Assembly (NCBI GenBank): GCA_030833445.1 | Contig: JAURHD010000002.1 | Location: 1-64,000, forward strand | Reading direction: 5' to 3' | Length of the DNA stretch: 64,000 bases | Origin: Cephaloticoccus sp. | Lineage (GTDB): Bacteria; Verrucomicrobiota; Verrucomicrobiia; Opitutales; Opitutaceae | Part shown: piece after piece, positions 1 to 64,000 of the stretch | Numbering within the stretch: position 1 is the first letter of the stretch | Layout of the letters: each line of letters opens with the position of its first letter | Translations under genes and position numbers: made by a program | Notes under the pieces: generated by a model | Told to the model about the DNA's origin: nothing | Seen by the model: the letters and a program-made list of their open reading frames with translations, nothing else | The model's database searches: none

Positions 1-146
1 CAACCGCAATCCAGATACAACCCATAACAAGCTCCCAGACTAACACTCGGGGTGGCTCGAAAACTTGAGGCCGGTCAAAGGTAAAGCCCCGGTAGGCGGG
101 ATCGAGTAACCCACGAAAGGGCGCTGCGGAGTCGAGCCATACGTGT

Positions 147-947
147 ATGGCGCAAAACCCGCATGCCCGCTCCCATCTATTGGTCCTAACCGCATGCATT
201 GCACCCAAAGCTGGGATGGCCGGACTACTAAATCGGACTAGTATTGAACTGCGATTGCAGGATTACATTGAGGCCATCCAGTTCTGGTTAAGACTACGTG
301 AACCCAGTATTGGCGGAATCTTGTTTGCCGATAATTCCGGATACCCCCTCGACCGTTTGCAGGCCGTGGTGCAAGGTGAAACCAATAAAAAGATACCTGT
401 TGAACTGGTATCTTTTGACCATCCCGCGCCTCCTCCCACGTTGAGCTATGGACATAACGAATTGATTTTAATCAATGAAGCCATCAAGCGCAGTGCACTG
501 GCCAAACAATTCCCCTACTTGATGAAAGCTACGGGGCGTTATCGTTTCCCCGATATTGGGCGCCTCATCCGCAAATTACCTTCTGACTATCGGGTGGCAC
601 TCGATACCACCGGTGAAAAACCGTGGCCCTGGCGCCAGCGATCAGTTCCCATCTGTAGGTTCGCGCTAGCCTTGATGAAATTCGATTTTTATCACCAATA
701 TTTGGCTGATACCCCCACCCGTATGCGACCCGCCCCGCCATGGGACCGGCGCCAATTCATCGAATCAATGTTCTATGACCAACTTTATCCGATGCGCGAG
801 GAACCTGGCATTATCCTGCGCTGGCCCTGTAACTGTGAGCCGGAGGGAATAGGATCCAATGGCATGGATTACCGCAGCCCTGGGCGGCGGATTCGGTCTG
901 GGATACGGTCGCTCAACCGGAAAATCATCCCAAATCTCTGGCTGTAA
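147..947 (+). CDS. hypothetical protein, possibly polysaccharide/glycan related
   Basis: This 266-residue protein belongs to no family I can name with confidence. No signal peptide or membrane segment is visible. Two short patterns, FADNSGYPLDRL near residues 61-72 and KATGRYRFPDIG near 126-137, resemble stretches seen in proteins of bacterial glycan gene clusters; this resemblance is recalled, not searched. The next genes are an FAD disulfide reductase and an FkbM methyltransferase, the latter a family often found in glycan loci, which fits weakly. The ATG at 147 is the first start in the frame and has no Shine-Dalgarno sequence. The gene ends 37 bases before the next start. A glycosyltransferase-like role is only a guess. 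Confidence 0.6.
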   Translation: MAQNPHARSHLLVLTACIAPKAGMAGLLNRTSIELRLQDYIEAIQFWLRLREPSIGGILFADNSGYPLDRLQAVVQGETNKKIPVELVSFDHPAPPPTLSYGHNELILINEAIKRSALAKQFPYLMKATGRYRFPDIGRLIRKLPSDYRVALDTTGEKPWPWRQRSVPICRFALALMKFDFYHQYLADTPTRMRPAPPWDRRQFIESMFYDQLYPMREEPGIILRWPCNCEPEGIGSNGMDYRSPGRRIRSGIRSLNRKIIPNLWL

Positions 948-984
948 TGGCGATTTTCCTCCGGCTGACTATGACTTTCATCTG

Positions 985-2377
<1,393 letters not shown>

Positions 2378-2385
<8 letters not shown>

Positions 2386-3142
2386 AATGGCCAACCTAAT
2401 CTGCAGCATTCTCAGGTGGCCGCCGATCGGCAGACTCCCTGTGCGAGTGCGCAGTGGAATAGCGGCCGGCGCCCGGTGGAGTTTGTTTCCATGGACCGCC
2501 TACTGGCGCGGCACTCACGAACCTGAAGTGCAACACCTTATCGCCGGGCTCTACTCCGACTGGACCGGCCGTCATGTCTGGGATCTGGGCAGTCACTATG
2601 GTTTGTATACCGTTGGTCTGGCTCGTCGCGTCGGACCGACCGGCTCCGTGGCGGCATTCGAACCCAACCCCTTGAGTTTTGACCGCTTGCAACTTCATGT
2701 GCGGCGAAACCATCTGACCAATACCACCCTGTTTTCTCAAACTGTCAGCAACGTGACTGGCAGCGCACGTTTTTTTCTGTATGAAGGCATGGAGACAACC
2801 TCCTCTCATTTGGCCTACGAAAATGAAACTTGGACTGAGTCGGTTCCCACCATGCAGGTATCAACCGTAACGCTCGACAGTATGGTCGAAGCTGGACGCC
2901 TTCGGCTGCCCGACTTCATCAAAGTGGACGTCGAAGGGCACGGGGCGGCCGCGCTTGCCGGGGCAGCCAGAGCTCTGGCTCAATCCAGACCGATTCTGCT
3001 GATTGGCTTCCATAGTCAGGTCGTAGTTGATGGCATCATGGAAATCATTGCTCCCTTGAACTACCGGGTCACCGCCGTCACTACCGGCGAGCAGACAATT
3101 CCCCACGCTGGTTCGGACTATCTCTTTCAACCCTTAACCTGA
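2378..3142 (+). CDS. FkbM-family SAM-dependent methyltransferase
   Basis: A 254-residue protein with a class I methyltransferase fold. The SAM-binding loop is VWDLGSHYGLYTVGLA (about residues 67-82), followed by AAFEPNPLSFDRL. The family hallmark IKVDVEGHGAAALAGA lies near residues 187-202. FkbM enzymes O-methylate sugars, polyketides and similar small substrates; the substrate cannot be read here. The start ATG lies inside the end of the preceding reductase gene (8-base overlap), suggesting translational coupling. The upstream unknown protein and the general context suggest glycan modification, but this is inference. Confidence 0.88.
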
Positions 3143-3173
3143 TTCAGCTCACACAAAATTGGATCATCCTTTT

Positions 3174-4241
3174 ATGCCCGCCTACAAAGTTCCGCCGTTT
3201 CTAAACGACCTCCTACATGCCCGCTCACCTTCTGGTTATGAATCCGAGGCCCAGGCCGTTTTTGATCAATTCGTCAAACCAGCCGCACACAACTATGCCA
3301 AGGACGCACTGGGCAACCGGATCGCCACGTTGAATCCCAAGGGAGATCCGGTGCTGATGCTGGCCGGACATTTGGATGAACTGGGACTCCAAATCACCTA
3401 CATCAACGATAAGGGATTTCTCTATTTCGAAACCATTGGCGGGCATGACAAAATAGTAATCTCCGGGCGTCGGGTGCGCATCCAAACAGGCAACGGCACC
3501 ATCAATGGAGTTACCGGCAAACGGGCCATCCATTTGATGGACGAGGCTGATCGAAAAAAAGTCCCCGAGCGTCATGAAATGTGGATCGATATCGGGGTTA
3601 CGTCCAAAAAAGAGGCTCTCAAACGGGTTTCGATTGGTGACGTTGCAACCTACGACCACGAGTTCGAGCTGATCAACGGCAGTATTGGCACGGCCCGGGC
3701 CTTCGATAACAAAGTCGGCGCCTACATTGTCGGTGAAACCTTGATCAGACTGGCCGCCTCAAAAACCAAATTGGCTGCCAAGGTCGTGAGTGTCGGGACG
3801 GTGCAGGAGGAAATAGGCGTGCGCGGAGCCACCGCCTCGGCTTTTTCGGTGAACCCCCATATTGCCGTTGCGGTGGATGTGGGACACGCCACCGACCATC
3901 CCGATTGCGATAATCGTAAATTCGGTGAATTCATCCTCGGTGGCGGCCCCATGATTTGTCGCGGCGCCAACATCAATCCCAAGATTTATCAGCGATTAGT
4001 CGCGGCAGCCAAAAAGGCCGGGATCCCCTATCAAATCGAAGCCGATCCCCGCGCCATTGGTTCCGATGCCCGGGCCGTGCAGATCAGCCGCGGGGGAGTC
4101 GCCACCGGTGCGATCAGTGTGCCGCTGCGTTACATGCACACGCCCAGTGAAGTGGTGGATTTGAAGGACGTTGAATATTGCATCCAATTATTGGTCGAAT
4201 TCACCAAGGCCTTGCAGCCTGGTGATTACGCCCACTGGTAA
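3174..4241 (+). CDS. M42-family metallo-aminopeptidase (glutamyl aminopeptidase/endoglucanase-like)
   Basis: A 355-residue cytoplasmic peptidase of family M42, which forms large shells that trim peptides from the N terminus. The expected di-metal ligands are visible: His and Asp in LAGHLDELG, the bridging Asp in ARAFDNKVGAY, the Glu-Glu pair in TVQEEIGVRG, the Asp in VAVDVGHATDHP, and the late His in RYMHTPSEVV. Length and motif order match complete family members. A TTG at 3159 is in frame, but the ATG at 3174 is preferred. The gene ends at a strong terminator facing clpX. Confidence 0.93.
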   Translation: MPAYKVPPFLNDLLHARSPSGYESEAQAVFDQFVKPAAHNYAKDALGNRIATLNPKGDPVLMLAGHLDELGLQITYINDKGFLYFETIGGHDKIVISGRRVRIQTGNGTINGVTGKRAIHLMDEADRKKVPERHEMWIDIGVTSKKEALKRVSIGDVATYDHEFELINGSIGTARAFDNKVGAYIVGETLIRLAASKTKLAAKVVSVGTVQEEIGVRGATASAFSVNPHIAVAVDVGHATDHPDCDNRKFGEFILGGGPMICRGANINPKIYQRLVAAAKKAGIPYQIEADPRAIGSDARAVQISRGGVATGAISVPLRYMHTPSEVVDLKDVEYCIQLLVEFTKALQPGDYAHW

Positions 4242-4254
4242 TCACCACACAGGC

Positions 4255-4292
4255 GCACAAAAAAGCCCCGGATAACCGGGGCTTTTTTGTGC
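4255..4292. terminator. bidirectional Rho-independent terminator
   Basis: A perfect 17-bp inverted repeat (4255-4271 and 4276-4292) with a four-base loop. It contains a GC core (GCCCCGG/CCGGGGC) flanked by A6 on one side and T6 on the other. It therefore gives a hairpin plus U-run on both strands, ending the M42 peptidase transcript and the convergent tig-clpP-clpX transcript. Confidence 0.95.
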
Positions 4293-4308
4293 ACTAAATA
4301 CAGGGATT

Positions 4309-5604
4309 TTAGGCTGCGTTCTTACGCACTTCGGATTTGCGCGTGCGGCGCAGACTTGGACGTCTGCGACCTGCCACGACCGCGGCATCGACCACGACCT
4401 CGGCCACATCGTCACGTTGGGGAATCTCATACATCACTTCCAGCATGAGGTTCTCCATAATCGAACGCAGGGCACGGGCGCCGGTCTTCAATTCAATCGC
4501 CTTTTGCGCAATCGCTTTTACCGCGTCAGAGGTAAACCGCAGGTTTACCCCGTCCATGGCGAACAGTTTGGTATACTGTTTCACCATGGCATTTTTTGTG
4601 CGCAACAGCACCTTCTCCAAATCCTTGATGGAAAGCTGATCCAGAACAGAAATAACCGGCAGGCGACCGATGAATTCGGGGATCATGCCAAAGCGGATCA
4701 AATCCTCTGGTGCCACTGCCTTCATTAGCAAATCGGCGGAGAGGATGTCGTCTGTGCGGCTAGCCGCCGAGGCAAAACCCAGCGAACGTTGGCCACGACG
4801 ACGTTGCACGATCTCTTCCAGTCCAACGAATGCACCGCCGCAAATGAACAGGATATTCGCAGTATTGACCTGAACATATTCCTGATTCGGGTGCTTGCGG
4901 CCACCTTGAGGTGGCACATTGCAGATCGAACCTTCCAAAATTTTCAACAAGGCCTGTTGCACACCTTCACCGGATACGTCGCGGGTAATCGAAACGTTTT
5001 CTGTTTTGCGACCAATCTTGTCGATTTCGTCGATGTAGATGATGCCGCATTCGGCACGTTTCACATCGTAATTGGCATTTTGCAGCAGACGGAGCACGAC
5101 GTTCTCCACGTCGTCACCGACGTATCCCGCCTCGGTCAAAGTCGTCGCATCGGCGATGGCAAATGGCACATCTAGCACCCTTGCCAACGAGCGGGCCAGC
5201 AGGGTTTTGCCTGAACCCGTGGGACCGGCCAGCAAGATGTTACTCTTTTCCACTTCGACATCATTGAATTCAGGCGAAAGGGATACCCCATCTTTACTTT
5301 GCTGGGTGGCATCGAAGTTCAGTCGCTTGTAATGATTGTAAACCGCAACCGAGAGCACCTTCTTGGCGTGATCCTGGCCAATGACATAATCGTCCAAGGT
5401 CTTCTTGATATCCGAAGGCTTGATCAGCCTGAATGCCGGTTTGTTCTCTGCGGTCGGCGCTTTGACTTCGCGGTCAATGATCGTCTTGCAGACGTTGACG
5501 CATGAGTCGCAAATATACACTCCCGGTCCTGCAATAATTTTTTTGACCTCCGCCTGTGACTTTCCACAGAACGAACAAAGGGTCATACGGGACGATTTGG
5601 CCAT
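4309..5604 (-). CDS. clpX: ATP-dependent Clp protease ATP-binding subunit ClpX
   Basis: The 431-residue AAA+ unfoldase that recognises substrates and feeds them into ClpP. The N-terminal zinc-binding domain has Cys10, Cys13, Cys32 and Cys35. Walker A is GPTGSGKT (127-134), Walker B is IIYIDEID, and the ClpP-docking loop is RSLGFAS, a variant of the usual IGF. The basic C-terminal tail ([12 protein letters not shown]) is longer than in E. coli. It is the last gene of tig-clpP-clpX, 58 bases after clpP, with a strong terminator beyond. The ATG at 5604 begins the zinc domain directly. Confidence 0.98.
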
Positions 5605-5662
5605 AGCTTATGATTCGCTTCCAAGGCGACTTTTGTCGAGGGAGATTTGCCCTGACAGACGC

Positions 5663-6283
5663 TTATGCCGCAGTTTCCACCGCGATATTCTGCACTTCCT
5701 TGGTCGATTCAACCACATGGTCGACCAGGCCATAAGCCTTGGCTTCGTGCGCACTCAAATAGTAATCGCGATCCGAATCTTTCTCAATTTCAGCCGCAGT
5801 CTTGCCGGTATGTTTGGCAATGATCTCATTCAAGGTCTTGCGCCAGCGGAGAATCTCCTTGGCCGCGATGGTGATATCGGCTGTTTGTCCCCCGGCACCA
5901 CCCGAAGGCTGGTGAATCATCACCCGACTATTCGGCAGGGCAAACCGCTTCCCTTTTGTGCCGGCAGATAGCAGGACAGTGCTCATGCTGGCGGCCATGC
6001 CCACACAGTAGGTGACGATATCACACTGCAGGAAATTCATCGTGTCATAAATCGCCATTCCACCCGTCACCACGCCACCCGGGGAGTTGATGTAGAGCTG
6101 AATATCCTTCTTGGGATCTTCCATCTGCAGGAAGAACATCTGGGCGATGACCAGATTCGCGATGGTATCATCAATCGGGGTGCCGATGAAGATGATGCGG
6201 TCCTTCAAGAGCCGGGAATAGATGTCCATCGACCGCTCGCCGCGGCCGGTATTTTCAAGAACGATGGGGACGTAATAACTCAC
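5663..6283 (-). CDS. clpP: ATP-dependent Clp protease proteolytic subunit ClpP
   Basis: A 206-residue serine protease subunit that forms tetradecameric rings and degrades substrates delivered by ClpX. The catalytic triad is visible: Ser99 in GMAASMST, His124 in VMIHQPSGG and Asp173 in SDRDYYLS. The best start is a GTG at 6283, giving the sequence [16 protein letters not shown]; the frame is open further upstream, but that part overlaps tig in another frame. It lies 13 bases downstream of the tig stop, so the genes are almost certainly co-transcribed. No Shine-Dalgarno sequence precedes the GTG. Confidence 0.96.
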
Positions 6284-6296
6284 GATGATTTCTGGT

Positions 6297-7619
6297 TTAA
6301 GCCTTAGATTGGATAATATCCACCTTAGCCTTGGAAACGAGGAAATCAACTGCCTTGTCGAAAATGATGGATTGTTGCACTGAGCGCAGTGCATCTCGGT
6401 TCTTGGCCAGCTCTTTGGCCAGCTTATCAGGCTGTTGGCTGGTGCGCATGGCTTCGCGGTAGATGAAGGTGTTAATGTCGTTCTCCTGAACCTGCACTTT
6501 CTCTTTGTCGGCAATCCGCGCCAGCACGAGCTGCAGCTTGACCCGTCCCTCGGCCGCCTTACGGGCATTGTCCATCAGCTCCTTCTTATCCTTTTCAAAC
6601 TGTTCCTGCGGGATGCCGCGGCGCATGTTTTCCTCGATGAATTGGCGCAACACACTTTGGGTCTCGCTTTCTACGAGCGATTCCGGGGCTGAGAACTCAA
6701 GCTTTGCGAGCAGTGCGTCGGTAATCTGACGGCGCTGTTCGGAACGATTGCGTCCCTCTTTCTGGAGTTTCAGGTTGCTACTTACGCTGGTCTTAAGTGC
6801 CGCCAGGTCATCAACCTGATTCGCCTTGAAAAAGGCTTCGTCCAAGGCTGGCAGGACCCGTTCACGGATTTCCTGGATCTCGATCGCGTAGCTCGCCTGT
6901 TTGCCCGCTAAAGCAGGTGCGGCGGTAAATTCTGCCGGGAATGTGATTTCCACAGACTTTTTATCACCCGGCTTCAGACCGGCGAGTTGCTTGCCAAGCC
7001 CGGGAATGACCCCTTCGTGTTCACCTTCTACTTCCTCCCAAGTCTGGGGAACTTTGCCGTAGATCTGCTTATCGGGAACAAGCTCGGTGATCGGTTTGCC
7101 ATCCACCGTGCCTTCATAAGCCAGTTTCACGTAATCGCTCTTTTTGGCTTCACGTTCAGCCACTTTGAATTCGGCCCGCTCTCCGCGTATCGCGTCAATG
7201 GCAGTATCAATTTCAGCGTCGGTGACATCAGTCGGCGCCACTTCCGTTTTCAAACCAATGTATTCGGGCAGCTCGAATTCCGGACGAACATCGACCGTGA
7301 TCGTCACGGCCGCACTCAACCCGGCCTCCACCGTGCCTGGTTCCACATTTACAATGTTCAGCACGTCCAACTTCTGCTTTTCCAAGCCCTCACGGTAGGC
7401 TTTGGCGACGACCTTTTGTTTGAATTCATCCGCTATTTCCTTGGCAAAGCGCTTGGAAATCATCGCTACCGGTGCCTTGCCCGGACGAAACCCAGGCAGG
7501 CGGACTTGCTTGGCAAATTCGCCCACGACGGCTTGGTGTTCGGAGTCGACTTCGCTCTTGTCGAGCGAGACCACCAAACTCTTACGGGTATCGGAAATGG
7601 AATTAAGTTGAACGTTCAC
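6297..7619 (-). CDS. tig: trigger factor, ribosome-associated chaperone
   Basis: A 440-residue peptidyl-prolyl isomerase and chaperone that meets nascent chains at the ribosome exit tunnel. The ribosome-docking motif GFRPGKAP lies at residues 43-50. A central FKBP-like domain follows (about 150-245, [17 protein letters not shown]), then the long alpha-helical C-terminal domain, so domain order and length are normal. The start is a GTG at 7619 with no Shine-Dalgarno sequence. It is the first gene of the tig-clpP-clpX operon, which couples folding to degradation. Its promoter should lie in 7620-7735, shared with the divergent tsaB-like gene. Confidence 0.97.
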
Positions 7620-7735
7620 AGATTTGAGACGGCAGGTTTACGGTAAAGAATTGGTGACCCTACTCCCCCGGTCGACCCGGTCAATGCCGGATTCTACACG
7701 CTTGCAGCTGCTGCCCGGGACACGTTTCGTGGGAT

Positions 7736-8362
7736 ATGCCCAACCTGCGGCAATTGCTTGAAAAACACCAATCTTTACTGCTCCTGGACGCGTCATCCTC
7801 ACGCATCCAAGTGGTCCACTTGAATTTGGGCGCTGAACCTCTTTGGGCTCAATCCCAAGAGGAGGCTGGTCGCGGATTGTTTACCTGCCTCACGTCACTA
7901 AAGGTGGATATCGCGAATATCCCGGCCTTTGTATTCTGCGAAGGCCCTGGTTCAATATTGGGGATCAGAAGCACGGCAACAGTTCTTCGGACGTGGCAGG
8001 TTCTCAAATCGCGGCCAATTTATAGCTTTGGCAGCCTGAACTTGGTCGCCCATGCCCTTAATCGACCAAATGTCGGGATTATTGCCGATGCCCGCCGCGA
8101 AACTTGGCATTATCAGGTCCTTGGCCAACCAATGATCCGACTACCCGGCATCGAACTGACAGGGGAATTATTCATGCCGGAAGATTTTCGTTGCTGGTCG
8201 ACAATACCAAAAAACGTAATCCGGATAAGTTATAATTTGTCGGAGCTCTTAAAGACTGCGCCAGAAGCAGACATTTTTAGAGCGAACGAGCAACCCGATG
8301 CATTTGTCCATACCGAGCCCAGTTACAAAACCTGGACCCCACAAATTCATCGCGCGCCATGA
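7736..8362 (+). CDS. TsaB-like protein (tRNA threonylcarbamoyladenosine biosynthesis)
   Basis: A 208-residue protein resembling TsaB, the non-catalytic ASKHA-fold partner of TsaD in making t6A at position 37 of ANN-decoding tRNAs. The N-terminal LLLLDASSS corresponds to the ILALDTS motif, and CEGPGSILGIRSTATVL corresponds to the GPGSFTGLRIG signature. The rest is divergent and the C-terminal half is poorly conserved. The gene overlaps alr by four bases (ATGA), and a tsaB-alr pairing is plausible because both are small housekeeping genes. Its divergence leaves some doubt that it is fully functional. Confidence 0.72.
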   Translation: MPNLRQLLEKHQSLLLLDASSSRIQVVHLNLGAEPLWAQSQEEAGRGLFTCLTSLKVDIANIPAFVFCEGPGSILGIRSTATVLRTWQVLKSRPIYSFGSLNLVAHALNRPNVGIIADARRETWHYQVLGQPMIRLPGIELTGELFMPEDFRCWSTIPKNVIRISYNLSELLKTAPEADIFRANEQPDAFVHTEPSYKTWTPQIHRAP

Positions 8363-9513
8363 TCAGCCACCCTACATCGACCTCATTGCACCGCTGTTGG
8401 GCCGAAATTGATCTCGCCGCATTGGAGCGAAACCTCCGTCTGATCCACGCTTCATTGCCCAGCCACATCCGCTACGTGGCAGTGGTCAAAGCCGATGCCT
8501 ATGGACACGGGCTACACCAAGTCGCCGCCCGGATGATGCATTCCGGAACCGATCTCTTTGCCGTGGCCAATGTATCCGAAGCCGCCACCTTGCGTGAGTT
8601 GGGACCCGACTGGCCCATCCTTCTGCTGAGTCCAGTATTACCGGAAGAGGATCGCTTTATCGCCGAATTGGATCTGGCAGCAACGCTGTCGACCGATGAG
8701 GAAGTGGACCGTTTCAGCCAAATTGGACAAAAAACGGGACGCCCAGTGGCAGTGCATTTGAAAATAGACACCGGGATGGGCCGCCTCGGGGTCTGGCATG
8801 AGCAAGCGCCAGCACTGTGTGCGAAAATAGCCGCCAATCCCAATCTGCGGTTGGCCGGCATCTATACGCATTTCGCCAGTCCCGATGACGACTTGAAATT
8901 TACCGAAGAACAACGACGGAGATTTCTCACCGCTTTGGCGCACTGCTCACAGGTTGATCCCCGCAAAATTTACGTGCACGCCGATAACAGTGCAGGACTC
9001 GAAACCATGCCCGGTGCGAGTCCATTCAATGCCGTGCGGGTCGGTCTCCTGCAATTCGGGATCCTGCCCCACCCAAATTCCTTGCTCTCCGAAGTGCACA
9101 CCGAACCTGTCTTCAGTTTTCGGACCCGGGTGGGGATTGTTAAGGAATTACCGGCCGGAACCACGATCAGTTATGGACGCACCCATACACTAAAGCAGCC
9201 CACCCGTATTGCGGTGCTCTGTGCCGGCTACGGTGATGGCATTCCGCGTGCTGTCAGTAATCGCGCCCAAGTATTAATCCATGGCAAACGTTGTCCGGTC
9301 CTGGGTCGGGTCACGATGGACCAAACGATTGTCGATGTGAGTCAAATCCCCGGAGTGAAATCCGGAGACGAAGTTGTATTGGTCGGCACACAAGGGAATG
9401 CCAAGATCAGCATTACGGAATTTAGCAATTGGGCAGACACCATTCCATGGGAAACCCTCTGCTCTGTCACCAAGCGCGTCCCGCGCATCTATCGCACTCC
9501 GTTGGGCATCTGA
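8359..9513 (+). CDS. alr: alanine racemase
   Basis: A 384-residue PLP enzyme that interconverts L- and D-alanine for peptidoglycan. The PLP lysine is Lys44 in VVKADAYGHG. The second catalytic base is Tyr272 in ISYGRTHT. The GRVTMDQTIVDVSQ motif of the C-terminal beta domain is also present. Length and motif order are normal. The start ATG overlaps the stop of the tsaB-like gene (ATGA at 8359-8362), so translation is probably coupled. An ordinary fold III racemase, with no sign of transfer. Confidence 0.97.
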   Translation: MISHPTSTSLHRCWAEIDLAALERNLRLIHASLPSHIRYVAVVKADAYGHGLHQVAARMMHSGTDLFAVANVSEAATLRELGPDWPILLLSPVLPEEDRFIAELDLAATLSTDEEVDRFSQIGQKTGRPVAVHLKIDTGMGRLGVWHEQAPALCAKIAANPNLRLAGIYTHFASPDDDLKFTEEQRRRFLTALAHCSQVDPRKIYVHADNSAGLETMPGASPFNAVRVGLLQFGILPHPNSLLSEVHTEPVFSFRTRVGIVKELPAGTTISYGRTHTLKQPTRIAVLCAGYGDGIPRAVSNRAQVLIHGKRCPVLGRVTMDQTIVDVSQIPGVKSGDEVVLVGTQGNAKISITEFSNWADTIPWETLCSVTKRVPRIYRTPLGI

Positions 9514-9528
9514 GCAGAACGATTGATA

Positions 9529-9534
9529 TATAAT
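9529..9534 (+). promoter_or_regulatory. possible -10 element upstream of the DUF1501 gene
   Basis: A perfect TATAAT hexamer lies 35 bases before the GTG at 9569, in the gap after alr. No convincing -35 element lies at 16-18 bases: TTGGGC at 9502 gives a 21-base spacer. A sigma70-type promoter is therefore possible but weakly supported. Confidence 0.3.
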
Positions 9535-9568
9535 GCCTTGCCCGTAGTCGCGGCCTCTTTTCAATACC

Positions 9569-10732
9569 GTGGTGTCACCCGCCCCCGATCGTCCCCATAG
9601 TGAGCACGGTCAGACAACTCGCCGTGAGTTCTTGAAACTTAGCTCGAAAGGAATGGGGGCCATCACTTTGGGGAGCCTGTTCCCATCGATTTTACCCACC
9701 CGACTGTTTGGCGCGGGACAGAAATCGCAGGGAACTGCGCCCATTTTGGTGCTAGTCCAACTTGCCGGTGGGAATGATGGCCTAAACACAACCATACCCT
9801 ACAGTAACGATCGTTACTATCGTCTCCGGCCGACGATCGCGTTACCAGAAAACGAGATCTTACCTCTAACTGATACTATCGGACTGCACCCTGCCTGCAG
9901 AGGACTCGAAAAACTCTATCAAAGTGGCGACCTCGCCATTGTCCAAGGAGTGGGTTACCCAAATCCCAATCGGAGCCATTTTGGATCGGAAGCGATATGG
10001 GCTACCGCCGAAAATTCAGAGCATACTTCATCGACTGGATGGGTGGGCAGATACTTGGATAACAATCCACCAGAATTTACCCTGCGACCAGAACCTATAG
10101 CGGTGCATTTTTCTCATCAAACTCCACGCTGTCTTTTGGGAGAGGAAACCTCGGAGATATATGGCTTCGAAGTAACGGGAGAGGACGGCCTGCCCGTTTA
10201 TCACAATGGAATTGTCAGCAGCATAAAGTCATACCGCGCGTCTGCCCGATATCCGGACACGCGTTTCGGCGCCAATCTGAAGAAAATTGCCGCGATGATT
10301 TCCGCCCGTTACAGCACTCGAATCTATCATGTGACCCTGGGCGGCTTCGACACCCACTTTTTACAGTCCATTCCACATCATAACCTACTGACTGATTTGT
10401 CCGGGGGCTTGGCGGCCTTTCAAGAGGATCTACATCTGCACGGACAGGACTCGTCGGTGTTGACGATGACCTATTCAGAGTTTGGCCGACGAGCGGGAGA
10501 AAATGAACGCCATGGAACCGACCACGGCACAAGTGCACCTCTGTTCATATTGGGTCGCCATGTAGCGGGAGGGATTTACGGGGAGCCTCCCAGATTACCC
10601 ACCAACCGTTACGAAGACATGGACTATCAGATCGATTTCAGAACGGTATACAGCACGGTGCTGGAAAATTGGCTCGGGGCACCGACGGACCAGATTTTGG
10701 ACCATAAGTCCGAGCCCTTGGAATTTATCTGA
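9569..10732 (+). CDS. DUF1501 family protein, Tat-exported
   Basis: A 387-residue protein starting with a twin-arginine signal: TRREFLKLSSKGMG at residues 17-30, followed by a hydrophobic stretch. The mature part begins LVLVQLAGGNDGLNTTIPY and carries the late motif TYSEFGRRAGENERHGTDHGT, both typical of DUF1501, an alkaline-phosphatase-superfamily relative common in Planctomycetes and Verrucomicrobia. The biochemical role of the family is unknown to me. DUF1501 genes are often next to DUF1800 genes, but none is present here. The start is a GTG (9569), with a second GTG as the next codon. The gene is convergent with ugd. Confidence 0.9.
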   Translation: MVSPAPDRPHSEHGQTTRREFLKLSSKGMGAITLGSLFPSILPTRLFGAGQKSQGTAPILVLVQLAGGNDGLNTTIPYSNDRYYRLRPTIALPENEILPLTDTIGLHPACRGLEKLYQSGDLAIVQGVGYPNPNRSHFGSEAIWATAENSEHTSSTGWVGRYLDNNPPEFTLRPEPIAVHFSHQTPRCLLGEETSEIYGFEVTGEDGLPVYHNGIVSSIKSYRASARYPDTRFGANLKKIAAMISARYSTRIYHVTLGGFDTHFLQSIPHHNLLTDLSGGLAAFQEDLHLHGQDSSVLTMTYSEFGRRAGENERHGTDHGTSAPLFILGRHVAGGIYGEPPRLPTNRYEDMDYQIDFRTVYSTVLENWLGAPTDQILDHKSEPLEFI

Positions 10733-10741
10733 GTCGGCTAA

Positions 10742-12097
10742 TTATTTGCCGATGCCGTGGACGCGGAAGCCCAGTTTCGCCAACTGTGCCAGATCGAGAA
10801 TGTTTCGTCCGTCAAAGAGGAAGGCTGGCTTGGTCATCGAGGCATAGATTTTTGCAAAATCCAATTTTTTGAACTCGTCCCATTCAGTCACAATCGCAAC
10901 TGCATGCGCGCCTTCACAGGCAGAGTAAGCGGACTCAGCAACTCTTAGACGGTCATTCGCAATGTCGCCCAAAACATCCCGGCGAATCTCTTCCGCCGGC
11001 ACCTTGGGATCATAAACCGTAATATTGGCGTGTTCAGCCAAAAGGTCGCGGCAAATACTGATAGCCGCTGACTCGCGGGTGTCATTGGTGTCCTTCTTGA
11101 AGGCGAAGCCCAATACCGCTATTTTCTTGTCCGCCACGGTGTTGAACAAAGCACGGACGATCCGCGCAGCGAAGCGATGTTTCTGCCAATCATTCATCTG
11201 CACCACCCCCGCCCAGTAGGCCGAGACTTCGGGCAAACCAAAGTGCTCGCAGAGATAGGATAGATTCAAAATATCCTTCTGGAAACACGACCCGCCAAAT
11301 CCCACCGAGGCTTTCAGGAATTTGGGACCGATCCGGCTATCCTTACCGATGGCATTGGCCACTTCATCAACATCGGCACCAGTGGCTTCACAAAGCGCTG
11401 AAATCGAATTGATGGATGAGATACGCTGGGCCAAAAACGCGTTGGCCACCAATTTCGAGAGTTCCGAGGACCAGAGATTGGTCGTGACGATTTGCTCACG
11501 CGGCACCCAACGAGCGTAAACGTCGACCAAGGTTTGAATCGCCTTCTCGCCCTCCGGAGTTCTTTCCCCACCGACCAGCACCCGATCCGGGTTTTGCAAA
11601 TCCGCCACCGCGGTTCCCTCTGCCAAAAATTCGGGATTCGAAAGCACCTGAAACTGCACCCCCCGGGTATTTTCACTGAGAATATCCTTAATGGTCTCAG
11701 CGGTTTTGACCGGGATGGTAGATTTCTCGACGATGATCTTGGGCGTGGTGGCAACCTCGGCGATGGTGCGGGCCACCGATTCGATAAACCGCAAATCCGC
11801 CGCCCGCCCCGCGCCCACGCCGTAGGTCTTGGTCGGGGTGTTCACGGCGACAAAAATGATGTCCGCCACCTTGATGGTCTCGTGCACCGCCGTCGTGAAG
11901 AAAAGGTTCTTTCCCCGCCGGGCTTTGACAATGTCGTCCAGGCCGGGCTCATAAATTGGCAACGTATCGGAATTCCATGCCGCGATCCGCTTGGCGTTCA
12001 TGTCGACCACATGAACCTCAATATCTTGAGCCTTAAGGGCAATCATCGCCATCGTCGGACCACCTACATAGCCGGCACCAATACAACAGATTTTCAT
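10742..12097 (-). CDS. ugd: UDP-glucose 6-dehydrogenase
   Basis: A 451-residue NAD-dependent enzyme oxidising UDP-glucose to UDP-glucuronate, a precursor of capsule and envelope sugars. The N-terminal Rossmann motif is [10 protein letters not shown] (residues 6-15). The catalytic Cys271 sits in [10 protein letters not shown], and the C-terminal domain opens with [17 protein letters not shown]. The overall sequence resembles the longer animal-type enzymes more than the short E. coli Ugd; this impression is from memory. It is followed upstream, after 48 bases, by an aminotransferase on the same strand. Confidence 0.94.
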
Positions 12098-12145
12098 AAT
12101 TAGAGGGCCAGCTTGGCCTATGCGCTGGACAAATCCAAGGCCGAT

Positions 12146-13417
12146 TTAAACCGAATACGAGCGGGCCACCTTGACGAAACGAAGAGCCGCCTCGCGCAAG
12201 TCAGTCTCACCCAAGACCCCGAAGCTCATCCGAATGAAATTTGCCGGCGCTTCATCCCCAAAACACAACTCGCCCGGCACGTAGAGCACTCCGGCATCGA
12301 TGCATTTCCGGCAAAAAGCTGTCGCCAGTCCGGTATCGAGATTTTCCGGGGCCTCCAACCACAGATAAAGCCCCCCTTCAGGCTTGCTCCAAGTCCAGCC
12401 CAATTCTCTAAGCCCCTCTGCGATCAAGGTCTCGTGCAAGGCCAACATCTTGCGCAGATACATCGGACGTATATCGCCGAGTTGCCGCTCAAAACCACCG
12501 TCCGTGATCACTCTTTCGATGATGGCCTGATTAAAATTGGCGCTGCCAAAATCATGGTGACCTTTGGTATGTAACATGCGGGCCAGCCAATCGGGCTCCG
12601 TGCAGTATCCGTATCCCACCTTTAATCCCGTCGCAAAGGGTTTGGTCAACGTCGATAGATAGAGTTTCGGAAAGTCAGCCCACTCGGACAGGGTCAAAGT
12701 GCTGGGCGTGGCGGAACGTTCCGAAAAATAGAGATCCCGATAAGCGGCATCCTCAATCACTGGAATTACTAGTCCCTGCCCCGTCAAAGTCACCGCTAAC
12801 TCGCGCTTTTCCACTTCATCGAGACTGCGACTGGAAGGGTTGGAGTAATAGCTGACAAAATAGACCGCCTTGATCCGCTGCCGGTCTCCCGACAACTCCA
12901 ACTCAGTCAGCCTTTGTTTAAGCGCCGACTGGTTTAACCGACCATGCTCATCAACCGGCATGGAGATGGCGCGCACGCCCATGGCGACCAACATTTCCAG
13001 AAAGACAAAATAGCTCGGTCGATCGACCAGCACGATGTCGCCGGGTTCACAAAGCACCTGCATTGCCAGATAAAGTGCCTGCTGGGATCCGTTCGTGACA
13101 AAAAAGCGCGTATCAGCAGCAGCATCCATCAATTGCGGCTCCCAGGTCGCCAAATGTACGGCCAATTGCTTCCGGAGCAATGGGCGGCCCTGGTTCAAGC
13201 CGTATTGCAGGGTTTCCTTGGATTCACGTCGGGTAAGCTCATTCACCGCCGACCGCACCACATTATGGGGCAGACTGGCATTGTCAGTAAATCCGGCCGC
13301 CAACGAAAGCAGCTTGGGGTTGTCCAACGCAGCCGTCATCAAGCGTTCGATCGTCGGCGACTTGGCTCGCAGGCCAAGGGCAGAAAATTGAATCCCTGAT
13401 TTGATTTGTGATGGCAT
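12146..13417 (-). CDS. PLP-dependent aminotransferase (fold I, MocR/2-aminoadipate-aminotransferase-like)
   Basis: A 423-residue class I/II aminotransferase. Visible features are the substrate-side motif AAGFTDNASLP, YGLNQGRPLLR, the PLP-phosphate region TNGSQQALYLAMQVL, the NPSSR motif equivalent to NPTG, and EDAAYRDLYF. The PLP lysine lies in LSTLTKPFATGLKVGYG. It matches the catalytic domain of the LysN/MocR group but has no helix-turn-helix region. Substrate could be 2-aminoadipate, an aromatic or a branched-chain amino acid. The start ATG at 13417 lies only ten bases after a terminator-like hairpin, which is unusual. Confidence 0.87.
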   Translation of the reverse strand: MPSQIKSGIQFSALGLRAKSPTIERLMTAALDNPKLLSLAAGFTDNASLPHNVVRSAVNELTRRESKETLQYGLNQGRPLLRKQLAVHLATWEPQLMDAAADTRFFVTNGSQQALYLAMQVLCEPGDIVLVDRPSYFVFLEMLVAMGVRAISMPVDEHGRLNQSALKQRLTELELSGDRQRIKAVYFVSYYSNPSSRSLDEVEKRELAVTLTGQGLVIPVIEDAAYRDLYFSERSATPSTLTLSEWADFPKLYLSTLTKPFATGLKVGYGYCTEPDWLARMLHTKGHHDFGSANFNQAIIERVITDGGFERQLGDIRPMYLRKMLALHETLIAEGLRELGWTWSKPEGGLYLWLEAPENLDTGLATAFCRKCIDAGVLYVPGELCFGDEAPANFIRMSFGVLGETDLREAALRFVKVARSYSV

Positions 13418-13420
13418 AAA

Positions 13421-13448
13421 CAAAAAAGGCGCGGCCCTCGCCGCGCCT
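13421..13448 (-). terminator. Rho-independent terminator after ftsH
   Basis: On the minus strand an 8-bp GC-only stem (AGGCGCGG/CCGCGCCT; 13427-13434 with 13441-13448) with a six-base loop is followed by six T. It lies 18 bases past the ftsH stop. Its T-run ends just four bases before the aminotransferase ATG, so it could also act as an attenuator for that gene. Confidence 0.8.
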
Positions 13449-13466
13449 GAAATGAAATCTACAAAA

Positions 13467-15491
13467 TCAGGCTGGAGATGGTTCGGGTGAACTATCGCCC
13501 GTAATTGGATCCGACGAAGCGGCTGTCCCCTTGGATTTTTTAGCCGTGTCCTTGTTCTCTGGCTTCAGGGTCGGAGGAGTCATGATAACGGGAGTGCGAA
13601 TTTCACCGAACTCCAGAATTTCCTGCACGTGCTTTCCCTCAATGGTTTCGTATTGGAGCAGAGCCTCCGCAATTGCATTCAAGGCAGACCGCTTTTCGGT
13701 GATCAGTTTCGTCGCACGCTGGTATTGCTCTTCGATAATCTGATGCACCTCGGCGTCGATCTTGCGGGCCATATCCTCGGATACATGATCGTTGCGGGTG
13801 ATCTCCCGGCCGAGAAATACGGTATCCTGATTGTCCCCATAGGCCACCATACCGAGTGAACTCATGCCCCAGTCACAGACCATGGAACGAGCCGTCTTGG
13901 TGACTTGCTTGATGTCACCTGCAGCCCCATTTGAAATATCGTCAAAGGCCAGTTCTTCAGCCACCCGACCGCCCAAGCCGACAGCGATAAGATTGAGTAA
14001 CCGCTTCTTGTGGTAGCTGAGCATTTCCTTGATCGGAAGATACATTGCCATGCCCAAGGCACGGCCCCGCGGAAGTATCGTGACTTTGTGGACCGGCAGC
14101 CAATCACCATTCAGCAATGCACCGAGCAGCGCATGGCCGGCCTCATGATAGGCAGTCATCTTCTTCTCGTCATCATCCATGACGCGGCGCCGCTCGCGGC
14201 CATAGAGAATCTTGTCCCGGGCCTCTTCAATATCGGCATTGTCCACTTTCTTCTTGTTGCGACGGGCCGCATGGAGGGCGGATTCATTCAGGAGATTGGC
14301 TAATTCAGCGCCGGACAAGCCCGCAGTGCCTCGAGCCATTACAGCGAGATCAACCGACTCATCCAGAGTGATTTTACGGGAATGCACCCGGAGGATCGCT
14401 TCGCGACCAACCAAATCAGGGAGATCAACATGGATCTGACGGTCAAAACGACCCGGACGAAGCAATGCGCTGTCCAGCACATCAGGACGATTGGTCGCCG
14501 CGATAATGATCACGCCTTCGGTGGTGTCGAAGCCGTCCATTTCAACGAGGAGTGAGTTCAGCGTCTGTTCACGTTCATCGTTACCGCCGCCGAGACCGGC
14601 GCCACGTTGGCGACCTACGGCATCGATTTCATCAATGAAAATCAGGCAAGGTGCGCTTTTGCGGCCTTGTTCGAACATGTCGCGAACGCGACTGGCACCC
14701 ACACCGACAAACATTTCCACGAAGTCAGAACCGGAAATGGAGAAAAAGGGCACATCGGCTTCACCAGCAACTGCCTTGGCCAACAAGGTTTTACCCGTGC
14801 CGGGAGGACCCACCATGAGGAACCCCTTGGGAATACGACCACCCATCCGGGTAAATTTCTTCGGATCCTTAAGGAAATCAACGACTTCACTTACTTCTTC
14901 CTTGGCTTCATCACAGCCGGCCACTTCCGCGAAAGTAATCTTTTCCCGATCCCGGGTAAGCAACTTGGCCTTGCTCTTGCCAAAGCTCATCGCACCCCTG
15001 CCCGCTTGGCGCAGCTGGCGAACAAACAGGAAATAGAGGAGCCCAATGATCAAAACGAACGGAATCAGATTGGCCAAAAGATTGGTCCAAACCGTTGTAG
15101 CAGGTTGCTCAACAAATACTTCCGCCTTTTGCAGGCGCTCCATATTGGCATCTGTCAGCCGACCCGAGGAACGGAAACTGGTGGTAGTCTCCTCGCTGTT
15201 GGGCTTGGTCGGAACTGCAGTCTTGAGTTCACCAGTAATGACCGCCCAATCGCGGCCGCCGGAGACATCAGAACGGATGACGCCTTCGCGAATTCCGCCT
15301 TGGTCGGCCAGCTCAACCACTTGCTGAACCTTCATATTTACCGGCGAGCTCAAACGGCCCGGTGTCCACAATAGCAGTAAGACGAGTGCCGTAACAATGG
15401 ATACCCAGATCAGCATCACCTTGGGTTGAAAGCGATCTGGCGGCAGGTTTCTCAACGGCCGGCGTTTCTTATTATTTTCAGAATCGGACAT
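13467..15491 (-). CDS. ftsH: ATP-dependent zinc metalloprotease FtsH
   Basis: A 674-residue membrane AAA+ protease that degrades misfolded membrane proteins and regulatory substrates. Two N-terminal membrane helices lie at about residues 25-42 and 138-156. Walker A is GPPGTGKT (228-235), Walker B is [11 protein letters not shown], and the zinc site is HEAGH at 449-453. The C-terminal tail after about residue 635 is Lys/Ser/Pro-rich and probably disordered. tilS lies upstream on the same strand, an arrangement common in bacteria, with a 66-base gap. A terminator follows the gene. Confidence 0.97.
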
Positions 15492-15557
15492 TTAAAGAGT
15501 AGGAGTAAGAGCGAAAGCTGGATGTTCCCTGCCAATAAGTCAATTGGCCCTCCAGTA

Positions 15558-16604
15558 TTATCTCCGCCTATGTTTGGTGCTTACGGCGGGATTAGGTTCC
15601 ATATAAAGTTCCTGGCGGCGAATCACGGCAAACAGATGCATACCCATGCTTTGGCGGGTATTTTCTCCCGTAATCACGGAATCCAGCAATTGAGCAAAGG
15701 CCTGCCGAGAAAGCACGCCCATACCGGTTTGTTTCAACAGCCAAGTGTGCAAAACCCGTCTCACTACCGCGCGCGGCACATCAGTCAGTGCCTTCAAATC
15801 CAGTCGCGCACTAGGCATGGCCGCACAGATTCGATCCGTCCATTGAGCCAAAGCTACGTCATCCTCCTCCAATAATTCCCGCGATAGCGCCGCCCCGGCC
15901 AAGGCATCCCGCCCGGCCGCCTCGACCCAATTCGGCACGACATCGCGACGAATCCTGTTTCGAAAATAATCGTCACCGGTATTACTGGTATCTTCGCGCC
16001 ATGGCAGTCGGACGGCGGTCATTGCCTGTTCAATGTCACTACGCTGCAAATTCAAGAGTGGCCGCAAATGGATCCGCCGGTTTGGCATCGATTGCACCGG
16101 CCGCGGAGCCGCCAGTCCGCTGGTCCCACTGCCGCGGGAAAGCCTCATCAGTATCGTTTCAGCCACGTCGTTCTGTTGATGACCTAACCAAAGCGTGTGG
16201 GAACGGGCCCGCAGCATCACCCGGTCAATCACGGCAAATCGTAGCTCCCTTGCCTGCGCCTCGTTTGAAATTCGCTGACGGTCTCCACGGTGGCCAACCA
16301 AAAGCTTTACTCCCAAAACACGACAAAGCTCCCGGCAAAATCGTTCATCCGCATCCGATGCTCGCCCGCGAAGGCGGTGGTTATAATGCACCACCCGCAA
16401 CTGCTCACGGTGTTCCGGCCAGTGTAACCAGACCAGCAGCAGCAGCGAAATCGAGTCAACGCCGCCGGACAAAGCGACGAACCATGGATCGCGGGCGCGG
16501 CGACGGGCCGTCCAATCCAGCACGGCAGGATGCAGCCGCGATTTGGGCAGCAGTTCTGCCAGCTTGGCCGCACGTCGCATCCATGTCGCGGCCTGCAATT
16601 TCAT
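15558..16604 (-). CDS. tilS: tRNA(Ile)-lysidine synthase
   Basis: A 348-residue ATP-dependent enzyme that converts cytidine 34 of tRNA-Ile(CAU) to lysidine so that it reads AUA. The PP-loop motif SGGVDS lies at residues 46-51. It is followed by VVHYNHRLRGRASDADERFC and GHQQNDVAETILMRL, both characteristic of TilS. The protein is shorter than the E. coli enzyme and probably lacks its full C-terminal domains. It sits between serS (24-base gap) and ftsH on the same strand, consistent with one transcription unit. Confidence 0.93.
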   Translation of the reverse strand: MKLQAATWMRRAAKLAELLPKSRLHPAVLDWTARRRARDPWFVALSGGVDSISLLLLVWLHWPEHREQLRVVHYNHRLRGRASDADERFCRELCRVLGVKLLVGHRGDRQRISNEAQARELRFAVIDRVMLRARSHTLWLGHQQNDVAETILMRLSRGSGTSGLAAPRPVQSMPNRRIHLRPLLNLQRSDIEQAMTAVRLPWREDTSNTGDDYFRNRIRRDVVPNWVEAAGRDALAGAALSRELLEEDDVALAQWTDRICAAMPSARLDLKALTDVPRAVVRRVLHTWLLKQTGMGVLSRQAFAQLLDSVITGENTRQSMGMHLFAVIRRQELYMEPNPAVSTKHRRR

Positions 16605-16628
16605 CTCGGTGTGCCGCTCCAGTGCGGC

Positions 16629-17897
16629 TCAGCCAAAACTCAGGTATTCCTGACCGAAATGAGGTACCAGCACCGCCGGCACTTTCACCCGTCCGTCCGC
16701 CTGCAGGTTGTTCTCCAAAATCGCCGCGAGCACCCTCGGAATCGCGAGGCCGGAACCGTTGAGCGTATGCACGAGCTCGGGTTTGCCACTCGCCTGCGAA
16801 CGAAAACGAATTTGCGCGCGACGGGCTTGAAACGCTTCGAAATTACTGCAGCTCGAAACCTCGAGCCAGCGCTGCTGGCCGGCCGCCCACACCTCGAGAT
16901 CATACTTCTTGGCTTGGGCAAAACCCATGTCGCCCCCGCACATCAGCAGGACCCGATATGGCAATTCCAGTTTCTGAAGCAGTGATTCCGCATCCAAGCG
17001 CAATTTATCCAGCTCTTCATAGCTCGTGCTGGGATGCACCCACTTCAATAGCTCCACCTTGTCGAACTGGTGCACCCGATTCAAACCGCGCACATCCTTG
17101 CCGTAGCTGCCAGCCTCGCGGCGGAAGCACGGGGTATAGGCACAACGGTAAATCGGAAGGGTGGACTCATCGAGAATCTCATCCCGGTAAAAATTGGTCA
17201 GGGGAACTTCCGCCGTAGGCACCGCATAGAGTTTATCCAGTGTCTCATACATCTGGCCTTCCTTGTCGGGTAGCTGGCCGGTCGCCGTGGCACTTGCTGC
17301 ATTGACAAAGATCGGGGGCGACACCTCCACGTAGCCTGCCTTGGCATTCTCGTTTAAGAAGAAGTTGAGCAAGGCCCGCACCAACCGCGCGCCCTCGCCG
17401 ATCATGAAGGGAAAACCCGCCCCGGTGACCTTGGCCCCGCGGCCGAAATCGAACAGATGTTCGAATCCGGGGATTTCCCAATGCGCGACCGCATGGGGTT
17501 TGGCTTCAACCGGGGTGCCGTGTCCGCCAATGACTTGATTTTCTTCCGGGGTCTTCCCCGCCGGCACGGTGGCGTGGGGCAAATTGGGCAGGGTCAAAAG
17601 TGCCGCGTGCCAGTGTAATTCGGTCTCCTTGAGCTCGACTTCCTTCGCCTTCACTGCCGCCGATACCGCCTTCATTTCCTGCACCTTCGCGATAAATTCC
17701 GGCGAACCCTTGGGTAAGGCCGCCATCGCGGTGTTGGCTGATTTTTGCGTAGCCCGCAGGTGTTCAACCTCGGTCACTTGGGCGCGCCAAGTCGTATCGA
17801 TCGCCAGAACGGCGTCGACATCAGCATCAAGGTGTTTCTTCGCAATCGCGGCCCGCACGAGGTCCGGCGATTCACGCAGTAGTTTTGGATCAAGCAT
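16629..17897 (-). CDS. serS: serine--tRNA ligase
   Basis: A 422-residue class II aminoacyl-tRNA synthetase. The N-terminal part (about residues 1-100) forms the tRNA-binding coiled coil. Motif 2 is CFRREAGSYGKDVRGLNRVHQF and contains the ATP-contacting arginines; motif 3 is NGSGLAIPRVLAAILEN. Length is normal. It follows the family 9 glycosyltransferase by 8 bases and precedes tilS by 24 bases on the same strand. The ATG at 17897 starts the standard sequence MLDPKLLRESPDLVR. Confidence 0.97.
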   Translation of the reverse strand: MLDPKLLRESPDLVRAAIAKKHLDADVDAVLAIDTTWRAQVTEVEHLRATQKSANTAMAALPKGSPEFIAKVQEMKAVSAAVKAKEVELKETELHWHAALLTLPNLPHATVPAGKTPEENQVIGGHGTPVEAKPHAVAHWEIPGFEHLFDFGRGAKVTGAGFPFMIGEGARLVRALLNFFLNENAKAGYVEVSPPIFVNAASATATGQLPDKEGQMYETLDKLYAVPTAEVPLTNFYRDEILDESTLPIYRCAYTPCFRREAGSYGKDVRGLNRVHQFDKVELLKWVHPSTSYEELDKLRLDAESLLQKLELPYRVLLMCGGDMGFAQAKKYDLEVWAAGQQRWLEVSSCSNFEAFQARRAQIRFRSQASGKPELVHTLNGSGLAIPRVLAAILENNLQADGRVKVPAVLVPHFGQEYLSFG

Positions 17898-17905
17898 GGA
17901 AAGAC

Positions 17906-18871
17906 TTAGGGTTTCTTCTTTGAACGGCTCTCGGCCAGTTGAAATCGCGCATAAACTTCCTTGGCCTGCAACAATTTCAAATTACCGGCGGGGGCCTGCA
18001 CCACGATATTGGTCGGCGAGTTGAGTGGATACGGACCGTATAGTTGCGGATCGGTCGGCCCAAATATGGCCAGGGTATTCACGCCCAATCCGGCAGAAAG
18101 ATGCATCGGTCCACTGTCATTTGAGACCACCCAGTCACAATGCTGAATGAGAGCCGGCAGGGACACCAAACTGGTATTGCCGGTCAGGTTCATGAAACGG
18201 TCTTCCGGCAGACCAACCCGGGCCGGGATATAGTTATTGCCCGCCCAAATCACCTTACGTTGACGGTTACCCCGCACCATCAACTGCGTGAGCAGTTGAA
18301 AGCCGCTCCACTTTTTTTCGGCCCGGCGACTATCCGGAAACATCAGAATCGGCTTCAAGCCTCCCTTGGTTTCAGCAAACGGCAGGCTCAGCTTGTCGAC
18401 TTCGCGAAATTTTAGTTTCCCACGCAACTCCGGCTTGGCATCGAGCACCGGACAAAACTGCAGGAGGATATCCAAGGCATGGCTGCGGCGCCCACCCGCG
18501 GGCAGAGGCACTTTTTGATCATAGAAGACCCCCGACCATTCACGCGAATCCGTGCGACCGACCGTTTTCTTGGTAACGGCCCGGGAGGCCATCAAACCGG
18601 AACGCAGCAGGCCCTGCATATCAAATACCCAGTCAAACTTGGTTTTGCGGACTTCCCGCATCAGACGAAGGAAGCCCTTGGTGCCGGCATTGCGCTCAAA
18701 AATGAAAACTTGGTCCACCGCGGCGCTGGCCTGCACGATTGGCGCAAAAATATCCCGCACAATCCACGAGATCCTCAGATCCTTGCATTGAGTTTTTAGG
18801 GAGGTGGCTACCTGCAGGGCGTGGATAATGTCACCGAGTGACGAGGGCTTGATGATCAGAAGTTCTACCAT
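17906..18871 (-). CDS. glycosyltransferase family 9 protein (LPS heptosyltransferase-like)
   Basis: A 321-residue GT-B enzyme similar to WaaC/WaaF heptosyltransferases, which add heptose to the inner LPS core. It starts with the family pattern LLIIKPSSLGDIIHALQVA. The nucleotide-sugar pocket motif SNDSGPMHLSAGLGVNTLAIFGPTDP is clear near residues 240-265. The donor sugar cannot be told from sequence alone. It is divergent, across 93 bases, from a gene that also contains a family 9 domain, so the pair probably belongs to one core-glycan locus. serS follows 8 bases downstream. Confidence 0.88.
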   Translation of the reverse strand: MVELLIIKPSSLGDIIHALQVATSLKTQCKDLRISWIVRDIFAPIVQASAAVDQVFIFERNAGTKGFLRLMREVRKTKFDWVFDMQGLLRSGLMASRAVTKKTVGRTDSREWSGVFYDQKVPLPAGGRRSHALDILLQFCPVLDAKPELRGKLKFREVDKLSLPFAETKGGLKPILMFPDSRRAEKKWSGFQLLTQLMVRGNRQRKVIWAGNNYIPARVGLPEDRFMNLTGNTSLVSLPALIQHCDWVVSNDSGPMHLSAGLGVNTLAIFGPTDPQLYGPYPLNSPTNIVVQAPAGNLKLLQAKEVYARFQLAESRSKKKP

Positions 18872-18964
18872 GATAAGACGGTAGCTTTAAAATCTACTTT
18901 TGACGGTGCCGCTGCAACCTTTCATGGAGTTTCCAGCGAAAATTATCCGCCATCTGACTACCGC

Positions 18965-20860
18965 GTGCTAAAACTCTTTCTCCAAACCCTCGGCTGGACC
19001 CTAGCCCATACCCCCCGGCCTTTACTGAAACTGTGCTCTGGATTGGTCGGCGGGTTACTCTATCTCATCCGGCGGCGGACCTACCTGAGTAATCTGCATC
19101 ATGCATTTCCTGAGCGCACTACCAGTGAACATCGACGGCTAGCCCGGGAGAGTTCCCGCCGCTTGGTGGAGACCGGTCTGCTCACCTTGGCGACTCCCTT
19201 TCTTTCGGAGGCCGACATACGTCACATCGTTTACGCCACCCCAGAGGCCACGGAACTCTTGGAAACTCAGCGGGTTTCACCTCACCCCACCCTTCTCCTC
19301 ACACCGCACGCAGCCTACTGGGAAGCCATTTCGACCCTCCCACTATTCGGAATCCAACCCGCACCCGATATTGCCGCCATCTTCCGGCCAGTGGAAAACG
19401 AATCACTGAACGAGTGGATCAAACAATGCCGGGAGCGTTTCGGGATTCGGCTCCTTTCGCGCAAAGACGGCTTTCAGGAAGCGATCAAGTTGCTGCGGAA
19501 CAAAGGCAGCGTCTTTCTGTTGTATGATCAAAATGCAGGAATGCAGGGCGCGCTGACCACTTTGTTCGGCCGGGTTTGCTCCACGAGCGAATTGGCCGGT
19601 TTGTTGGCCCAAAAATTCTCGGCCAAAGTTTACATGGTCTACGCCGAGCGGTTTGATTTCTGGAAATTGAATGTTCGATGCGAACCCTTGGAATCGGATG
19701 GCACGACTGGCGGAGTGACCATCGCGGTGAACCAGTGGCTGGAATCTAGATTAGGTTCCTCGGAAAATCTCTGTGCCTCGTGGCTCTGGGCCCATGAACG
19801 CTGGAAAAATCAGGACATTCCGGCGAAGCGACTACGATTGGAGGCCAAGCGCAATTTGCTCAGCGAGGACCTGGCCATCCGCAACCTGACTGCCATGCCC
19901 CGGCGCACCCGCATCTGGATCCGGATGCCCAATTGGCTGGGGGATGTAGTGATGCTGATACCGCTCCTCCGCGCGATTCGCGAGGGACGGCCGGATGCCG
20001 AAATCACGTTGGTGGCCAAACCGGGCTTCCATGACTTGCTGATGCAGCATCGACTGGCAGACCGGGTGCTCGATCTCCCACCAAAAGGCTGGGGCTATTT
20101 TCTCCATTTTTGGCGACTACGTGGGGCATACCCCGATTGCTATTTCTTGTTCACAAACTCTCTGCGTGGGGACCTTGAAGCTTGGCTGACGGGAACTCGG
20201 CAACGTTTCGGCATTCTTCGTCCGGGAAGACGTCGGCCCCTATTGTCACATACCTTTAAGGTGCCGGCGGATTTTGAAGAAAAGACGCACCACCAATTGG
20301 GTCTCTGGACCCTATTCCTCCAGCATTTTGGTTTAATCGCACCAACCCAACTCCAACCCCTCTTGCCGCGCCAATTGGAAACGGAGCGCACCATCGGATT
20401 GATTGCCGGCTCGGAAAATAATCCTGAGAAGCGCTGGCCGGTTTCACATTGGGTCGAATTTATTTCCCTACTACCGACCAATGTGAAAATCGTGATGTTC
20501 GGCACACATACGGATCGATCCATTACCGATGAAATTGCCGTGCGCTGCAACCGGTCGGTCGAGAACCTCGCGGGCAGAACCTCGCTGTCGGAATATTGTG
20601 AAAGCCTCAGGCAATGTTCGGTGCTGGTGACCAATGATACCGGGGGGATGCACTTGGCCAACGCCCTCGGGGTTCCGTTGGTCGCCTTGTTCGGTCCCAC
20701 CAATCCAATCCGCACCGGCCCCGTGTTTGATGCTGCGGTAACTATTCTGCAGCCGCCGGATTGCCCGCCAACTGGCGGTGGCGATCTCAACGCACTCACT
20801 CCAATTCAAGTTCACGACACCTTGCGGCAACTACATCCCGAATGGGTCGCATCAGTTTAA
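18965..20860 (+). CDS. fusion of LpxL/HtrB-type lipid A acyltransferase and family 9 glycosyltransferase
   Basis: A 631-residue protein with two complete domains. Residues 1-295 match the lysophospholipid acyltransferase family of lipid A late acyltransferases: the HX4E catalytic motif is His115-Glu120 in TPHAAYWEAIS, YDQNAGMQGALTTLFGR is the second conserved block, and SWLWAHERWK is the usual C-terminal block. Residues 311-631 are a family 9 glycosyltransferase, opening IWIRMPNWLGDVVMLIPLLRA and carrying NDTGGMHLANALGVPLVALFGPTNP. The gene would thus couple acylation of lipid A with heptose transfer to the core at the membrane. The start is a GTG. The frame is continuous, with no hint of a sequencing join. 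Confidence 0.88.
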   Translation: MLKLFLQTLGWTLAHTPRPLLKLCSGLVGGLLYLIRRRTYLSNLHHAFPERTTSEHRRLARESSRRLVETGLLTLATPFLSEADIRHIVYATPEATELLETQRVSPHPTLLLTPHAAYWEAISTLPLFGIQPAPDIAAIFRPVENESLNEWIKQCRERFGIRLLSRKDGFQEAIKLLRNKGSVFLLYDQNAGMQGALTTLFGRVCSTSELAGLLAQKFSAKVYMVYAERFDFWKLNVRCEPLESDGTTGGVTIAVNQWLESRLGSSENLCASWLWAHERWKNQDIPAKRLRLEAKRNLLSEDLAIRNLTAMPRRTRIWIRMPNWLGDVVMLIPLLRAIREGRPDAEITLVAKPGFHDLLMQHRLADRVLDLPPKGWGYFLHFWRLRGAYPDCYFLFTNSLRGDLEAWLTGTRQRFGILRPGRRRPLLSHTFKVPADFEEKTHHQLGLWTLFLQHFGLIAPTQLQPLLPRQLETERTIGLIAGSENNPEKRWPVSHWVEFISLLPTNVKIVMFGTHTDRSITDEIAVRCNRSVENLAGRTSLSEYCESLRQCSVLVTNDTGGMHLANALGVPLVALFGPTNPIRTGPVFDAAVTILQPPDCPPTGGGDLNALTPIQVHDTLRQLHPEWVASV

Positions 20861-20908
20861 CATTGCCCGGGGTGCATCCCCCCGAACAGTTTCAAGTCTT
20901 GTCATAAA

Positions 20909-21883
20909 ATGTCGCTGCTCTCCGTCAAAGACCTCCGCACCTACTTTCATACCCGCAACGGAGTATATCGGGCAGTGGACGGAGTAAGCTTCGATTTGGA
21001 ACGCGGGGAAACACTCGGCATCGTGGGCGAGTCCGGTTCCGGCAAATCGGTGACTTGCTACTCGCTCATGGGTCTGATCCCCCAGCCCCCCGGACGGATC
21101 GAAAGTGGCTCAGCCATGTTCGACGGCGTCGACTTGCTGAATTGCAGCACCAAGGCATCCGGTGGTATCCGCGGCAAACGCATTTCGATGATCTTTCAGG
21201 ACCCGATGACGTCGCTGAATCCGTATATGCGGATATCCGACCAACTCATCGAGCCACTGCTGATCCACGAAAAAATATCCAAGGCTGATGCATTGAAACG
21301 TGGTCTGGAGGCCTTGGCCGCCGTCGGGATCAATGATGCCGAAAAGCGCATCCACTATTATCCCCACGAATTTTCCGGCGGCATGCGCCAGCGCGTCATG
21401 ATTGCCATGGCGCTGATTACCAAACCGGAGTTGTTGATCGCTGATGAGCCAACCACTGCACTCGATGTCACGGTGCAGGCGCAAATTCTCGAGCTCATAA
21501 AGAAAATGCAAAAGGAGCTAGGCATGGCGGTGATCTTTATCACCCACGACCTCGGGGTCGTATCCGGTCTCTGCGACCGGGTGCAAGTGATGTATGCGGG
21601 ACGGATTGTCGAAACAGCTGACACGCGCTCACTCTTTTACGAACCCAAGCACCCCTATACGCGGGCACTTCAGCGTTCCATTCCGTCCATGCAGCAAAAA
21701 GGTGCGGAGCTGTTCACCATCCCGGGCATGCCGCCGGACTTATCGAAGCCAAAACAGGGCTGCTCCTTCGCTTCTCGATGCGAACATGCCACCGAACTTT
21801 GCCAGACCAGCGATCCTGAATTGGCCGAGTGTAAAGCCGGGCACAGTCAAGCCTGCCTGCGAATTCAAGCTGGCGAAATCTAA
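20909..21883 (+). CDS. oligopeptide/dipeptide ABC transporter ATP-binding protein, OppD/DppD type
   Basis: A 324-residue ABC ATPase. Walker A is GESGSGKS (40-47), the signature is FSGGMRQRV, and Walker B is [12 protein letters not shown]. The C-terminal oligopeptide-transport extension contains cysteines in [14 protein letters not shown] and a later CKAGHSQAC, as in DppD proteins with a reported iron-sulfur cluster. The partner ATPase follows after 7 bases. No permease or binding protein is in the window, so the other subunits must be encoded elsewhere. The upstream gene is the LPS fusion, 48 bases away. Confidence 0.92.
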
Positions 21884-21890
21884 CCACGCC

Positions 21891-22871
21891 ATGTCCGACT
21901 CATTCCTAGAACTGACCGACGTCCGGACCCATTTTCCGATCCAGGAAGGGTTCCTGTTCAAACATGCAGCCGGAACCGTCAAAGCGGTCGATGGGGTTAA
22001 TTTGGCCATCAAGCGAGGCGAGGTGCTCGGGCTCGTCGGTGAGTCCGGCTGTGGTAAATCGACGCTCGCCCGCACCATCATGCAGCTCGTGCCGACGACC
22101 GGGGGCACAGTGGTGCTCGAGGGGAAAAATCTGACCAAGGGCACTGCAGAGGAAATCATGATTGCCCGGCGCGACATGCAAATGGTGTTTCAAGATCCAT
22201 TTGCTTCCCTCAACCCGCGGATGACCGTTTTCGCCACCTTGGCCGAGCCATTGATTGTGCACGGTGTTTGCAAACCTGCCGATGCAACCGAACACGTCGC
22301 CGAGCTCATGAAGACGGTCGGCTTGGCCCCACGCTTCATGCAGAAGTATCCGCACGAGTTCTCCGGCGGACAGCGTCAGCGTATTGCGATTGCCCGGGCT
22401 CTCGCCCTCAAGCCCAAGATCATCATCGCCGACGAACCGGTCTCAGCGCTTGATGTTTCCATCCAAGCGCAAATCCTCAACCTGTTGTCCGCCCTGTGCC
22501 GGAAGATGAATCTGGCCCTGCTTTTCATCGCTCACGATTTGTCAGTGGTGAAGCACATCTCTGATCGAGTTGCCGTGATGTATCTCGGCAAGATCGTCGA
22601 GCTCGGGAGCGCCGTGGATGTAATCGAGAATCCCCAGCATCCTTACACCCGGGCCTTGGTCAGTGCAATTCCAACCCCCAATCCCGATGTCGAGCGCAAG
22701 CGCACCCGCATCGTGCTGGCGGGAGATCCGCCCTCACCCATCAACCCGCCGGCCGGTTGTGCCTTTCACCCCAGATGCCGCTACGCCGAGGAACGCTGCA
22801 AGGCAGCCGTTCCTCCATTGGTTCAGTTCGGAAATCGCGAAGTAGCCTGCATCCGGGCCTCTGAAATTTAA
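21891..22871 (+). CDS. oligopeptide/dipeptide ABC transporter ATP-binding protein, OppF/DppF type
   Basis: A 326-residue ABC ATPase, the second half of an OppDF/DppDF heterodimer. Walker A is GESGCGKS (50-57), the signature is FSGGQRQRI, and Walker B is [12 protein letters not shown]; the C-terminal extension has [14 protein letters not shown]. The frame is open back to 21594, but this overlaps oppD, so the ATG at 21891 is taken. The stop codon shares bases with the convergent trmL stop (22868-22871). No transmembrane subunits are present nearby. Confidence 0.92.
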
Positions 22872-23335
22872 CCGCTCAACAGACCGGTCTGCCGCATCGC
22901 CTCATAACAGCCGATGCCCGCCGCCGTCGAAAGATTGAGTGAGCGCAATTCACTGTTCGCATGCGGAATAGTCACCCGTTGCGTCTCCCCGATTTCATCA
23001 TGCAACCACTCGGGTGCGCCCGAGCCTTCATTGCCAAAGAGCAAGCCGTCCCCGTCCTGATAATCCACCGACCAAAATGACTGGGTCGTCTTGGTCGTAA
23101 ATAGCCAAAGTCGTTTTGGGGCCAATAAGCTGGCTCGGAATGTCGGCCAATCAGCGTGTTCGTGCACATCCAGCGAACGCCAGTAATCCATTCCCGCCCG
23201 CTTCAAATTCCGGTCATTGATTTCAAAGCCCAAGGGATGGATCAAATGCAGTCGCGACTTCGTCAGGGCGCACATCCGGCCGATGTTTCCGGTGTTCGGT
23301 GCGATCTCGGGCTGAAACAGCACAATATGTAGCAT
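22868..23335 (-). CDS. trmL: tRNA (cytidine/uridine-2'-O-)-methyltransferase TrmL
   Basis: A 155-residue SPOUT-class methyltransferase that 2'-O-methylates the wobble nucleotide 34 of certain leucine tRNAs. Family motifs are [17 protein letters not shown] at the N terminus, [11 protein letters not shown] in the knot, and [19 protein letters not shown] at the C terminus. Length is typical. The frame extends upstream to 23374 through an in-frame TTG, but the ATG at 23335 begins the conserved sequence. It converges on the OppF-type gene with a shared TTAA at the stops. Confidence 0.93.
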
Positions 23336-23419
23336 GAGCCTATCGTCCAGAACGCCCCTTCGTTGACAAGCCACCGTCCAAATAGTTTTCTGCGTATAAC
23401 CCGGCCGCGGGTAAAACGC

Positions 23420-23839
23420 GTGAGCACCACAACCGGCAAGGCAGTTATCATCCTGGATGATGAGAAATCATACGGCGATCTGTTATCTCAATTGATCACC
23501 GGCAATCTGGATTGCCCCGTGTTTACATACAGTCACCCGCTGGAAGCGCTCGACGCCCTGCCCACCCTGAATGTCGGGGCGGTGGTTACCGATTATTTTA
23601 TGCCGGTGCTAGATGGAGCACAATTCATCCGACGCGCAGCCCCCCGTCTACCAGGTGTCCCTTTCATTATCATCACAGGTCACCCCCTGCGCTTGTCGGA
23701 CGAATACTTAGATGATCTGCCGGCGTTGAAGGCCGTGTTGCCCAAACCCTTCAAGTGGCAAAAATTAAGCGAGTTGATTATCCGGCATTGGCCTGATGCC
23801 GCACATCGCCTCCAAACCATCGTGCCCAGTTCAGGCTAA
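23420..23839 (+). CDS. single-domain response regulator (receiver protein)
   Basis: A protein of about 139 residues made of one CheY-like receiver domain with no output domain. The acidic pair lies in VIILDDEKS, the phosphoacceptor Asp in VVTDYFMPVLDG, the switch Thr in IIITGHP and the conserved Lys in VLPKPFKW. A GTG at 23420 is the likely start (VSTTTGKAVIILDDE); an upstream TTG at 23363 would add 19 unlikely residues. There is no kinase nearby. The end overlaps the convergent thrB stop by 9 bases. Two related receiver genes lie near 36522-37353. Confidence 0.88.
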   Translation: MSTTTGKAVIILDDEKSYGDLLSQLITGNLDCPVFTYSHPLEALDALPTLNVGAVVTDYFMPVLDGAQFIRRAAPRLPGVPFIIITGHPLRLSDEYLDDLPALKAVLPKPFKWQKLSELIIRHWPDAAHRLQTIVPSSG

Positions 23840-24739
23840 TTGCATGCCAAAATTGTCGGCCAGCAACACCTTGGCCTCACAGGGCTGGCGATCGGACGTG
23901 AACACGGCTCGCATGGCACCGCTGACGACTTCGCCCTGCGATCGATCGCATACACACATCACACTGGAGCCACTGCCACTCAACCAACCGGTATAGGCCC
24001 CGGCATTCACACCTGCCGTGATCGCGGCCGCCGCACCGGGTATGCCCGGCAAGCGGTAAGGTTCGTGCATGAAATCACTCACCGCGCCCCTTAGACGTTC
24101 GTAGTCCCGGGTGGCCATGGCCGCCACCAGATAGGTCGCACTGTTGATACTTTTGACCGCATCAAAATAGGGCAGCTTTGCCGGCAGCGTGCCCCGGGAT
24201 GCATGGGTCGATACTTCCAATAACGGTGAAGCCGTGACAAAGGCCAGGTCATCGGGCACGTCGATTTTAACCGTGTCGATATAAGCACCCGTTTCCGGAT
24301 GAGAACGGGCCACACAAAAGCCGCCCAAGATGCTCGCAGCCGCATTATCGGGGTGCCCTTCAAGTTCTGTCACCATGGTCACGATCTGCTGACGGGTCAG
24401 TCCGGTTTCATTCAAGGCATCCAAGCCTGCAATGATTCCCGCCCTCACCGTGACACTTGAGCCGAGTCCACGCGAAGCCGGCACATCGCCCTCAATCCGA
24501 TAGGTAAATCCAAAAGGCATCCGCTTGCTAAATTTGAAATATAACGCCGCTGCCGTTTCCACCATCTGCTGGGCGCGCCCATCCGCGGTCCGTTCCGCCA
24601 CGGGTAGATTACCCGCAGACTGCTCGGTCACGGTGATCAAATTACTGACATTCACCGCCATCCCCAAGGTATCAAAGCCCGCTCCACAATTGGACGTGCT
24701 GCCGGGGACGCGAATGGTGGCCTGACGGGGAGGATTCAT
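23831..24739 (-). CDS. thrB: homoserine kinase
   Basis: A 302-residue GHMP-family kinase that phosphorylates homoserine on the path to threonine. The N-terminal motif is VPGSTSNCGAGFDTLGMA, and the ATP-binding loop VPASRGLGSSVTV lies at about residues 86-98. The C-terminal GAYTGWLSGSGSSVMC is the third GHMP motif. No other threonine genes are nearby. Its start overlaps the smpB stop (ATGA at 24736-24739), and the C-terminal end overlaps the receiver gene by 9 bases on the other strand. Confidence 0.94.
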   Translation of the reverse strand: MNPPRQATIRVPGSTSNCGAGFDTLGMAVNVSNLITVTEQSAGNLPVAERTADGRAQQMVETAAALYFKFSKRMPFGFTYRIEGDVPASRGLGSSVTVRAGIIAGLDALNETGLTRQQIVTMVTELEGHPDNAAASILGGFCVARSHPETGAYIDTVKIDVPDDLAFVTASPLLEVSTHASRGTLPAKLPYFDAVKSINSATYLVAAMATRDYERLRGAVSDFMHEPYRLPGIPGAAAAITAGVNAGAYTGWLSGSGSSVMCVCDRSQGEVVSGAMRAVFTSDRQPCEAKVLLADNFGMQLA

Positions 24740-25212
24740 TGACGACGGTATTTAAGCTCTTTTTCCAACTCTCGTTCGTGGACCTTCTTCTTGATCGTCT
24801 CACGTTTATCGTAGAGTTGCTTGCCGGTGCAAAGCCCCACTTCGACTTTCACGAGGGAATCCTTGAAATAGAGACGCAACGGGACCAAGGCCCGGCCACC
24901 GGCATCCAGCGCCTGAACGATTTTGCGGATCTGATGCTTGTGCAGCAGTAATTTCCGGATGCGGCGGGCGTCGTGATTGAATATATTGCCAAACGCATAC
25001 TGTTCGATGTGGGCGTTGTGCAGCCACAACTCTCCATGCTCATGTCGGCCAAATGCATCGTTGATCTGGGCTCGGCCCGCGCGAATAGATTTCACCTCGG
25101 TGCCTTTGAGCGAAATACCCGCTTCAAAGCGTTCGTCCACGAAGTAGTCCCGCAAGGCCTTCGCATTGCGCACCTCGTTGAAGCGGGTGGTATCTTTCTT
25201 TTTCGCGGACAT
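24736..25212 (-). CDS. smpB: SsrA-binding protein SmpB
   Basis: A 158-residue RNA-binding protein that brings tmRNA to stalled ribosomes. Recognisable blocks are YFVDERFEAGISLKGTEVKSIRAG, HNAHIEQYAFGN, RKLLLHKHQI and the C-terminal basic tail KRETIKKKVHERELEKELKYRR, which enters the mRNA channel. The ATG at 25212 is chosen because the sequence MSAKKKDTTRF begins there; the frame extends to 25248. It is translationally coupled to thrB by a 4-base overlap. The tmRNA gene itself was not found in this window. Confidence 0.95.
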   Translation of the reverse strand: MSAKKKDTTRFNEVRNAKALRDYFVDERFEAGISLKGTEVKSIRAGRAQINDAFGRHEHGELWLHNAHIEQYAFGNIFNHDARRIRKLLLHKHQIRKIVQALDAGGRALVPLRLYFKDSLVKVEVGLCTGKQLYDKRETIKKKVHERELEKELKYRRQ

Positions 25213-25228
25213 TAGTTCTATAAGGACA

Positions 25229-25260
25229 CAAAAAAGCGGCTCCGGCAATCGCGGGGCCGC
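25229..25260 (-). terminator. Rho-independent terminator after rpoZ
   Basis: On the minus strand a 9-bp stem with one G-U pair (25236-25244 with 25252-25260) and a 7-base loop is followed by a run of T. It lies between the rpoZ stop (25287) and the smpB start (25212), so it ends the rpoZ transcript. Confidence 0.8.
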
Positions 25261-25286
25261 CTGACTATCAGGACAGATCGCAGCGA

Positions 25287-25487
25287 TCAGTTTTCGCCGA
25301 TTTCGTGGCTGATCTTGCCTTCAATGATTTCGCGCAGGGCGACGTCCTCGGAAGCGAGCTTCTCGAGGGACTCAACCAAAGGACGGTTACCCCGTCGCAG
25401 TTGTTTAACGCGGTGGGAAACCACATTGATCAGCAAATTGGCGTCAGGTATGACTTTAAGGGCGTCCTTGATATAGTCGTCTCTCAT
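25287..25487 (-). CDS. rpoZ: DNA-directed RNA polymerase omega subunit
   Basis: A 66-residue protein whose sequence fits the omega subunit, which helps the beta' subunit fold and assemble. The conserved part is DANLLINVVSHRVKQLRRGNRP, followed by an acidic helix (SLEKLASEDVALREIIEGKI). The open frame extends to 25661, but the ATG at 25487 begins the conserved region and the upstream part overlaps cutA on the other strand. The length is shorter than in E. coli (91 residues), which is common. A terminator follows. Confidence 0.8.
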   Translation of the reverse strand: MRDDYIKDALKVIPDANLLINVVSHRVKQLRRGNRPLVESLEKLASEDVALREIIEGKISHEIGEN

Positions 25488-25596
25488 GGCGTAATGGTGG
25501 GCAGATGTAAAACCGGCGATAGGTAGGACAAAGCCCGGTCGCGTCAAGGGTATATTCCCACTTGCTCCCAGCCAAGGACCGGAGAAACGTTGGTCC

Positions 25597-25917
25597 ATGC
25601 TGATTGCTTGGACCACCCTACCCGACCGACCGGCGGCGGAAAAGTTGGCCCAGATGGTCATAGCCGAGCAGTTGGCTGTCTGCGTGCAGGTCGAAGGACC
25701 GATTATGTCTTTCTACGAGTGGAATGGCCAATTGGCGCGCAGCGAGGAATACCGCCTCCAATTTAAGCTACTGCCGGAACAGGCAACCGTCCTGGAAACC
25801 CGCGTAATGGAACTCCACCCCTACGATATTCCGGAATGGCTGGTGTTGCCTGTCCATCATGTCAGTGAAAAATACTTGTCATGGGCCCGGGCAAGCTCTA
25901 CTTCATCGCCCCTTTAG
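25597..25917 (+). CDS. cutA: CutA1 divalent-cation tolerance protein
   Basis: A 106-residue protein of the trimeric CutA1 family. It begins with AWTTLPDRPAAEKLAQMVIAEQLAVCVQVEGP, contains the diagnostic FYEWNGQLARSEEYRLQFKL, and ends with HPYDIPEWLVLPV. The family is linked to copper tolerance in E. coli, but its true function is unsettled. It is divergent from rpoZ, whose start is 109 bases away. The small basic protein gene starts 27 bases downstream and may be co-transcribed. Confidence 0.93.
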   Translation: MLIAWTTLPDRPAAEKLAQMVIAEQLAVCVQVEGPIMSFYEWNGQLARSEEYRLQFKLLPEQATVLETRVMELHPYDIPEWLVLPVHHVSEKYLSWARASSTSSPL

Positions 25918-25944
25918 CAGCTCAATCCATTTACATTCAAAGCC

Positions 25945-26100
25945 ATGTCACAGCACAAAAGTCTCCAAGGTTCCAAGGGAATCGTAGTTAAACGCAACGT
26001 CCTCAAGCGCTTCGAACGCGTCGAGCTCCTCCGCAAGCGCGGTCAATGGAGCACGGGTGACCGCGTTCAGGGTCTCCGCAAGACCACTCCCGAGGTCTGA
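25945..26100 (+). CDS. small basic protein of the Chlamydiae/Verrucomicrobia type
   Basis: A 51-residue, very basic protein too short for a standard ORF cutoff. It contains SKGIVVKRNVLKRFERVELL, then RKRGQW and GLRKTTPEV. From memory this matches the conserved small basic protein family of Chlamydiae and Verrucomicrobia, in which KRNVLKRFERV is the core; a ribosome- or nucleic-acid-related role is likely but not proven. The coding case is strong: an ATG directly follows cutA by 27 bases, the stop is at 26098-26100, and a perfect terminator lies 19 bases further on. No Shine-Dalgarno sequence is present. Confidence 0.9.
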   Translation: MSQHKSLQGSKGIVVKRNVLKRFERVELLRKRGQWSTGDRVQGLRKTTPEV

Positions 26101-26119
26101 TTTCCAGCAATTTTCTGAA

Positions 26120-26149
26120 GGGCAGGTTTCTCCGAAACCTGCCCTTTTT
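26120..26149 (+). terminator. Rho-independent terminator after the small basic protein
   Basis: A perfect 10-bp stem (GGGCAGGTTT/AAACCTGCCC; 26120-26129 and 26135-26144) with a 5-base loop is followed by T5. It ends the cutA/small basic protein transcript just before the YqaA-type gene. Confidence 0.92.
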
Positions 26150-26160
26150 CATTTAACCCC

Positions 26161-26805
26161 ATGAGTAACCCAACCTCTCCGGCATCCAAGGCGACGTCAG
26201 CAACCAAGCCCAACGTCATCAAGCGACTCTACAATTGGGTCCTGCACTGGGCGGATACCCCTTACGGCCTCGTCGCCCTCGTCGGTATCGCTTTCGCCGA
26301 GTCCTCATTTTTCCCGATACCACCCGATGTCTTGTTGATCGCCCTGTGCATGGGTGCGCCCAGGAGATCATTCAAGTTCGCACTTTGGTGTGCAGCGGGT
26401 TCTGTAGCTGGGGGTGCGATGGGTTATTGTATCGGCTATGCGGCCGAACCTCTTGGTCGCTGGATTATTTTTGACCTTCTGCACTACGGGGCGGCTTGGG
26501 ACAAGGTTGCCGGTCTCTATGGACAAAATGCGTTTCTCTCGATTCTGACGGCGGCGTTCACCCCGATTCCTTACAAGGTGTTCACCATTGCTGCGGGAGC
26601 GTTCCATGAACAAGTCAGTCTGCTGACCTTGTTGAGCGCATCAGCCATTGGTCGCACCGGCCGATTCATGCTGGTTGCCGGTTCGATTTTCTTCTTCGGC
26701 CCGCCGATCAAACGGTTGCTCGATAAGTATCTGGAGCTGTTCACCATAATTTTCATGGTGCTGCTGATCGGCGGTTTCGTGCTGATCAAATACACGCTGC
26801 ACTGA
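26161..26805 (+). CDS. YqaA/DedA-superfamily (VTT-domain) membrane protein
   Basis: A 214-residue integral membrane protein. After a Thr/Ser/Lys-rich N terminus of about 20 residues come hydrophobic helices around residues 36-63, 73-92, 120-140, 150-182 and 190-213. The motif FAESSFFPIPPDVLLIALCMG and the re-entrant-type FTPIPYKVFTIAAGAF are typical of the VTT/DedA group, and IGRTGRFMLVAG is typical of YqaA. DedA proteins have been linked to lipid scrambling and membrane homeostasis; the exact role here is unknown. It has its own position between two terminator/hairpin structures. Confidence 0.87.
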   Translation: MSNPTSPASKATSATKPNVIKRLYNWVLHWADTPYGLVALVGIAFAESSFFPIPPDVLLIALCMGAPRRSFKFALWCAAGSVAGGAMGYCIGYAAEPLGRWIIFDLLHYGAAWDKVAGLYGQNAFLSILTAAFTPIPYKVFTIAAGAFHEQVSLLTLLSASAIGRTGRFMLVAGSIFFFGPPIKRLLDKYLELFTIIFMVLLIGGFVLIKYTLH

Positions 26806-26826
26806 GCGCTGGCTTGCCGAGCCGTA

Positions 26827-26841
26827 GCTCGCATTGCGAGC
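26827..26841 (+). other. short hairpin between the YqaA-type gene and tRNA-Arg
   Basis: A perfect 6-bp stem (GCTCGC/GCGAGC) with a 3-base loop, just downstream of the YqaA-type stop and of the 3' end of the convergent tRNA. It has no T-run on either strand, so termination is possible but weakly supported. Confidence 0.35.
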
Positions 26842-26847
26842 GAAGGC

Positions 26848-26922
26848 TGGTGCTTCCGCCGGGAGTCGAACCCGGATCAATGGCTTCGGAGGCCACTACA
26901 CTATCCATTGTGCTACAGAAGC
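26848..26922 (-). tRNA. tRNA-Arg(CCG)
   Basis: The minus strand folds as a full cloverleaf. The 7-bp acceptor stem GCTTCTG/CGGAAGC has one G-U pair. The anticodon stem GTGGC/GCCAT holds the loop CTCCGAA, giving anticodon CCG for codon CGG. The T arm is CCGGGTTCGACTCCCGG. The discriminator is A at 26851, and CCA is encoded at 26848-26850. Downstream hairpin 26827-26841 may help end the transcript. Confidence 0.95.
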
Positions 26923-26992
26923 AGGTGAGCTGCGGAAAGTAGGCTCTGAGAGCCGGGCTTCAAGCAGTTTCCGACCCTTGCTGATCCAATCC

Positions 26993-28390
26993 TTAAATAT
27001 GAATGGCCTCTCCCATGGACGCAGCGGCCGCCTCCATGATGGCCTCACTCAAGGTCGGGTGAGCGTGGATTGTATGATGAATCTCCTCCACGGTCGCTTC
27101 CAAATTCATCGCGAGCCCATACTCAGCAATCAACTCGGTGGCTTCGGATCCAATGATATGCGCGCCGTAAATCTCGCCGGTCTTCTTGTCGACGATCACT
27201 TTGACGAAGCCCTCGCTCTCTTCTGAAGCCACCGCCTTGCCGGAGGCCGTAAAGGGGAATTTGCCGATCTTGTAATCGAGCTTCTTCTCCTTGGCCGCCT
27301 GTTCAGTCACGCCGATGCTGGCAACTTGGGGCTGGCAATAGGTGCAACCCGGGAAGGTCGTGACGCGCTTCGGCTTGCCGTGGCCAAACATGCCATTGAC
27401 CGCATTGAGTGCCTCGTAGGTGGCCACGTGGGCCAACCAAGGGGGACCAATGATATCGCCTGCTGCATAGATGCCTTTGACGCTCGTCTGGTAATCATTG
27501 CCGACTTTAACGTAGCCGCGCTCGAGATCGAGTTTGAGATTGGCCGCCAGGGCTCCTTCCAGATTCGGAGTTACCCCGATCGCAGACAACAGCACATCGG
27601 CATCGACTTCGGTTTTCTTGTCGCCCGCCACCAAATCGAGCTTCACGGATTTCTTGCCCACCCGGAAATTTTCGCATTTGGTGTTCACGTGAACCGTAAT
27701 GCCCTGCTTCTCAAATGAGCGGTGCAGCAACTTGGCCACATCGGCATCTTCCACCGGCAGGATCTGTGGTAGCATCTCCACCAACGTAACCTTGGCCCCA
27801 AGGGCATTGTAGAAATATGCAAACTCCACCCCGATCGCACCGGCACCGACAATCACGATCGACTTGGGCATCTTGGTATTCGCTAGGGCCTCGCGCGAAG
27901 TCATAACTCGTTCGCCGTCATAGGCCAAATCAGGGATGCGCCGCATTTTGCAGCCCGTGGCGATCAAGATGTTCTTGGCGCGCAGAAATTTTCCTTTGTC
28001 CGGACCATCCGTGACCGAAACCATCCCCGGAGCGCTGATCTGCCCCCGGCCAACGACGTAATCGACCTTGTTCTTCTTGAAGAGAAATTCGATCCCCTTG
28101 GCCATTTGACCGGCCACGGTGCGCGAACGGCCCATGATTTTTTCAAAGTCAAACGATGCCCCTTTGACGCTGAGTCCATAGGCCTCGGCCTTCTGCATTT
28201 TTTGGAAAAGCTCCGCGCTCTTGAGCAAAGCCTTGGTTGGGATACAGCCCCAGTTGAGACAGGTGCCACCGGCACGTTCTGCTTCGACGCAGGCAACCTT
28301 CTTGCCCAGTTGCCCCGCGCGGATTGCTCCGGCGTAGCCCGCAGGTCCGCCGCCAATGACAACCAGATCGTATTCGGTAGTTTCGGCCAT
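26993..28390 (-). CDS. lpdA: dihydrolipoyl dehydrogenase
   Basis: A 465-residue E3 component of 2-oxoacid dehydrogenase complexes that reoxidises dihydrolipoamide with NAD. The FAD motif is VIGGGPAGY, the redox-active pair is in GGTCLNWGCIPTKAL, the NAD motif is VIVGAGAIGVEFA, and the catalytic His-Glu is HAHPTLSE. All are canonical, unlike the related protein at 985-2385. No E1 or E2 genes are nearby. The ATG at 28390 begins directly at the FAD domain (MAETTEYDLVVIGGG). Confidence 0.96.
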   Translation of the reverse strand: MAETTEYDLVVIGGGPAGYAGAIRAGQLGKKVACVEAERAGGTCLNWGCIPTKALLKSAELFQKMQKAEAYGLSVKGASFDFEKIMGRSRTVAGQMAKGIEFLFKKNKVDYVVGRGQISAPGMVSVTDGPDKGKFLRAKNILIATGCKMRRIPDLAYDGERVMTSREALANTKMPKSIVIVGAGAIGVEFAYFYNALGAKVTLVEMLPQILPVEDADVAKLLHRSFEKQGITVHVNTKCENFRVGKKSVKLDLVAGDKKTEVDADVLLSAIGVTPNLEGALAANLKLDLERGYVKVGNDYQTSVKGIYAAGDIIGPPWLAHVATYEALNAVNGMFGHGKPKRVTTFPGCTYCQPQVASIGVTEQAAKEKKLDYKIGKFPFTASGKAVASEESEGFVKVIVDKKTGEIYGAHIIGSEATELIAEYGLAMNLEATVEEIHHTIHAHPTLSEAIMEAAAASMGEAIHI

Positions 28391-28478
28391 GATGATCTAT
28401 ATATTGAATTTGGTCAGACGGTCAACGCCCCTACCCAAACGGTCAAATTGAAAACCAGCCAACCCGGGATCGGGCGCA

Positions 28479-28898
28479 TCAGATATCAATCACGTTACCA
28501 TCCCGTTTCAGGGACTCCTTACGACCGGGACGCGGGGGTCCGGGTGGACGCTTGAACAGCGCACTTGCAAGGTAGTTCGTCAGGCTGACGATGACCGCCC
28601 CGCCCACTGCGACCCAAAAGCCATCAACGTGGAATCCTTTGACCAATTCGCCGACAAAGAGAAACAACAAGGCATTGATTACCACCATACCCAGCCCCAT
28701 CGTGAGCAATATGAATGGCAGCGTGAACAGCACCAACAGCGGCTTGAGTATGGCATTTAAGAAACTCAAGAGCAGCACGACCACCAGTAGCGTGGTGCCA
28801 TCATCACAATGGATGCCAGGTATCAAGCGGGTTGCCAAGGTGACCCCGAGGGCCAGCACCAGCCATCGGACCAATAGTTGTAGCAGCGGAGAATTCAT
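28479..28898 (-). CDS. phage-holin-4-2-like small membrane protein (PF04020 type)
   Basis: A 139-residue protein with about four hydrophobic helices (roughly residues 5-26, 33-52, 55-80 and 90-112) followed by a Pro/Arg/Lys-rich tail. Patterns such as LNAILKPLLVLFTLPFILLTMGL and VINALLFLFVGELVKGFHVDGFW are typical of the family formerly called mycobacterial phage holin 4.2, found in many chromosomes with no phage link. The function is unknown. The ATG at 28898 starts the membrane region; the frame continues upstream into the divergent glycosyltransferase. No other phage gene is nearby. Confidence 0.85.
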   Translation of the reverse strand: MNSPLLQLLVRWLVLALGVTLATRLIPGIHCDDGTTLLVVVLLLSFLNAILKPLLVLFTLPFILLTMGLGMVVINALLFLFVGELVKGFHVDGFWVAVGGAVIVSLTNYLASALFKRPPGPPRPGRKESLKRDGNVIDI

Positions 28899-28938
28899 AC
28901 GTGCGTAATCAACTCTTTCTCTTGTGACGGCTCCCGCA

Positions 28939-30027
28939 ATGAAAATCCTAATTGTGCAGGACACCCTGCGCAGCGGTGGCACTGAACGACAATCCGTCTT
29001 GCTGGCCAATGCTTTCGCCGCGGCGGGTCATCAAACTACGTTGCTAACCTTTCGCCCTGGCGGATCGTTGGCGCCGACCCTTTCACCCACAGTCACGACC
29101 CATTCCCTGCAATCGTTTGATCTGCACTGTGATTGGTTCGCACCCGGCCTGAGTCGTTATATCGAGCGACACCCGACCGACATTATCCTCTGCATGGGCC
29201 GCATGGCCAATTGCTACGGGCAGTGGTTGGCGAGGAAAGTGCAGGATCGATGGCCGGCCACGGTGGTTATCGGGACCATGCGCACCGGCAAAAAACTGCC
29301 CTGGCTGTTCCGTTATTCACTACGCCACGTTCACCACATCATCGCCAACAGCCGAGCAGCCTGTGACACCTTGGTCACAGACTATGGAATCAATGCGTCG
29401 AAGATCGACGTGATTCACAATTCGCTCGTATTTGCCGATGAGGGTGATTCCAAGGCGACCAGGCTGCGCGACGTCCACGGTGCGACCAGCAAGACTACCG
29501 TGTTGCTGGATGTGGCCATGTTTCGCCCGGAGAAAAATCAAAGAGAGCTTATTGAAATCGCCGCGGGTCTCCCTGCAGACCTCGACTGGCAATTGTGGCT
29601 CGTCGGTGATGGACCCGAGTTGGAGCCTTGCCGTAAATTTGCCCGCCAATCAGGAGTGGCCGACCGCGTGAAGTTCCCCGGGCTCATCCGCGATCCAGCC
29701 CCTTATTACCATGCTGCAAATATCGCGGTGCATGCTTCGCGGAGTGAATCCCTTTCCAATTTCCTCATCGAGGCCCAAGCCCATGGTCTGCCAGCGGTCG
29801 CTTATGGAGCCCAAGGCATTAAGGAGTGCTTTATCCCAAATGACACCGGTATGGCACTGCCTTTTGGTGATGAGTCCGGCTTCCGCAACGCGATCGGGCA
29901 CTTCGCCACCCATGATACTGCCCGTTCGGCCCGGGCCCAGGAATTTGCCCGGACAACCTTTGATCCCAGTCGTCAAGTGCAGGCCTATCTCGACCTTTTC
30001 TCCCAGCTTCATCATTCCAAGTCATGA
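28939..30027 (+). CDS. family 4 glycosyltransferase
   Basis: A 362-residue GT-B enzyme. The N-terminal acceptor-side start KILIVQDTLRSGGTERQSVLLANAFAAAGH is typical. The nucleotide-sugar side contains DVAMFRPEKNQRELIEIAA, LVGDGPELEPCRKFA and the ASRSESLSNFLIEAQAHGLPAVAY block with the conserved Glu. Donor and acceptor cannot be inferred. A GTG at 28924 is in frame, but the ATG at 28939 is favoured. The stop overlaps the next start by 4 bases (ATGA), coupling it to a DeoR regulator. Confidence 0.92.
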   Translation: MKILIVQDTLRSGGTERQSVLLANAFAAAGHQTTLLTFRPGGSLAPTLSPTVTTHSLQSFDLHCDWFAPGLSRYIERHPTDIILCMGRMANCYGQWLARKVQDRWPATVVIGTMRTGKKLPWLFRYSLRHVHHIIANSRAACDTLVTDYGINASKIDVIHNSLVFADEGDSKATRLRDVHGATSKTTVLLDVAMFRPEKNQRELIEIAAGLPADLDWQLWLVGDGPELEPCRKFARQSGVADRVKFPGLIRDPAPYYHAANIAVHASRSESLSNFLIEAQAHGLPAVAYGAQGIKECFIPNDTGMALPFGDESGFRNAIGHFATHDTARSARAQEFARTTFDPSRQVQAYLDLFSQLHHSKS

Positions 30028-30791
30028 CCAGCAAACAGCGCACCGATCTGATCGAACGTTTTATCCGCACCCACAAATACGCCGATCTGCGCATTCTGGC
30101 CACGCGGTTCGATAGTTCGCTATCCACCGTGCGCCGGGCGCTGGACCAACTTGAGGCCAAGGGAGTCGTGAGGCGCCACCATGGTGGCGCCTCACTGGTT
30201 GAAACCGATGTCGTGGCCCAAGAATACGATTTTATCGCCCGTAATCTGCGCTTTCCCGATGAGAAATTCGCGATCGCGAGTCTGGTAGCCAAGGAGGTGC
30301 ACCCAGGCATGACCGTGATCTTGGACGGCGGTAGCACGAGCTACGCAGTCGCTCGTCTGCTCGTGGACAAGCGCCTGCAGGTGATCACCAATTCCCTGCC
30401 GGTCGCCAGTCTGTTCAGTGATGTCGGCAGTGTGGAAACGATCGTGACCGGTGGCACCATCTACAATCGTCTTGGTGTCGCGCTGGGGCCGATGTGCGAA
30501 GAAGCCTTTGGCCAAGTGCACGCCGATCTCGCCGTGTTGGGCGGGGCCGGCATCACCGAAAGCGGCATCTGGAATCACAATGCACTGATTGTTGCCGCAC
30601 AACGCAAGATGATCGCCGCCGCCGAGCGCAGTGTGTTTGCTTTGGATAACTCAAAATTCGGCCGCAAAGCGCTGAATCTCACTACTCCGTTTGATCCGCG
30701 CTTTACCATTGTCACCAACACCCAACCCCCGCCGGCGGTGACCAAGGCCATCCGGGATGCGAAGTCCCGATTGGTGCTCACCAAGAAGTAG
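30024..30791 (+). CDS. DeoR-family transcriptional regulator
   Basis: A 255-residue regulator with an N-terminal winged helix-turn-helix (about residues 5-55: YADLRILATRFDSSLSTVRRALDQLEAKGVVRRHHGGA). A DeoR C-terminal sensor domain follows, in which ILDGGSTSYAVARLL and ITNSLPVASLF form the usual phosphosugar-binding loops and NSKFGRKAL is present. Such regulators normally respond to sugar phosphates. The gene is translationally coupled to a glycosyltransferase, so it may control carbohydrate genes not in this window. uvrA starts 90 bases downstream. Confidence 0.93.
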   Translation: MTSKQRTDLIERFIRTHKYADLRILATRFDSSLSTVRRALDQLEAKGVVRRHHGGASLVETDVVAQEYDFIARNLRFPDEKFAIASLVAKEVHPGMTVILDGGSTSYAVARLLVDKRLQVITNSLPVASLFSDVGSVETIVTGGTIYNRLGVALGPMCEEAFGQVHADLAVLGGAGITESGIWNHNALIVAAQRKMIAAAERSVFALDNSKFGRKALNLTTPFDPRFTIVTNTQPPPAVTKAIRDAKSRLVLTKK

Positions 30792-30881
30792 CCGGACTGC
30801 TCCTGACAACCCTATGTCAGGAATCTGGGGGTATCGCTCACGACGGGTTGCATTCCCGCGAACTCCCCTCTTCGTAATTCC

Positions 30882-33800
30882 GTGGCAACATCGCGTCCTT
30901 CAACGTCCCCCGAATGCATCCGCTTGCGCGGCGTGCGCCAAAATAACCTCAAGGGGTTTGATCTCGATATCCCACTCGGGCGTTACATCGCCGTGACCGG
31001 ACTGAGTGGCGCCGGCAAGTCGTCGCTCGTCTTCGATACCCTCCACGCCGAGGGTCAGCGCCGCTACGTGGAGACGTTCAGCGCCTACACCCGGCAGTTC
31101 CTGGATCTGCTCGACAAACCCAAGGTCGATTCGATCGAAAACATCCGGCCATCGATCGCGATTCAGCAAACCAACACGGTAAAAACTTCGCGCTCCACCG
31201 TTGGCACAATGACCGAGTTGACCGATTTCTTTAAAGTCTGGTTCAGCCATGTCGCCACTTGCTTCGATCCAGCCACGGGCGAACCGGTCGAAGATGACAA
31301 CCCCGCCAGCATCTGGCGAAAAACTCTGGCCCGTTGTTCCGACCAAACCTTGCTCATCGGTTTTCAGGTCACCCGGCCGGCCAAGTTAAAGTGGCCCGAG
31401 ATATTCGGAAATCTGAAGCAGCAGGGCTATGTGCGGATTTTGGCCGGTGATGAGATCCACAAACTGGACGACCTGCTGACGCAAACTCCGGCAAAATTTC
31501 CGGATACGTTTCACGTCGTCCAAGACCGGGTTGCCATCACCCCCAACAATAAGCCCCGCTTTCTGGAAGCGACCGAAACCGCCCTGCATTTTGGGCAGGA
31601 TCAGGTTTACCTCTTTCTTCACGACCAATCCACCAAGGGGAAACCAGCCTTCCCGGAGGCCGGACATTTCTCCCGGGGTTTGCATTCGCCGAAAACCGGT
31701 CGGTCTTTCCGGTCCGCCACCCCGGCATTGTTTTCGTTCAACTCACCTCTGGGGGCTTGTCCACGCTGTCGCGGGTTTGGACGTGTCATCGAAATCGACT
31801 ACCGCCTCGCCCTCCCCGACCAATCCCTTTCCATCGCAGACGGCGTCATCAAATGTTGGGAAAGTGATATCTACGGTGAATCCAAGAAAGACCTGCTGAT
31901 CTTCACGAAGAAAAAAAAGATTCCAACCAACGTTCCCTTTGCCTCCCTGACTCCTGAACAGCGCGATTTCGTGATCAATGGGGAGCCGGGTTACGGTGAA
32001 GCCAATGGCAAGACTTGGCCAAAATACTGGTATGGGGTGAAGGGGTTCTTCGACTGGCTCGAGAAGAATACCTACAAGATGCACGTGCGCGTTTTCCTCT
32101 CGCGCTACCGCACCTATAACCAATGCCCCGATTGCCAAGGCCTGCGGCTACAACCCGAGTCGCTGTGCTGGCAGTGGCAGGGCAATACCCTGCCGGCTTT
32201 GTATCAGCTACCGGTCAGTGAGCTACTCGCGCGGTTGAGCCATACCATCGCCAATCCTTCTGATCCACAGGGCACCATTGCATACGATGCAATCCAGACA
32301 CGGCTGCGTTACCTCGTGCAGGTGGGTCTGGGCTATCTCACGCTCGATCGCACTTCCCGAACTCTCTCGGGCGGCGAAGTCCAACGCGTCAATTTGACGA
32401 GTTGTCTGGGCACGTCGTTGGTCGACACCCTCTTCGTCCTTGATGAGCCAAGCGTGGGACTGCACCCTCGGGATATCGACCGTCTGATCAGTATTATCCG
32501 CACACTCACCGATGCCGGTAATACCGTCGTGGTCGTGGAACACGATGAGGCCATGATTCGCGCGGCAGACCATGTCATCGAAGTCGGGCCCGAACCCGGC
32601 GGAAAAGGCGGGCACATCGTGTTCACTGGCGCGCTGCATGGCTTGTTACGGGAGAAGACCAGCATTACCGGCGACTACTTATCCGGCCGTGAAACGATCG
32701 GGAATCCAGCGCAACGCCGCGCCGTTCCAGCCAAGCATCCCCGACTGCATTTTCGCAATGTCACCAAACACAACATTCGGCAACTTAGCTTGGGACTGCC
32801 ATTGCACCGGTTGGTCTGCCTAAGCGGTGTATCCGGCTCCGGCAAATCGACCCTGCTCGACAATGTGATTTATCAAGGGTTGCTAGCGCAACGTAACCAA
32901 ATCACGGAGGATGTAGCCACGATCGATGACATCATGGCGGATGCGGAGTTCACCGATATCGTGCTAGTCGATCAGTCACCGCTGTCCCGCACTCCGCGTT
33001 CCAATCCGGCTCTCTACTCGGAGGCGTGGGATGATATCCGCGCACTCTACGCCGCCTCCCCGGCCGCTGCGGCCGCCGGTTTCAACACCTCGAGTTTCTC
33101 CTTCAACAGCGGTGAGGGTCGTTGTGATCATTGCCAGGGATTGGGTTATGAACGAGTCGAGATGCAGTTTCTCTCTGACGTTTTTGTGCCCTGTCCGGTT
33201 TGCGAGGGCCGTCGTTTCAAGACTGAAGTCCTTGCCATCACTTGGCAGGACAAGAGTGTCGCCGATCTATTGGAAACCAGCATCAGCGATGCTCTGCCCC
33301 TGTTCACCGAACAACCCGGCATCCAACGAAAGCTGCGCTCGCTTGAATCCGTCGGATTGGGCTACCTCACCTTGGGCCAGCCGCTCAACACCCTCTCGGG
33401 TGGAGAATCCCAACGCCTGAAGCTCGTGCGTTATCTCGGCGATTTTGGCGAATCGGCCGACCAGACTCAAGGCGCCCTCCTTTTGTTGGATGAGCCGACC
33501 ACCGGACTCCATCGCCATGATGTCAAACGACTGCTGAGTGTGCTGCAGGCTTTGGTCGATCGCGGACACAGCGTCGTCGTGATTGAACACAATTTGGATG
33601 TATTGAAGACCGCCGATTGGATTATAGAAATCGGACCGGAAGCAGGCGCGGAGGGTGGTCGTATCGTCGCGGAGGGTCCGCCGGAAACCATTCTGAAGTT
33701 CACGACAGCAACGACGCCGTTTCTATCGGCCAGCATGGAGGAAAATGCCGGGCTCTCTGATCTGGCGATAGCGGCTGAGGATTCGGCCGTCTATGAGTCA

Positions 33801-36515
33801 ACTATACCCCGGCAATCGGTGCTGACGATTACCGGCGCGAGGGAAAACAATCTAAAGAATCTCTCGCTGAGTATTCCGCATCACGAGTTGTCCGTCGTCA
33901 CTGGCGTTTCTGGTTCTGGTAAATCCACCCTCGCCTTCGATATCGTCTTTGCCGAGGGCCAGCGGCGATTCATGGAATCCATGACGCCCTACGCGCGGCA
34001 ATTTGTCGAGCAACTGCCCCGCCCCGCCATCGATCAGCTGACCGGCATTCCGCCCACGGTAGCCATCGAACAACGCGTCACCCGCGGTTCGCGGAAATCC
34101 ACTGTCGCGACCATTACGGAGGTCGCCCAATACCTGCGCTTGCTCTACGCGCGGCTCGGCGTGCAACACCACCCCGATACGGATCGGGCGGTCGAACCGC
34201 TTTCCCCCGGCCAGTTGCGCAACTTGCTCAAACGCGTTTTGGCCTCCGCTCCGGCCCGCCGGGCCAAGCATCTCTACCTGTGCGCGCCGTTGATCCGTGG
34301 ACGCAAGGGTCACCATCAGCCCATCGCCACCTGGATCGCCAAACAGGGTTACGAGCTGATGCGAGCCGATGGCCAGTTGTTGGCCGTGGATGCATTCACC
34401 AAGCTCGATCGTTACCGGGAGCACGACATTGAGGTCGTGGTGGCGGATCTGAAAGAGCACGCGAAACCCGACGAGGCACTCGCTACCGCCCTGCGCATCG
34501 GCAAAGGCGCTTGTTTCCTGCTCACTCCACAGGGCAGTGTGCTGTCCTGGTTTTCCACCACCCGCACCGACATTGACTCGGGTGAATCCTTTCCGGAACT
34601 GGATCCCAAACATTTTTCGTTCAACTCCCCCCGCGGTTGGTGTCCGAGTTGCCGCGGCCACGGCCGGATCTTGCCTTGGATGTTGCAGCCGGCGGATGAT
34701 CAAGACGATCCGCTCGCGCGTTTGCGGGAGTTCGGGGTTGAGGCAATCGAGGATGTGGCGGACGAAGGCACCCCCTGCCCGGAATGCCATGGCACCAGAC
34801 TCAACCGAATCGTGCGGGCGGTGAAGCTACCGATGCGCGGCAAGCGGTCCTCGCTTTCACTGCCGGCTTTGCTGGAGAGCACCTCATCGGAATTGCTGGA
34901 TCATTTGCGACACCTCGCCCTCAACCAACGTGGCAAATTGATCACCCAAGACATCCTGCCGCAAATCGAGGAACGGTTGAAATTCCTAGATCATGTCGGC
35001 CTGGGTTACCTCTCACTTGATCGCCCCACCGAGACCTTGTCCGGCGGTGAAGCCCAACGCATCCGACTAGCCGCCCAACTGGGTTCCAACCTCTCCGGTG
35101 TGCTCTATGTGCTGGATGAACCGAGCATCGGTTTACACGCCCGGGACAATGACCGGCTGATCGACACCCTGCAATCGCTGCGGGAGAAAGGGAATACGCT
35201 TCTGGTGGTCGAACACGATGACGAGTTGATGGAACGCGCTGACGGCATCATCGACCTCGGACCGGGCGCCGGCGTGCATGGCGGTGAGCTGCTCTTCGCG
35301 GGCACCCCAGCGGAAATTAAACGCAGCGCGAAGTCCCTCACCGGTTTGTTTCTCAAACAAGGCATCCGGCATCCGTTGCGCGGAGCCTATCGCCCGCTGC
35401 CCGCCCAACCTAAACGCCCCGCCAAACCGTCACTCTGGCTGGAACTGAAATCAGCATCGTTCCGCAATCTCAAACAGATCACCCTCAGGCTACCATTGGG
35501 CCGACTCATCATGGTGGCCGGTCCCAGCGGCGCGGGTAAGTCCACCCTGTTTCGTGATGTGCTGCATCCCGCCGTCACCCATGCGATCAAATCCGGTCAA
35601 GCGCGCCTGACCGGCAAAGCCTTCGTGAAGGTCACCGGGTTCGCGGCGGAATCCGCCAAATCGATCGCCCCTTTTGCTGAATTAAATGGCGCCCATGAAT
35701 TCAAATCCGTGATCGAGGTGGATCAGGCGCCCATCGGCAAAACCCCGCGTTCCACTCCCGCGACCTATCTGGGCATTTTCGATCTCATCCGTCAGTTCTT
35801 CGCTTCACTGCCGGACGCCAAGATCCGCGGATACACAGCTTCACGTTTCTCTTTCAACACCGCGGGTGGACGTTGCGAACCTTGTAAGGGTGGCGGACGC
35901 ATCAAGCTGGAGATGGCGTTCATGCCGAACACCTACCTGCCATGTGATGATTGCCGCGGATCGCGCTATGCCCCCGAGCTCAAGGACATTACTTGGAAGG
36001 GAAAAAATATTGGGGAGGTGCTGCAACTCACTTTCGAGGAGGCCCTCGCTTTCTTCGATTTTCATTCCCAGCTCTCCCAGGTTTGCCAGCTCATGGTCGA
36101 TTGCGGATTGGGCTATCTCACCCTCGGTCAAAGCTCACCTTCACTCTCCGGTGGCGAAGCCCAGCGCTTGAAACTGGTGACTGAGCTCGCCCATGGCTTG
36201 GCGACTTACACCGAACGTTCCCGTGGCATCCAACGGCAGAACCTCTATCTGCTGGAGGAGCCCAGCATCGGGTTGCACCTGAGTGACTGCGAAAAACTCA
36301 TTGGCGTATTGCACTCCCTCGTCGAACAGGGCCACACCGTCGTCGTGATCGAACACCACTTGGATTTGTTGGCCGAGGCCGACTATATCGTGGAACTCGG
36401 CCCGGAGGGTGGCCCCAAGGGTGGCTGCTTGATCTATCAGGGCGAACTCGCGGGTCTGCTCAAGTGCAAGGCCAGCCCCACCGCGCCTTACCTGAAGTCA
36501 AAGTTCAAGACCTGA
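30882..36515 (+). CDS. uvrA: UvrA-type excinuclease subunit, tandem-duplicated four-ABC-module form
   Basis: A 1877-residue protein, twice the usual UvrA length of about 940, holding two UvrA-like halves in one continuous frame. Four Walker A motifs lie at about residues 40, 649, 1008 and 1547. Four ABC signatures LSGGE-QR lie at 495, 838, 1386 and 1755. Walker B reads LDEP in modules 1-3, but the fourth is LLEEPSIGLH (Glu1792-Glu1793). Zinc-finger pairs such as CDHCQGLG...CPVCEGRR and CEPCKGGG...CDDCRGSR are present. UvrA finds bulky lesions for nucleotide-excision repair and loads UvrB. Chlamydial UvrA is, as I recall, of similar double length. The start is a GTG. Confidence 0.95.
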   Translation: MATSRPSTSPECIRLRGVRQNNLKGFDLDIPLGRYIAVTGLSGAGKSSLVFDTLHAEGQRRYVETFSAYTRQFLDLLDKPKVDSIENIRPSIAIQQTNTVKTSRSTVGTMTELTDFFKVWFSHVATCFDPATGEPVEDDNPASIWRKTLARCSDQTLLIGFQVTRPAKLKWPEIFGNLKQQGYVRILAGDEIHKLDDLLTQTPAKFPDTFHVVQDRVAITPNNKPRFLEATETALHFGQDQVYLFLHDQSTKGKPAFPEAGHFSRGLHSPKTGRSFRSATPALFSFNSPLGACPRCRGFGRVIEIDYRLALPDQSLSIADGVIKCWESDIYGESKKDLLIFTKKKKIPTNVPFASLTPEQRDFVINGEPGYGEANGKTWPKYWYGVKGFFDWLEKNTYKMHVRVFLSRYRTYNQCPDCQGLRLQPESLCWQWQGNTLPALYQLPVSELLARLSHTIANPSDPQGTIAYDAIQTRLRYLVQVGLGYLTLDRTSRTLSGGEVQRVNLTSCLGTSLVDTLFVLDEPSVGLHPRDIDRLISIIRTLTDAGNTVVVVEHDEAMIRAADHVIEVGPEPGGKGGHIVFTGALHGLLREKTSITGDYLSGRETIGNPAQRRAVPAKHPRLHFRNVTKHNIRQLSLGLPLHRLVCLSGVSGSGKSTLLDNVIYQGLLAQRNQITEDVATIDDIMADAEFTDIVLVDQSPLSRTPRSNPALYSEAWDDIRALYAASPAAAAAGFNTSSFSFNSGEGRCDHCQGLGYERVEMQFLSDVFVPCPVCEGRRFKTEVLAITWQDKSVADLLETSISDALPLFTEQPGIQRKLRSLESVGLGYLTLGQPLNTLSGGESQRLKLVRYLGDFGESADQTQGALLLLDEPTTGLHRHDVKRLLSVLQALVDRGHSVVVIEHNLDVLKTADWIIEIGPEAGAEGGRIVAEGPPETILKFTTATTPFLSASMEENAGLSDLAIAAEDSAVYESTIPRQSVLTITGARENNLKNLSLSIPHHELSVVTGVSGSGKSTLAFDIVFAEGQRRFMESMTPYARQFVEQLPRPAIDQLTGIPPTVAIEQRVTRGSRKSTVATITEVAQYLRLLYARLGVQHHPDTDRAVEPLSPGQLRNLLKRVLASAPARRAKHLYLCAPLIRGRKGHHQPIATWIAKQGYELMRADGQLLAVDAFTKLDRYREHDIEVVVADLKEHAKPDEALATALRIGKGACFLLTPQGSVLSWFSTTRTDIDSGESFPELDPKHFSFNSPRGWCPSCRGHGRILPWMLQPADDQDDPLARLREFGVEAIEDVADEGTPCPECHGTRLNRIVRAVKLPMRGKRSSLSLPALLESTSSELLDHLRHLALNQRGKLITQDILPQIEERLKFLDHVGLGYLSLDRPTETLSGGEAQRIRLAAQLGSNLSGVLYVLDEPSIGLHARDNDRLIDTLQSLREKGNTLLVVEHDDELMERADGIIDLGPGAGVHGGELLFAGTPAEIKRSAKSLTGLFLKQGIRHPLRGAYRPLPAQPKRPAKPSLWLELKSASFRNLKQITLRLPLGRLIMVAGPSGAGKSTLFRDVLHPAVTHAIKSGQARLTGKAFVKVTGFAAESAKSIAPFAELNGAHEFKSVIEVDQAPIGKTPRSTPATYLGIFDLIRQFFASLPDAKIRGYTASRFSFNTAGGRCEPCKGGGRIKLEMAFMPNTYLPCDDCRGSRYAPELKDITWKGKNIGEVLQLTFEEALAFFDFHSQLSQVCQLMVDCGLGYLTLGQSSPSLSGGEAQRLKLVTELAHGLATYTERSRGIQRQNLYLLEEPSIGLHLSDCEKLIGVLHSLVEQGHTVVVIEHHLDLLAEADYIVELGPEGGPKGGCLIYQGELAGLLKCKASPTAPYLKSKFKT

Positions 36516-36521
36516 TGCGCA

Positions 36522-36910
36522 CTAACTTTTCAGTGCCTTGTTCACCGCCTCGACTATCACTTCGGATTTCAAGGGCTTAAGCAGGCAATCACTCAAACCG
36601 GCCAGGGCCACACTGCGGGAGATCAATTCCGGGTTCATATAGCCTGTGACCAGAATGCGTCGGGTCCCGGGAAACAACGTGCTCATACGGCTCAGGAAAT
36701 CGAGGCCCAGTTCCCCCGGCATGAGGTGATCGCACACCACCACATCGTATTTTCGCGAGGCCATCATCAATTCCGCTTCACTGGCCGAGGTGGCCGTTTC
36801 CACATCAAATACGTTTCCAACCTCAGGCTGAAGGCATCGAGCATCGCGCGCTCATCATCCACCAGCAATACCACCGGGCGATGCTCGGTTGGTTGATTGC
36901 CTTCACTCAT
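36522..36910 (-). pseudogene. receiver-domain response regulator with a one-base frameshift
   Basis: Two reading frames together encode one CheY-like receiver. From the ATG at 36910 the first frame gives VVLLVDDERAMLDAFSLRLET. The second frame then continues FDVETATSASEAEL to the phosphoacceptor motif VVCDHLMPGE and LLKPLKSE, ending at 36522. Adding one A to the AAA run at 36807-36809 joins the frames to a 129-residue protein that aligns with the neighbouring receiver (LGTQFEVTTAN opposite LETYFDVETAT). The frameshift is either a real mutation or a homopolymer sequencing error. A GTG at 36803 could start only the back half. It lies 11 bases from the second receiver gene. Confidence 0.85.
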
Positions 36911-36921
36911 GTCGTGAAGAA

Positions 36922-37353
36922 TTAGGCGCTGGCCATTGCGACACTGACATCATGCATCTTGGCGGCATCCCGCACTACCTTGAGCAACTCAGCCATCGAG
37001 ACCGGTTTCAACAGGTAGCGGAACAAAGCCGCTTCATTGACACTGCGTAGCAAAATCTCCGGCTTCATGTAGCCGGTAACGAGAATGCGCTGCATGTGTG
37101 GGTATTCCTCCCGCGCGCGCACCAGAAAGCTCATGCCATTGCCGCCCGGCATCAGGTGATCCGCCACCACCACCTTGAATGTCTTCTTGTGCAGGATGAA
37201 TTCGGCCTCACGCACGTTGTTGGCCGTCGTCACTTCAAACTGGGTGCCCAATGCTGCACTAAAAACGTCCAGAAGCGGCTGTTCATCGTCGATCAACAGC
37301 TCACCACCGAATTGCTTAACAATCGTAGCAATTCCGGCTACACCATCTTTCAT
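36922..37353 (-). CDS. single-domain response regulator, second copy
   Basis: A receiver-only protein of up to 143 residues. The acidic pair lies in ELLIDDEQPLLDVF, the phosphoacceptor Asp in VVVADHLMPGGNG, the switch Thr in ILVTGYMKPE and the Lys in YLLKPVSMAEL. It is clearly a paralogue of the frameshifted gene just downstream. The nearest in-frame ATG is 37353, but that start puts about 12 odd residues (KDGVAGIATIVK) before the receiver core and lies inside the opposing ankyrin-repeat coding region. The natural N terminus may therefore be lost. The open frame continues to 37869 only as antisense of the repeats. Confidence 0.75.
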   Translation of the reverse strand: MKDGVAGIATIVKQFGGELLIDDEQPLLDVFSAALGTQFEVTTANNVREAEFILHKKTFKVVVADHLMPGGNGMSFLVRAREEYPHMQRILVTGYMKPEILLRSVNEAALFRYLLKPVSMAELLKVVRDAAKMHDVSVAMASA

Positions 37354-38064
37354 ATTGCGGCGGCCAACGGCCATCTCGCCCAACTCCCCGCCGGGCTGAT
37401 CTCCCCTCAGACCATCCTGAGCAAGACCGACCTCGGTAATACCTTGCTCCACGAAGCGGCTGAATCCGGCGCTTTGGATCAGATGCCAACGGATTATCTC
37501 ACGGCGGAGAATCTGCTGACCAAAAATATCAGTGGCGAAACCGTATTTCATGTCGCCGCGCTCAACGGCAACTTTGCCCAAATACCACCTGCACTGATAT
37601 CCTCCGCAGCGCTCATGGAGAAGACCAATTCTGGTGACACGGTTTTCCATGCCGCCGCAATTGCCAGTCAACTGGGGCAAATCCCGGCAAAATTCCTGAC
37701 CCATGACCACCTCGTCGTCGCCAGCAAATCCGGCTTCACCGTCATCCACGCCGCGGCTGAAACCGGCCAGCTCAACAAGATCCCCAAGGCCGAGATAAAT
37801 CGCGAGCTGCTGCTCACCCGCAACGATAACGGTGACACCCCCCTCCATGCCGCCGCTTATGAGGGTCACTTGGACCAGATCCCTGCCACGCTCATCACGG
37901 CGGATTTACTTTCCGTAAAGAATTACGAAGGAGTCAGCGTCGGGCGTCTTGCCATCGAACGCGGTTTTGTGGAGCAATTGCCTGTTTCGCTGCAGCCAAA
38001 ACGCCCCGGCGTAATCGGTAAATTCCTGCAAAAGTCAGGCTTTTCGCGCGCACCCTTCGGTTAA
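37312..38064 (+). CDS. ankyrin-type repeat protein, probably N-terminally truncated
   Basis: About 250 residues made almost entirely of seven tandem 33-residue repeats followed by a short basic tail. The consensus is N-x-G-x-T-x-x-H-A-A-A-x-x-G-x-L-x-Q-I-P, with LIT and LL-KN later in each unit. This is the ankyrin signature with a characteristic I-P after the second helix. Such repeats bind proteins; the partner is unknown. The only nearby start is a TTG at 37312; the frame upstream is antisense of the receiver gene. A larger original protein cut by a rearrangement is likely. The last repeat degenerates (YEGVSVGRLAIERGF). Confidence 0.65.
   Translation: MLNNRSNSGYTIFHIAAANGHLAQLPAGLISPQTILSKTDLGNTLLHEAAESGALDQMPTDYLTAENLLTKNISGETVFHVAALNGNFAQIPPALISSAALMEKTNSGDTVFHAAAIASQLGQIPAKFLTHDHLVVASKSGFTVIHAAAETGQLNKIPKAEINRELLLTRNDNGDTPLHAAAYEGHLDQIPATLITADLLSVKNYEGVSVGRLAIERGFVEQLPVSLQPKRPGVIGKFLQKSGFSRAPFG
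37330..37980 (+). repeat. seven tandem 99-bp units encoding ankyrin-type repeats
   Basis: The units start at 37330, 37429, 37528, 37627, 37726, 37825 and 37924 (last incomplete). Each is exactly 99 bases. They are conserved in protein pattern rather than in nucleotide sequence, so the array is old and not a recent expansion. Confidence 0.85.
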
Positions 38065-39462
<1,398 letters not shown>

Positions 39463-39486
39463 AGCCCGGGCATTCTCCCCTAGGTT

Positions 39487-39518
39487 AAAGCCGATCCTTA
39501 ACCAGATCGGCTTTTTTT
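39487..39518 (+). terminator. Rho-independent terminator after eno
   Basis: A perfect 10-bp stem (AAAGCCGATC/GATCGGCTTT; 39487-39496 and 39505-39514) with an 8-base loop continues into a T-run. It lies 24 bases after the enolase stop. A competing smaller hairpin (GGTTAA/TTAACC, 39483-39488 and 39498-39503) overlaps it. Confidence 0.92.
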
Positions 39519-39560
39519 GCGCACACCGGCCTCGACCTGCGGTCAGATAAAACTAATCCT

Positions 39561-40085
39561 ATGTTTATGCGTATCACGGCCATCACCTCCCTCTTCCTCG
39601 CCGCCACCTGCCTTCTCGGGGCAGCCGAAACCAAGGAAACTGCTGAAGATAAATCTGAGGCAAAACCAGCTGAGGCTCCTGCCGCAGACAGTGCCGCGCC
39701 TGCCGAATCGACCGCCACAGCAGAGGTCGACCCGGTGTTGCTAATGCCGGAATACCAGGTCAGCAGCAGCCGGATTTCGGAACTCGATATCCAAATCAAG
39801 AAATTGGACAAGACCATCGCACGGGCGAAGAAAAAGCTGAAACCCAGTGAACTGGACGAAACGCTCAACGGCGATGATACGCCCAAAGCCATGTTGATCT
39901 TTGGTGGCAAGACCGCCAGTCAACGCAAGAGTGTCGCGGCTGAGCGGGTCAACCTGATGGAGACGGAACGCGATATTCTCGAGGCCATGAAGCACGTGCG
40001 CACAAAGAAGGAAGAAGAGGATCTGAAGACCCAGCTCAACGCCTTCAAGACCATGCGTCGTGAACTCGACGAAACCCTGCGCTAA
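39561..40085 (+). CDS. secreted Ala/Glu/Lys-rich coiled-coil protein of unknown function
   Basis: A 174-residue protein I do not recognise. Residues 1-20 form a signal peptide (MRITAITSLFLAATCLLGA) with likely cleavage after LLGA. A low-complexity Ala/Glu/Lys/Pro linker follows to about residue 55. The rest is predicted helical and charged, with heptad-like stretches (SRISELDIQIKKLDKTIARAKKKLK and ERVNLMETERDILEAMKHV). It may be a periplasmic spacer or structural protein. It stands alone between the eno terminator and a convergent methyltransferase gene (gap of 10 bases). I can give no biochemical role. Confidence 0.75.
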   Translation: MFMRITAITSLFLAATCLLGAAETKETAEDKSEAKPAEAPAADSAAPAESTATAEVDPVLLMPEYQVSSSRISELDIQIKKLDKTIARAKKKLKPSELDETLNGDDTPKAMLIFGGKTASQRKSVAAERVNLMETERDILEAMKHVRTKKEEEDLKTQLNAFKTMRRELDETLR

Positions 40086-40095
40086 GTCCCGTCTA

Positions 40096-41274
40096 CTATT
40101 CGACCCTGAGGATATAGCCGCGCAGATACTCGCTTTCAGCCATGGTCACCAATACCGGATGATCCGCCGGTTGGTGACAAAATTCCTCCACGTGCACGCG
40201 GCGTTTTGCATCCGCCGCCGCCGCCGCAATGACTCCGCGCAGATCCGCATCCTGCATATGATGGGAGCAGGTGTAGGTCGCCAGCACCCCGCCCGGCACC
40301 AAGCGTTGCATCGCGCGCAAATTGATTTCCTTGTAGCCGCGCAACGCTCCCTCCAAAGCACTCTTTGACTTCGCAAAGGGTGGCGGATCGAGCACGATCA
40401 CATCCCAGAGCGCTTCCTTCGTCCGCACCGGAGAATTGAACCAGTCAAAGACATTGGCTGATTCGAATCGCGCGGCGACCTCGTTACGCGCCGCATTCTT
40501 GCTCGCTTGCGAGATGGCGTCATTCGCGCTGTCGAGCCCCAACACCTCCGTAGCGCCGCTCCGGGCCGCGTGCAGTGCAAAAGAACCCTGGTTGCAAAAG
40601 GCATCGAGCATCCGTTTGCCCCGGCAGTATTTCGCCACCACCGCGTGCTGTTGGCGCTGATCCAGGTAAAATCCGGTTTTCTGCCCGTGCTGGAGATCGA
40701 GCCAATAATCCATGCCATCGATCGTGGCCCAGCGCGGCTCCCAATCCTGACCCGAGCGGGTATGCACTTCCGCCATCAAACCCTCCAGACGGCGCAAGTT
40801 GGAATCATTGCGAAAAATCACTTCTTTGGCTCCGGTCAATTCGGCCAACAGATCGCCGATCTTTGTGCTGTGAAAATCCATCGCAAGGGTCTGGATCTGC
40901 ACGACAATCGTATCGCCAAATTGGTCGGCCACCACTCCCGGCAGTTCATCCGATTCCGACCATACTAATCTTTGATACGCCAATGCTGGCTCGCCTGCAA
41001 CCGTCTGACGGCGTGCGACCGAGCGGTGTAAAGCCGCACGTAAATACGCTTCATCCAGTTCCAGCCGCTCCCGACTCAACCGGCGCCAGATGATCTGCGA
41101 TTTCGAATTGTAGATGCCACTGCCCAAAAAACGGCCCGCCCGGTCACGGCACTCAACCACCCGACCGTCGTGTTCCGTGCCCAGGAGTGCCTCCACTTCA
41201 TTGGCGAACACCCACGGGTGACCGGTCAGGATGCGCGCTTTGGCGTTGGCTTTGAGTTTGAGCGTATCGGACAT
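40096..41274 (-). CDS. RlmI-like class I SAM-dependent rRNA (cytosine-5-) methyltransferase
   Basis: A 392-residue protein with an N-terminal PUA-like domain (AKARILTGHPWVFANEVEAL) and a C-terminal Rossmann methyltransferase. SAM-binding and catalytic blocks are GKRMLDAFCNQGSFALHAARSGA, VLGLDSANDAI, IVLDPPPFAKSK and ATYTCSHHM. These match the YccW/RlmI family that methylates cytosines of 23S rRNA. The exact target cannot be stated. The ATG at 41274 begins the PUA domain; further upstream the frame overlaps the divergent prfC leader. Confidence 0.9.
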   Translation of the reverse strand: MSDTLKLKANAKARILTGHPWVFANEVEALLGTEHDGRVVECRDRAGRFLGSGIYNSKSQIIWRRLSRERLELDEAYLRAALHRSVARRQTVAGEPALAYQRLVWSESDELPGVVADQFGDTIVVQIQTLAMDFHSTKIGDLLAELTGAKEVIFRNDSNLRRLEGLMAEVHTRSGQDWEPRWATIDGMDYWLDLQHGQKTGFYLDQRQQHAVVAKYCRGKRMLDAFCNQGSFALHAARSGATEVLGLDSANDAISQASKNAARNEVAARFESANVFDWFNSPVRTKEALWDVIVLDPPPFAKSKSALEGALRGYKEINLRAMQRLVPGGVLATYTCSHHMQDADLRGVIAAAAADAKRRVHVEEFCHQPADHPVLVTMAESEYLRGYILRVE

Positions 41275-41365
41275 GGAAGCATCATTCCGGCTTTCGGTCC
41301 GCAGAGAAGCCAAAACTCCGGGCTTTCCCTCTGGCGCCAATCATGATGAGTTCATCCTTTCCGCC

Positions 41366-43006
41366 ATGTCACCCGCTCAAGAAATCGCCCGCCGTCGCAC
41401 CTTCGCGATCATCTCGCATCCCGATGCGGGCAAGACCACGTTGACCGAGAAGTTCCTGCTTTATGGCAATGCCATTCACCTCGCCGGCGCGGTCAAGGAT
41501 CGCAAAAACGCCCGCGCGACCGCTTCGGACTGGATGGAAATTGAGAAGCAACGCGGCATTTCCATTTCATCCACCGTCCTGCAGTTCGACTATGCGGGTT
41601 GCGCGGTCAACCTGCTCGATACTCCCGGTCACAAGGATTTTTCCGAGGACACCTACCGGGTGCTCACCGCGGTTGATGCGGCCTTGATGGTCATCGATAC
41701 AGCCAAGGGCGTGGAGGCACAGACCCGCAAGTTGTTTGAGGTCTGCCGACGTCGGGGCGTGCCGATCTTCACCTTCATGAACAAGTGCGATCGGCCGACG
41801 CGCAATCCGATCGAACTCCTTGACGAGTTGGAAACCGTGCTCGGATTGCAGGCTTCACCGGTCATCTGGCCGCTCGGCAATGGACCGGATTTCAAAGGCG
41901 TCTTTGATCGTCGCAGCAAGCAGGTCCACCTTTTCGAACGCGTGCCCAGCGGCGCCTTCCAAGCGCCCGTCAAGGTCTCCTCAATTGAGGATGCCACCGT
42001 GCGCGAAAAGTTGGAGGACTACACCTTCAACGAGGTCACCGAACAACTGGCGATGCTCGATGGCGCCGGCCATCCTTTTGATCTCAAGGCGGTGCAGGCC
42101 GGTCAGCAGACCCCCGTCTATTTTGGTTCGGCCATCAATAATTTCGGGATTCAGCTTTTGCTGAATGGATTCCTCAAGGATTCCGTGCCGCCCGCCCCTC
42201 GCCAATCGGTTAGCGTAACGGTCCCGGGGTTACCCGGTCCCACCGAGGCCCGCGAAATTCCGGTCACGCACGAAAAATTCTCCGGCTTTGTCTTCAAGAT
42301 CCAGGCCAACATGGATCCCAAGCACCGCGACCGGATTGCCTTCATCCGCGTTTGCTCGGGCAAATTCACCCGCGACATGACGGTTATTCATCAGCGCACC
42401 GGCAAGACCGTGCGGCTGTCATCCTCCCACAAGCTATTTGGTCAGGATCGTGAGACAGTGGACGAAGCCTGGCCGGGCGACGTTATCGGTTTGGTCGGTC
42501 ACAGTGAATTCGGTATCGGTGACACCCTGACGGAGGATCGCAGTATCTGCTATGACGAGATTCCTCGTTTCGCCTCGGAAGTTTTTGCGTATATCTCCAA
42601 TCCTATCCCGGCGGATTCCAAGAAATACCGCGCCGGATTGGAGCAGCTTTTGCAGGAAGGTGTCGTGCAATCCTTCACCGCCCGCAATGCCCCTCCCGGC
42701 GCCACCTTGCTTGCGGCCGTCGGCGTCCTCCAATTCGAGGTCGTCCAGCATCGGCTCAAGGGTGAATACAAGGCGGAGTCGCGCCTCGTGCCCGCACCAT
42801 GGACCTTGTTGCGCTGGTTGGAACCCCACCCGGCCTTGGATGATCTTTCGTCCATCATTGTCGCCAGTGGCGTCAGCTTCGGTAGTGATAAATTCGACCA
42901 TCCGGTCGTCCTTTTCCCTAACGAATGGTCCATGAGCTATTTTGCGGAAAAGAATCCGGAATTAAAGATGCACGAGCAGCCGCTGGAGCAGATGCAGGGC
43001 AAATAA
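41366..43006 (+). CDS. prfC: peptide chain release factor 3
   Basis: A 546-residue GTPase that recycles RF1/RF2 from terminated ribosomes. The P-loop is SHPDAGKTTLTEK near residue 17, G2/switch II is DTPGHKDFSEDTYR, and G4 is NKCDRP. The RF3-specific sequence ASDWMEIEKQRGISISSTVLQFDY distinguishes it from EF-G and TetM-type proteins. The frame runs upstream to 41231, but the ATG at 41366 matches family starts. It faces the RlmI-like gene head to head across 91 bases. Confidence 0.96.
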   Translation: MSPAQEIARRRTFAIISHPDAGKTTLTEKFLLYGNAIHLAGAVKDRKNARATASDWMEIEKQRGISISSTVLQFDYAGCAVNLLDTPGHKDFSEDTYRVLTAVDAALMVIDTAKGVEAQTRKLFEVCRRRGVPIFTFMNKCDRPTRNPIELLDELETVLGLQASPVIWPLGNGPDFKGVFDRRSKQVHLFERVPSGAFQAPVKVSSIEDATVREKLEDYTFNEVTEQLAMLDGAGHPFDLKAVQAGQQTPVYFGSAINNFGIQLLLNGFLKDSVPPAPRQSVSVTVPGLPGPTEAREIPVTHEKFSGFVFKIQANMDPKHRDRIAFIRVCSGKFTRDMTVIHQRTGKTVRLSSSHKLFGQDRETVDEAWPGDVIGLVGHSEFGIGDTLTEDRSICYDEIPRFASEVFAYISNPIPADSKKYRAGLEQLLQEGVVQSFTARNAPPGATLLAAVGVLQFEVVQHRLKGEYKAESRLVPAPWTLLRWLEPHPALDDLSSIIVASGVSFGSDKFDHPVVLFPNEWSMSYFAEKNPELKMHEQPLEQMQGK

Positions 43007-43098
43007 TCCCGGCTTATTTGGTATCGGGATACCTGCTATTCGAAGGTAGAATCTGCTTTTCGCTCGCACCGTTGTTAAATCTCTACTGGCTCGGTCCA

Positions 43099-44079
43099 AT
43101 GAATTTTATGCGCCGCGGTTTCGTCGCAATCGTATTACTGCTCACCACCGGGCTTACCCAAGCCATCTTGGCTGCGGATGACGTCTATAAGGGCGCCATC
43201 ATCATCGATGCAGCTTCGGGTCAGGTCATCTTCGAGGACAACGCCGACATCGTCAGTCCCCCGGCCAGCATCACCAAATTGATGACCTTTCTCGTCGTGC
43301 AGGACCGCATCGATAGTGGAGCCATCACGCTCGAGACTCAGGTTCCAGTGAGCGCCGCCAGTTCCAAGATCGGCGGCACCCAGGTTTGGTTGAAACAAGG
43401 CGAATCATTTACCGTGGAGGAGATGCTCTATGCCCTGATGATTCAGTCGGCCAACGATTGTGCCCATGCCCTTGCGGTCGCGATCGCCGGGAGCCCGGAT
43501 GCCTTTGTCGAGCTCATGAACGCGAAAGCCAAGGAACTGGGCATGACCCATACGACCTTTCGCAGTCCCCATGGTCTGCCGCCGTCGAACCGAAAGATCG
43601 CCGACGGGGATCTCACCTCCCCCCGCGACTTGGCGACCATCAGCCGTTACCTGCTGCAGCACACGCATGTGCTCGACTATACGTCGGTCAAGGAACGCGC
43701 TTTTCGCGATGGGCAGACGAATGGCCGCATTGAAATGCGGAATCACAATCACCTCCTCGGTAATGTTGAAGGGGTGGACGGTCTGAAGACCGGCTTTACC
43801 AATGGCGCCGGCTTCTGTCTGGCCGCCACTGCGCGCCGAAATGGTCGTCGGATTATCGCCGTAATCATGGGTTCTCCCTCCGCCAAGGTCCGCGATTTGA
43901 AAATGGCCGAACTTTTACAGCGCGGATTTGCCAATCTCCCACCGAGCGCATCTCCTTTGTCCGTGGCACCGCTACCCGCCACCGCTCCGACGGAACCGAC
44001 CATGGTCAATCCCGTGACTCCAGCCAAGCCAGCGGCGGACGACTCACCGGTCATCAAGTTCACGATCCCCAAGAGATAA
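43099..44079 (+). CDS. serine-type D-Ala-D-Ala carboxypeptidase (PBP5/DacA type)
   Basis: A 326-residue secreted penicillin-binding protein that trims the terminal D-Ala from peptidoglycan stem peptides. A signal peptide covers residues 1-26 (FVAIVLLLTTGLTQAILAA). The active-site motifs are SITK at 57-60, SAN at 117-119 and KTG at 230-232. After the catalytic domain comes a Pro/Ala/Thr-rich tail of about 50 residues in place of a full beta-sandwich domain, and no clear amphipathic membrane anchor is seen. The frame is open into prfC, but the ATG at 43099 starts the signal peptide. Confidence 0.94.
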   Translation: MNFMRRGFVAIVLLLTTGLTQAILAADDVYKGAIIIDAASGQVIFEDNADIVSPPASITKLMTFLVVQDRIDSGAITLETQVPVSAASSKIGGTQVWLKQGESFTVEEMLYALMIQSANDCAHALAVAIAGSPDAFVELMNAKAKELGMTHTTFRSPHGLPPSNRKIADGDLTSPRDLATISRYLLQHTHVLDYTSVKERAFRDGQTNGRIEMRNHNHLLGNVEGVDGLKTGFTNGAGFCLAATARRNGRRIIAVIMGSPSAKVRDLKMAELLQRGFANLPPSASPLSVAPLPATAPTEPTMVNPVTPAKPAADDSPVIKFTIPKR

Positions 44080-44095
44080 TTGGGATCTGTGGGAT

Positions 44096-44833
44096 TTAGC
44101 CGTGCACGGCGCCCGGTTGCACCATCCACATGGTTAGGCCCAGCAGGATAAAAATCACCCCGAGCAATCCGGCTTCCCATTTCTCAAAATAGCCAAGCTT
44201 GAGTTTTTCAAAGCCCACCAGTGTGAGCCACGTAAAGACGGCCATGCCGGCCAAGGTCGCGATCGCCAAGATCACACTGAGGACCACAAAACCGGTCCAA
44301 CCAAATTGGACCGCCGACAGATAAACCGGCAGGAATCCCTCACAAGGAGACAGCGTCAGCATGAGGAACAAACCGCTGATTGCCGTCCAGTCTCCCGCCG
44401 AAACCGAGGCCAACCGGCTGTCCTTGAGTTCCTTCTCCCAGTGACTGTCGTCCCCGGCTTCCTCCCCGCAATGTTCATCGGCGTGATGATGACTGCCCGG
44501 GATCGAATGGTGACAGATGCCACCGCCTCGGAATTGGCGCCAAAGATAGTATCCACCGATCATCACCAGCACACCACCGGCGATCGGAGCAAATGCGTGG
44601 CCGATTTCCTCGTCCAATTGGAAACCCAGCCAGGCGATCAACAGCCCAAGCAGAGTTGTGAGCGCAACATGCCCCAGACCCGCAAACAGGGCCACGGCCA
44701 TCGTGCGCCCGCGAGTCCACCCACGGGCTCGTGAAACCAAGACAAAAGGCAGCCAGTGCGTCGGAATCGCGGCATGGAAAAAGGCCACGGTGAAACCGGT
44801 TGCGGCAATGGTCGTTAAGAGGGTGAAATTCAT
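44096..44833 (-). CDS. NicO/RcnA-superfamily-like membrane protein with His-rich loop
   Basis: A 245-residue membrane protein with about six helices. The first ends in FFHAAIPTHWLPF, which resembles the HAxxPDH metal motif of nickel/cobalt transporters. A cytoplasmic or periplasmic loop near residues 105-125 is rich in potential metal ligands (CHHSIPGSHHHADEHCGEE), and a later helix holds TLSPCEGFLPVYL. A role in metal transport or delivery is plausible, but the sequence is not a standard RcnA. The ATG at 44833 precedes the first helix. The gene is divergent from hemF across 185 bases. Confidence 0.65.
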   Translation of the reverse strand: MNFTLLTTIAATGFTVAFFHAAIPTHWLPFVLVSRARGWTRGRTMAVALFAGLGHVALTTLLGLLIAWLGFQLDEEIGHAFAPIAGGVLVMIGGYYLWRQFRGGGICHHSIPGSHHHADEHCGEEAGDDSHWEKELKDSRLASVSAGDWTAISGLFLMLTLSPCEGFLPVYLSAVQFGWTGFVVLSVILAIATLAGMAVFTWLTLVGFEKLKLGYFEKWEAGLLGVIFILLGLTMWMVQPGAVHG

Positions 44834-44895
44834 GCAATGCGTGGGCGGACCACCATTTTCCTCGAAAAATGGTCCTTCACGTAGCCGCACTGTAG

Positions 44896-46951
<2,056 letters not shown>

Positions 46952-46961
<10 letters not shown>

Positions 46962-48325
46962 GCTCCCATAAATCAATCGCTATATTGGGGGCCGGCATCA
47001 CGGGCTTGACCGCCGCCCACCGGCTGGTGGCCGTGGGGCATCGGGTGCGGATATTCGAAAAAGCAGATCACGCCGGCGGGGTTATTCGCACGGAACAAAC
47101 CGACGGCTGGTTGAGTGAATCAGGGCCCAATTCACTGCTATCGGGTGATGCCAATCTGACCGCGTTGCTCAGAGAATTAAATCTGCAAGACGAGGTGGTT
47201 GAAGCAAATCCCGCTGCGGCCAAACGGTATATTGTCCGCGATGGAAAACCGGTGGTCGCCCCGCTCACACCGCCTCAACTCTTCCGTTCGCCGCTATTTT
47301 CGTTCGGGGGTAAATGTCGCATCTTCGCTGAACTTTTTAAACGGCCGCGGCGGCGAAATCTGGATCTTAGTCTCGCAAATTTTACCCGTGATCATTTCGG
47401 CCAAGAGTTGGTCGACTATGGTCTCAATCCCTTTGTCAGTGGCGTCTATGCGGGCGATCCCGCCAAGCTCTCCGCCCGTTACGCCTTCCCGTCCCTTTGG
47501 GAAGCCGAGCAGAGTCACGGCTCGATTTTGCGGGCCCAACTGGCCAAAGCCAAACTGCGCCGTCAAAGTGGCTCGGCCGCGCCCAAGATCATTTCCTTCC
47601 GATCTGGACTGGCCACGCTCACTCAGGCCCTGACCCGGCAACTTCCCGCAGATTGCCTGGCCACCAACGCGAGGGTCGAATCCCTGCTACCGGGGCAAAG
47701 GTGGAGCGTCATCTGGCACCGCGAGGGCGAGACCCATACCGAAGAATTCGACAGGGTAATCTGCACCTTGCCTCCCGCCGCTGCAGCGCACCTGCGATTT
47801 GGCATCTTGGGCGAACGCCCCCTCGCGGTGCTGGCCAACCTGCCCATGGCTTCCGTGTCGTCACTCTATCTAGGGTATAAACGATCACAAGTGACCCATC
47901 CGCTGGACGGATTCGGAATGTTAGTGCCAGCCACAGAACGACGTGCCGTGCTCGGGGTGCTTTTTTCATCCACGCTGTTTTCAGATCGGGCCCCCGATGG
48001 GCACGTCGCGCTCACGGTAATGGCCGGTGGGACCGGAAGACCTGAGTTAGCCGCACTGGATACGGACGCTTTACTCAAACGCGTGCAACCGGACCTGTCG
48101 TCCCTGCTTGGCGTCAGTGGGGAACCGGTGATGGTGCGGCACAGCACCTGGTCGCGCGCCATCCCTCAATACAATCTGGGCCACGAACGCTACCTCGAGG
48201 TCATGAGTGCCTGCGAACAGGCGCATCCGGGCCTTCTGATCGGTGGTTCAGCGCGCGATGGGATCGCCCTGCCCGCCTGCATCAGCGCCGGTGAAAAATT
48301 GGCTCGGCGCGTGATCGGCCAGTAA
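46952..48325 (+). CDS. protoporphyrinogen oxidase (FAD type)
   Basis: A 457-residue FAD enzyme that oxidises protoporphyrinogen IX, the last step before iron insertion. The N-terminal dinucleotide-binding motif is IAILGAGITGLTAAHRL, and the conserved sequence GGVIRTEQTDGWLSESGPNSLL follows. PFVSGVYAGDPAKLSARYAFPSL is typical of the HemG/HemY family, and the C-terminal FAD motif is GLLIGGSARDGIALPACI. The frame begins with an ATG at 46919, but the GTG at 46952 gives a shorter overlap with hemE (10 bases) and is preferred. It completes a hemF-hemE-hemG/Y operon. Confidence 0.93.
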
Positions 48326-48383
48326 CCGGGCTTTCCCTTGACTCACCCCAGTGGGGACCTAGCCTTCCGCGCTCTTGTTTCGC

Positions 48384-51236
48384 ATGGCCGAAGACCTTAA
48401 AAACACTCTCCTGCTACCCAATACTGATTTCCCCATGCGGGCGAATCTGGTGCAGCGCGAGCCTGCCCGCTTGGCTCACTGGGAAAAGCTGGATTTGTAT
48501 GCGGCCATTCAGCGCAACCGCGCGAACAGTGAAAAGGTATTCGTGCTGCACGACGGTCCGCCGTTCACCAATGCGGATGTGCATATCGGCACGGCCTTGA
48601 ACAAGACGCTCAAGGATACCGTCAATCGCTTCAAGGCGATGACCGGATACCGCACTCCCTATGTGCCCGGTTGGGATTGTCATGGCCTACCGATCGAACA
48701 GGTCATCAGCAAGGAAGTGCGCGAGCAAAAGTTGGAATTAACCACGGCGGAACTTCGCGCGCGCTGCGATGCGTTTTCGGAGAAGTGGATCGGCATCCAG
48801 AAATCCCAATTCAAACGCGTCGGGGTGCTGGCCGACTGGGCCAACGAATACAAGACGAAAGCCCCGGCCTTTGAAGGCGATATCCTGCGCACCTTCGCCG
48901 CTTACGTGGAACAGGATCTGGTCTACCGCAGCAAGAAACCGGTCTACTGGTCCATCCCTTTTGAAACGGCACTCGCGGAGGCCGAGATCGAATACAAACC
49001 GCACACCAGTCCGGCCATCTGGGTCAAGTTTGCCGTGGCAACCGAACAGGCGACCAAGTTCAACCTGCCGACTGACAAACCTCTGTTTGTGGTTATCTGG
49101 ACCACGACGCCATGGACCATCCCGGCCAACCTCGCAATTGCGCTGCATCCCCAGGTTGACTACGTCGTGGCTGATCTGGGTGAACAACGGATCATCGTCG
49201 CCGAAGCCCTCCTTGGTGCCGTGCTTGCCGCCGCCAAAATCGAAACACCGGCGCAAGTGGTCCAAACGATAAAGGGCGAAGCCCTTGAGCATCTATCCGC
49301 CCGGCATCCCTTTATTGATCGCGCCTCACCGGTTGTGCTTGCCGATTACGTCACAACCGAGAGTGGCACCGGTTGTGTGCATACGGCGCCGGGTCACGGT
49401 GGTGACGATTATCTGACCGGTCTCAAATACGGTCTCGAAATTTACTGTCCCGTGGCGGACAACGGCTGCTATCTCGACGACGGACAAGTGCCCGCCGATT
49501 TGGTCGGACTCACCTGTTTGGAAAGTGTCGAGGATCTCAAAGCCAAGAAGACCTCCCCCGCCAACATTGCAGTCCTGCAAAAATTAGCCGGGGCCGGTGC
49601 CCTGCTCGCCAAACAACGCTACGAGCATAGTTACCCGCATTGCTGGCGCTCCAAGACGCCGATCATTTTCCGGGCCGTTGACCAATGGTTTGTCTCCCTC
49701 GACAAGGGTGGACATCGCACCATTGCGCTCGCCGAGATCGACAAAATTGCCGCGAACCACGGCTGGATTCCCGCTTGGGGCGAGGCCCGCATCCGTGGCG
49801 CCGTGGAATCGCGCCCGGACTGGTGCATCAGTCGCCAGCGCACTTGGGGCGTGCCGATTCCTGCCTTTTACGATCAGGACAAGAAAGCCTACCTCGATGG
49901 TTCGGTGGTGCGGGCAATCGCAGACAAAGTCGCCGAACTTGGCAGCAATTGCTGGTATGATCTTTCGGCAAGCGAACTCTTGGCCGGCGTAACCCTGCCC
50001 GCAGGTTGGCCCGAGGCTTCCGCCTTCACCTGCGGTCGTGACACTCTCGATGTTTGGATCGACTCCGGTTCCACCCAAGCGGCGGTGCTCAAGCGCGGTC
50101 AAGGCAACACTCGTTGGCCGGCCGATCTCTATCTCGAAGGCAGTGACCAACATCGCGGATGGTTCCAATCCTCCCTATGGAACAGTGTCATCGCCAATGG
50201 GGCCGCGCCCTACAAGGCCGTGCTGACCCACGGCTTCATCGTCGACAAGGACCGGCAGAAAATTTCCAAGAGCAGCACCTACCAAAAGCCCCAAACATCC
50301 GACGCCTATATCTCGCAATATGGCGCGGATGTAATCCGTCTCTGGATCGCATCGCAGGATTTTCGCGACGACATTCCGGTGGACGACGAGATCCTGAAAA
50401 ACGTGGGCGAAGCCTATCGGCTGATCCGCAATACCTTCCGTTTTCAGCTCTCGAATCTTTTTGATTTCGATGCGGCGAAGCATGCCGTGCCCGTGGCGCA
50501 ACTGGATGTGCTCGACCAATGGGCGCTGCACCAGACCGCGGTCCTGATCAACGAGTGCACCAAGGCATTTGAGAACTACGAGTTCCACCGTGTCTATCAG
50601 CTCTGTAACCACTTCTGCTCGGTCACGCTGTCGGCCACCTATCACGATATTCTGAAGGACCGGCTTTACACCCTCGGAACATCCCATCCCCTGCGCCGCT
50701 CTTCCCAGACGGCCATCCATCACATATTCCATTCCCTGGTCCGGGTGCTGGCGCCTATCGTCTGTTTCACCACCGATGAAGCCTGGAGCTACGCGACGAC
50801 CGGCGGTGAATACACCGAAGGATCGGTGCATCTGCAGGACTGGCCCGTGGCCCCGGCGGAATGGACCAACCCGTCGGTCGAGGCCGATCTCGCCCTGTTG
50901 CTCAAAGTGCGCGCCAAGGTGAACGAGCGCATCGAACCGGCCCGCCAAGCCGGCACCCTCGGCAAGGCACTCGATGCGGCCATTACCCTGACTTTCGCCC
51001 CGGACCATGCCGCTGCAGCCACCCTGGAAAAGCACCGTGAATTCCTGCCCGAACTGTTCATTGTTTCGGAAGTGTTCCTGAAACCGGCAACTGGCGCTCC
51101 ATTGGATGCGACCGTTGCCGCCTGCAGTGAGTTGGGCCATGTTCGCTGTCCCCGCTGCTGGCGTTGGGTCCCGTCACTCTCCACCAGCGCGCAGGGTGAA
51201 TTGTGCCCGCGTTGCATTTCCGCTCTTAGTAACTGA
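48384..51236 (+). CDS. ileS: isoleucine--tRNA ligase
   Basis: A 950-residue class I synthetase of the bacterial IleS1-like type. The HIGH motif is HIGT in DGPPFTNADVHIGTALNK, and the KMSKS motif is KISKS in DKDRQKISKSSTY. The large editing domain lies between them (VVIWTTTPWTIPANLAIA and the TAPGHGGDDY sequence). The C-terminal zinc finger is CPRCWRW...CPRC. The ATG at 48384 is chosen over a TTG at 48375. No T-box leader is visible in the short upstream gap. The DksA-like gene and lspA follow closely. Confidence 0.97.
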   Translation: MAEDLKNTLLLPNTDFPMRANLVQREPARLAHWEKLDLYAAIQRNRANSEKVFVLHDGPPFTNADVHIGTALNKTLKDTVNRFKAMTGYRTPYVPGWDCHGLPIEQVISKEVREQKLELTTAELRARCDAFSEKWIGIQKSQFKRVGVLADWANEYKTKAPAFEGDILRTFAAYVEQDLVYRSKKPVYWSIPFETALAEAEIEYKPHTSPAIWVKFAVATEQATKFNLPTDKPLFVVIWTTTPWTIPANLAIALHPQVDYVVADLGEQRIIVAEALLGAVLAAAKIETPAQVVQTIKGEALEHLSARHPFIDRASPVVLADYVTTESGTGCVHTAPGHGGDDYLTGLKYGLEIYCPVADNGCYLDDGQVPADLVGLTCLESVEDLKAKKTSPANIAVLQKLAGAGALLAKQRYEHSYPHCWRSKTPIIFRAVDQWFVSLDKGGHRTIALAEIDKIAANHGWIPAWGEARIRGAVESRPDWCISRQRTWGVPIPAFYDQDKKAYLDGSVVRAIADKVAELGSNCWYDLSASELLAGVTLPAGWPEASAFTCGRDTLDVWIDSGSTQAAVLKRGQGNTRWPADLYLEGSDQHRGWFQSSLWNSVIANGAAPYKAVLTHGFIVDKDRQKISKSSTYQKPQTSDAYISQYGADVIRLWIASQDFRDDIPVDDEILKNVGEAYRLIRNTFRFQLSNLFDFDAAKHAVPVAQLDVLDQWALHQTAVLINECTKAFENYEFHRVYQLCNHFCSVTLSATYHDILKDRLYTLGTSHPLRRSSQTAIHHIFHSLVRVLAPIVCFTTDEAWSYATTGGEYTEGSVHLQDWPVAPAEWTNPSVEADLALLLKVRAKVNERIEPARQAGTLGKALDAAITLTFAPDHAAAATLEKHREFLPELFIVSEVFLKPATGAPLDATVAACSELGHVRCPRCWRWVPSLSTSAQGELCPRCISALSN

Positions 51237-51261
51237 TTACCCACTCAACCCCAGACTCCCC

Positions 51262-52314
51262 ATGGCTAAATCAAAAAAGAAAACCCCTGCGAAAAAAAGC
51301 TCCGGCAAAACAGCCAAGCCCACCCGCAAACCTACCGCCAAAAAAGCCAACCCAGTCCGCCAGCCCGCCGCCGCCAAAACCAAAGTGAAGCCGGCTCCCG
51401 CCAAAACCAAAGTGAAGCCGGCTCCCGCCAAAGCCAAAGCAAAGCCTGCGCCGAAGAAAAAGGTGGTCACCAAACCCGCCCCGAAGACCAAGGCCGTGGC
51501 TAATCCCGTCAAAGCCAAGGCGGAAAAGCCGGTGGCCAAACCAGTATCAATTTCCATGGAAAAGACCTCTAAAAAGAACGCCCTGCGCACCAGTATCCTG
51601 GCCCGCAAAGCCGCCGCCAAACCCATCGGGTTCAGTCTCGATGAAGTTCGTGCCATCGCCAAAACGGTGAGCACCAAGTCCAGCGAGGACAAACCGACCG
51701 CGAAGAGCAAAGCGGCGGCGGCGGCGACCAGCAAAGCCTTGGCCGCGGCCCAGAAGCCCGCCAAGCCGAACCATGTGCAAGCCGCCTCGCTCGCCGACAT
51801 TCTCGGTTTCAATCCGAACAAACCCAAGCGGAAGTCGGCGCCGACCAACGAAAAGCCGGTCCCCGAAAAATATAAACGCTACTACAAGCTGCTGCTTGAC
51901 CTGCGCGAGCACCTGAGTGCCGGGATCGAACTGCATTCGGAGGAAACCCTGAAGCGTTCCGCCAAGGACGATGCCGGGGACCTTTCCAGCTATGGCCAGC
52001 ATATGGCTGATGCCGGCACGGATACCTTTGACCGTGACTTCGCCCTATCGTTGGTATCCTCCGAACAGGAGGCCCTCTCCGAAATCGAATTGGCCATCAA
52101 GCGTATCCACGATGGCAACTACGGCATCTGCGAAATTACGGGCAAAGCGATTGCCAAGGATCGTCTCCTGGCGGTGCCTTTCACCCGCTATTCCACCGAG
52201 GCGCAAAAACAGATCGAGCGCAACCGTCACCGCACCCGCACCCAAGCCGGCTTGTTCGGTGAGCACGGCGAAGACAGCGGCAAAATGATGGATTCAGAGG
52301 ACGGCAACGATTAA
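51262..52314 (+). CDS. DksA/TraR-like protein with long Lys/Ala/Pro-rich N-terminal tail
   Basis: A 350-residue protein in two parts. Residues 1-180 are a Lys/Ala/Pro-rich, histone-H1-like tail, probably disordered, with three copies of a 9-residue unit near residues 38-64. Residues 190-330 match the DksA/TraR/YteA domain, with DAGDLSSYGQHMADAGTDTFDRD as the coiled-coil tip and AIKRIHDGNYGICEITGKAIAKDRL as the zinc-finger region. Only one of the four zinc cysteines remains (Cys290); the others are replaced. DksA-type proteins bind the RNA polymerase secondary channel. The tail suggests added nucleic-acid binding. It lies 25 bases after ileS and 30 before lspA. Confidence 0.88.
   Translation: MAKSKKKTPAKKSSGKTAKPTRKPTAKKANPVRQPAAAKTKVKPAPAKTKVKPAPAKAKAKPAPKKKVVTKPAPKTKAVANPVKAKAEKPVAKPVSISMEKTSKKNALRTSILARKAAAKPIGFSLDEVRAIAKTVSTKSSEDKPTAKSKAAAAATSKALAAAQKPAKPNHVQAASLADILGFNPNKPKRKSAPTNEKPVPEKYKRYYKLLLDLREHLSAGIELHSEETLKRSAKDDAGDLSSYGQHMADAGTDTFDRDFALSLVSSEQEALSEIELAIKRIHDGNYGICEITGKAIAKDRLLAVPFTRYSTEAQKQIERNRHRTRTQAGLFGEHGEDSGKMMDSEDGND
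51373..51453 (+). repeat. three 27-bp direct repeats in the DksA-like gene
   Basis: Units at 51373-51399 and 51400-51426 are identical, and the third (51427-51453) is similar. Each encodes AKTKVKPAP-like residues. The identity of the first two suggests a recent in-frame duplication within a repeat-prone tail. Confidence 0.9.
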
Positions 52315-52344
52315 GCTCTAACCAGCGGCGTTCATAGCCGACCC

Positions 52345-52905
52345 ATGTCCACGCAACCGGAAGTCTCCTCCCCGTCCCAGGCAGCGGAGCCGTCGCGTAG
52401 TTTCGGAGCACGCCTCAATGCCTACCGGTTGCTCTGGTTGCTGGCCCTGAGTGTTTTTATCGCGGATCAAATCACCAAGTATTGGATTATCCATCGTCTG
52501 CCCTTGGGCAGTTATGGACCGGGCAATTCAATCACCATCATCCCGGATTTCATTTACCTGGTCCATGTCGGCAACACCGGCGCCGCTTGGAGTTTGCTCA
52601 CGGGCAAGAGCACGCTGCTCGCCATTGTCGCGCTCGGCACACTCGCGGCCATTTTCATGTTTCGACGCACGCTGGGTTTGCGTGACCGACTGGCGCAGAT
52701 TGCCTTCGGGCTATTGTGCGGCGGCATCGTGGGCAATCTGGTGGATCGCATTCAACACCAGCATGTCGTGGATTTTCTCGATTTCCATTTCGGTTCCTAT
52801 GCCTACCCCACCTTTAACGTGGCGGATTCAGGCATCTGCGTCGGCGTGGCTCTGTATATGTGGCATTCGTTGCGGACCCAATCGCGGGAATCCGTGGAAA
52901 AGTGA
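52345..52905 (+). CDS. lspA: lipoprotein signal peptidase
   Basis: A 186-residue aspartic membrane protease that removes signal peptides from lipoproteins. Four helices are visible after a 25-residue polar N-terminal extension. The catalytic Asp residues are in GNLVDRI (Asp134) and FNVADS (Asp161). VGNTGAAWSLL is the usual conserved block. The ileS-(DksA-like)-lspA order occurs in many bacteria, which supports one transcription unit. Confidence 0.95.
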   Translation: MSTQPEVSSPSQAAEPSRSFGARLNAYRLLWLLALSVFIADQITKYWIIHRLPLGSYGPGNSITIIPDFIYLVHVGNTGAAWSLLTGKSTLLAIVALGTLAAIFMFRRTLGLRDRLAQIAFGLLCGGIVGNLVDRIQHQHVVDFLDFHFGSYAYPTFNVADSGICVGVALYMWHSLRTQSRESVEK

Positions 52906-52954
52906 GCGGATAGACTCGCCCTGACCGTATTCAACCATTTGCTCGGGCGGTATT

Positions 52955-54130
52955 GTGACTCCTGCCCCCAAGCTACAACTCGGCAAACCCGTGGTGGTTG
53001 CCGTCTCCGCTCCAAATGAAACCCGCTGGGGTTTCACCCAGTTCCCCAGCTTTTCTCCCCTGCCCGATGGACGGATTCTGCTCGTCTATGCCGATGATGA
53101 AGACGCCAGTGAAACCCACGGTAGTCCGGCTCCAGGTTTTGTCTCTGCTGACCAAGGTGCAACTTGGGCACCCTTTAAGGATGAGTTGATTCCGAGTCGG
53201 CCCCACTTCTCCGTCACCCCGGCGTATAACGGTGAATTCTTTACGGTGCCATCCGTCCACTACCACAATGTAAAAACCGCCGGAACGGTTTTGCCTCACC
53301 CCGTATCCGAAGCCTATGTTTACGGCCCGCTATACAGCTATCGGGTGGCGGATTTTGACGCCGAGGTCGGAGCCTATTTCGCCGGACTAAAGTCGCAACG
53401 CTGGACGCCGGATAACCCGCATTGGTATAATGATACCATCCATTACGAAACCAAGAACCTCCTCGCGTGGAAAAGAGCAGGCAGCGATTTGTTGCCACGA
53501 ACATTTTTCGAGCGGCCGTGCCTGCAACACCGCGGCGAATTGCTCTATGCCGATTATCGTGTCCGCTATGCCACCAAGGACGGACACTATCCCAAGAAGG
53601 GTGGCACCAGTTTAATGGTTTCTACTGACAATGGCCACAGTTTCACCAACCGCGCCATCATCGCGTTGGACCTGACCGGTAAAGATCTCCACGGGGAACC
53701 GGCCCTCGAACAAACCAGCGATGGCGGCTTGGTCAGTGTGCTGCGCAGGACAGACCACGAACAAAAACCCATGGCCATCAGTTATTCCCATGATGCCGGC
53801 CATACCTGGACCGAGCCGAAGGATTTCTGTGAATTCGGGGTCTTCCCGTTTCTGGTTCATCTTTCTGCGGGTGGACTAGTGGTAAGCTACGGTCGACCGG
53901 GGGTATGGTTACGGTTCAATCCTGATGGCAAGGGCCACAACTGGTCGGAACCGGTTTGTATCACTGCGGGCGATCATAAACAGCTCGGTAACCACACCTG
54001 CGGGTATACTGGCATGTATGTGCTCGGCCCACGGAGCTTTCTTCTCACCTACTCTGATTTTGATTACCGAGATACCGATGGTGTGCCCCGCAAGGCAATC
54101 ATCAGCCGGCGTATCGATTTGGTGGACTGA
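52955..54130 (+). CDS. sialidase-fold (BNR/Asp-box) protein
   Basis: A 391-residue protein with Asp-box motifs typical of six-bladed sialidase-like propellers: SADQGATW (about residues 63-70), STDNGHSF (about 223-230) and SHDAGHTW (about 270-277). Other blocks such as FSPLPDGRILLVYADDE and DGGLVSVLRR also fit the fold. Real sialidases and other glycosidases share it, so the activity is uncertain. No signal peptide is visible, so it may act in the cytoplasm unless the start lies elsewhere. The start is a GTG at 52955. It follows lspA by 49 bases and converges on yicC. Confidence 0.78.
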   Translation: MTPAPKLQLGKPVVVAVSAPNETRWGFTQFPSFSPLPDGRILLVYADDEDASETHGSPAPGFVSADQGATWAPFKDELIPSRPHFSVTPAYNGEFFTVPSVHYHNVKTAGTVLPHPVSEAYVYGPLYSYRVADFDAEVGAYFAGLKSQRWTPDNPHWYNDTIHYETKNLLAWKRAGSDLLPRTFFERPCLQHRGELLYADYRVRYATKDGHYPKKGGTSLMVSTDNGHSFTNRAIIALDLTGKDLHGEPALEQTSDGGLVSVLRRTDHEQKPMAISYSHDAGHTWTEPKDFCEFGVFPFLVHLSAGGLVVSYGRPGVWLRFNPDGKGHNWSEPVCITAGDHKQLGNHTCGYTGMYVLGPRSFLLTYSDFDYRDTDGVPRKAIISRRIDLVD

Positions 54131-54147
54131 GGTGACAGCGAATTGGT

Positions 54148-55020
54148 TTATTCCACGTTGGCGATCTGTTCGCGCACGCGGTCCAATTCGTTCTTCATTT
54201 CTATCACCTGTCTGGCGATTGTCAGGTCGTTGGCCTTGCTTCCAATGGTATTCACTTCGCGGCCGATTTCCTGCAGGATGAATTCCGCTTTGCGGCCGAT
54301 TTCGGCATCACTCCGAATCAGCGTCCCAAATTGATCCAGATGACTCCGCAGGCGGGTTAACTCTTCGGTGACATCGCAACGATCGGCAAAAAAGGCTATT
54401 TCCTTCAGGACCCGTTCATCATTCAGATCCAGTTCCAAACCCGACTCCGCCAGTCGTTTCATGAGGGCATCCCGATAAGTCGGGGCAACATCCGGAGCCC
54501 GGGTGGAAATGCTATCGACCAACCGGGTCAAAATATCGAGGCGGCCGATAAAATCGATCAGCAGGGCCTCCCCCTCTTTGGCTCGCATGGCCGCAAATGC
54601 GCGCAGGGCCTCCTCCAAGGCATCCAGTATCACCTCGCGGGCAGCGGAGGGGTCGGCGCTCTGGCCGGTTTGACGATGCGAGTTAGCCACCTGCCACAAT
54701 ACTTCGGCCGTAGGCGCAAACTCCACGCCCTGACTGTCGGCTAGTGTTCGCAGACGCCCCAACGTAGCGGCAACCGTTGCTTCGTCCCACTCCACCCCGG
54801 CACTGCCGGCATCACCCGAACATTCGATTTTCACGTGCACTTTGCCCCGGGCGGCCATCGCACGCACGGCATCCCGGATATCGGCTTCGAAATCATTCCA
54901 TTCCGCTGGCAAGGAAACTGAAAGATCGAGGGTCTTCCGATTTACGGAATTCACCTGCACCGTCAGGTTGGACTTGCCGAGAGCAGCCGTCGCGCGACCA
55001 TAACCGGTCATGCTTTTCAT
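54148..55020 (-). CDS. YicC/YloC-family endoribonuclease
   Basis: A 290-residue protein of the YicC family, implicated in RNA cleavage and sRNA turnover. It begins with the hallmark [12 protein letters not shown] and contains [20 protein letters not shown]. The C-terminal DUF1732 region ends with [26 protein letters not shown]. Length is normal. It starts inside the trpB stop (ATGA, 55017-55020), so the two are co-translated although functionally unrelated. Confidence 0.95.
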
Positions 55021-56249
55021 GCTTGGGCACCCAACAGTTTAGCCACTTGCTGCACGTCCTTGTCGCCACGGCCGGACAGGTTCACGATAATGACCTTGTC
55101 CTTCGCGAGGGCCTTGGCGCGCTTGATCCCATGCACGAGGGCATGGGTGCTTTCCAAAGCGGGAATAATTCCCTCCAGGCGTGAGCAAAGTTGAAAGGCC
55201 TCCAACACCTCATCATCGGTCGCGTAGGCAAATTGAATCCGGCCGCGTTCGCGATAAAAGGCATGTTCCGGTCCCACGGCCGCGTAATCCAGTCCGGCGG
55301 ACACCGAATGAGTCAGTTCGATTTGGCCGTCACCATCCTGCAGGATGTAAGTCTTGCACCCTTGCAGCACACCCAGTCGACCACCTTCAAAACGGGCCGC
55401 ATGTTCACCCCGCTTGATCCCGAGGCCACCAGCCTCCACGCCGGTCATCTTGATCTCCGCATTCTCCAGGAATTCGAAGAACAGGCCGATCGCGTTACTG
55501 CCGCCACCGACACAGGCAACCAGTTCATCGGGCAATCGTTTTTCCCGTGCCAAAATCTGTTCCTTCGCCTCCAACCCGATGACGCGGTGAAAATCCCGCA
55601 CCATCATGGGATACGGATGCGAACCATAGGCCGTGCCGAGAATGTAGTGCGTTGAGCGAACATTTGTCACCCAATCACGCATCGCCTCGTTGATCGCCTC
55701 CTTCAAAGTTTTCTGGCCGGCCTCGACGCCGCGCACCTCGGCCCCCATCAGCCGCATGCGAAATACATTCAGCGCCTGACGCTCCATGTCATGCGCCCCC
55801 ATGTAGACTACACATTCCAGACCAAATTTTGCACAGACTGCGGCAGTTGCCACGCCGTGCTGACCGGCACCGGTCTCGGCAATGACCCGTTTCTTCCCCA
55901 TGCGCCGGGCCAGTAGTGCCTGGCCAATGGCGTTGTTGATCTTGTGCGCCCCGGTATGCAGCAGGTCTTCGCGTTTCAGATAAATTTTTGCCCCGCCACA
56001 ATGTTCGGTCAACCGCTCGGCGTAATACAATTCGGTAGGCCGTCCCGCAAATTCCTTCAGGTGATGTTGAAACTCCGCCTGAAATTCGGGATCTGCCTTC
56101 GCCTCCAAATAGGCCTTTTCCAAATCCTGCAAAGCCGTCATCAGGGTTTCGGGCACATACACTCCGCCGTAGGAACCAAAATGCCCGGCGGAATCGGGCT
56201 GCGAAAAGCGGTCCAAGCTGGCGGTGGTATCGGCGGAAGCAGTCGACAT
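55017..56249 (-). CDS. trpB: tryptophan synthase beta chain
   Basis: A 410-residue PLP enzyme that joins indole and serine to give tryptophan. The PLP lysine is Lys103 in [16 protein letters not shown]. The serine-phosphate-binding glycine loop is [12 protein letters not shown], and the catalytic Glu region is [18 protein letters not shown]. It is of the regular trpB1 type, with the N-terminal sequence [12 protein letters not shown]. trpA is not next to it and does not occur in the window. yicC follows with a 4-base overlap. Confidence 0.96.
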
Positions 56250-56265
56250 GGCCCGCTATCGCAAC

Positions 56266-57782
56266 TCAGGCAGTGCGGCGGCGCAATGTCGTTTTTCCGC
56301 TCGTAGCCTCCGGCAATAGCGGACTTCCATTCATGCAGGCCAGTAATTCCTGAATAACTTCACGGGGGAAATTAACCACGTTGAGAATATGCAACACCGA
56401 ATTTTCATCTGCAATCCGGCGGGATTTAAATTCGACCCGATCTATTTCAGGGTAGTTTGATTTGAAAACCAATTTAGCCGGATCCTGCCATTGTTTGGCG
56501 GCGGCAGGTGCCCCGCAGGCCAGTCCTGCTATCCACATTACCGCGCCATCCACTTCTGCCTTCAAGGTTGGTTCAGCCTGCAACTTCTCGTGCAAGCTGA
56601 GATAGGCCGACTGGTTGGGTGACCTGATCAGAAGCAACTGGAGTCGCAATATCCTCTGCGGCGTCAGTTCCGCCCGGAGCAAACTCGCAAAGGTTGCTTG
56701 GGCTTCCCACTCATTCCCGATTGCCTGATCGATCTTGAATTCTTGAGCCATGCTTTCATAGATCCGCAGCCCCGGGCCGTAATAGCCCAGCATGGTCTTG
56801 GCGATCACGGGTCTTTTCAATTCCAGCAGGAGGGCAAGATGAGCCTGCATATACTGCAGGTTCCATGCCCCTCGAAACGGTTCAGCCAGTAATCGTAAAG
56901 CCCCATCAACCTCACCCCGCGACTGAGCGAGGCGCGCCTCGACCAACATCCGGGCAAATTCTGGCAATTGCAGAATCTCTGACTCGTGGGCGTCCCGAAA
57001 TACCTCCGCTGAATCGGTTTCCCGGAGGGCAAGCAGCAATGACTTCACCCAGAAAGCCGTATGCCCGGGGTCGCGGGATACCATCTCAATGCAGAGATCA
57101 GCCAATTTGGGCATACGATTAAGCACCAAGAGCGCATCGTGATAGTTGATCGCCGTGGACTCCATGCGTTCCGGGTATCTCTGCATGAGATCCTCATACA
57201 GCGGGTCGGAAAAGCCATAGCTGCCCTGAAACATGCTGATCTTGGCCATCAGCAAAGCCGCATCGTAGTTATACGGGTCGCGCATGCGCGCAGTTTCCAA
57301 GGTGCGGTAGGCTTTGATATAATCTCCGTCCGTAAATGCCGCGAGGCTTTGCTGATACAGTTCATCTGCCTGAATTTTGGCCATGCCAGCCGCCACCACG
57401 GCATGGAAGTATTACCCGCCAGATTGATTGTCAGCCAGAGGGCCGACACCCCGGCGAGATAAAGTGCAAAAACAGCTGCACCATACCAAGCAAGAGCACG
57501 TCCCCAAAATGGACGCACTTGGGCAGCGAGGACCGAACAGCGCCACCCCTTGGTTGTCTTTTGCAGCAAGGGACATACCCGACGAAATGCCTCGGGATTA
57601 TTCCAGTGCACCATGGCGTCGCAGCCCACACAGCCCACAATTTGGTCATCACTGTCACTTTGACAGGGTGCCCGGCCTTGGCGGCCGGCAAGCGCATAAA
57701 TGGTCTTACGCAGATTCCAATACAGGGCTGCACCCATAAGCCGTCCCACATCGGCCAAGGCATTTTGCAATTGAACCAACAT
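56266..57782 (-). pseudogene. membrane-anchored repeat (TPR-like) protein, frameshifted
   Basis: Two frames together make one protein. The front part (ATG at 57782) has a cysteine-containing segment (APCQSD, VGCVGCDAMVHWNNPEAFRRVCPLL) and one membrane helix (AWYGAAVFALYLAGVSALWLTI). The back part is a 370-residue helical, TPR-like region (ADELYQQSLAAFTDGDYIKAYRTLETA). One extra T in the TTTT run at 57375-57378 would join them as LAWPKIQADELYQQ. I recall similar one-piece proteins in Opitutaceae genomes. The function is unknown; the cysteines could bind a metal. Alternatively, the back part could be translated from its own GTG at 57399. Confidence 0.7.
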
Positions 57783-57810
57783 CAGAAATTTCTCTAAGGC
57801 GACTTGGTGC

Positions 57811-58737
57811 TCAATGCCGCGTCTCAGGCTTATGTTGGCGGGTCGCACGGTGGCGTCGATACAGGCCGCCGAATCCGATCAATAACAACGCTCCCATCTG
57901 GGCATAGGTGGCTGGTTCCGGGATAAAACCACCGGGGCCCATTGGTGGGGTGATCGCCCCCAAATCGGCCCAGGTCACACTGCTGCTGGTATTGCCGGAG
58001 GTGCCGCCCAAATCCTGATTCAATGCGTTGTTCTGGGTGGAGGTAAAAGCGATGAAGGCGATGCGACTGTTATAATCCACCACGTAGGTGCTGAAATTGC
58101 CCACCGCATAGGTGCGGATAGCCGTTTGCAACTGCGCAAAACTCAAACCAATGGTCAACCAAGCATCCGTCGTCCCGTTGAAGCTGTAGCCATCCACCGC
58201 CGAGGCACTTTGAACGTCATAGGTCTGATCCGTCGTCAGGTTGATTGCAGTCTGGGTTGGAAAAGTCCACGTGGTGGTGCTCGGGCTGGTATTGGCGCCA
58301 CTGCCAGGAGTGCCAAAGGTTATGGTATGGGTGCGATTTTTCACGTTACCCGCGCTTTCCGAAAACATCATGATCATGTCCACACTGCCATTGCCATCGA
58401 TATCCATCCCGATGCCCCAGTTGCCACCGTTACCCCATTTGTCATCCGCATCATAGGTGTCCATGCGGGCACGAATAAACATATAATCGCCTGAACCAAA
58501 AGTAGTGGTGCCGGCTTGGGACTGCACAAAAGCGCGGGTCGCATCACCGACAAAGTCGTCCGTCCCCTGTCCCGTCTGCTGGTCACCCTGTGGATCTAGC
58601 ATCACGCCAGAGCTAGTAGTCCAAGGAGTCCAGCCAGTGTTGGTGGTCGCATTGATTTGGGCCGCTACATTGCCAGCACCGCACGAGAAGAGAGAAATCG
58701 CACAGATGGTAAGTAGGGTATATAATCTAGGGTTCAC
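57811..58737 (-). CDS. PEP-CTERM sorting-domain protein
   Basis: A 308-residue exported protein. A signal peptide spans residues 1-26 (LYTLLTICAISLFSCGAGNVAA). The mature part is rich in Thr, Ser, Asn and Gly and contains FIRARMDTYDADDKWGNGG and DIDGNGSVDMIM. The C terminus is the sorting signal: PEP in FIPEPATY, the helix AQMGALLLIGFGGLY and the basic cluster RRHRATR. PEP-CTERM proteins are processed by exosortase and reach the surface or extracellular matrix; no exosortase gene is in the window. The GTG at 58737 is preferred because it places the signal peptide at the start. Confidence 0.88.
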   Translation of the reverse strand: MNPRLYTLLTICAISLFSCGAGNVAAQINATTNTGWTPWTTSSGVMLDPQGDQQTGQGTDDFVGDATRAFVQSQAGTTTFGSGDYMFIRARMDTYDADDKWGNGGNWGIGMDIDGNGSVDMIMMFSESAGNVKNRTHTITFGTPGSGANTSPSTTTWTFPTQTAINLTTDQTYDVQSASAVDGYSFNGTTDAWLTIGLSFAQLQTAIRTYAVGNFSTYVVDYNSRIAFIAFTSTQNNALNQDLGGTSGNTSSSVTWADLGAITPPMGPGGFIPEPATYAQMGALLLIGFGGLYRRHRATRQHKPETRH

Positions 58738-58739
58738 AG

Positions 58740-58816
58740 GGGTATATACCCTATTTTTGCACCGTAAATGCAAATACGCAGAAGCACTGCCCAAATAGGC
58801 CTATACCGACCTATTG
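58740..58816. promoter_or_regulatory. cluster of palindromes upstream of the PEP-CTERM gene
   Basis: Four dyad elements fall within 77 bases of this 92-base gap: GGGTATATACCC (58740-58751), TTTGCA/TGCAAA (58756-58761 and 58769-58774), ATAGGCCTAT (58795-58804), and AATAGG/CCTATT (58794-58799 and 58810-58815). The AATAGG motif recurs. They suggest operator sites, but no regulator can be named. Confidence 0.4.
58778..58792 (-). promoter_or_regulatory. weak sigma54-like -24/-12 candidate
   Basis: The minus strand reads GGGCAGTGCTTCTGC, with GG and GC separated by exactly ten bases as in sigma54 promoters (consensus TGGCAC-N5-TTGC). Several other positions mismatch. It would place the transcript start about 30 bases before the GTG at 58737. 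PEP-CTERM genes in some bacteria are controlled by PrsK/PrsR with RpoN, which makes it worth noting. Confidence 0.2.
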
Positions 58817-58829
58817 CCAGTGGTCCGTA

Positions 58830-60278
58830 TTAGGAAATACCGACCCGCTTCAACGCCACTAGCGTCAGATCATCACGTTGCGGAACATCACCCGTAAAGC
58901 GATGCACATTCTCCAAAATACCATCATTGAGTTCCTTGGCTGAACGGCTGTGCAAGGTGCGAACCGTGTCGGCCAATCTGGCTCCGGAAAATTCTTTCCC
59001 TTCTTCATTGGGTGCTTCGGTAATCCCATCGGTGTAGAGCACCAAGACATCGCCCGGATGAAAGGATTCGGTGTGATCAAGAATCACTTCACTGAAAATT
59101 TCGTCCGGCACCATGCCCAGGGACATACCTTCGGACCCGACAAAACTTTCCTCCGGTAAGCTGGTGAGTGGATTTCTTCGGGATATCAGCGGTAATTCGT
59201 GCCCGGCGCGGGCAAAGGTCAGCGTGTTCGCCGGCAGATCAATCACCGCATAAAGCATGGTGATATACATGCCGTTACTGAGATTTCCTCCCAGTGAACG
59301 GTTAAGTTCGATCAAGGTCTGGGCCGGAGAATCATGTCGGAGAGCTATCTGCCGCAGGTTCGTCCGGCAAATGGCCATCAGCAGCGAGGCCGGAATACCC
59401 TTACCGGAAACATCGGCCACCGTGACCGCGAGTCGTGTCTCGGAAAGTGTAAATACATCGTAGAGATCGCCGCCGACCTTTTGGGCCGGACTGTAACGTG
59501 CATCCACGTCAATGCCGGCAATCTCCGGCATCACATCCGGCAGCAGCATTTGTTGGATACCACTGGCCAGGGAGAGATCCAAATCGAGCTGAGTCTTCTC
59601 GATTTGATAATTGAGGAATTTGGAATTGTGCAGTGCCAAGGCCGCTTGCTCGGCGAGCGACTGCATCAGTGAAAAATCAGCGGCGGTGAACGGAGAGCCA
59701 TCCGCGGAATTGGCCACGGCGAGCACCCCGAAAAACTGATCCCGAAACTTCAATGGCACGGCAATGACGGAACGCACCATCAACGAAGCATCCTCATGTC
59801 GCACGATCCGCTCATCGGCCATGGCATCGGCAATCAGCTGTCCCTTGCCCGTGGTCACCACTGCTCCCACGATACCCTCGGTTTCCGGGAAACTTTCCGA
59901 ACGGAGAATTTGTTCGATGAACTTGGCCCGGGTCGTCAGCTTTTCACTCGCGGCCGGCGGCAAGGGACGGTGCGGAGGAAACAAACCTTCCACGGCCACC
60001 CCGCGCATCATGCCCTCGCCGGTCTGCTCAAACAGCGCCGCACTCAGGGCTCCGGAACAAAGGATCGCGGCATGCACGATGCGTTGGCGCAGTTCGTCTT
60101 GAGTCAACCCTTCACCCAGTGCTTCCACCATGTGATGCATGAAATCCACCACCAGTTGTCGTTCGAGTATGACCTGCTGCTTCTCTTCATCCAAGCGTTC
60201 GATTTCCTTATGCGCCCGATACAACGGCAGCAGCATGCCGAGCACACCGAACAGGATACCAAGAAAAATCAGAAGCAT
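58830..60278 (-). CDS. RsbU-type PP2C serine phosphatase with GAF domain
   Basis: A 482-residue signalling protein. One N-terminal membrane helix (about residues 1-20) is followed by a coiled region, then a GAF sensor (about 45-235). The C-terminal SpoIIE/RsbU phosphatase (about 260-482) has metal-binding Asp residues in GGDLYDVF, VADVSGKGIPASLLMA, LYTDGITEA and QRDDLTLVALK. Such phosphatases act on phosphorylated STAS anti-sigma-factor antagonists in partner-switching systems. A STAS gene lies 67 bases upstream on the same strand and is the likely substrate. The ATG at 60278 starts the membrane helix. Confidence 0.9.
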   Translation of the reverse strand: MLLIFLGILFGVLGMLLPLYRAHKEIERLDEEKQQVILERQLVVDFMHHMVEALGEGLTQDELRQRIVHAAILCSGALSAALFEQTGEGMMRGVAVEGLFPPHRPLPPAASEKLTTRAKFIEQILRSESFPETEGIVGAVVTTGKGQLIADAMADERIVRHEDASLMVRSVIAVPLKFRDQFFGVLAVANSADGSPFTAADFSLMQSLAEQAALALHNSKFLNYQIEKTQLDLDLSLASGIQQMLLPDVMPEIAGIDVDARYSPAQKVGGDLYDVFTLSETRLAVTVADVSGKGIPASLLMAICRTNLRQIALRHDSPAQTLIELNRSLGGNLSNGMYITMLYAVIDLPANTLTFARAGHELPLISRRNPLTSLPEESFVGSEGMSLGMVPDEIFSEVILDHTESFHPGDVLVLYTDGITEAPNEEGKEFSGARLADTVRTLHSRSAKELNDGILENVHRFTGDVPQRDDLTLVALKRVGIS

Positions 60279-60345
60279 GTAACTCTTGGTTTGGCAGGAG
60301 CCTACGTGGCCGGCAATCGCGGAATGCACCGCCGGCCGCCGCGGT

Positions 60346-60858
60346 TTACTTGGAATCCACGCGGTTCTTCAGGAACGACATGACATCCTGAAATTTCGAT
60401 CGGTTGCTTTCATCGGCCGCGACCAGATTTTCATGGGCCTGCAATACCATGCGCGCACTGGTAACTTCATCCTGCTGCGCCTGGGTCAGGGGCTGGTCGC
60501 ATTTGTCGAAATTCATATTAAAATCGCCCGCGTCGACCGTCATGAGTCGATGCAGGCCCAGATTGCGAATCAGTTCGAGATTGCGCTGGCCCACCCTTGC
60601 CAGCACGAGGTGGCCGGTTCCTTTGGTGGCTTTGCGGAGTTCCAACGCTGCCCCGGCCAGGACCCCCAGAAAGGTGCTGTCCATGCTGGCACAGTGCTGA
60701 AAATCGAGCACGAAACGGGTTTTGCCCTGCTTGATCATGCCCGAAATGAAATCCCGCAGGCAGCCGCTGTTCTGAAAACAGGCACGCCCGTCAATGCGCA
60801 CGACCACAGGGTCAGCATACGCATCCACTTGGTAAACGGGTTTCTCGCTCTCAAGCAT
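60346..60858 (-). CDS. STAS-domain protein (anti-sigma-factor antagonist type)
   Basis: A 170-residue protein. A STAS domain spans about residues 10-115. The putative phosphoacceptor is Ser61 in CASMDSTFLG, corresponding to the Asp-Ser of SpoIIAA/RsbV. The C-terminal 50 residues are charged and helical, an extension beyond the usual 110-residue length. It precedes the RsbU-type phosphatase on the same strand. A dedicated anti-sigma kinase and sigma factor are not in the window. This is one of few genes here with a Shine-Dalgarno-like sequence (GAGG upstream of the ATG at 60858). Confidence 0.9.
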   Translation of the reverse strand: MLESEKPVYQVDAYADPVVVRIDGRACFQNSGCLRDFISGMIKQGKTRFVLDFQHCASMDSTFLGVLAGAALELRKATKGTGHLVLARVGQRNLELIRNLGLHRLMTVDAGDFNMNFDKCDQPLTQAQQDEVTSARMVLQAHENLVAADESNRSKFQDVMSFLKNRVDSK

Positions 60859-60930
60859 GCTTCACCCTCGCCTGTTTTGGTAAAATTGCAAAGTCAGGGT
60901 CAGTGTCAGACTTCGCAACGGGATGTCGAA

Positions 60931-63618
60931 TCAGCTCTTTGAAACAATTTGGCGAAGCACATAGGCCAGAATACCGCCATGCTGGTAGTAATCGATCTCG
61001 ATGGGCGTATCGATGCGGCAGCGCACCGTCACATCCTCGACCGCGCCGGATTGGCGCGTGATGCGCAAGCTCATGTCCTGCTGGGGCTTGATCTCACTGT
61101 TCAGGCCGATCACCGCAAAGGTTTCCGTGCCGTCCAGCTTGAGGGTTTGCGCCGTGACGCCGTCCTTGAATTGCAAGGGGAGCACACCCATGCCAACCAA
61201 GTTGGACCGGTGGATGCGTTCGAAGCTCTGCGCCACGACCGCCTTGACCCCCAGTAGATTGGTGCCCTTGGCCGCCCAGTCACGGGATGAACCGGTGCCG
61301 TATTCCTGGCCGGCGATGATCACCAGCGGAGTGCCCAGCTTTTGGTAAGCCATGGCGGCATCAAAGATCGACGTCTCCTGGCCGTCCGGGCCGATGGTCA
61401 GGCCGCCTTCCTTGCCTTTCATCATCAAATTCTTGATGCGGACATTGGCAAAAGTGCCGCGAGTCATCACCCGGTCATTACCGCGCCGGGAACCATAAGA
61501 GTTGAAATCCTCAAAGGCGACGTTGTTGCCGACCAAGTATGCGCCTGCGGGGGACGTCTTCTTGATCGCACCCGCCGGGGAAATGTGATCGGTGGTCACC
61601 GAGTCTCCAAAAATACCGAGCGCCTTGGCGCCGGTGATTTCCTCGATCGCACCGGGAGTGAGTGAGAAGTCCGTAAAGAAAGGCGGCTCCTGAATGTAAG
61701 TGGAATCCGCGGCAAAGGCGTAGACATCGCCCGTGCTCGTGGCGATTTCGTTCCATTTCGGGTTCTGCTCGGCAAAGTCCTTGTAGAGCTTGCGGAACAC
61801 TTCCGGCTTGAGGGCCGCCTGCATCTGGTCACGCACTTCCTGCAGCGTCGGCCAGATATCCTTGAGCAGGACATCCTTGCCATCGCGATCCTGGCCAATC
61901 GGGTCCTTGCTCATGTCGATATCGACGCGACCGGCCAAGGCAAAGGCCACGACCAACGGCGGGGACATCAGGAAATTTGCCTTGATGTTCTGATGCACGC
62001 GGGCCTCGAAGTTACGATTGCCGGAGAGCACGGAAGCGGCCACGAGATCGTTCTTAACGACGGCATCCTCGATAGCGGGTTGGAGCGGACCGGAGTTACC
62101 GATACAGGTCGTGCAACCATAGCCGACTGTCTGGAAACCGAGCTGGTCGAGATAAGGAGCGAGCCCCGTTTTGTTCAAATAGTCGGTGACCACGCGTGAG
62201 CCGGGGGCGAGCGAGGACTTAACCAACGGATTGACCGTGAGCCCCTTCTCCACCGCCTTCTTGGCCAACAGGCCGGCGGCCAGCATGACGCTGGGGTTGG
62301 ACGTGTTGGTGCAACTCGTAATGGCAGCGATCAAAACCGAACCGTGGCCGAGCTTTTCGCCATTTACCTCGGCAGAAACCGTCGAGAAATCAGCCGGGTT
62401 CTTGCCAAAACCGCTTTCGGCAACCGGCTTTGCAAAGGTGGAGACAAACTCGTCCTTGAGTTTCGGCAGCTCAATCCGGTCCTGGGGACGCTTGGGACCG
62501 GCCACGCTGGGCACCACCGAGCCGAGATCGAGCTCCAAGTCAGTCGAGTATTCGATCTCACCCTTCTGCGGGATACCCCAGAGATTCTGCGCCTTGTAGT
62601 AGGCTTCGTAGAGCGCCACCTGTTCGTCGCTGCGGCCGGTCGCACGCAGGTAGTTTGTGCACTCACCGTCAATCGGGAAGAAGCCCATGGTTGCACCATA
62701 TTCCGGTGCCATGTTGGCAATCGTCGCGCGGTCCACCACGGGCAGCGCCTTGGCACCCGGTCCATAAAATTCAACAAACTTACCCACGACCTTCGCCTTG
62801 CGCAGCATCTGGGTAATCGTCAGCGCCAAATCTGTGGCGGTCACGCCTTCGCGCAGTGCCCCCGTCAAATGCACGCCCACCACATCGGGTGTAAGGAAAT
62901 AAACCGGCTGACCGAGCATGCCGGCCTCTGCCTCAATGCCACCCACGCCCCAACCTACGATCCCCAGACCGTTGATCATGGTCGTGTGGGAATCAGTGCC
63001 GACCAAAGTGTCGGGATAGTAGACATTGAACCCATCACTCAGGACGCCTTTGGCCAGATATTCCAAGTTCACTTGGTGCACGATACCGATGCCCGGAGGC
63101 ACCACCTTGAAAGTCTCAAAGGCCTGCATACCCCACTTCAGAAACTCATAGCGCTCACGATTACGGGAGAACTCCAACTCAAGATTTTGCGCCAACGCCT
63201 CAGCGGAACCGGCAAAGTCCACTTGCACGGAGTGATCCACCACGAGGTCCACCGGCACCAAGGGCTCAATGATCTTCGGGTCCTTGCCCAAACGCGCAGC
63301 GGCGGCGCGCATGGCCGCCAGATCCACCAGCAAGGGCACACCGGTAAAATCCTGCAGAACAATCCGGGCCACCACGAAGGGGATTTCCTCGGTGCGGTCA
63401 CATTTAGCCTGCCACGTGGCCAAAGCCTTCACCGCCGGCTCACTCACCCGCTTGCCATCGCAATTGCGCAGCAACGATTCCAACACGAGGCGGATGGATA
63501 CCGGCAGCTTGCTGACGGCAAAACCAGCCGCTTCAAGTGCGGGCAGTGAGTAGAACTGATGGGACGCACCGTTGGCGGAAAACGTCTGCAGCGTGTTGAA
63601 CGGATTGGGCTGACTCAT
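60931..63618 (-). CDS. acnA: aconitate hydratase (AcnA type)
   Basis: An 895-residue [4Fe-4S] enzyme interconverting citrate and isocitrate in the TCA cycle. The iron-sulfur cysteines are in [14 protein letters not shown] and [13 protein letters not shown]. Substrate-binding residues lie in [14 protein letters not shown]. The C-terminal swivel domain holds [30 protein letters not shown] and [17 protein letters not shown]. The length is that of the AcnA/IRP1 class. The ATG at 63618 begins [10 protein letters not shown]. The STAS gene follows 72 bases downstream. Confidence 0.97.
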
Positions 63619-63660
63619 GGGTGATTGATGAAACGGAAACGGATTGGTTGAAAAATCGGT

Positions 63661-64000
63661 TCAGGCCAAGGCTGCCTTCACGGCGGCAAAATTGGGCAGG
63701 TCCTTCGGGGTGGCGGTTTGCTCGGCGTATTTGACGTTCCCATCCGTCCCGATCACGAAAGCGGCCCGGGCCGAGGTGTCACCGACCCCTGCGAGCATCG
63801 GGAAGAGCACATCATAGGCCTTGGTGACTTCCTTGTTCAGATCACTAACAATCGTCAGTTTGATCTTGTTGGCCTTCGCCCAAGCCTCTTGGGCGAAGGG
63901 ACTGTCGACACTAATGGCAATGACCGTGGCCCCGAGGGACTCATATTCGCCGAGCCCGGCGGTCATGTCGCACATCTCCTGGGTGCAAACCCCCGTGTAA
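63661..64000 (-). CDS. peroxiredoxin, N terminus beyond the window
   Basis: The last 113 or so residues of a thioredoxin-fold peroxidase, running off the right edge. The codons just before the edge read YTGVCTQEMCDM; this Cys (63985-63987) should be the peroxidatic one. ATVIAISVDSPFAQEAWAKAN and AAFVIGTDGNVKYAE are typical of AhpC/BCP/Prx5-type proteins. It reduces hydrogen or organic peroxides. An internal ATG at 63975 is not the true start, since the conserved sequence extends upstream of it. It precedes acnA on the same strand by 42 bases. Confidence 0.85.
   Translation of the reverse strand, partial: YTGVCTQEMCDMTAGLGEYESLGATVIAISVDSPFAQEAWAKANKIKLTIVSDLNKEVTKAYDVLFPMLAGVGDTSARAAFVIGTDGNVKYAEQTATPKDLPNFAAVKAALA

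Follow-up and report, generated by a model that had tools for sequence, protein, structure and literature searches.

Can one bacterial gene encode two enzymes of LPS assembly, and, if so, are the two steps tied to each other? The question is raised by a locus in a Cephaloticoccus genome (GCA_030833445.1), of which we analysed a window of 64,000 nucleotides (contig JAURHD010000002.1, positions 1 to 64,000). An earlier note on this window described the gene at 18965..20860 as a fusion of an LpxL-type acyltransferase (residues 1-295) with a complete GT-B glycosyltransferase (GT) of family 9 (residues 311-631), a description that the reading frame, the Pfam matches and a structural model all bear out.

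One frame with two enzyme domains

The gene is a single open frame of 631 aa on the forward strand (as are all its parts below), with a predicted GTG start at 18965 and a stop that ends at 20860. The frame remains open upstream of this GTG (672 aa from stop to stop), and in most full-length relatives among the matches listed, the match starts at query residues 1-7. The late acyltransferase domain (residues 1-295; 18965..19849) matches Lip_A_acyltrans (PF03279) at residues 9-281 with 92.1 bits, passing the gathering cut-off of 22.3. It is followed by a linker (residues 296-310; 19850..19894), modelled as a short strand (296-297), a helix (299-305) and then coil. The C-terminal Rossmann half of the GT (residues 466-631; 20360..20857), which we take to be the nucleotide-sugar side of the GT-B fold, is supported by Glyco_transf_9 (PF01075; residues 474-596, 97.5 bits, cut-off of 22 passed) and by alignment with E. 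coli WaaF (1psw). The N-terminal Rossmann half (residues 311-465; 19895..20359) lies outside the Pfam match; it is covered by the match to the HepII equivalog model TIGR02195 (residues 317-629) and by the predicted structure, and weakly by the 1psw alignment. The TIGR02195 score (114.6 bits for the whole protein, 118.1 for the GT half alone) is below the cut-off of 134.6, and the GT half is therefore filed only as WaaF-like by sequence and not as WaaF. Likewise, the fusion reaches no NCBIfam LpxL/LpxM cut-off (80.2 bits for the best lipid A model, cut-off 248), so that the acyltransferase half is not classed as an LpxL equivalog.

Active-site residues are conserved in both halves. The HX4E motif (H115-E120; 19307..19324) and the end block SWLWAHERWK, to which the earlier note had pointed, are both present in the acyltransferase half, and H115 and E120 of the catalytic HX4(D/E) are invariant (1.00) in 101/101 aligned full-length fusions, with D188-Q189 (19526..19531) conserved at 0.99 each. 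In the 5kn7 and 5knk alignments, E120 falls on the A. baumannii LpxM Glu that is replaced by Ala in 5knk, whose title names this change, E127A, as one of a catalytic residue. In the GT half, D327 of PNWLGD (residues 322-327; 19928..19945) aligns with the Asp of SWVGD in E. coli WaaF. K489 of KRWP (489-492; 20429..20440), which has the same letters in 1psw, and D558 and H563 of NDTGGMH (557-563; 20633..20653), placed by the 1psw alignment, are each at 1.00 in the 101 fusions.

An AlphaFold2 model built on 48 aligned relatives resolves two domains with confidence (mean pLDDT 91.6, pTM 0.89). In Foldseek searches with this model, the GT half matches E. coli WaaF (1psw; E 3.6e-20, TMt 0.77) and the acyltransferase half matches A. 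baumannii LpxM (5knk/5kn7; TMt 0.68). The GT9 structures 1psw, 3tov and 2h1h are matched whole by the GT half, and no solved chain spans both halves in the best 50 of 219 matches at E ≤ 0.001, where the highest TMq is 0.44. Chains of the plant NDH-PSI supercomplex (9grx_1, 7f9o_6 and 7wff_a) also match the fusion model, with TMt of 0.60-0.65.

The host genome (G000; 2.92 Mb, 72 contigs) groups with Opitutaceae, and the closest named fusion locus, at 64% identity, belongs to a Cephaloticoccus MAG. At E ≤ 0.001, the fusion is the sole PF03279 match in this genome, which also holds one Kdo-transferase (KdtA) N-domain match (185 bits), HldE domain II (C29; 143 bits, E 8e-42) and GmhA (C4; 178 bits, E 3e-52), the last two, which belong to the ADP-heptose pathway, below their curated cut-offs of 181.5 and 209.45, respectively. 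KdtA is present in 45/45 near genomes of good quality, eight of them with a disrupted GT. Three GT9 places in the host match the query, and their best models are HepII for the fusion, HepI for its divergent neighbour and HepIII for a third (C55). The neighbour, on the reverse strand at 17906..18871, is indeed a family 9 enzyme, as had been supposed: a standalone, HepI (WaaC)-like GT9 (TIGR02193, 127 bits, cut-off 185.3).

Our reading, to which we assign a probability of roughly 0.8, is that the gene encodes a bifunctional LPS enzyme anchored in the inner membrane, which combines a late acyltransferase with a heptosyltransferase, most likely HepII. We infer that the N-terminal helices would anchor the protein at the inner membrane, where the acyltransferase half, as the only LpxL-family late acyltransferase detected in the host, would attach a secondary acyl chain, probably taken from acyl-ACP, to the Kdo-lipid A precursor. 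The product of the divergent WaaC-like gene would then add the first heptose, and the GT half would take ADP-heptose and add an inner-core heptose, most likely the second (HepII). Proximity may let both halves act on one molecule.

GT decay and HldE in Opitutales

In 163 Opitutales genomes, we scored three domain models (acyltransferase, GT N-half and GT C-half) and, for each enzyme, examined four residues (H115, E120, D188 and Q189; D327, K489, D558 and H563). The set consists of the 155 genomes matched in the order minus ten that were left unclassified, plus 18 from a nearer set. Among the unclassified genomes, strong HldE matches are present in G522, G536, G575, G590, G607 and G623 and missing from G137, G185 and G303, the remaining one being G512; no GT is seen at the G137 and G185 loci. 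G013 was also left out (L126; acyltransferase match, no GT, HldE at 57.5 bits). Both GT halves lie in the acyltransferase frame in 119 of the 163 genomes, 99 with all four checked GT residues intact and 20 with a changed or unread residue. A further 25 retain the N-half only, 13 have no recognisable GT, 5 are cut by contig ends and 1 is a split pair.

Across the same 163 genomes, the acyltransferase residues read HEDQ in 157, HDDQ in 2, HEGR in 2 (G043 and G540) and QEDQ in 1 (G557), and are partly unread in 1. Because these residues persist without an active GT, the chemistry of the acyltransferase half is probably independent of heptose transfer. In the two HEGR genomes, a full-length fusion is altered in both halves (L124 in G043, L340 in G540), with Asp327 changed to Asn in the GT and DQ to GR in the acyltransferase, and G043 has a second LpxL-type gene (L222). 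Standalone and more canonical LpxL genes are found in some Opitutales (L113, L114, L138-L142 and L215-L221; 100-226 Pfam bits, most above 200), where they are perhaps replacements of the fusion.

The state of the GT is associated with that of HldE. A strong HldE was defined as a domain II match of at least 125 bits, a threshold that was set after the scores had been seen and lies in a gap between 129.1 and 100.9. With the five contig-end-cut frames and the split pair (G049) excluded, strong HldE accompanies 92/99 intact GTs versus 7/58 disrupted ones (Fisher p 8e-26, with no correction for kinship), and in the 114 genomes that are at least 90% complete, 69/71 intact or split GTs versus 5/43 disrupted ones. 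On the acyltransferase tree (FastTree, 157 rows), where G049 was counted as intact and G005 was dropped for its short longest domain piece, the GT needs 19 changes of state and HldE 18. Eleven independent pairs that differ in GT state can be drawn (starred branches), in which HldE differs in the same way in 5.8 pairs on average, in the opposite way in 0.0 and not at all in 5.2 (median p 0.031; one opposite pair in a few pairings). With at least 90% completeness, the same kinship correction leaves 8 pairs (3.8 versus 0.0, median p 0.125). The link between HldE and the GT is weaker after this correction, yet runs in one direction, and the uncorrected p values make it look stronger than it is.

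The exceptions fall on both sides. Seven intact GTs lack a strong HldE, five of them in genomes that are 50-83% complete, the others in G502 (97%) and G615 (91%), and disrupted GTs occur with strong HldE in G010, G038, G040, G496, G515, G558 and G643. Of these, G040, in which K489 is changed to Ile, and the truncated G010 and G038 stand as counterexamples. A strict rule by which GT loss equals HldE loss was rejected, with 14 exceptions in 157 genomes in addition to the loci taken for Akkermansia (below). Both states are also found among close relatives: family f125 includes an intact GT with HldE (G494), full-length GTs whose motifs are broken, without strong HldE (G506 and G563, the latter 82% complete) and an N-half alone, again without strong HldE (G544), while in genus g57 of family f11, G093 has an intact GT and HldE and G624 has a truncated GT and no HldE. 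GmhA, which has a good match in some GT-disrupted genomes (G051, G010 and G038), was kept out of the table because related sugar isomerases cross-match. In family f16 (e.g., L277-L281), the GT half is motif-dead or truncated in 16/16 classified genomes, four of which have a weak HldE-like match (80-88 bits) and the others none at E 1e-20; another heptose route may be in use there.

The divergent HepI-like gene follows the intact GT as well, adjoining 40/61 intact versus 1/37 disrupted fusions whose flanks are long enough (the other 38 intact and 21 disrupted fusions, in 59 genomes, have flanks too short to score). A homologue of this gene is present in 67/77 named loci with enough flank, 3 of the 80 not being scorable. 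The proposal that a single polypeptide would tie lipid A acylation to inner-core glycosylation has indirect support only, in that strong HldE and the HepI-like gene accompany the intact GT. Strict coupling is unlikely, because many lineages keep the acyltransferase residues next to a dead GT half.

Retained GT halves and the joining of the two genes

The GT is at least partly retained in 45 of the 58 disrupted genomes and lost altogether in 13. In the 25 N-half-only proteins, PNWLGD is complete in 0 of the 20 that are readable, and Asp is found at 327 in 5. Thirteen disrupted pairs were tried for dN/dS, and the GT N-half gave a value in 7, the other 6 being saturated or without an N-half match. 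In truncated forms, the N-half and acyltransferase values are 0.31 versus 0.05 (G531/G510) and 0.31 versus 0.12 (G625/G632), with an N-half value of 0.29 and a saturated acyltransferase in G521/G039. Full-length dead GTs (G541/G513, G563/G506 and G043/G540) give 0.10-0.26 for the N-half, 0.11-0.21 for the C-half and 0.09-0.21 for the acyltransferase, and G597/G551 gives 0.71 for the N-half versus 0.45 for the acyltransferase. The dead GT domains are under purifying selection in most measurable pairs, and this selection is relaxed in the truncated forms. Such constraint points to a structural or regulatory role, though it is no proof of one. We put at a shade under an even chance that the fused GT died many times and was often kept as a pseudo-GT that holds, folds or steers the late acyltransferase, including in the putative Akkermansia.

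These last loci come from a genus that we take for Akkermansia (g67 in family f23; L167-L172 and L195-L197). PNWLGD is replaced in 9/9 of the loci read and the GT half is degenerate; it lies in the acyltransferase frame in seven loci, while L171 is truncated and L172 is in two overlapping frames. Strong HldE is present in 8/9 genomes read, with none in G228, and the decay of the GT in this genus therefore does not follow HldE loss. The available parts of two reports describe core oligosaccharides of A. muciniphila with one heptose (PMC13135019, PMC12527988), which would fit the loss of a second heptosyltransferase. According to the available part of one of them, the lipid A of strain HW07 is mainly tetra-acylated with primary chains only, hexa-acylated species are cited for the type strain, and the HW07 acyltransferase gene is described only through its low identity to LpxL (PMC12527988). 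The fusion acyltransferase of HW07 may therefore be weak or idle.

In genus g85 of family f31, the GT-B fold is instead split at its hinge. The acyltransferase and the GT N-half share one frame, and the GT C-half has a separate frame downstream (G323, G467 and G489; L133, L180 and L161/L212). PNWLGD in the N-half and KRWP in the C-half are read in G323 and G489, and the start codon of the C-half is plausible in two genomes and doubtful in G489. The junction in L180 contains repeat-like sequence. The sister genus g89 has the complete fusion in G375, G475 and G486, with G402 cut by contig ends. Alg13/Alg14-type enzymes, which we take to be split GT-Bs made of two polypeptides, are like g85 in this respect, but differ in donor and acceptor, and the g85 N-half is joined to an acyltransferase.

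The query is matched in 54/57 near genomes and in 354/387 genomes of the phylum (E ≤ 1e-8), and among the matches listed, those beyond the class are confined to the GT half. In 20/20 genomes of other classes with a good GT match, the GT9 is a separate frame, and the fetched flanks of these GT9s, some of them short, contain no acyltransferase match (own model, E ≤ 0.01). Many Opitutales families have full-length fusions, as do 28 loci from 15 families of the class outside Opitutales; these class-level loci and the 20 from other classes were picked by score and yield no frequencies. In six class loci (f32, f97, f101 and f106), the two genes are adjacent, with stop-to-stop frames that overlap. 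In the loci read, f32 holds both fused and split states and f97, f101 and f106 are split, and within Opitutales, G049 also encodes the acyltransferase and the GT as two proteins. Rooting the GT tree on other classes puts the class rows on the same side of a 98* branch, with the HepIII-like GT9 of the host placed inside this side, unsurely, on a long branch. The fused or split state needs 3 changes on this tree (54 class rows, G049 taken as split), and the fork at the split-pair clade f97/f101/f106/f32 is unresolved, such that the split may be ancestral or a fission.

The adjacent, overlapping frames in f97, f106, f101 and part of f32 are what one might expect if the fusion were a neutral joining of neighbouring genes, with independent halves and no coupling of steps, and the acyltransferase residues that outlast GT loss in many lineages agree with this. 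Such a history is, however, at odds with the small number of fused/split changes and with the retention and constraint of dead GTs described above, and we regard it as a real possibility but not the favoured one. Within the bifunctional reading that we prefer, the assignment to HepII is a separate matter. The GT half could use ADP-heptose for the first heptose, for a later one or on another acceptor: GT9 subfamilies are hard to separate by sequence, the HepII cut-off is missed, and a branch of length 1.68 leads to the Opitutales GTs in the GT tree. We consider this unlikely, since the best family match is HepII, the best solved structure is WaaF, and separate HepI-like and HepIII-like GT9s are found in the host genome. 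Finally, an assembly or annotation artefact in which a missed stop joins two genes, the outcome that the earlier note had named as its refutation, finds no support at this gene, even if G049 and the six class loci do encode two proteins, and is ruled out with near certainty by stop-free full-length frames across many unrelated assemblies, among them the single-contig genomes G012 and G040, and in 112/134 loci (fetched by similarity, some sharing a genome).

Relation to known enzymes and meaning

Like LpxL/LpxM (HtrB/MsbB; PF03279), the fusion has the HX4E motif, the fold and the end block, in a host with a match to the Kdo-transferase family; unlike them, it bears a whole GT-B enzyme at its C-terminus. 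With WaaF (RfaF; GT9), it shares the GT-B fold, D327, KRWP and ND(T/S)G..MH, and 1psw is its closest solved structure, but WaaF is a free enzyme, whereas the GT half here is fused to an acyltransferase. The LpxC/FabZ fusion of Verrucomicrobia, Bacteroidetes and Chlorobi likewise joins neighbouring genes of the lipid A pathway in the same phylum, but belongs to the early pathway, according to the part of the paper available, in which the sole passage with "fused" concerns lpxC-fabZ and "fusion" is absent (PMC3087551). The titles, abstract openings and passages covered, with few subscription journals among them, contain no description of an acyltransferase-GT9 fusion; domain databases may list this architecture. 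Widespread in its class, the fusion is a variation on known enzymes rather than a wholly new kind, and its natural disruptions form an unusually clear series.

Two LPS steps that are carried out by separate enzymes in E. coli are thus placed on one chain in a large bacterial class, so that one can readily test whether LPS enzymes benefit from being physically linked. That the GT has repeatedly been lost alone, largely in step with HldE, a gene of the donor pathway, offers comparative evidence as to which donor the GT half uses. The surviving series runs through intact, motif-dead full-length, N-half-only, hinge-split and fully lost forms, and if the pseudo-GT proposal is true, it shows an enzyme turning into a structural partner. 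The putative Akkermansia relative is relevant here, as its lipid A is under study for its effects on the host.
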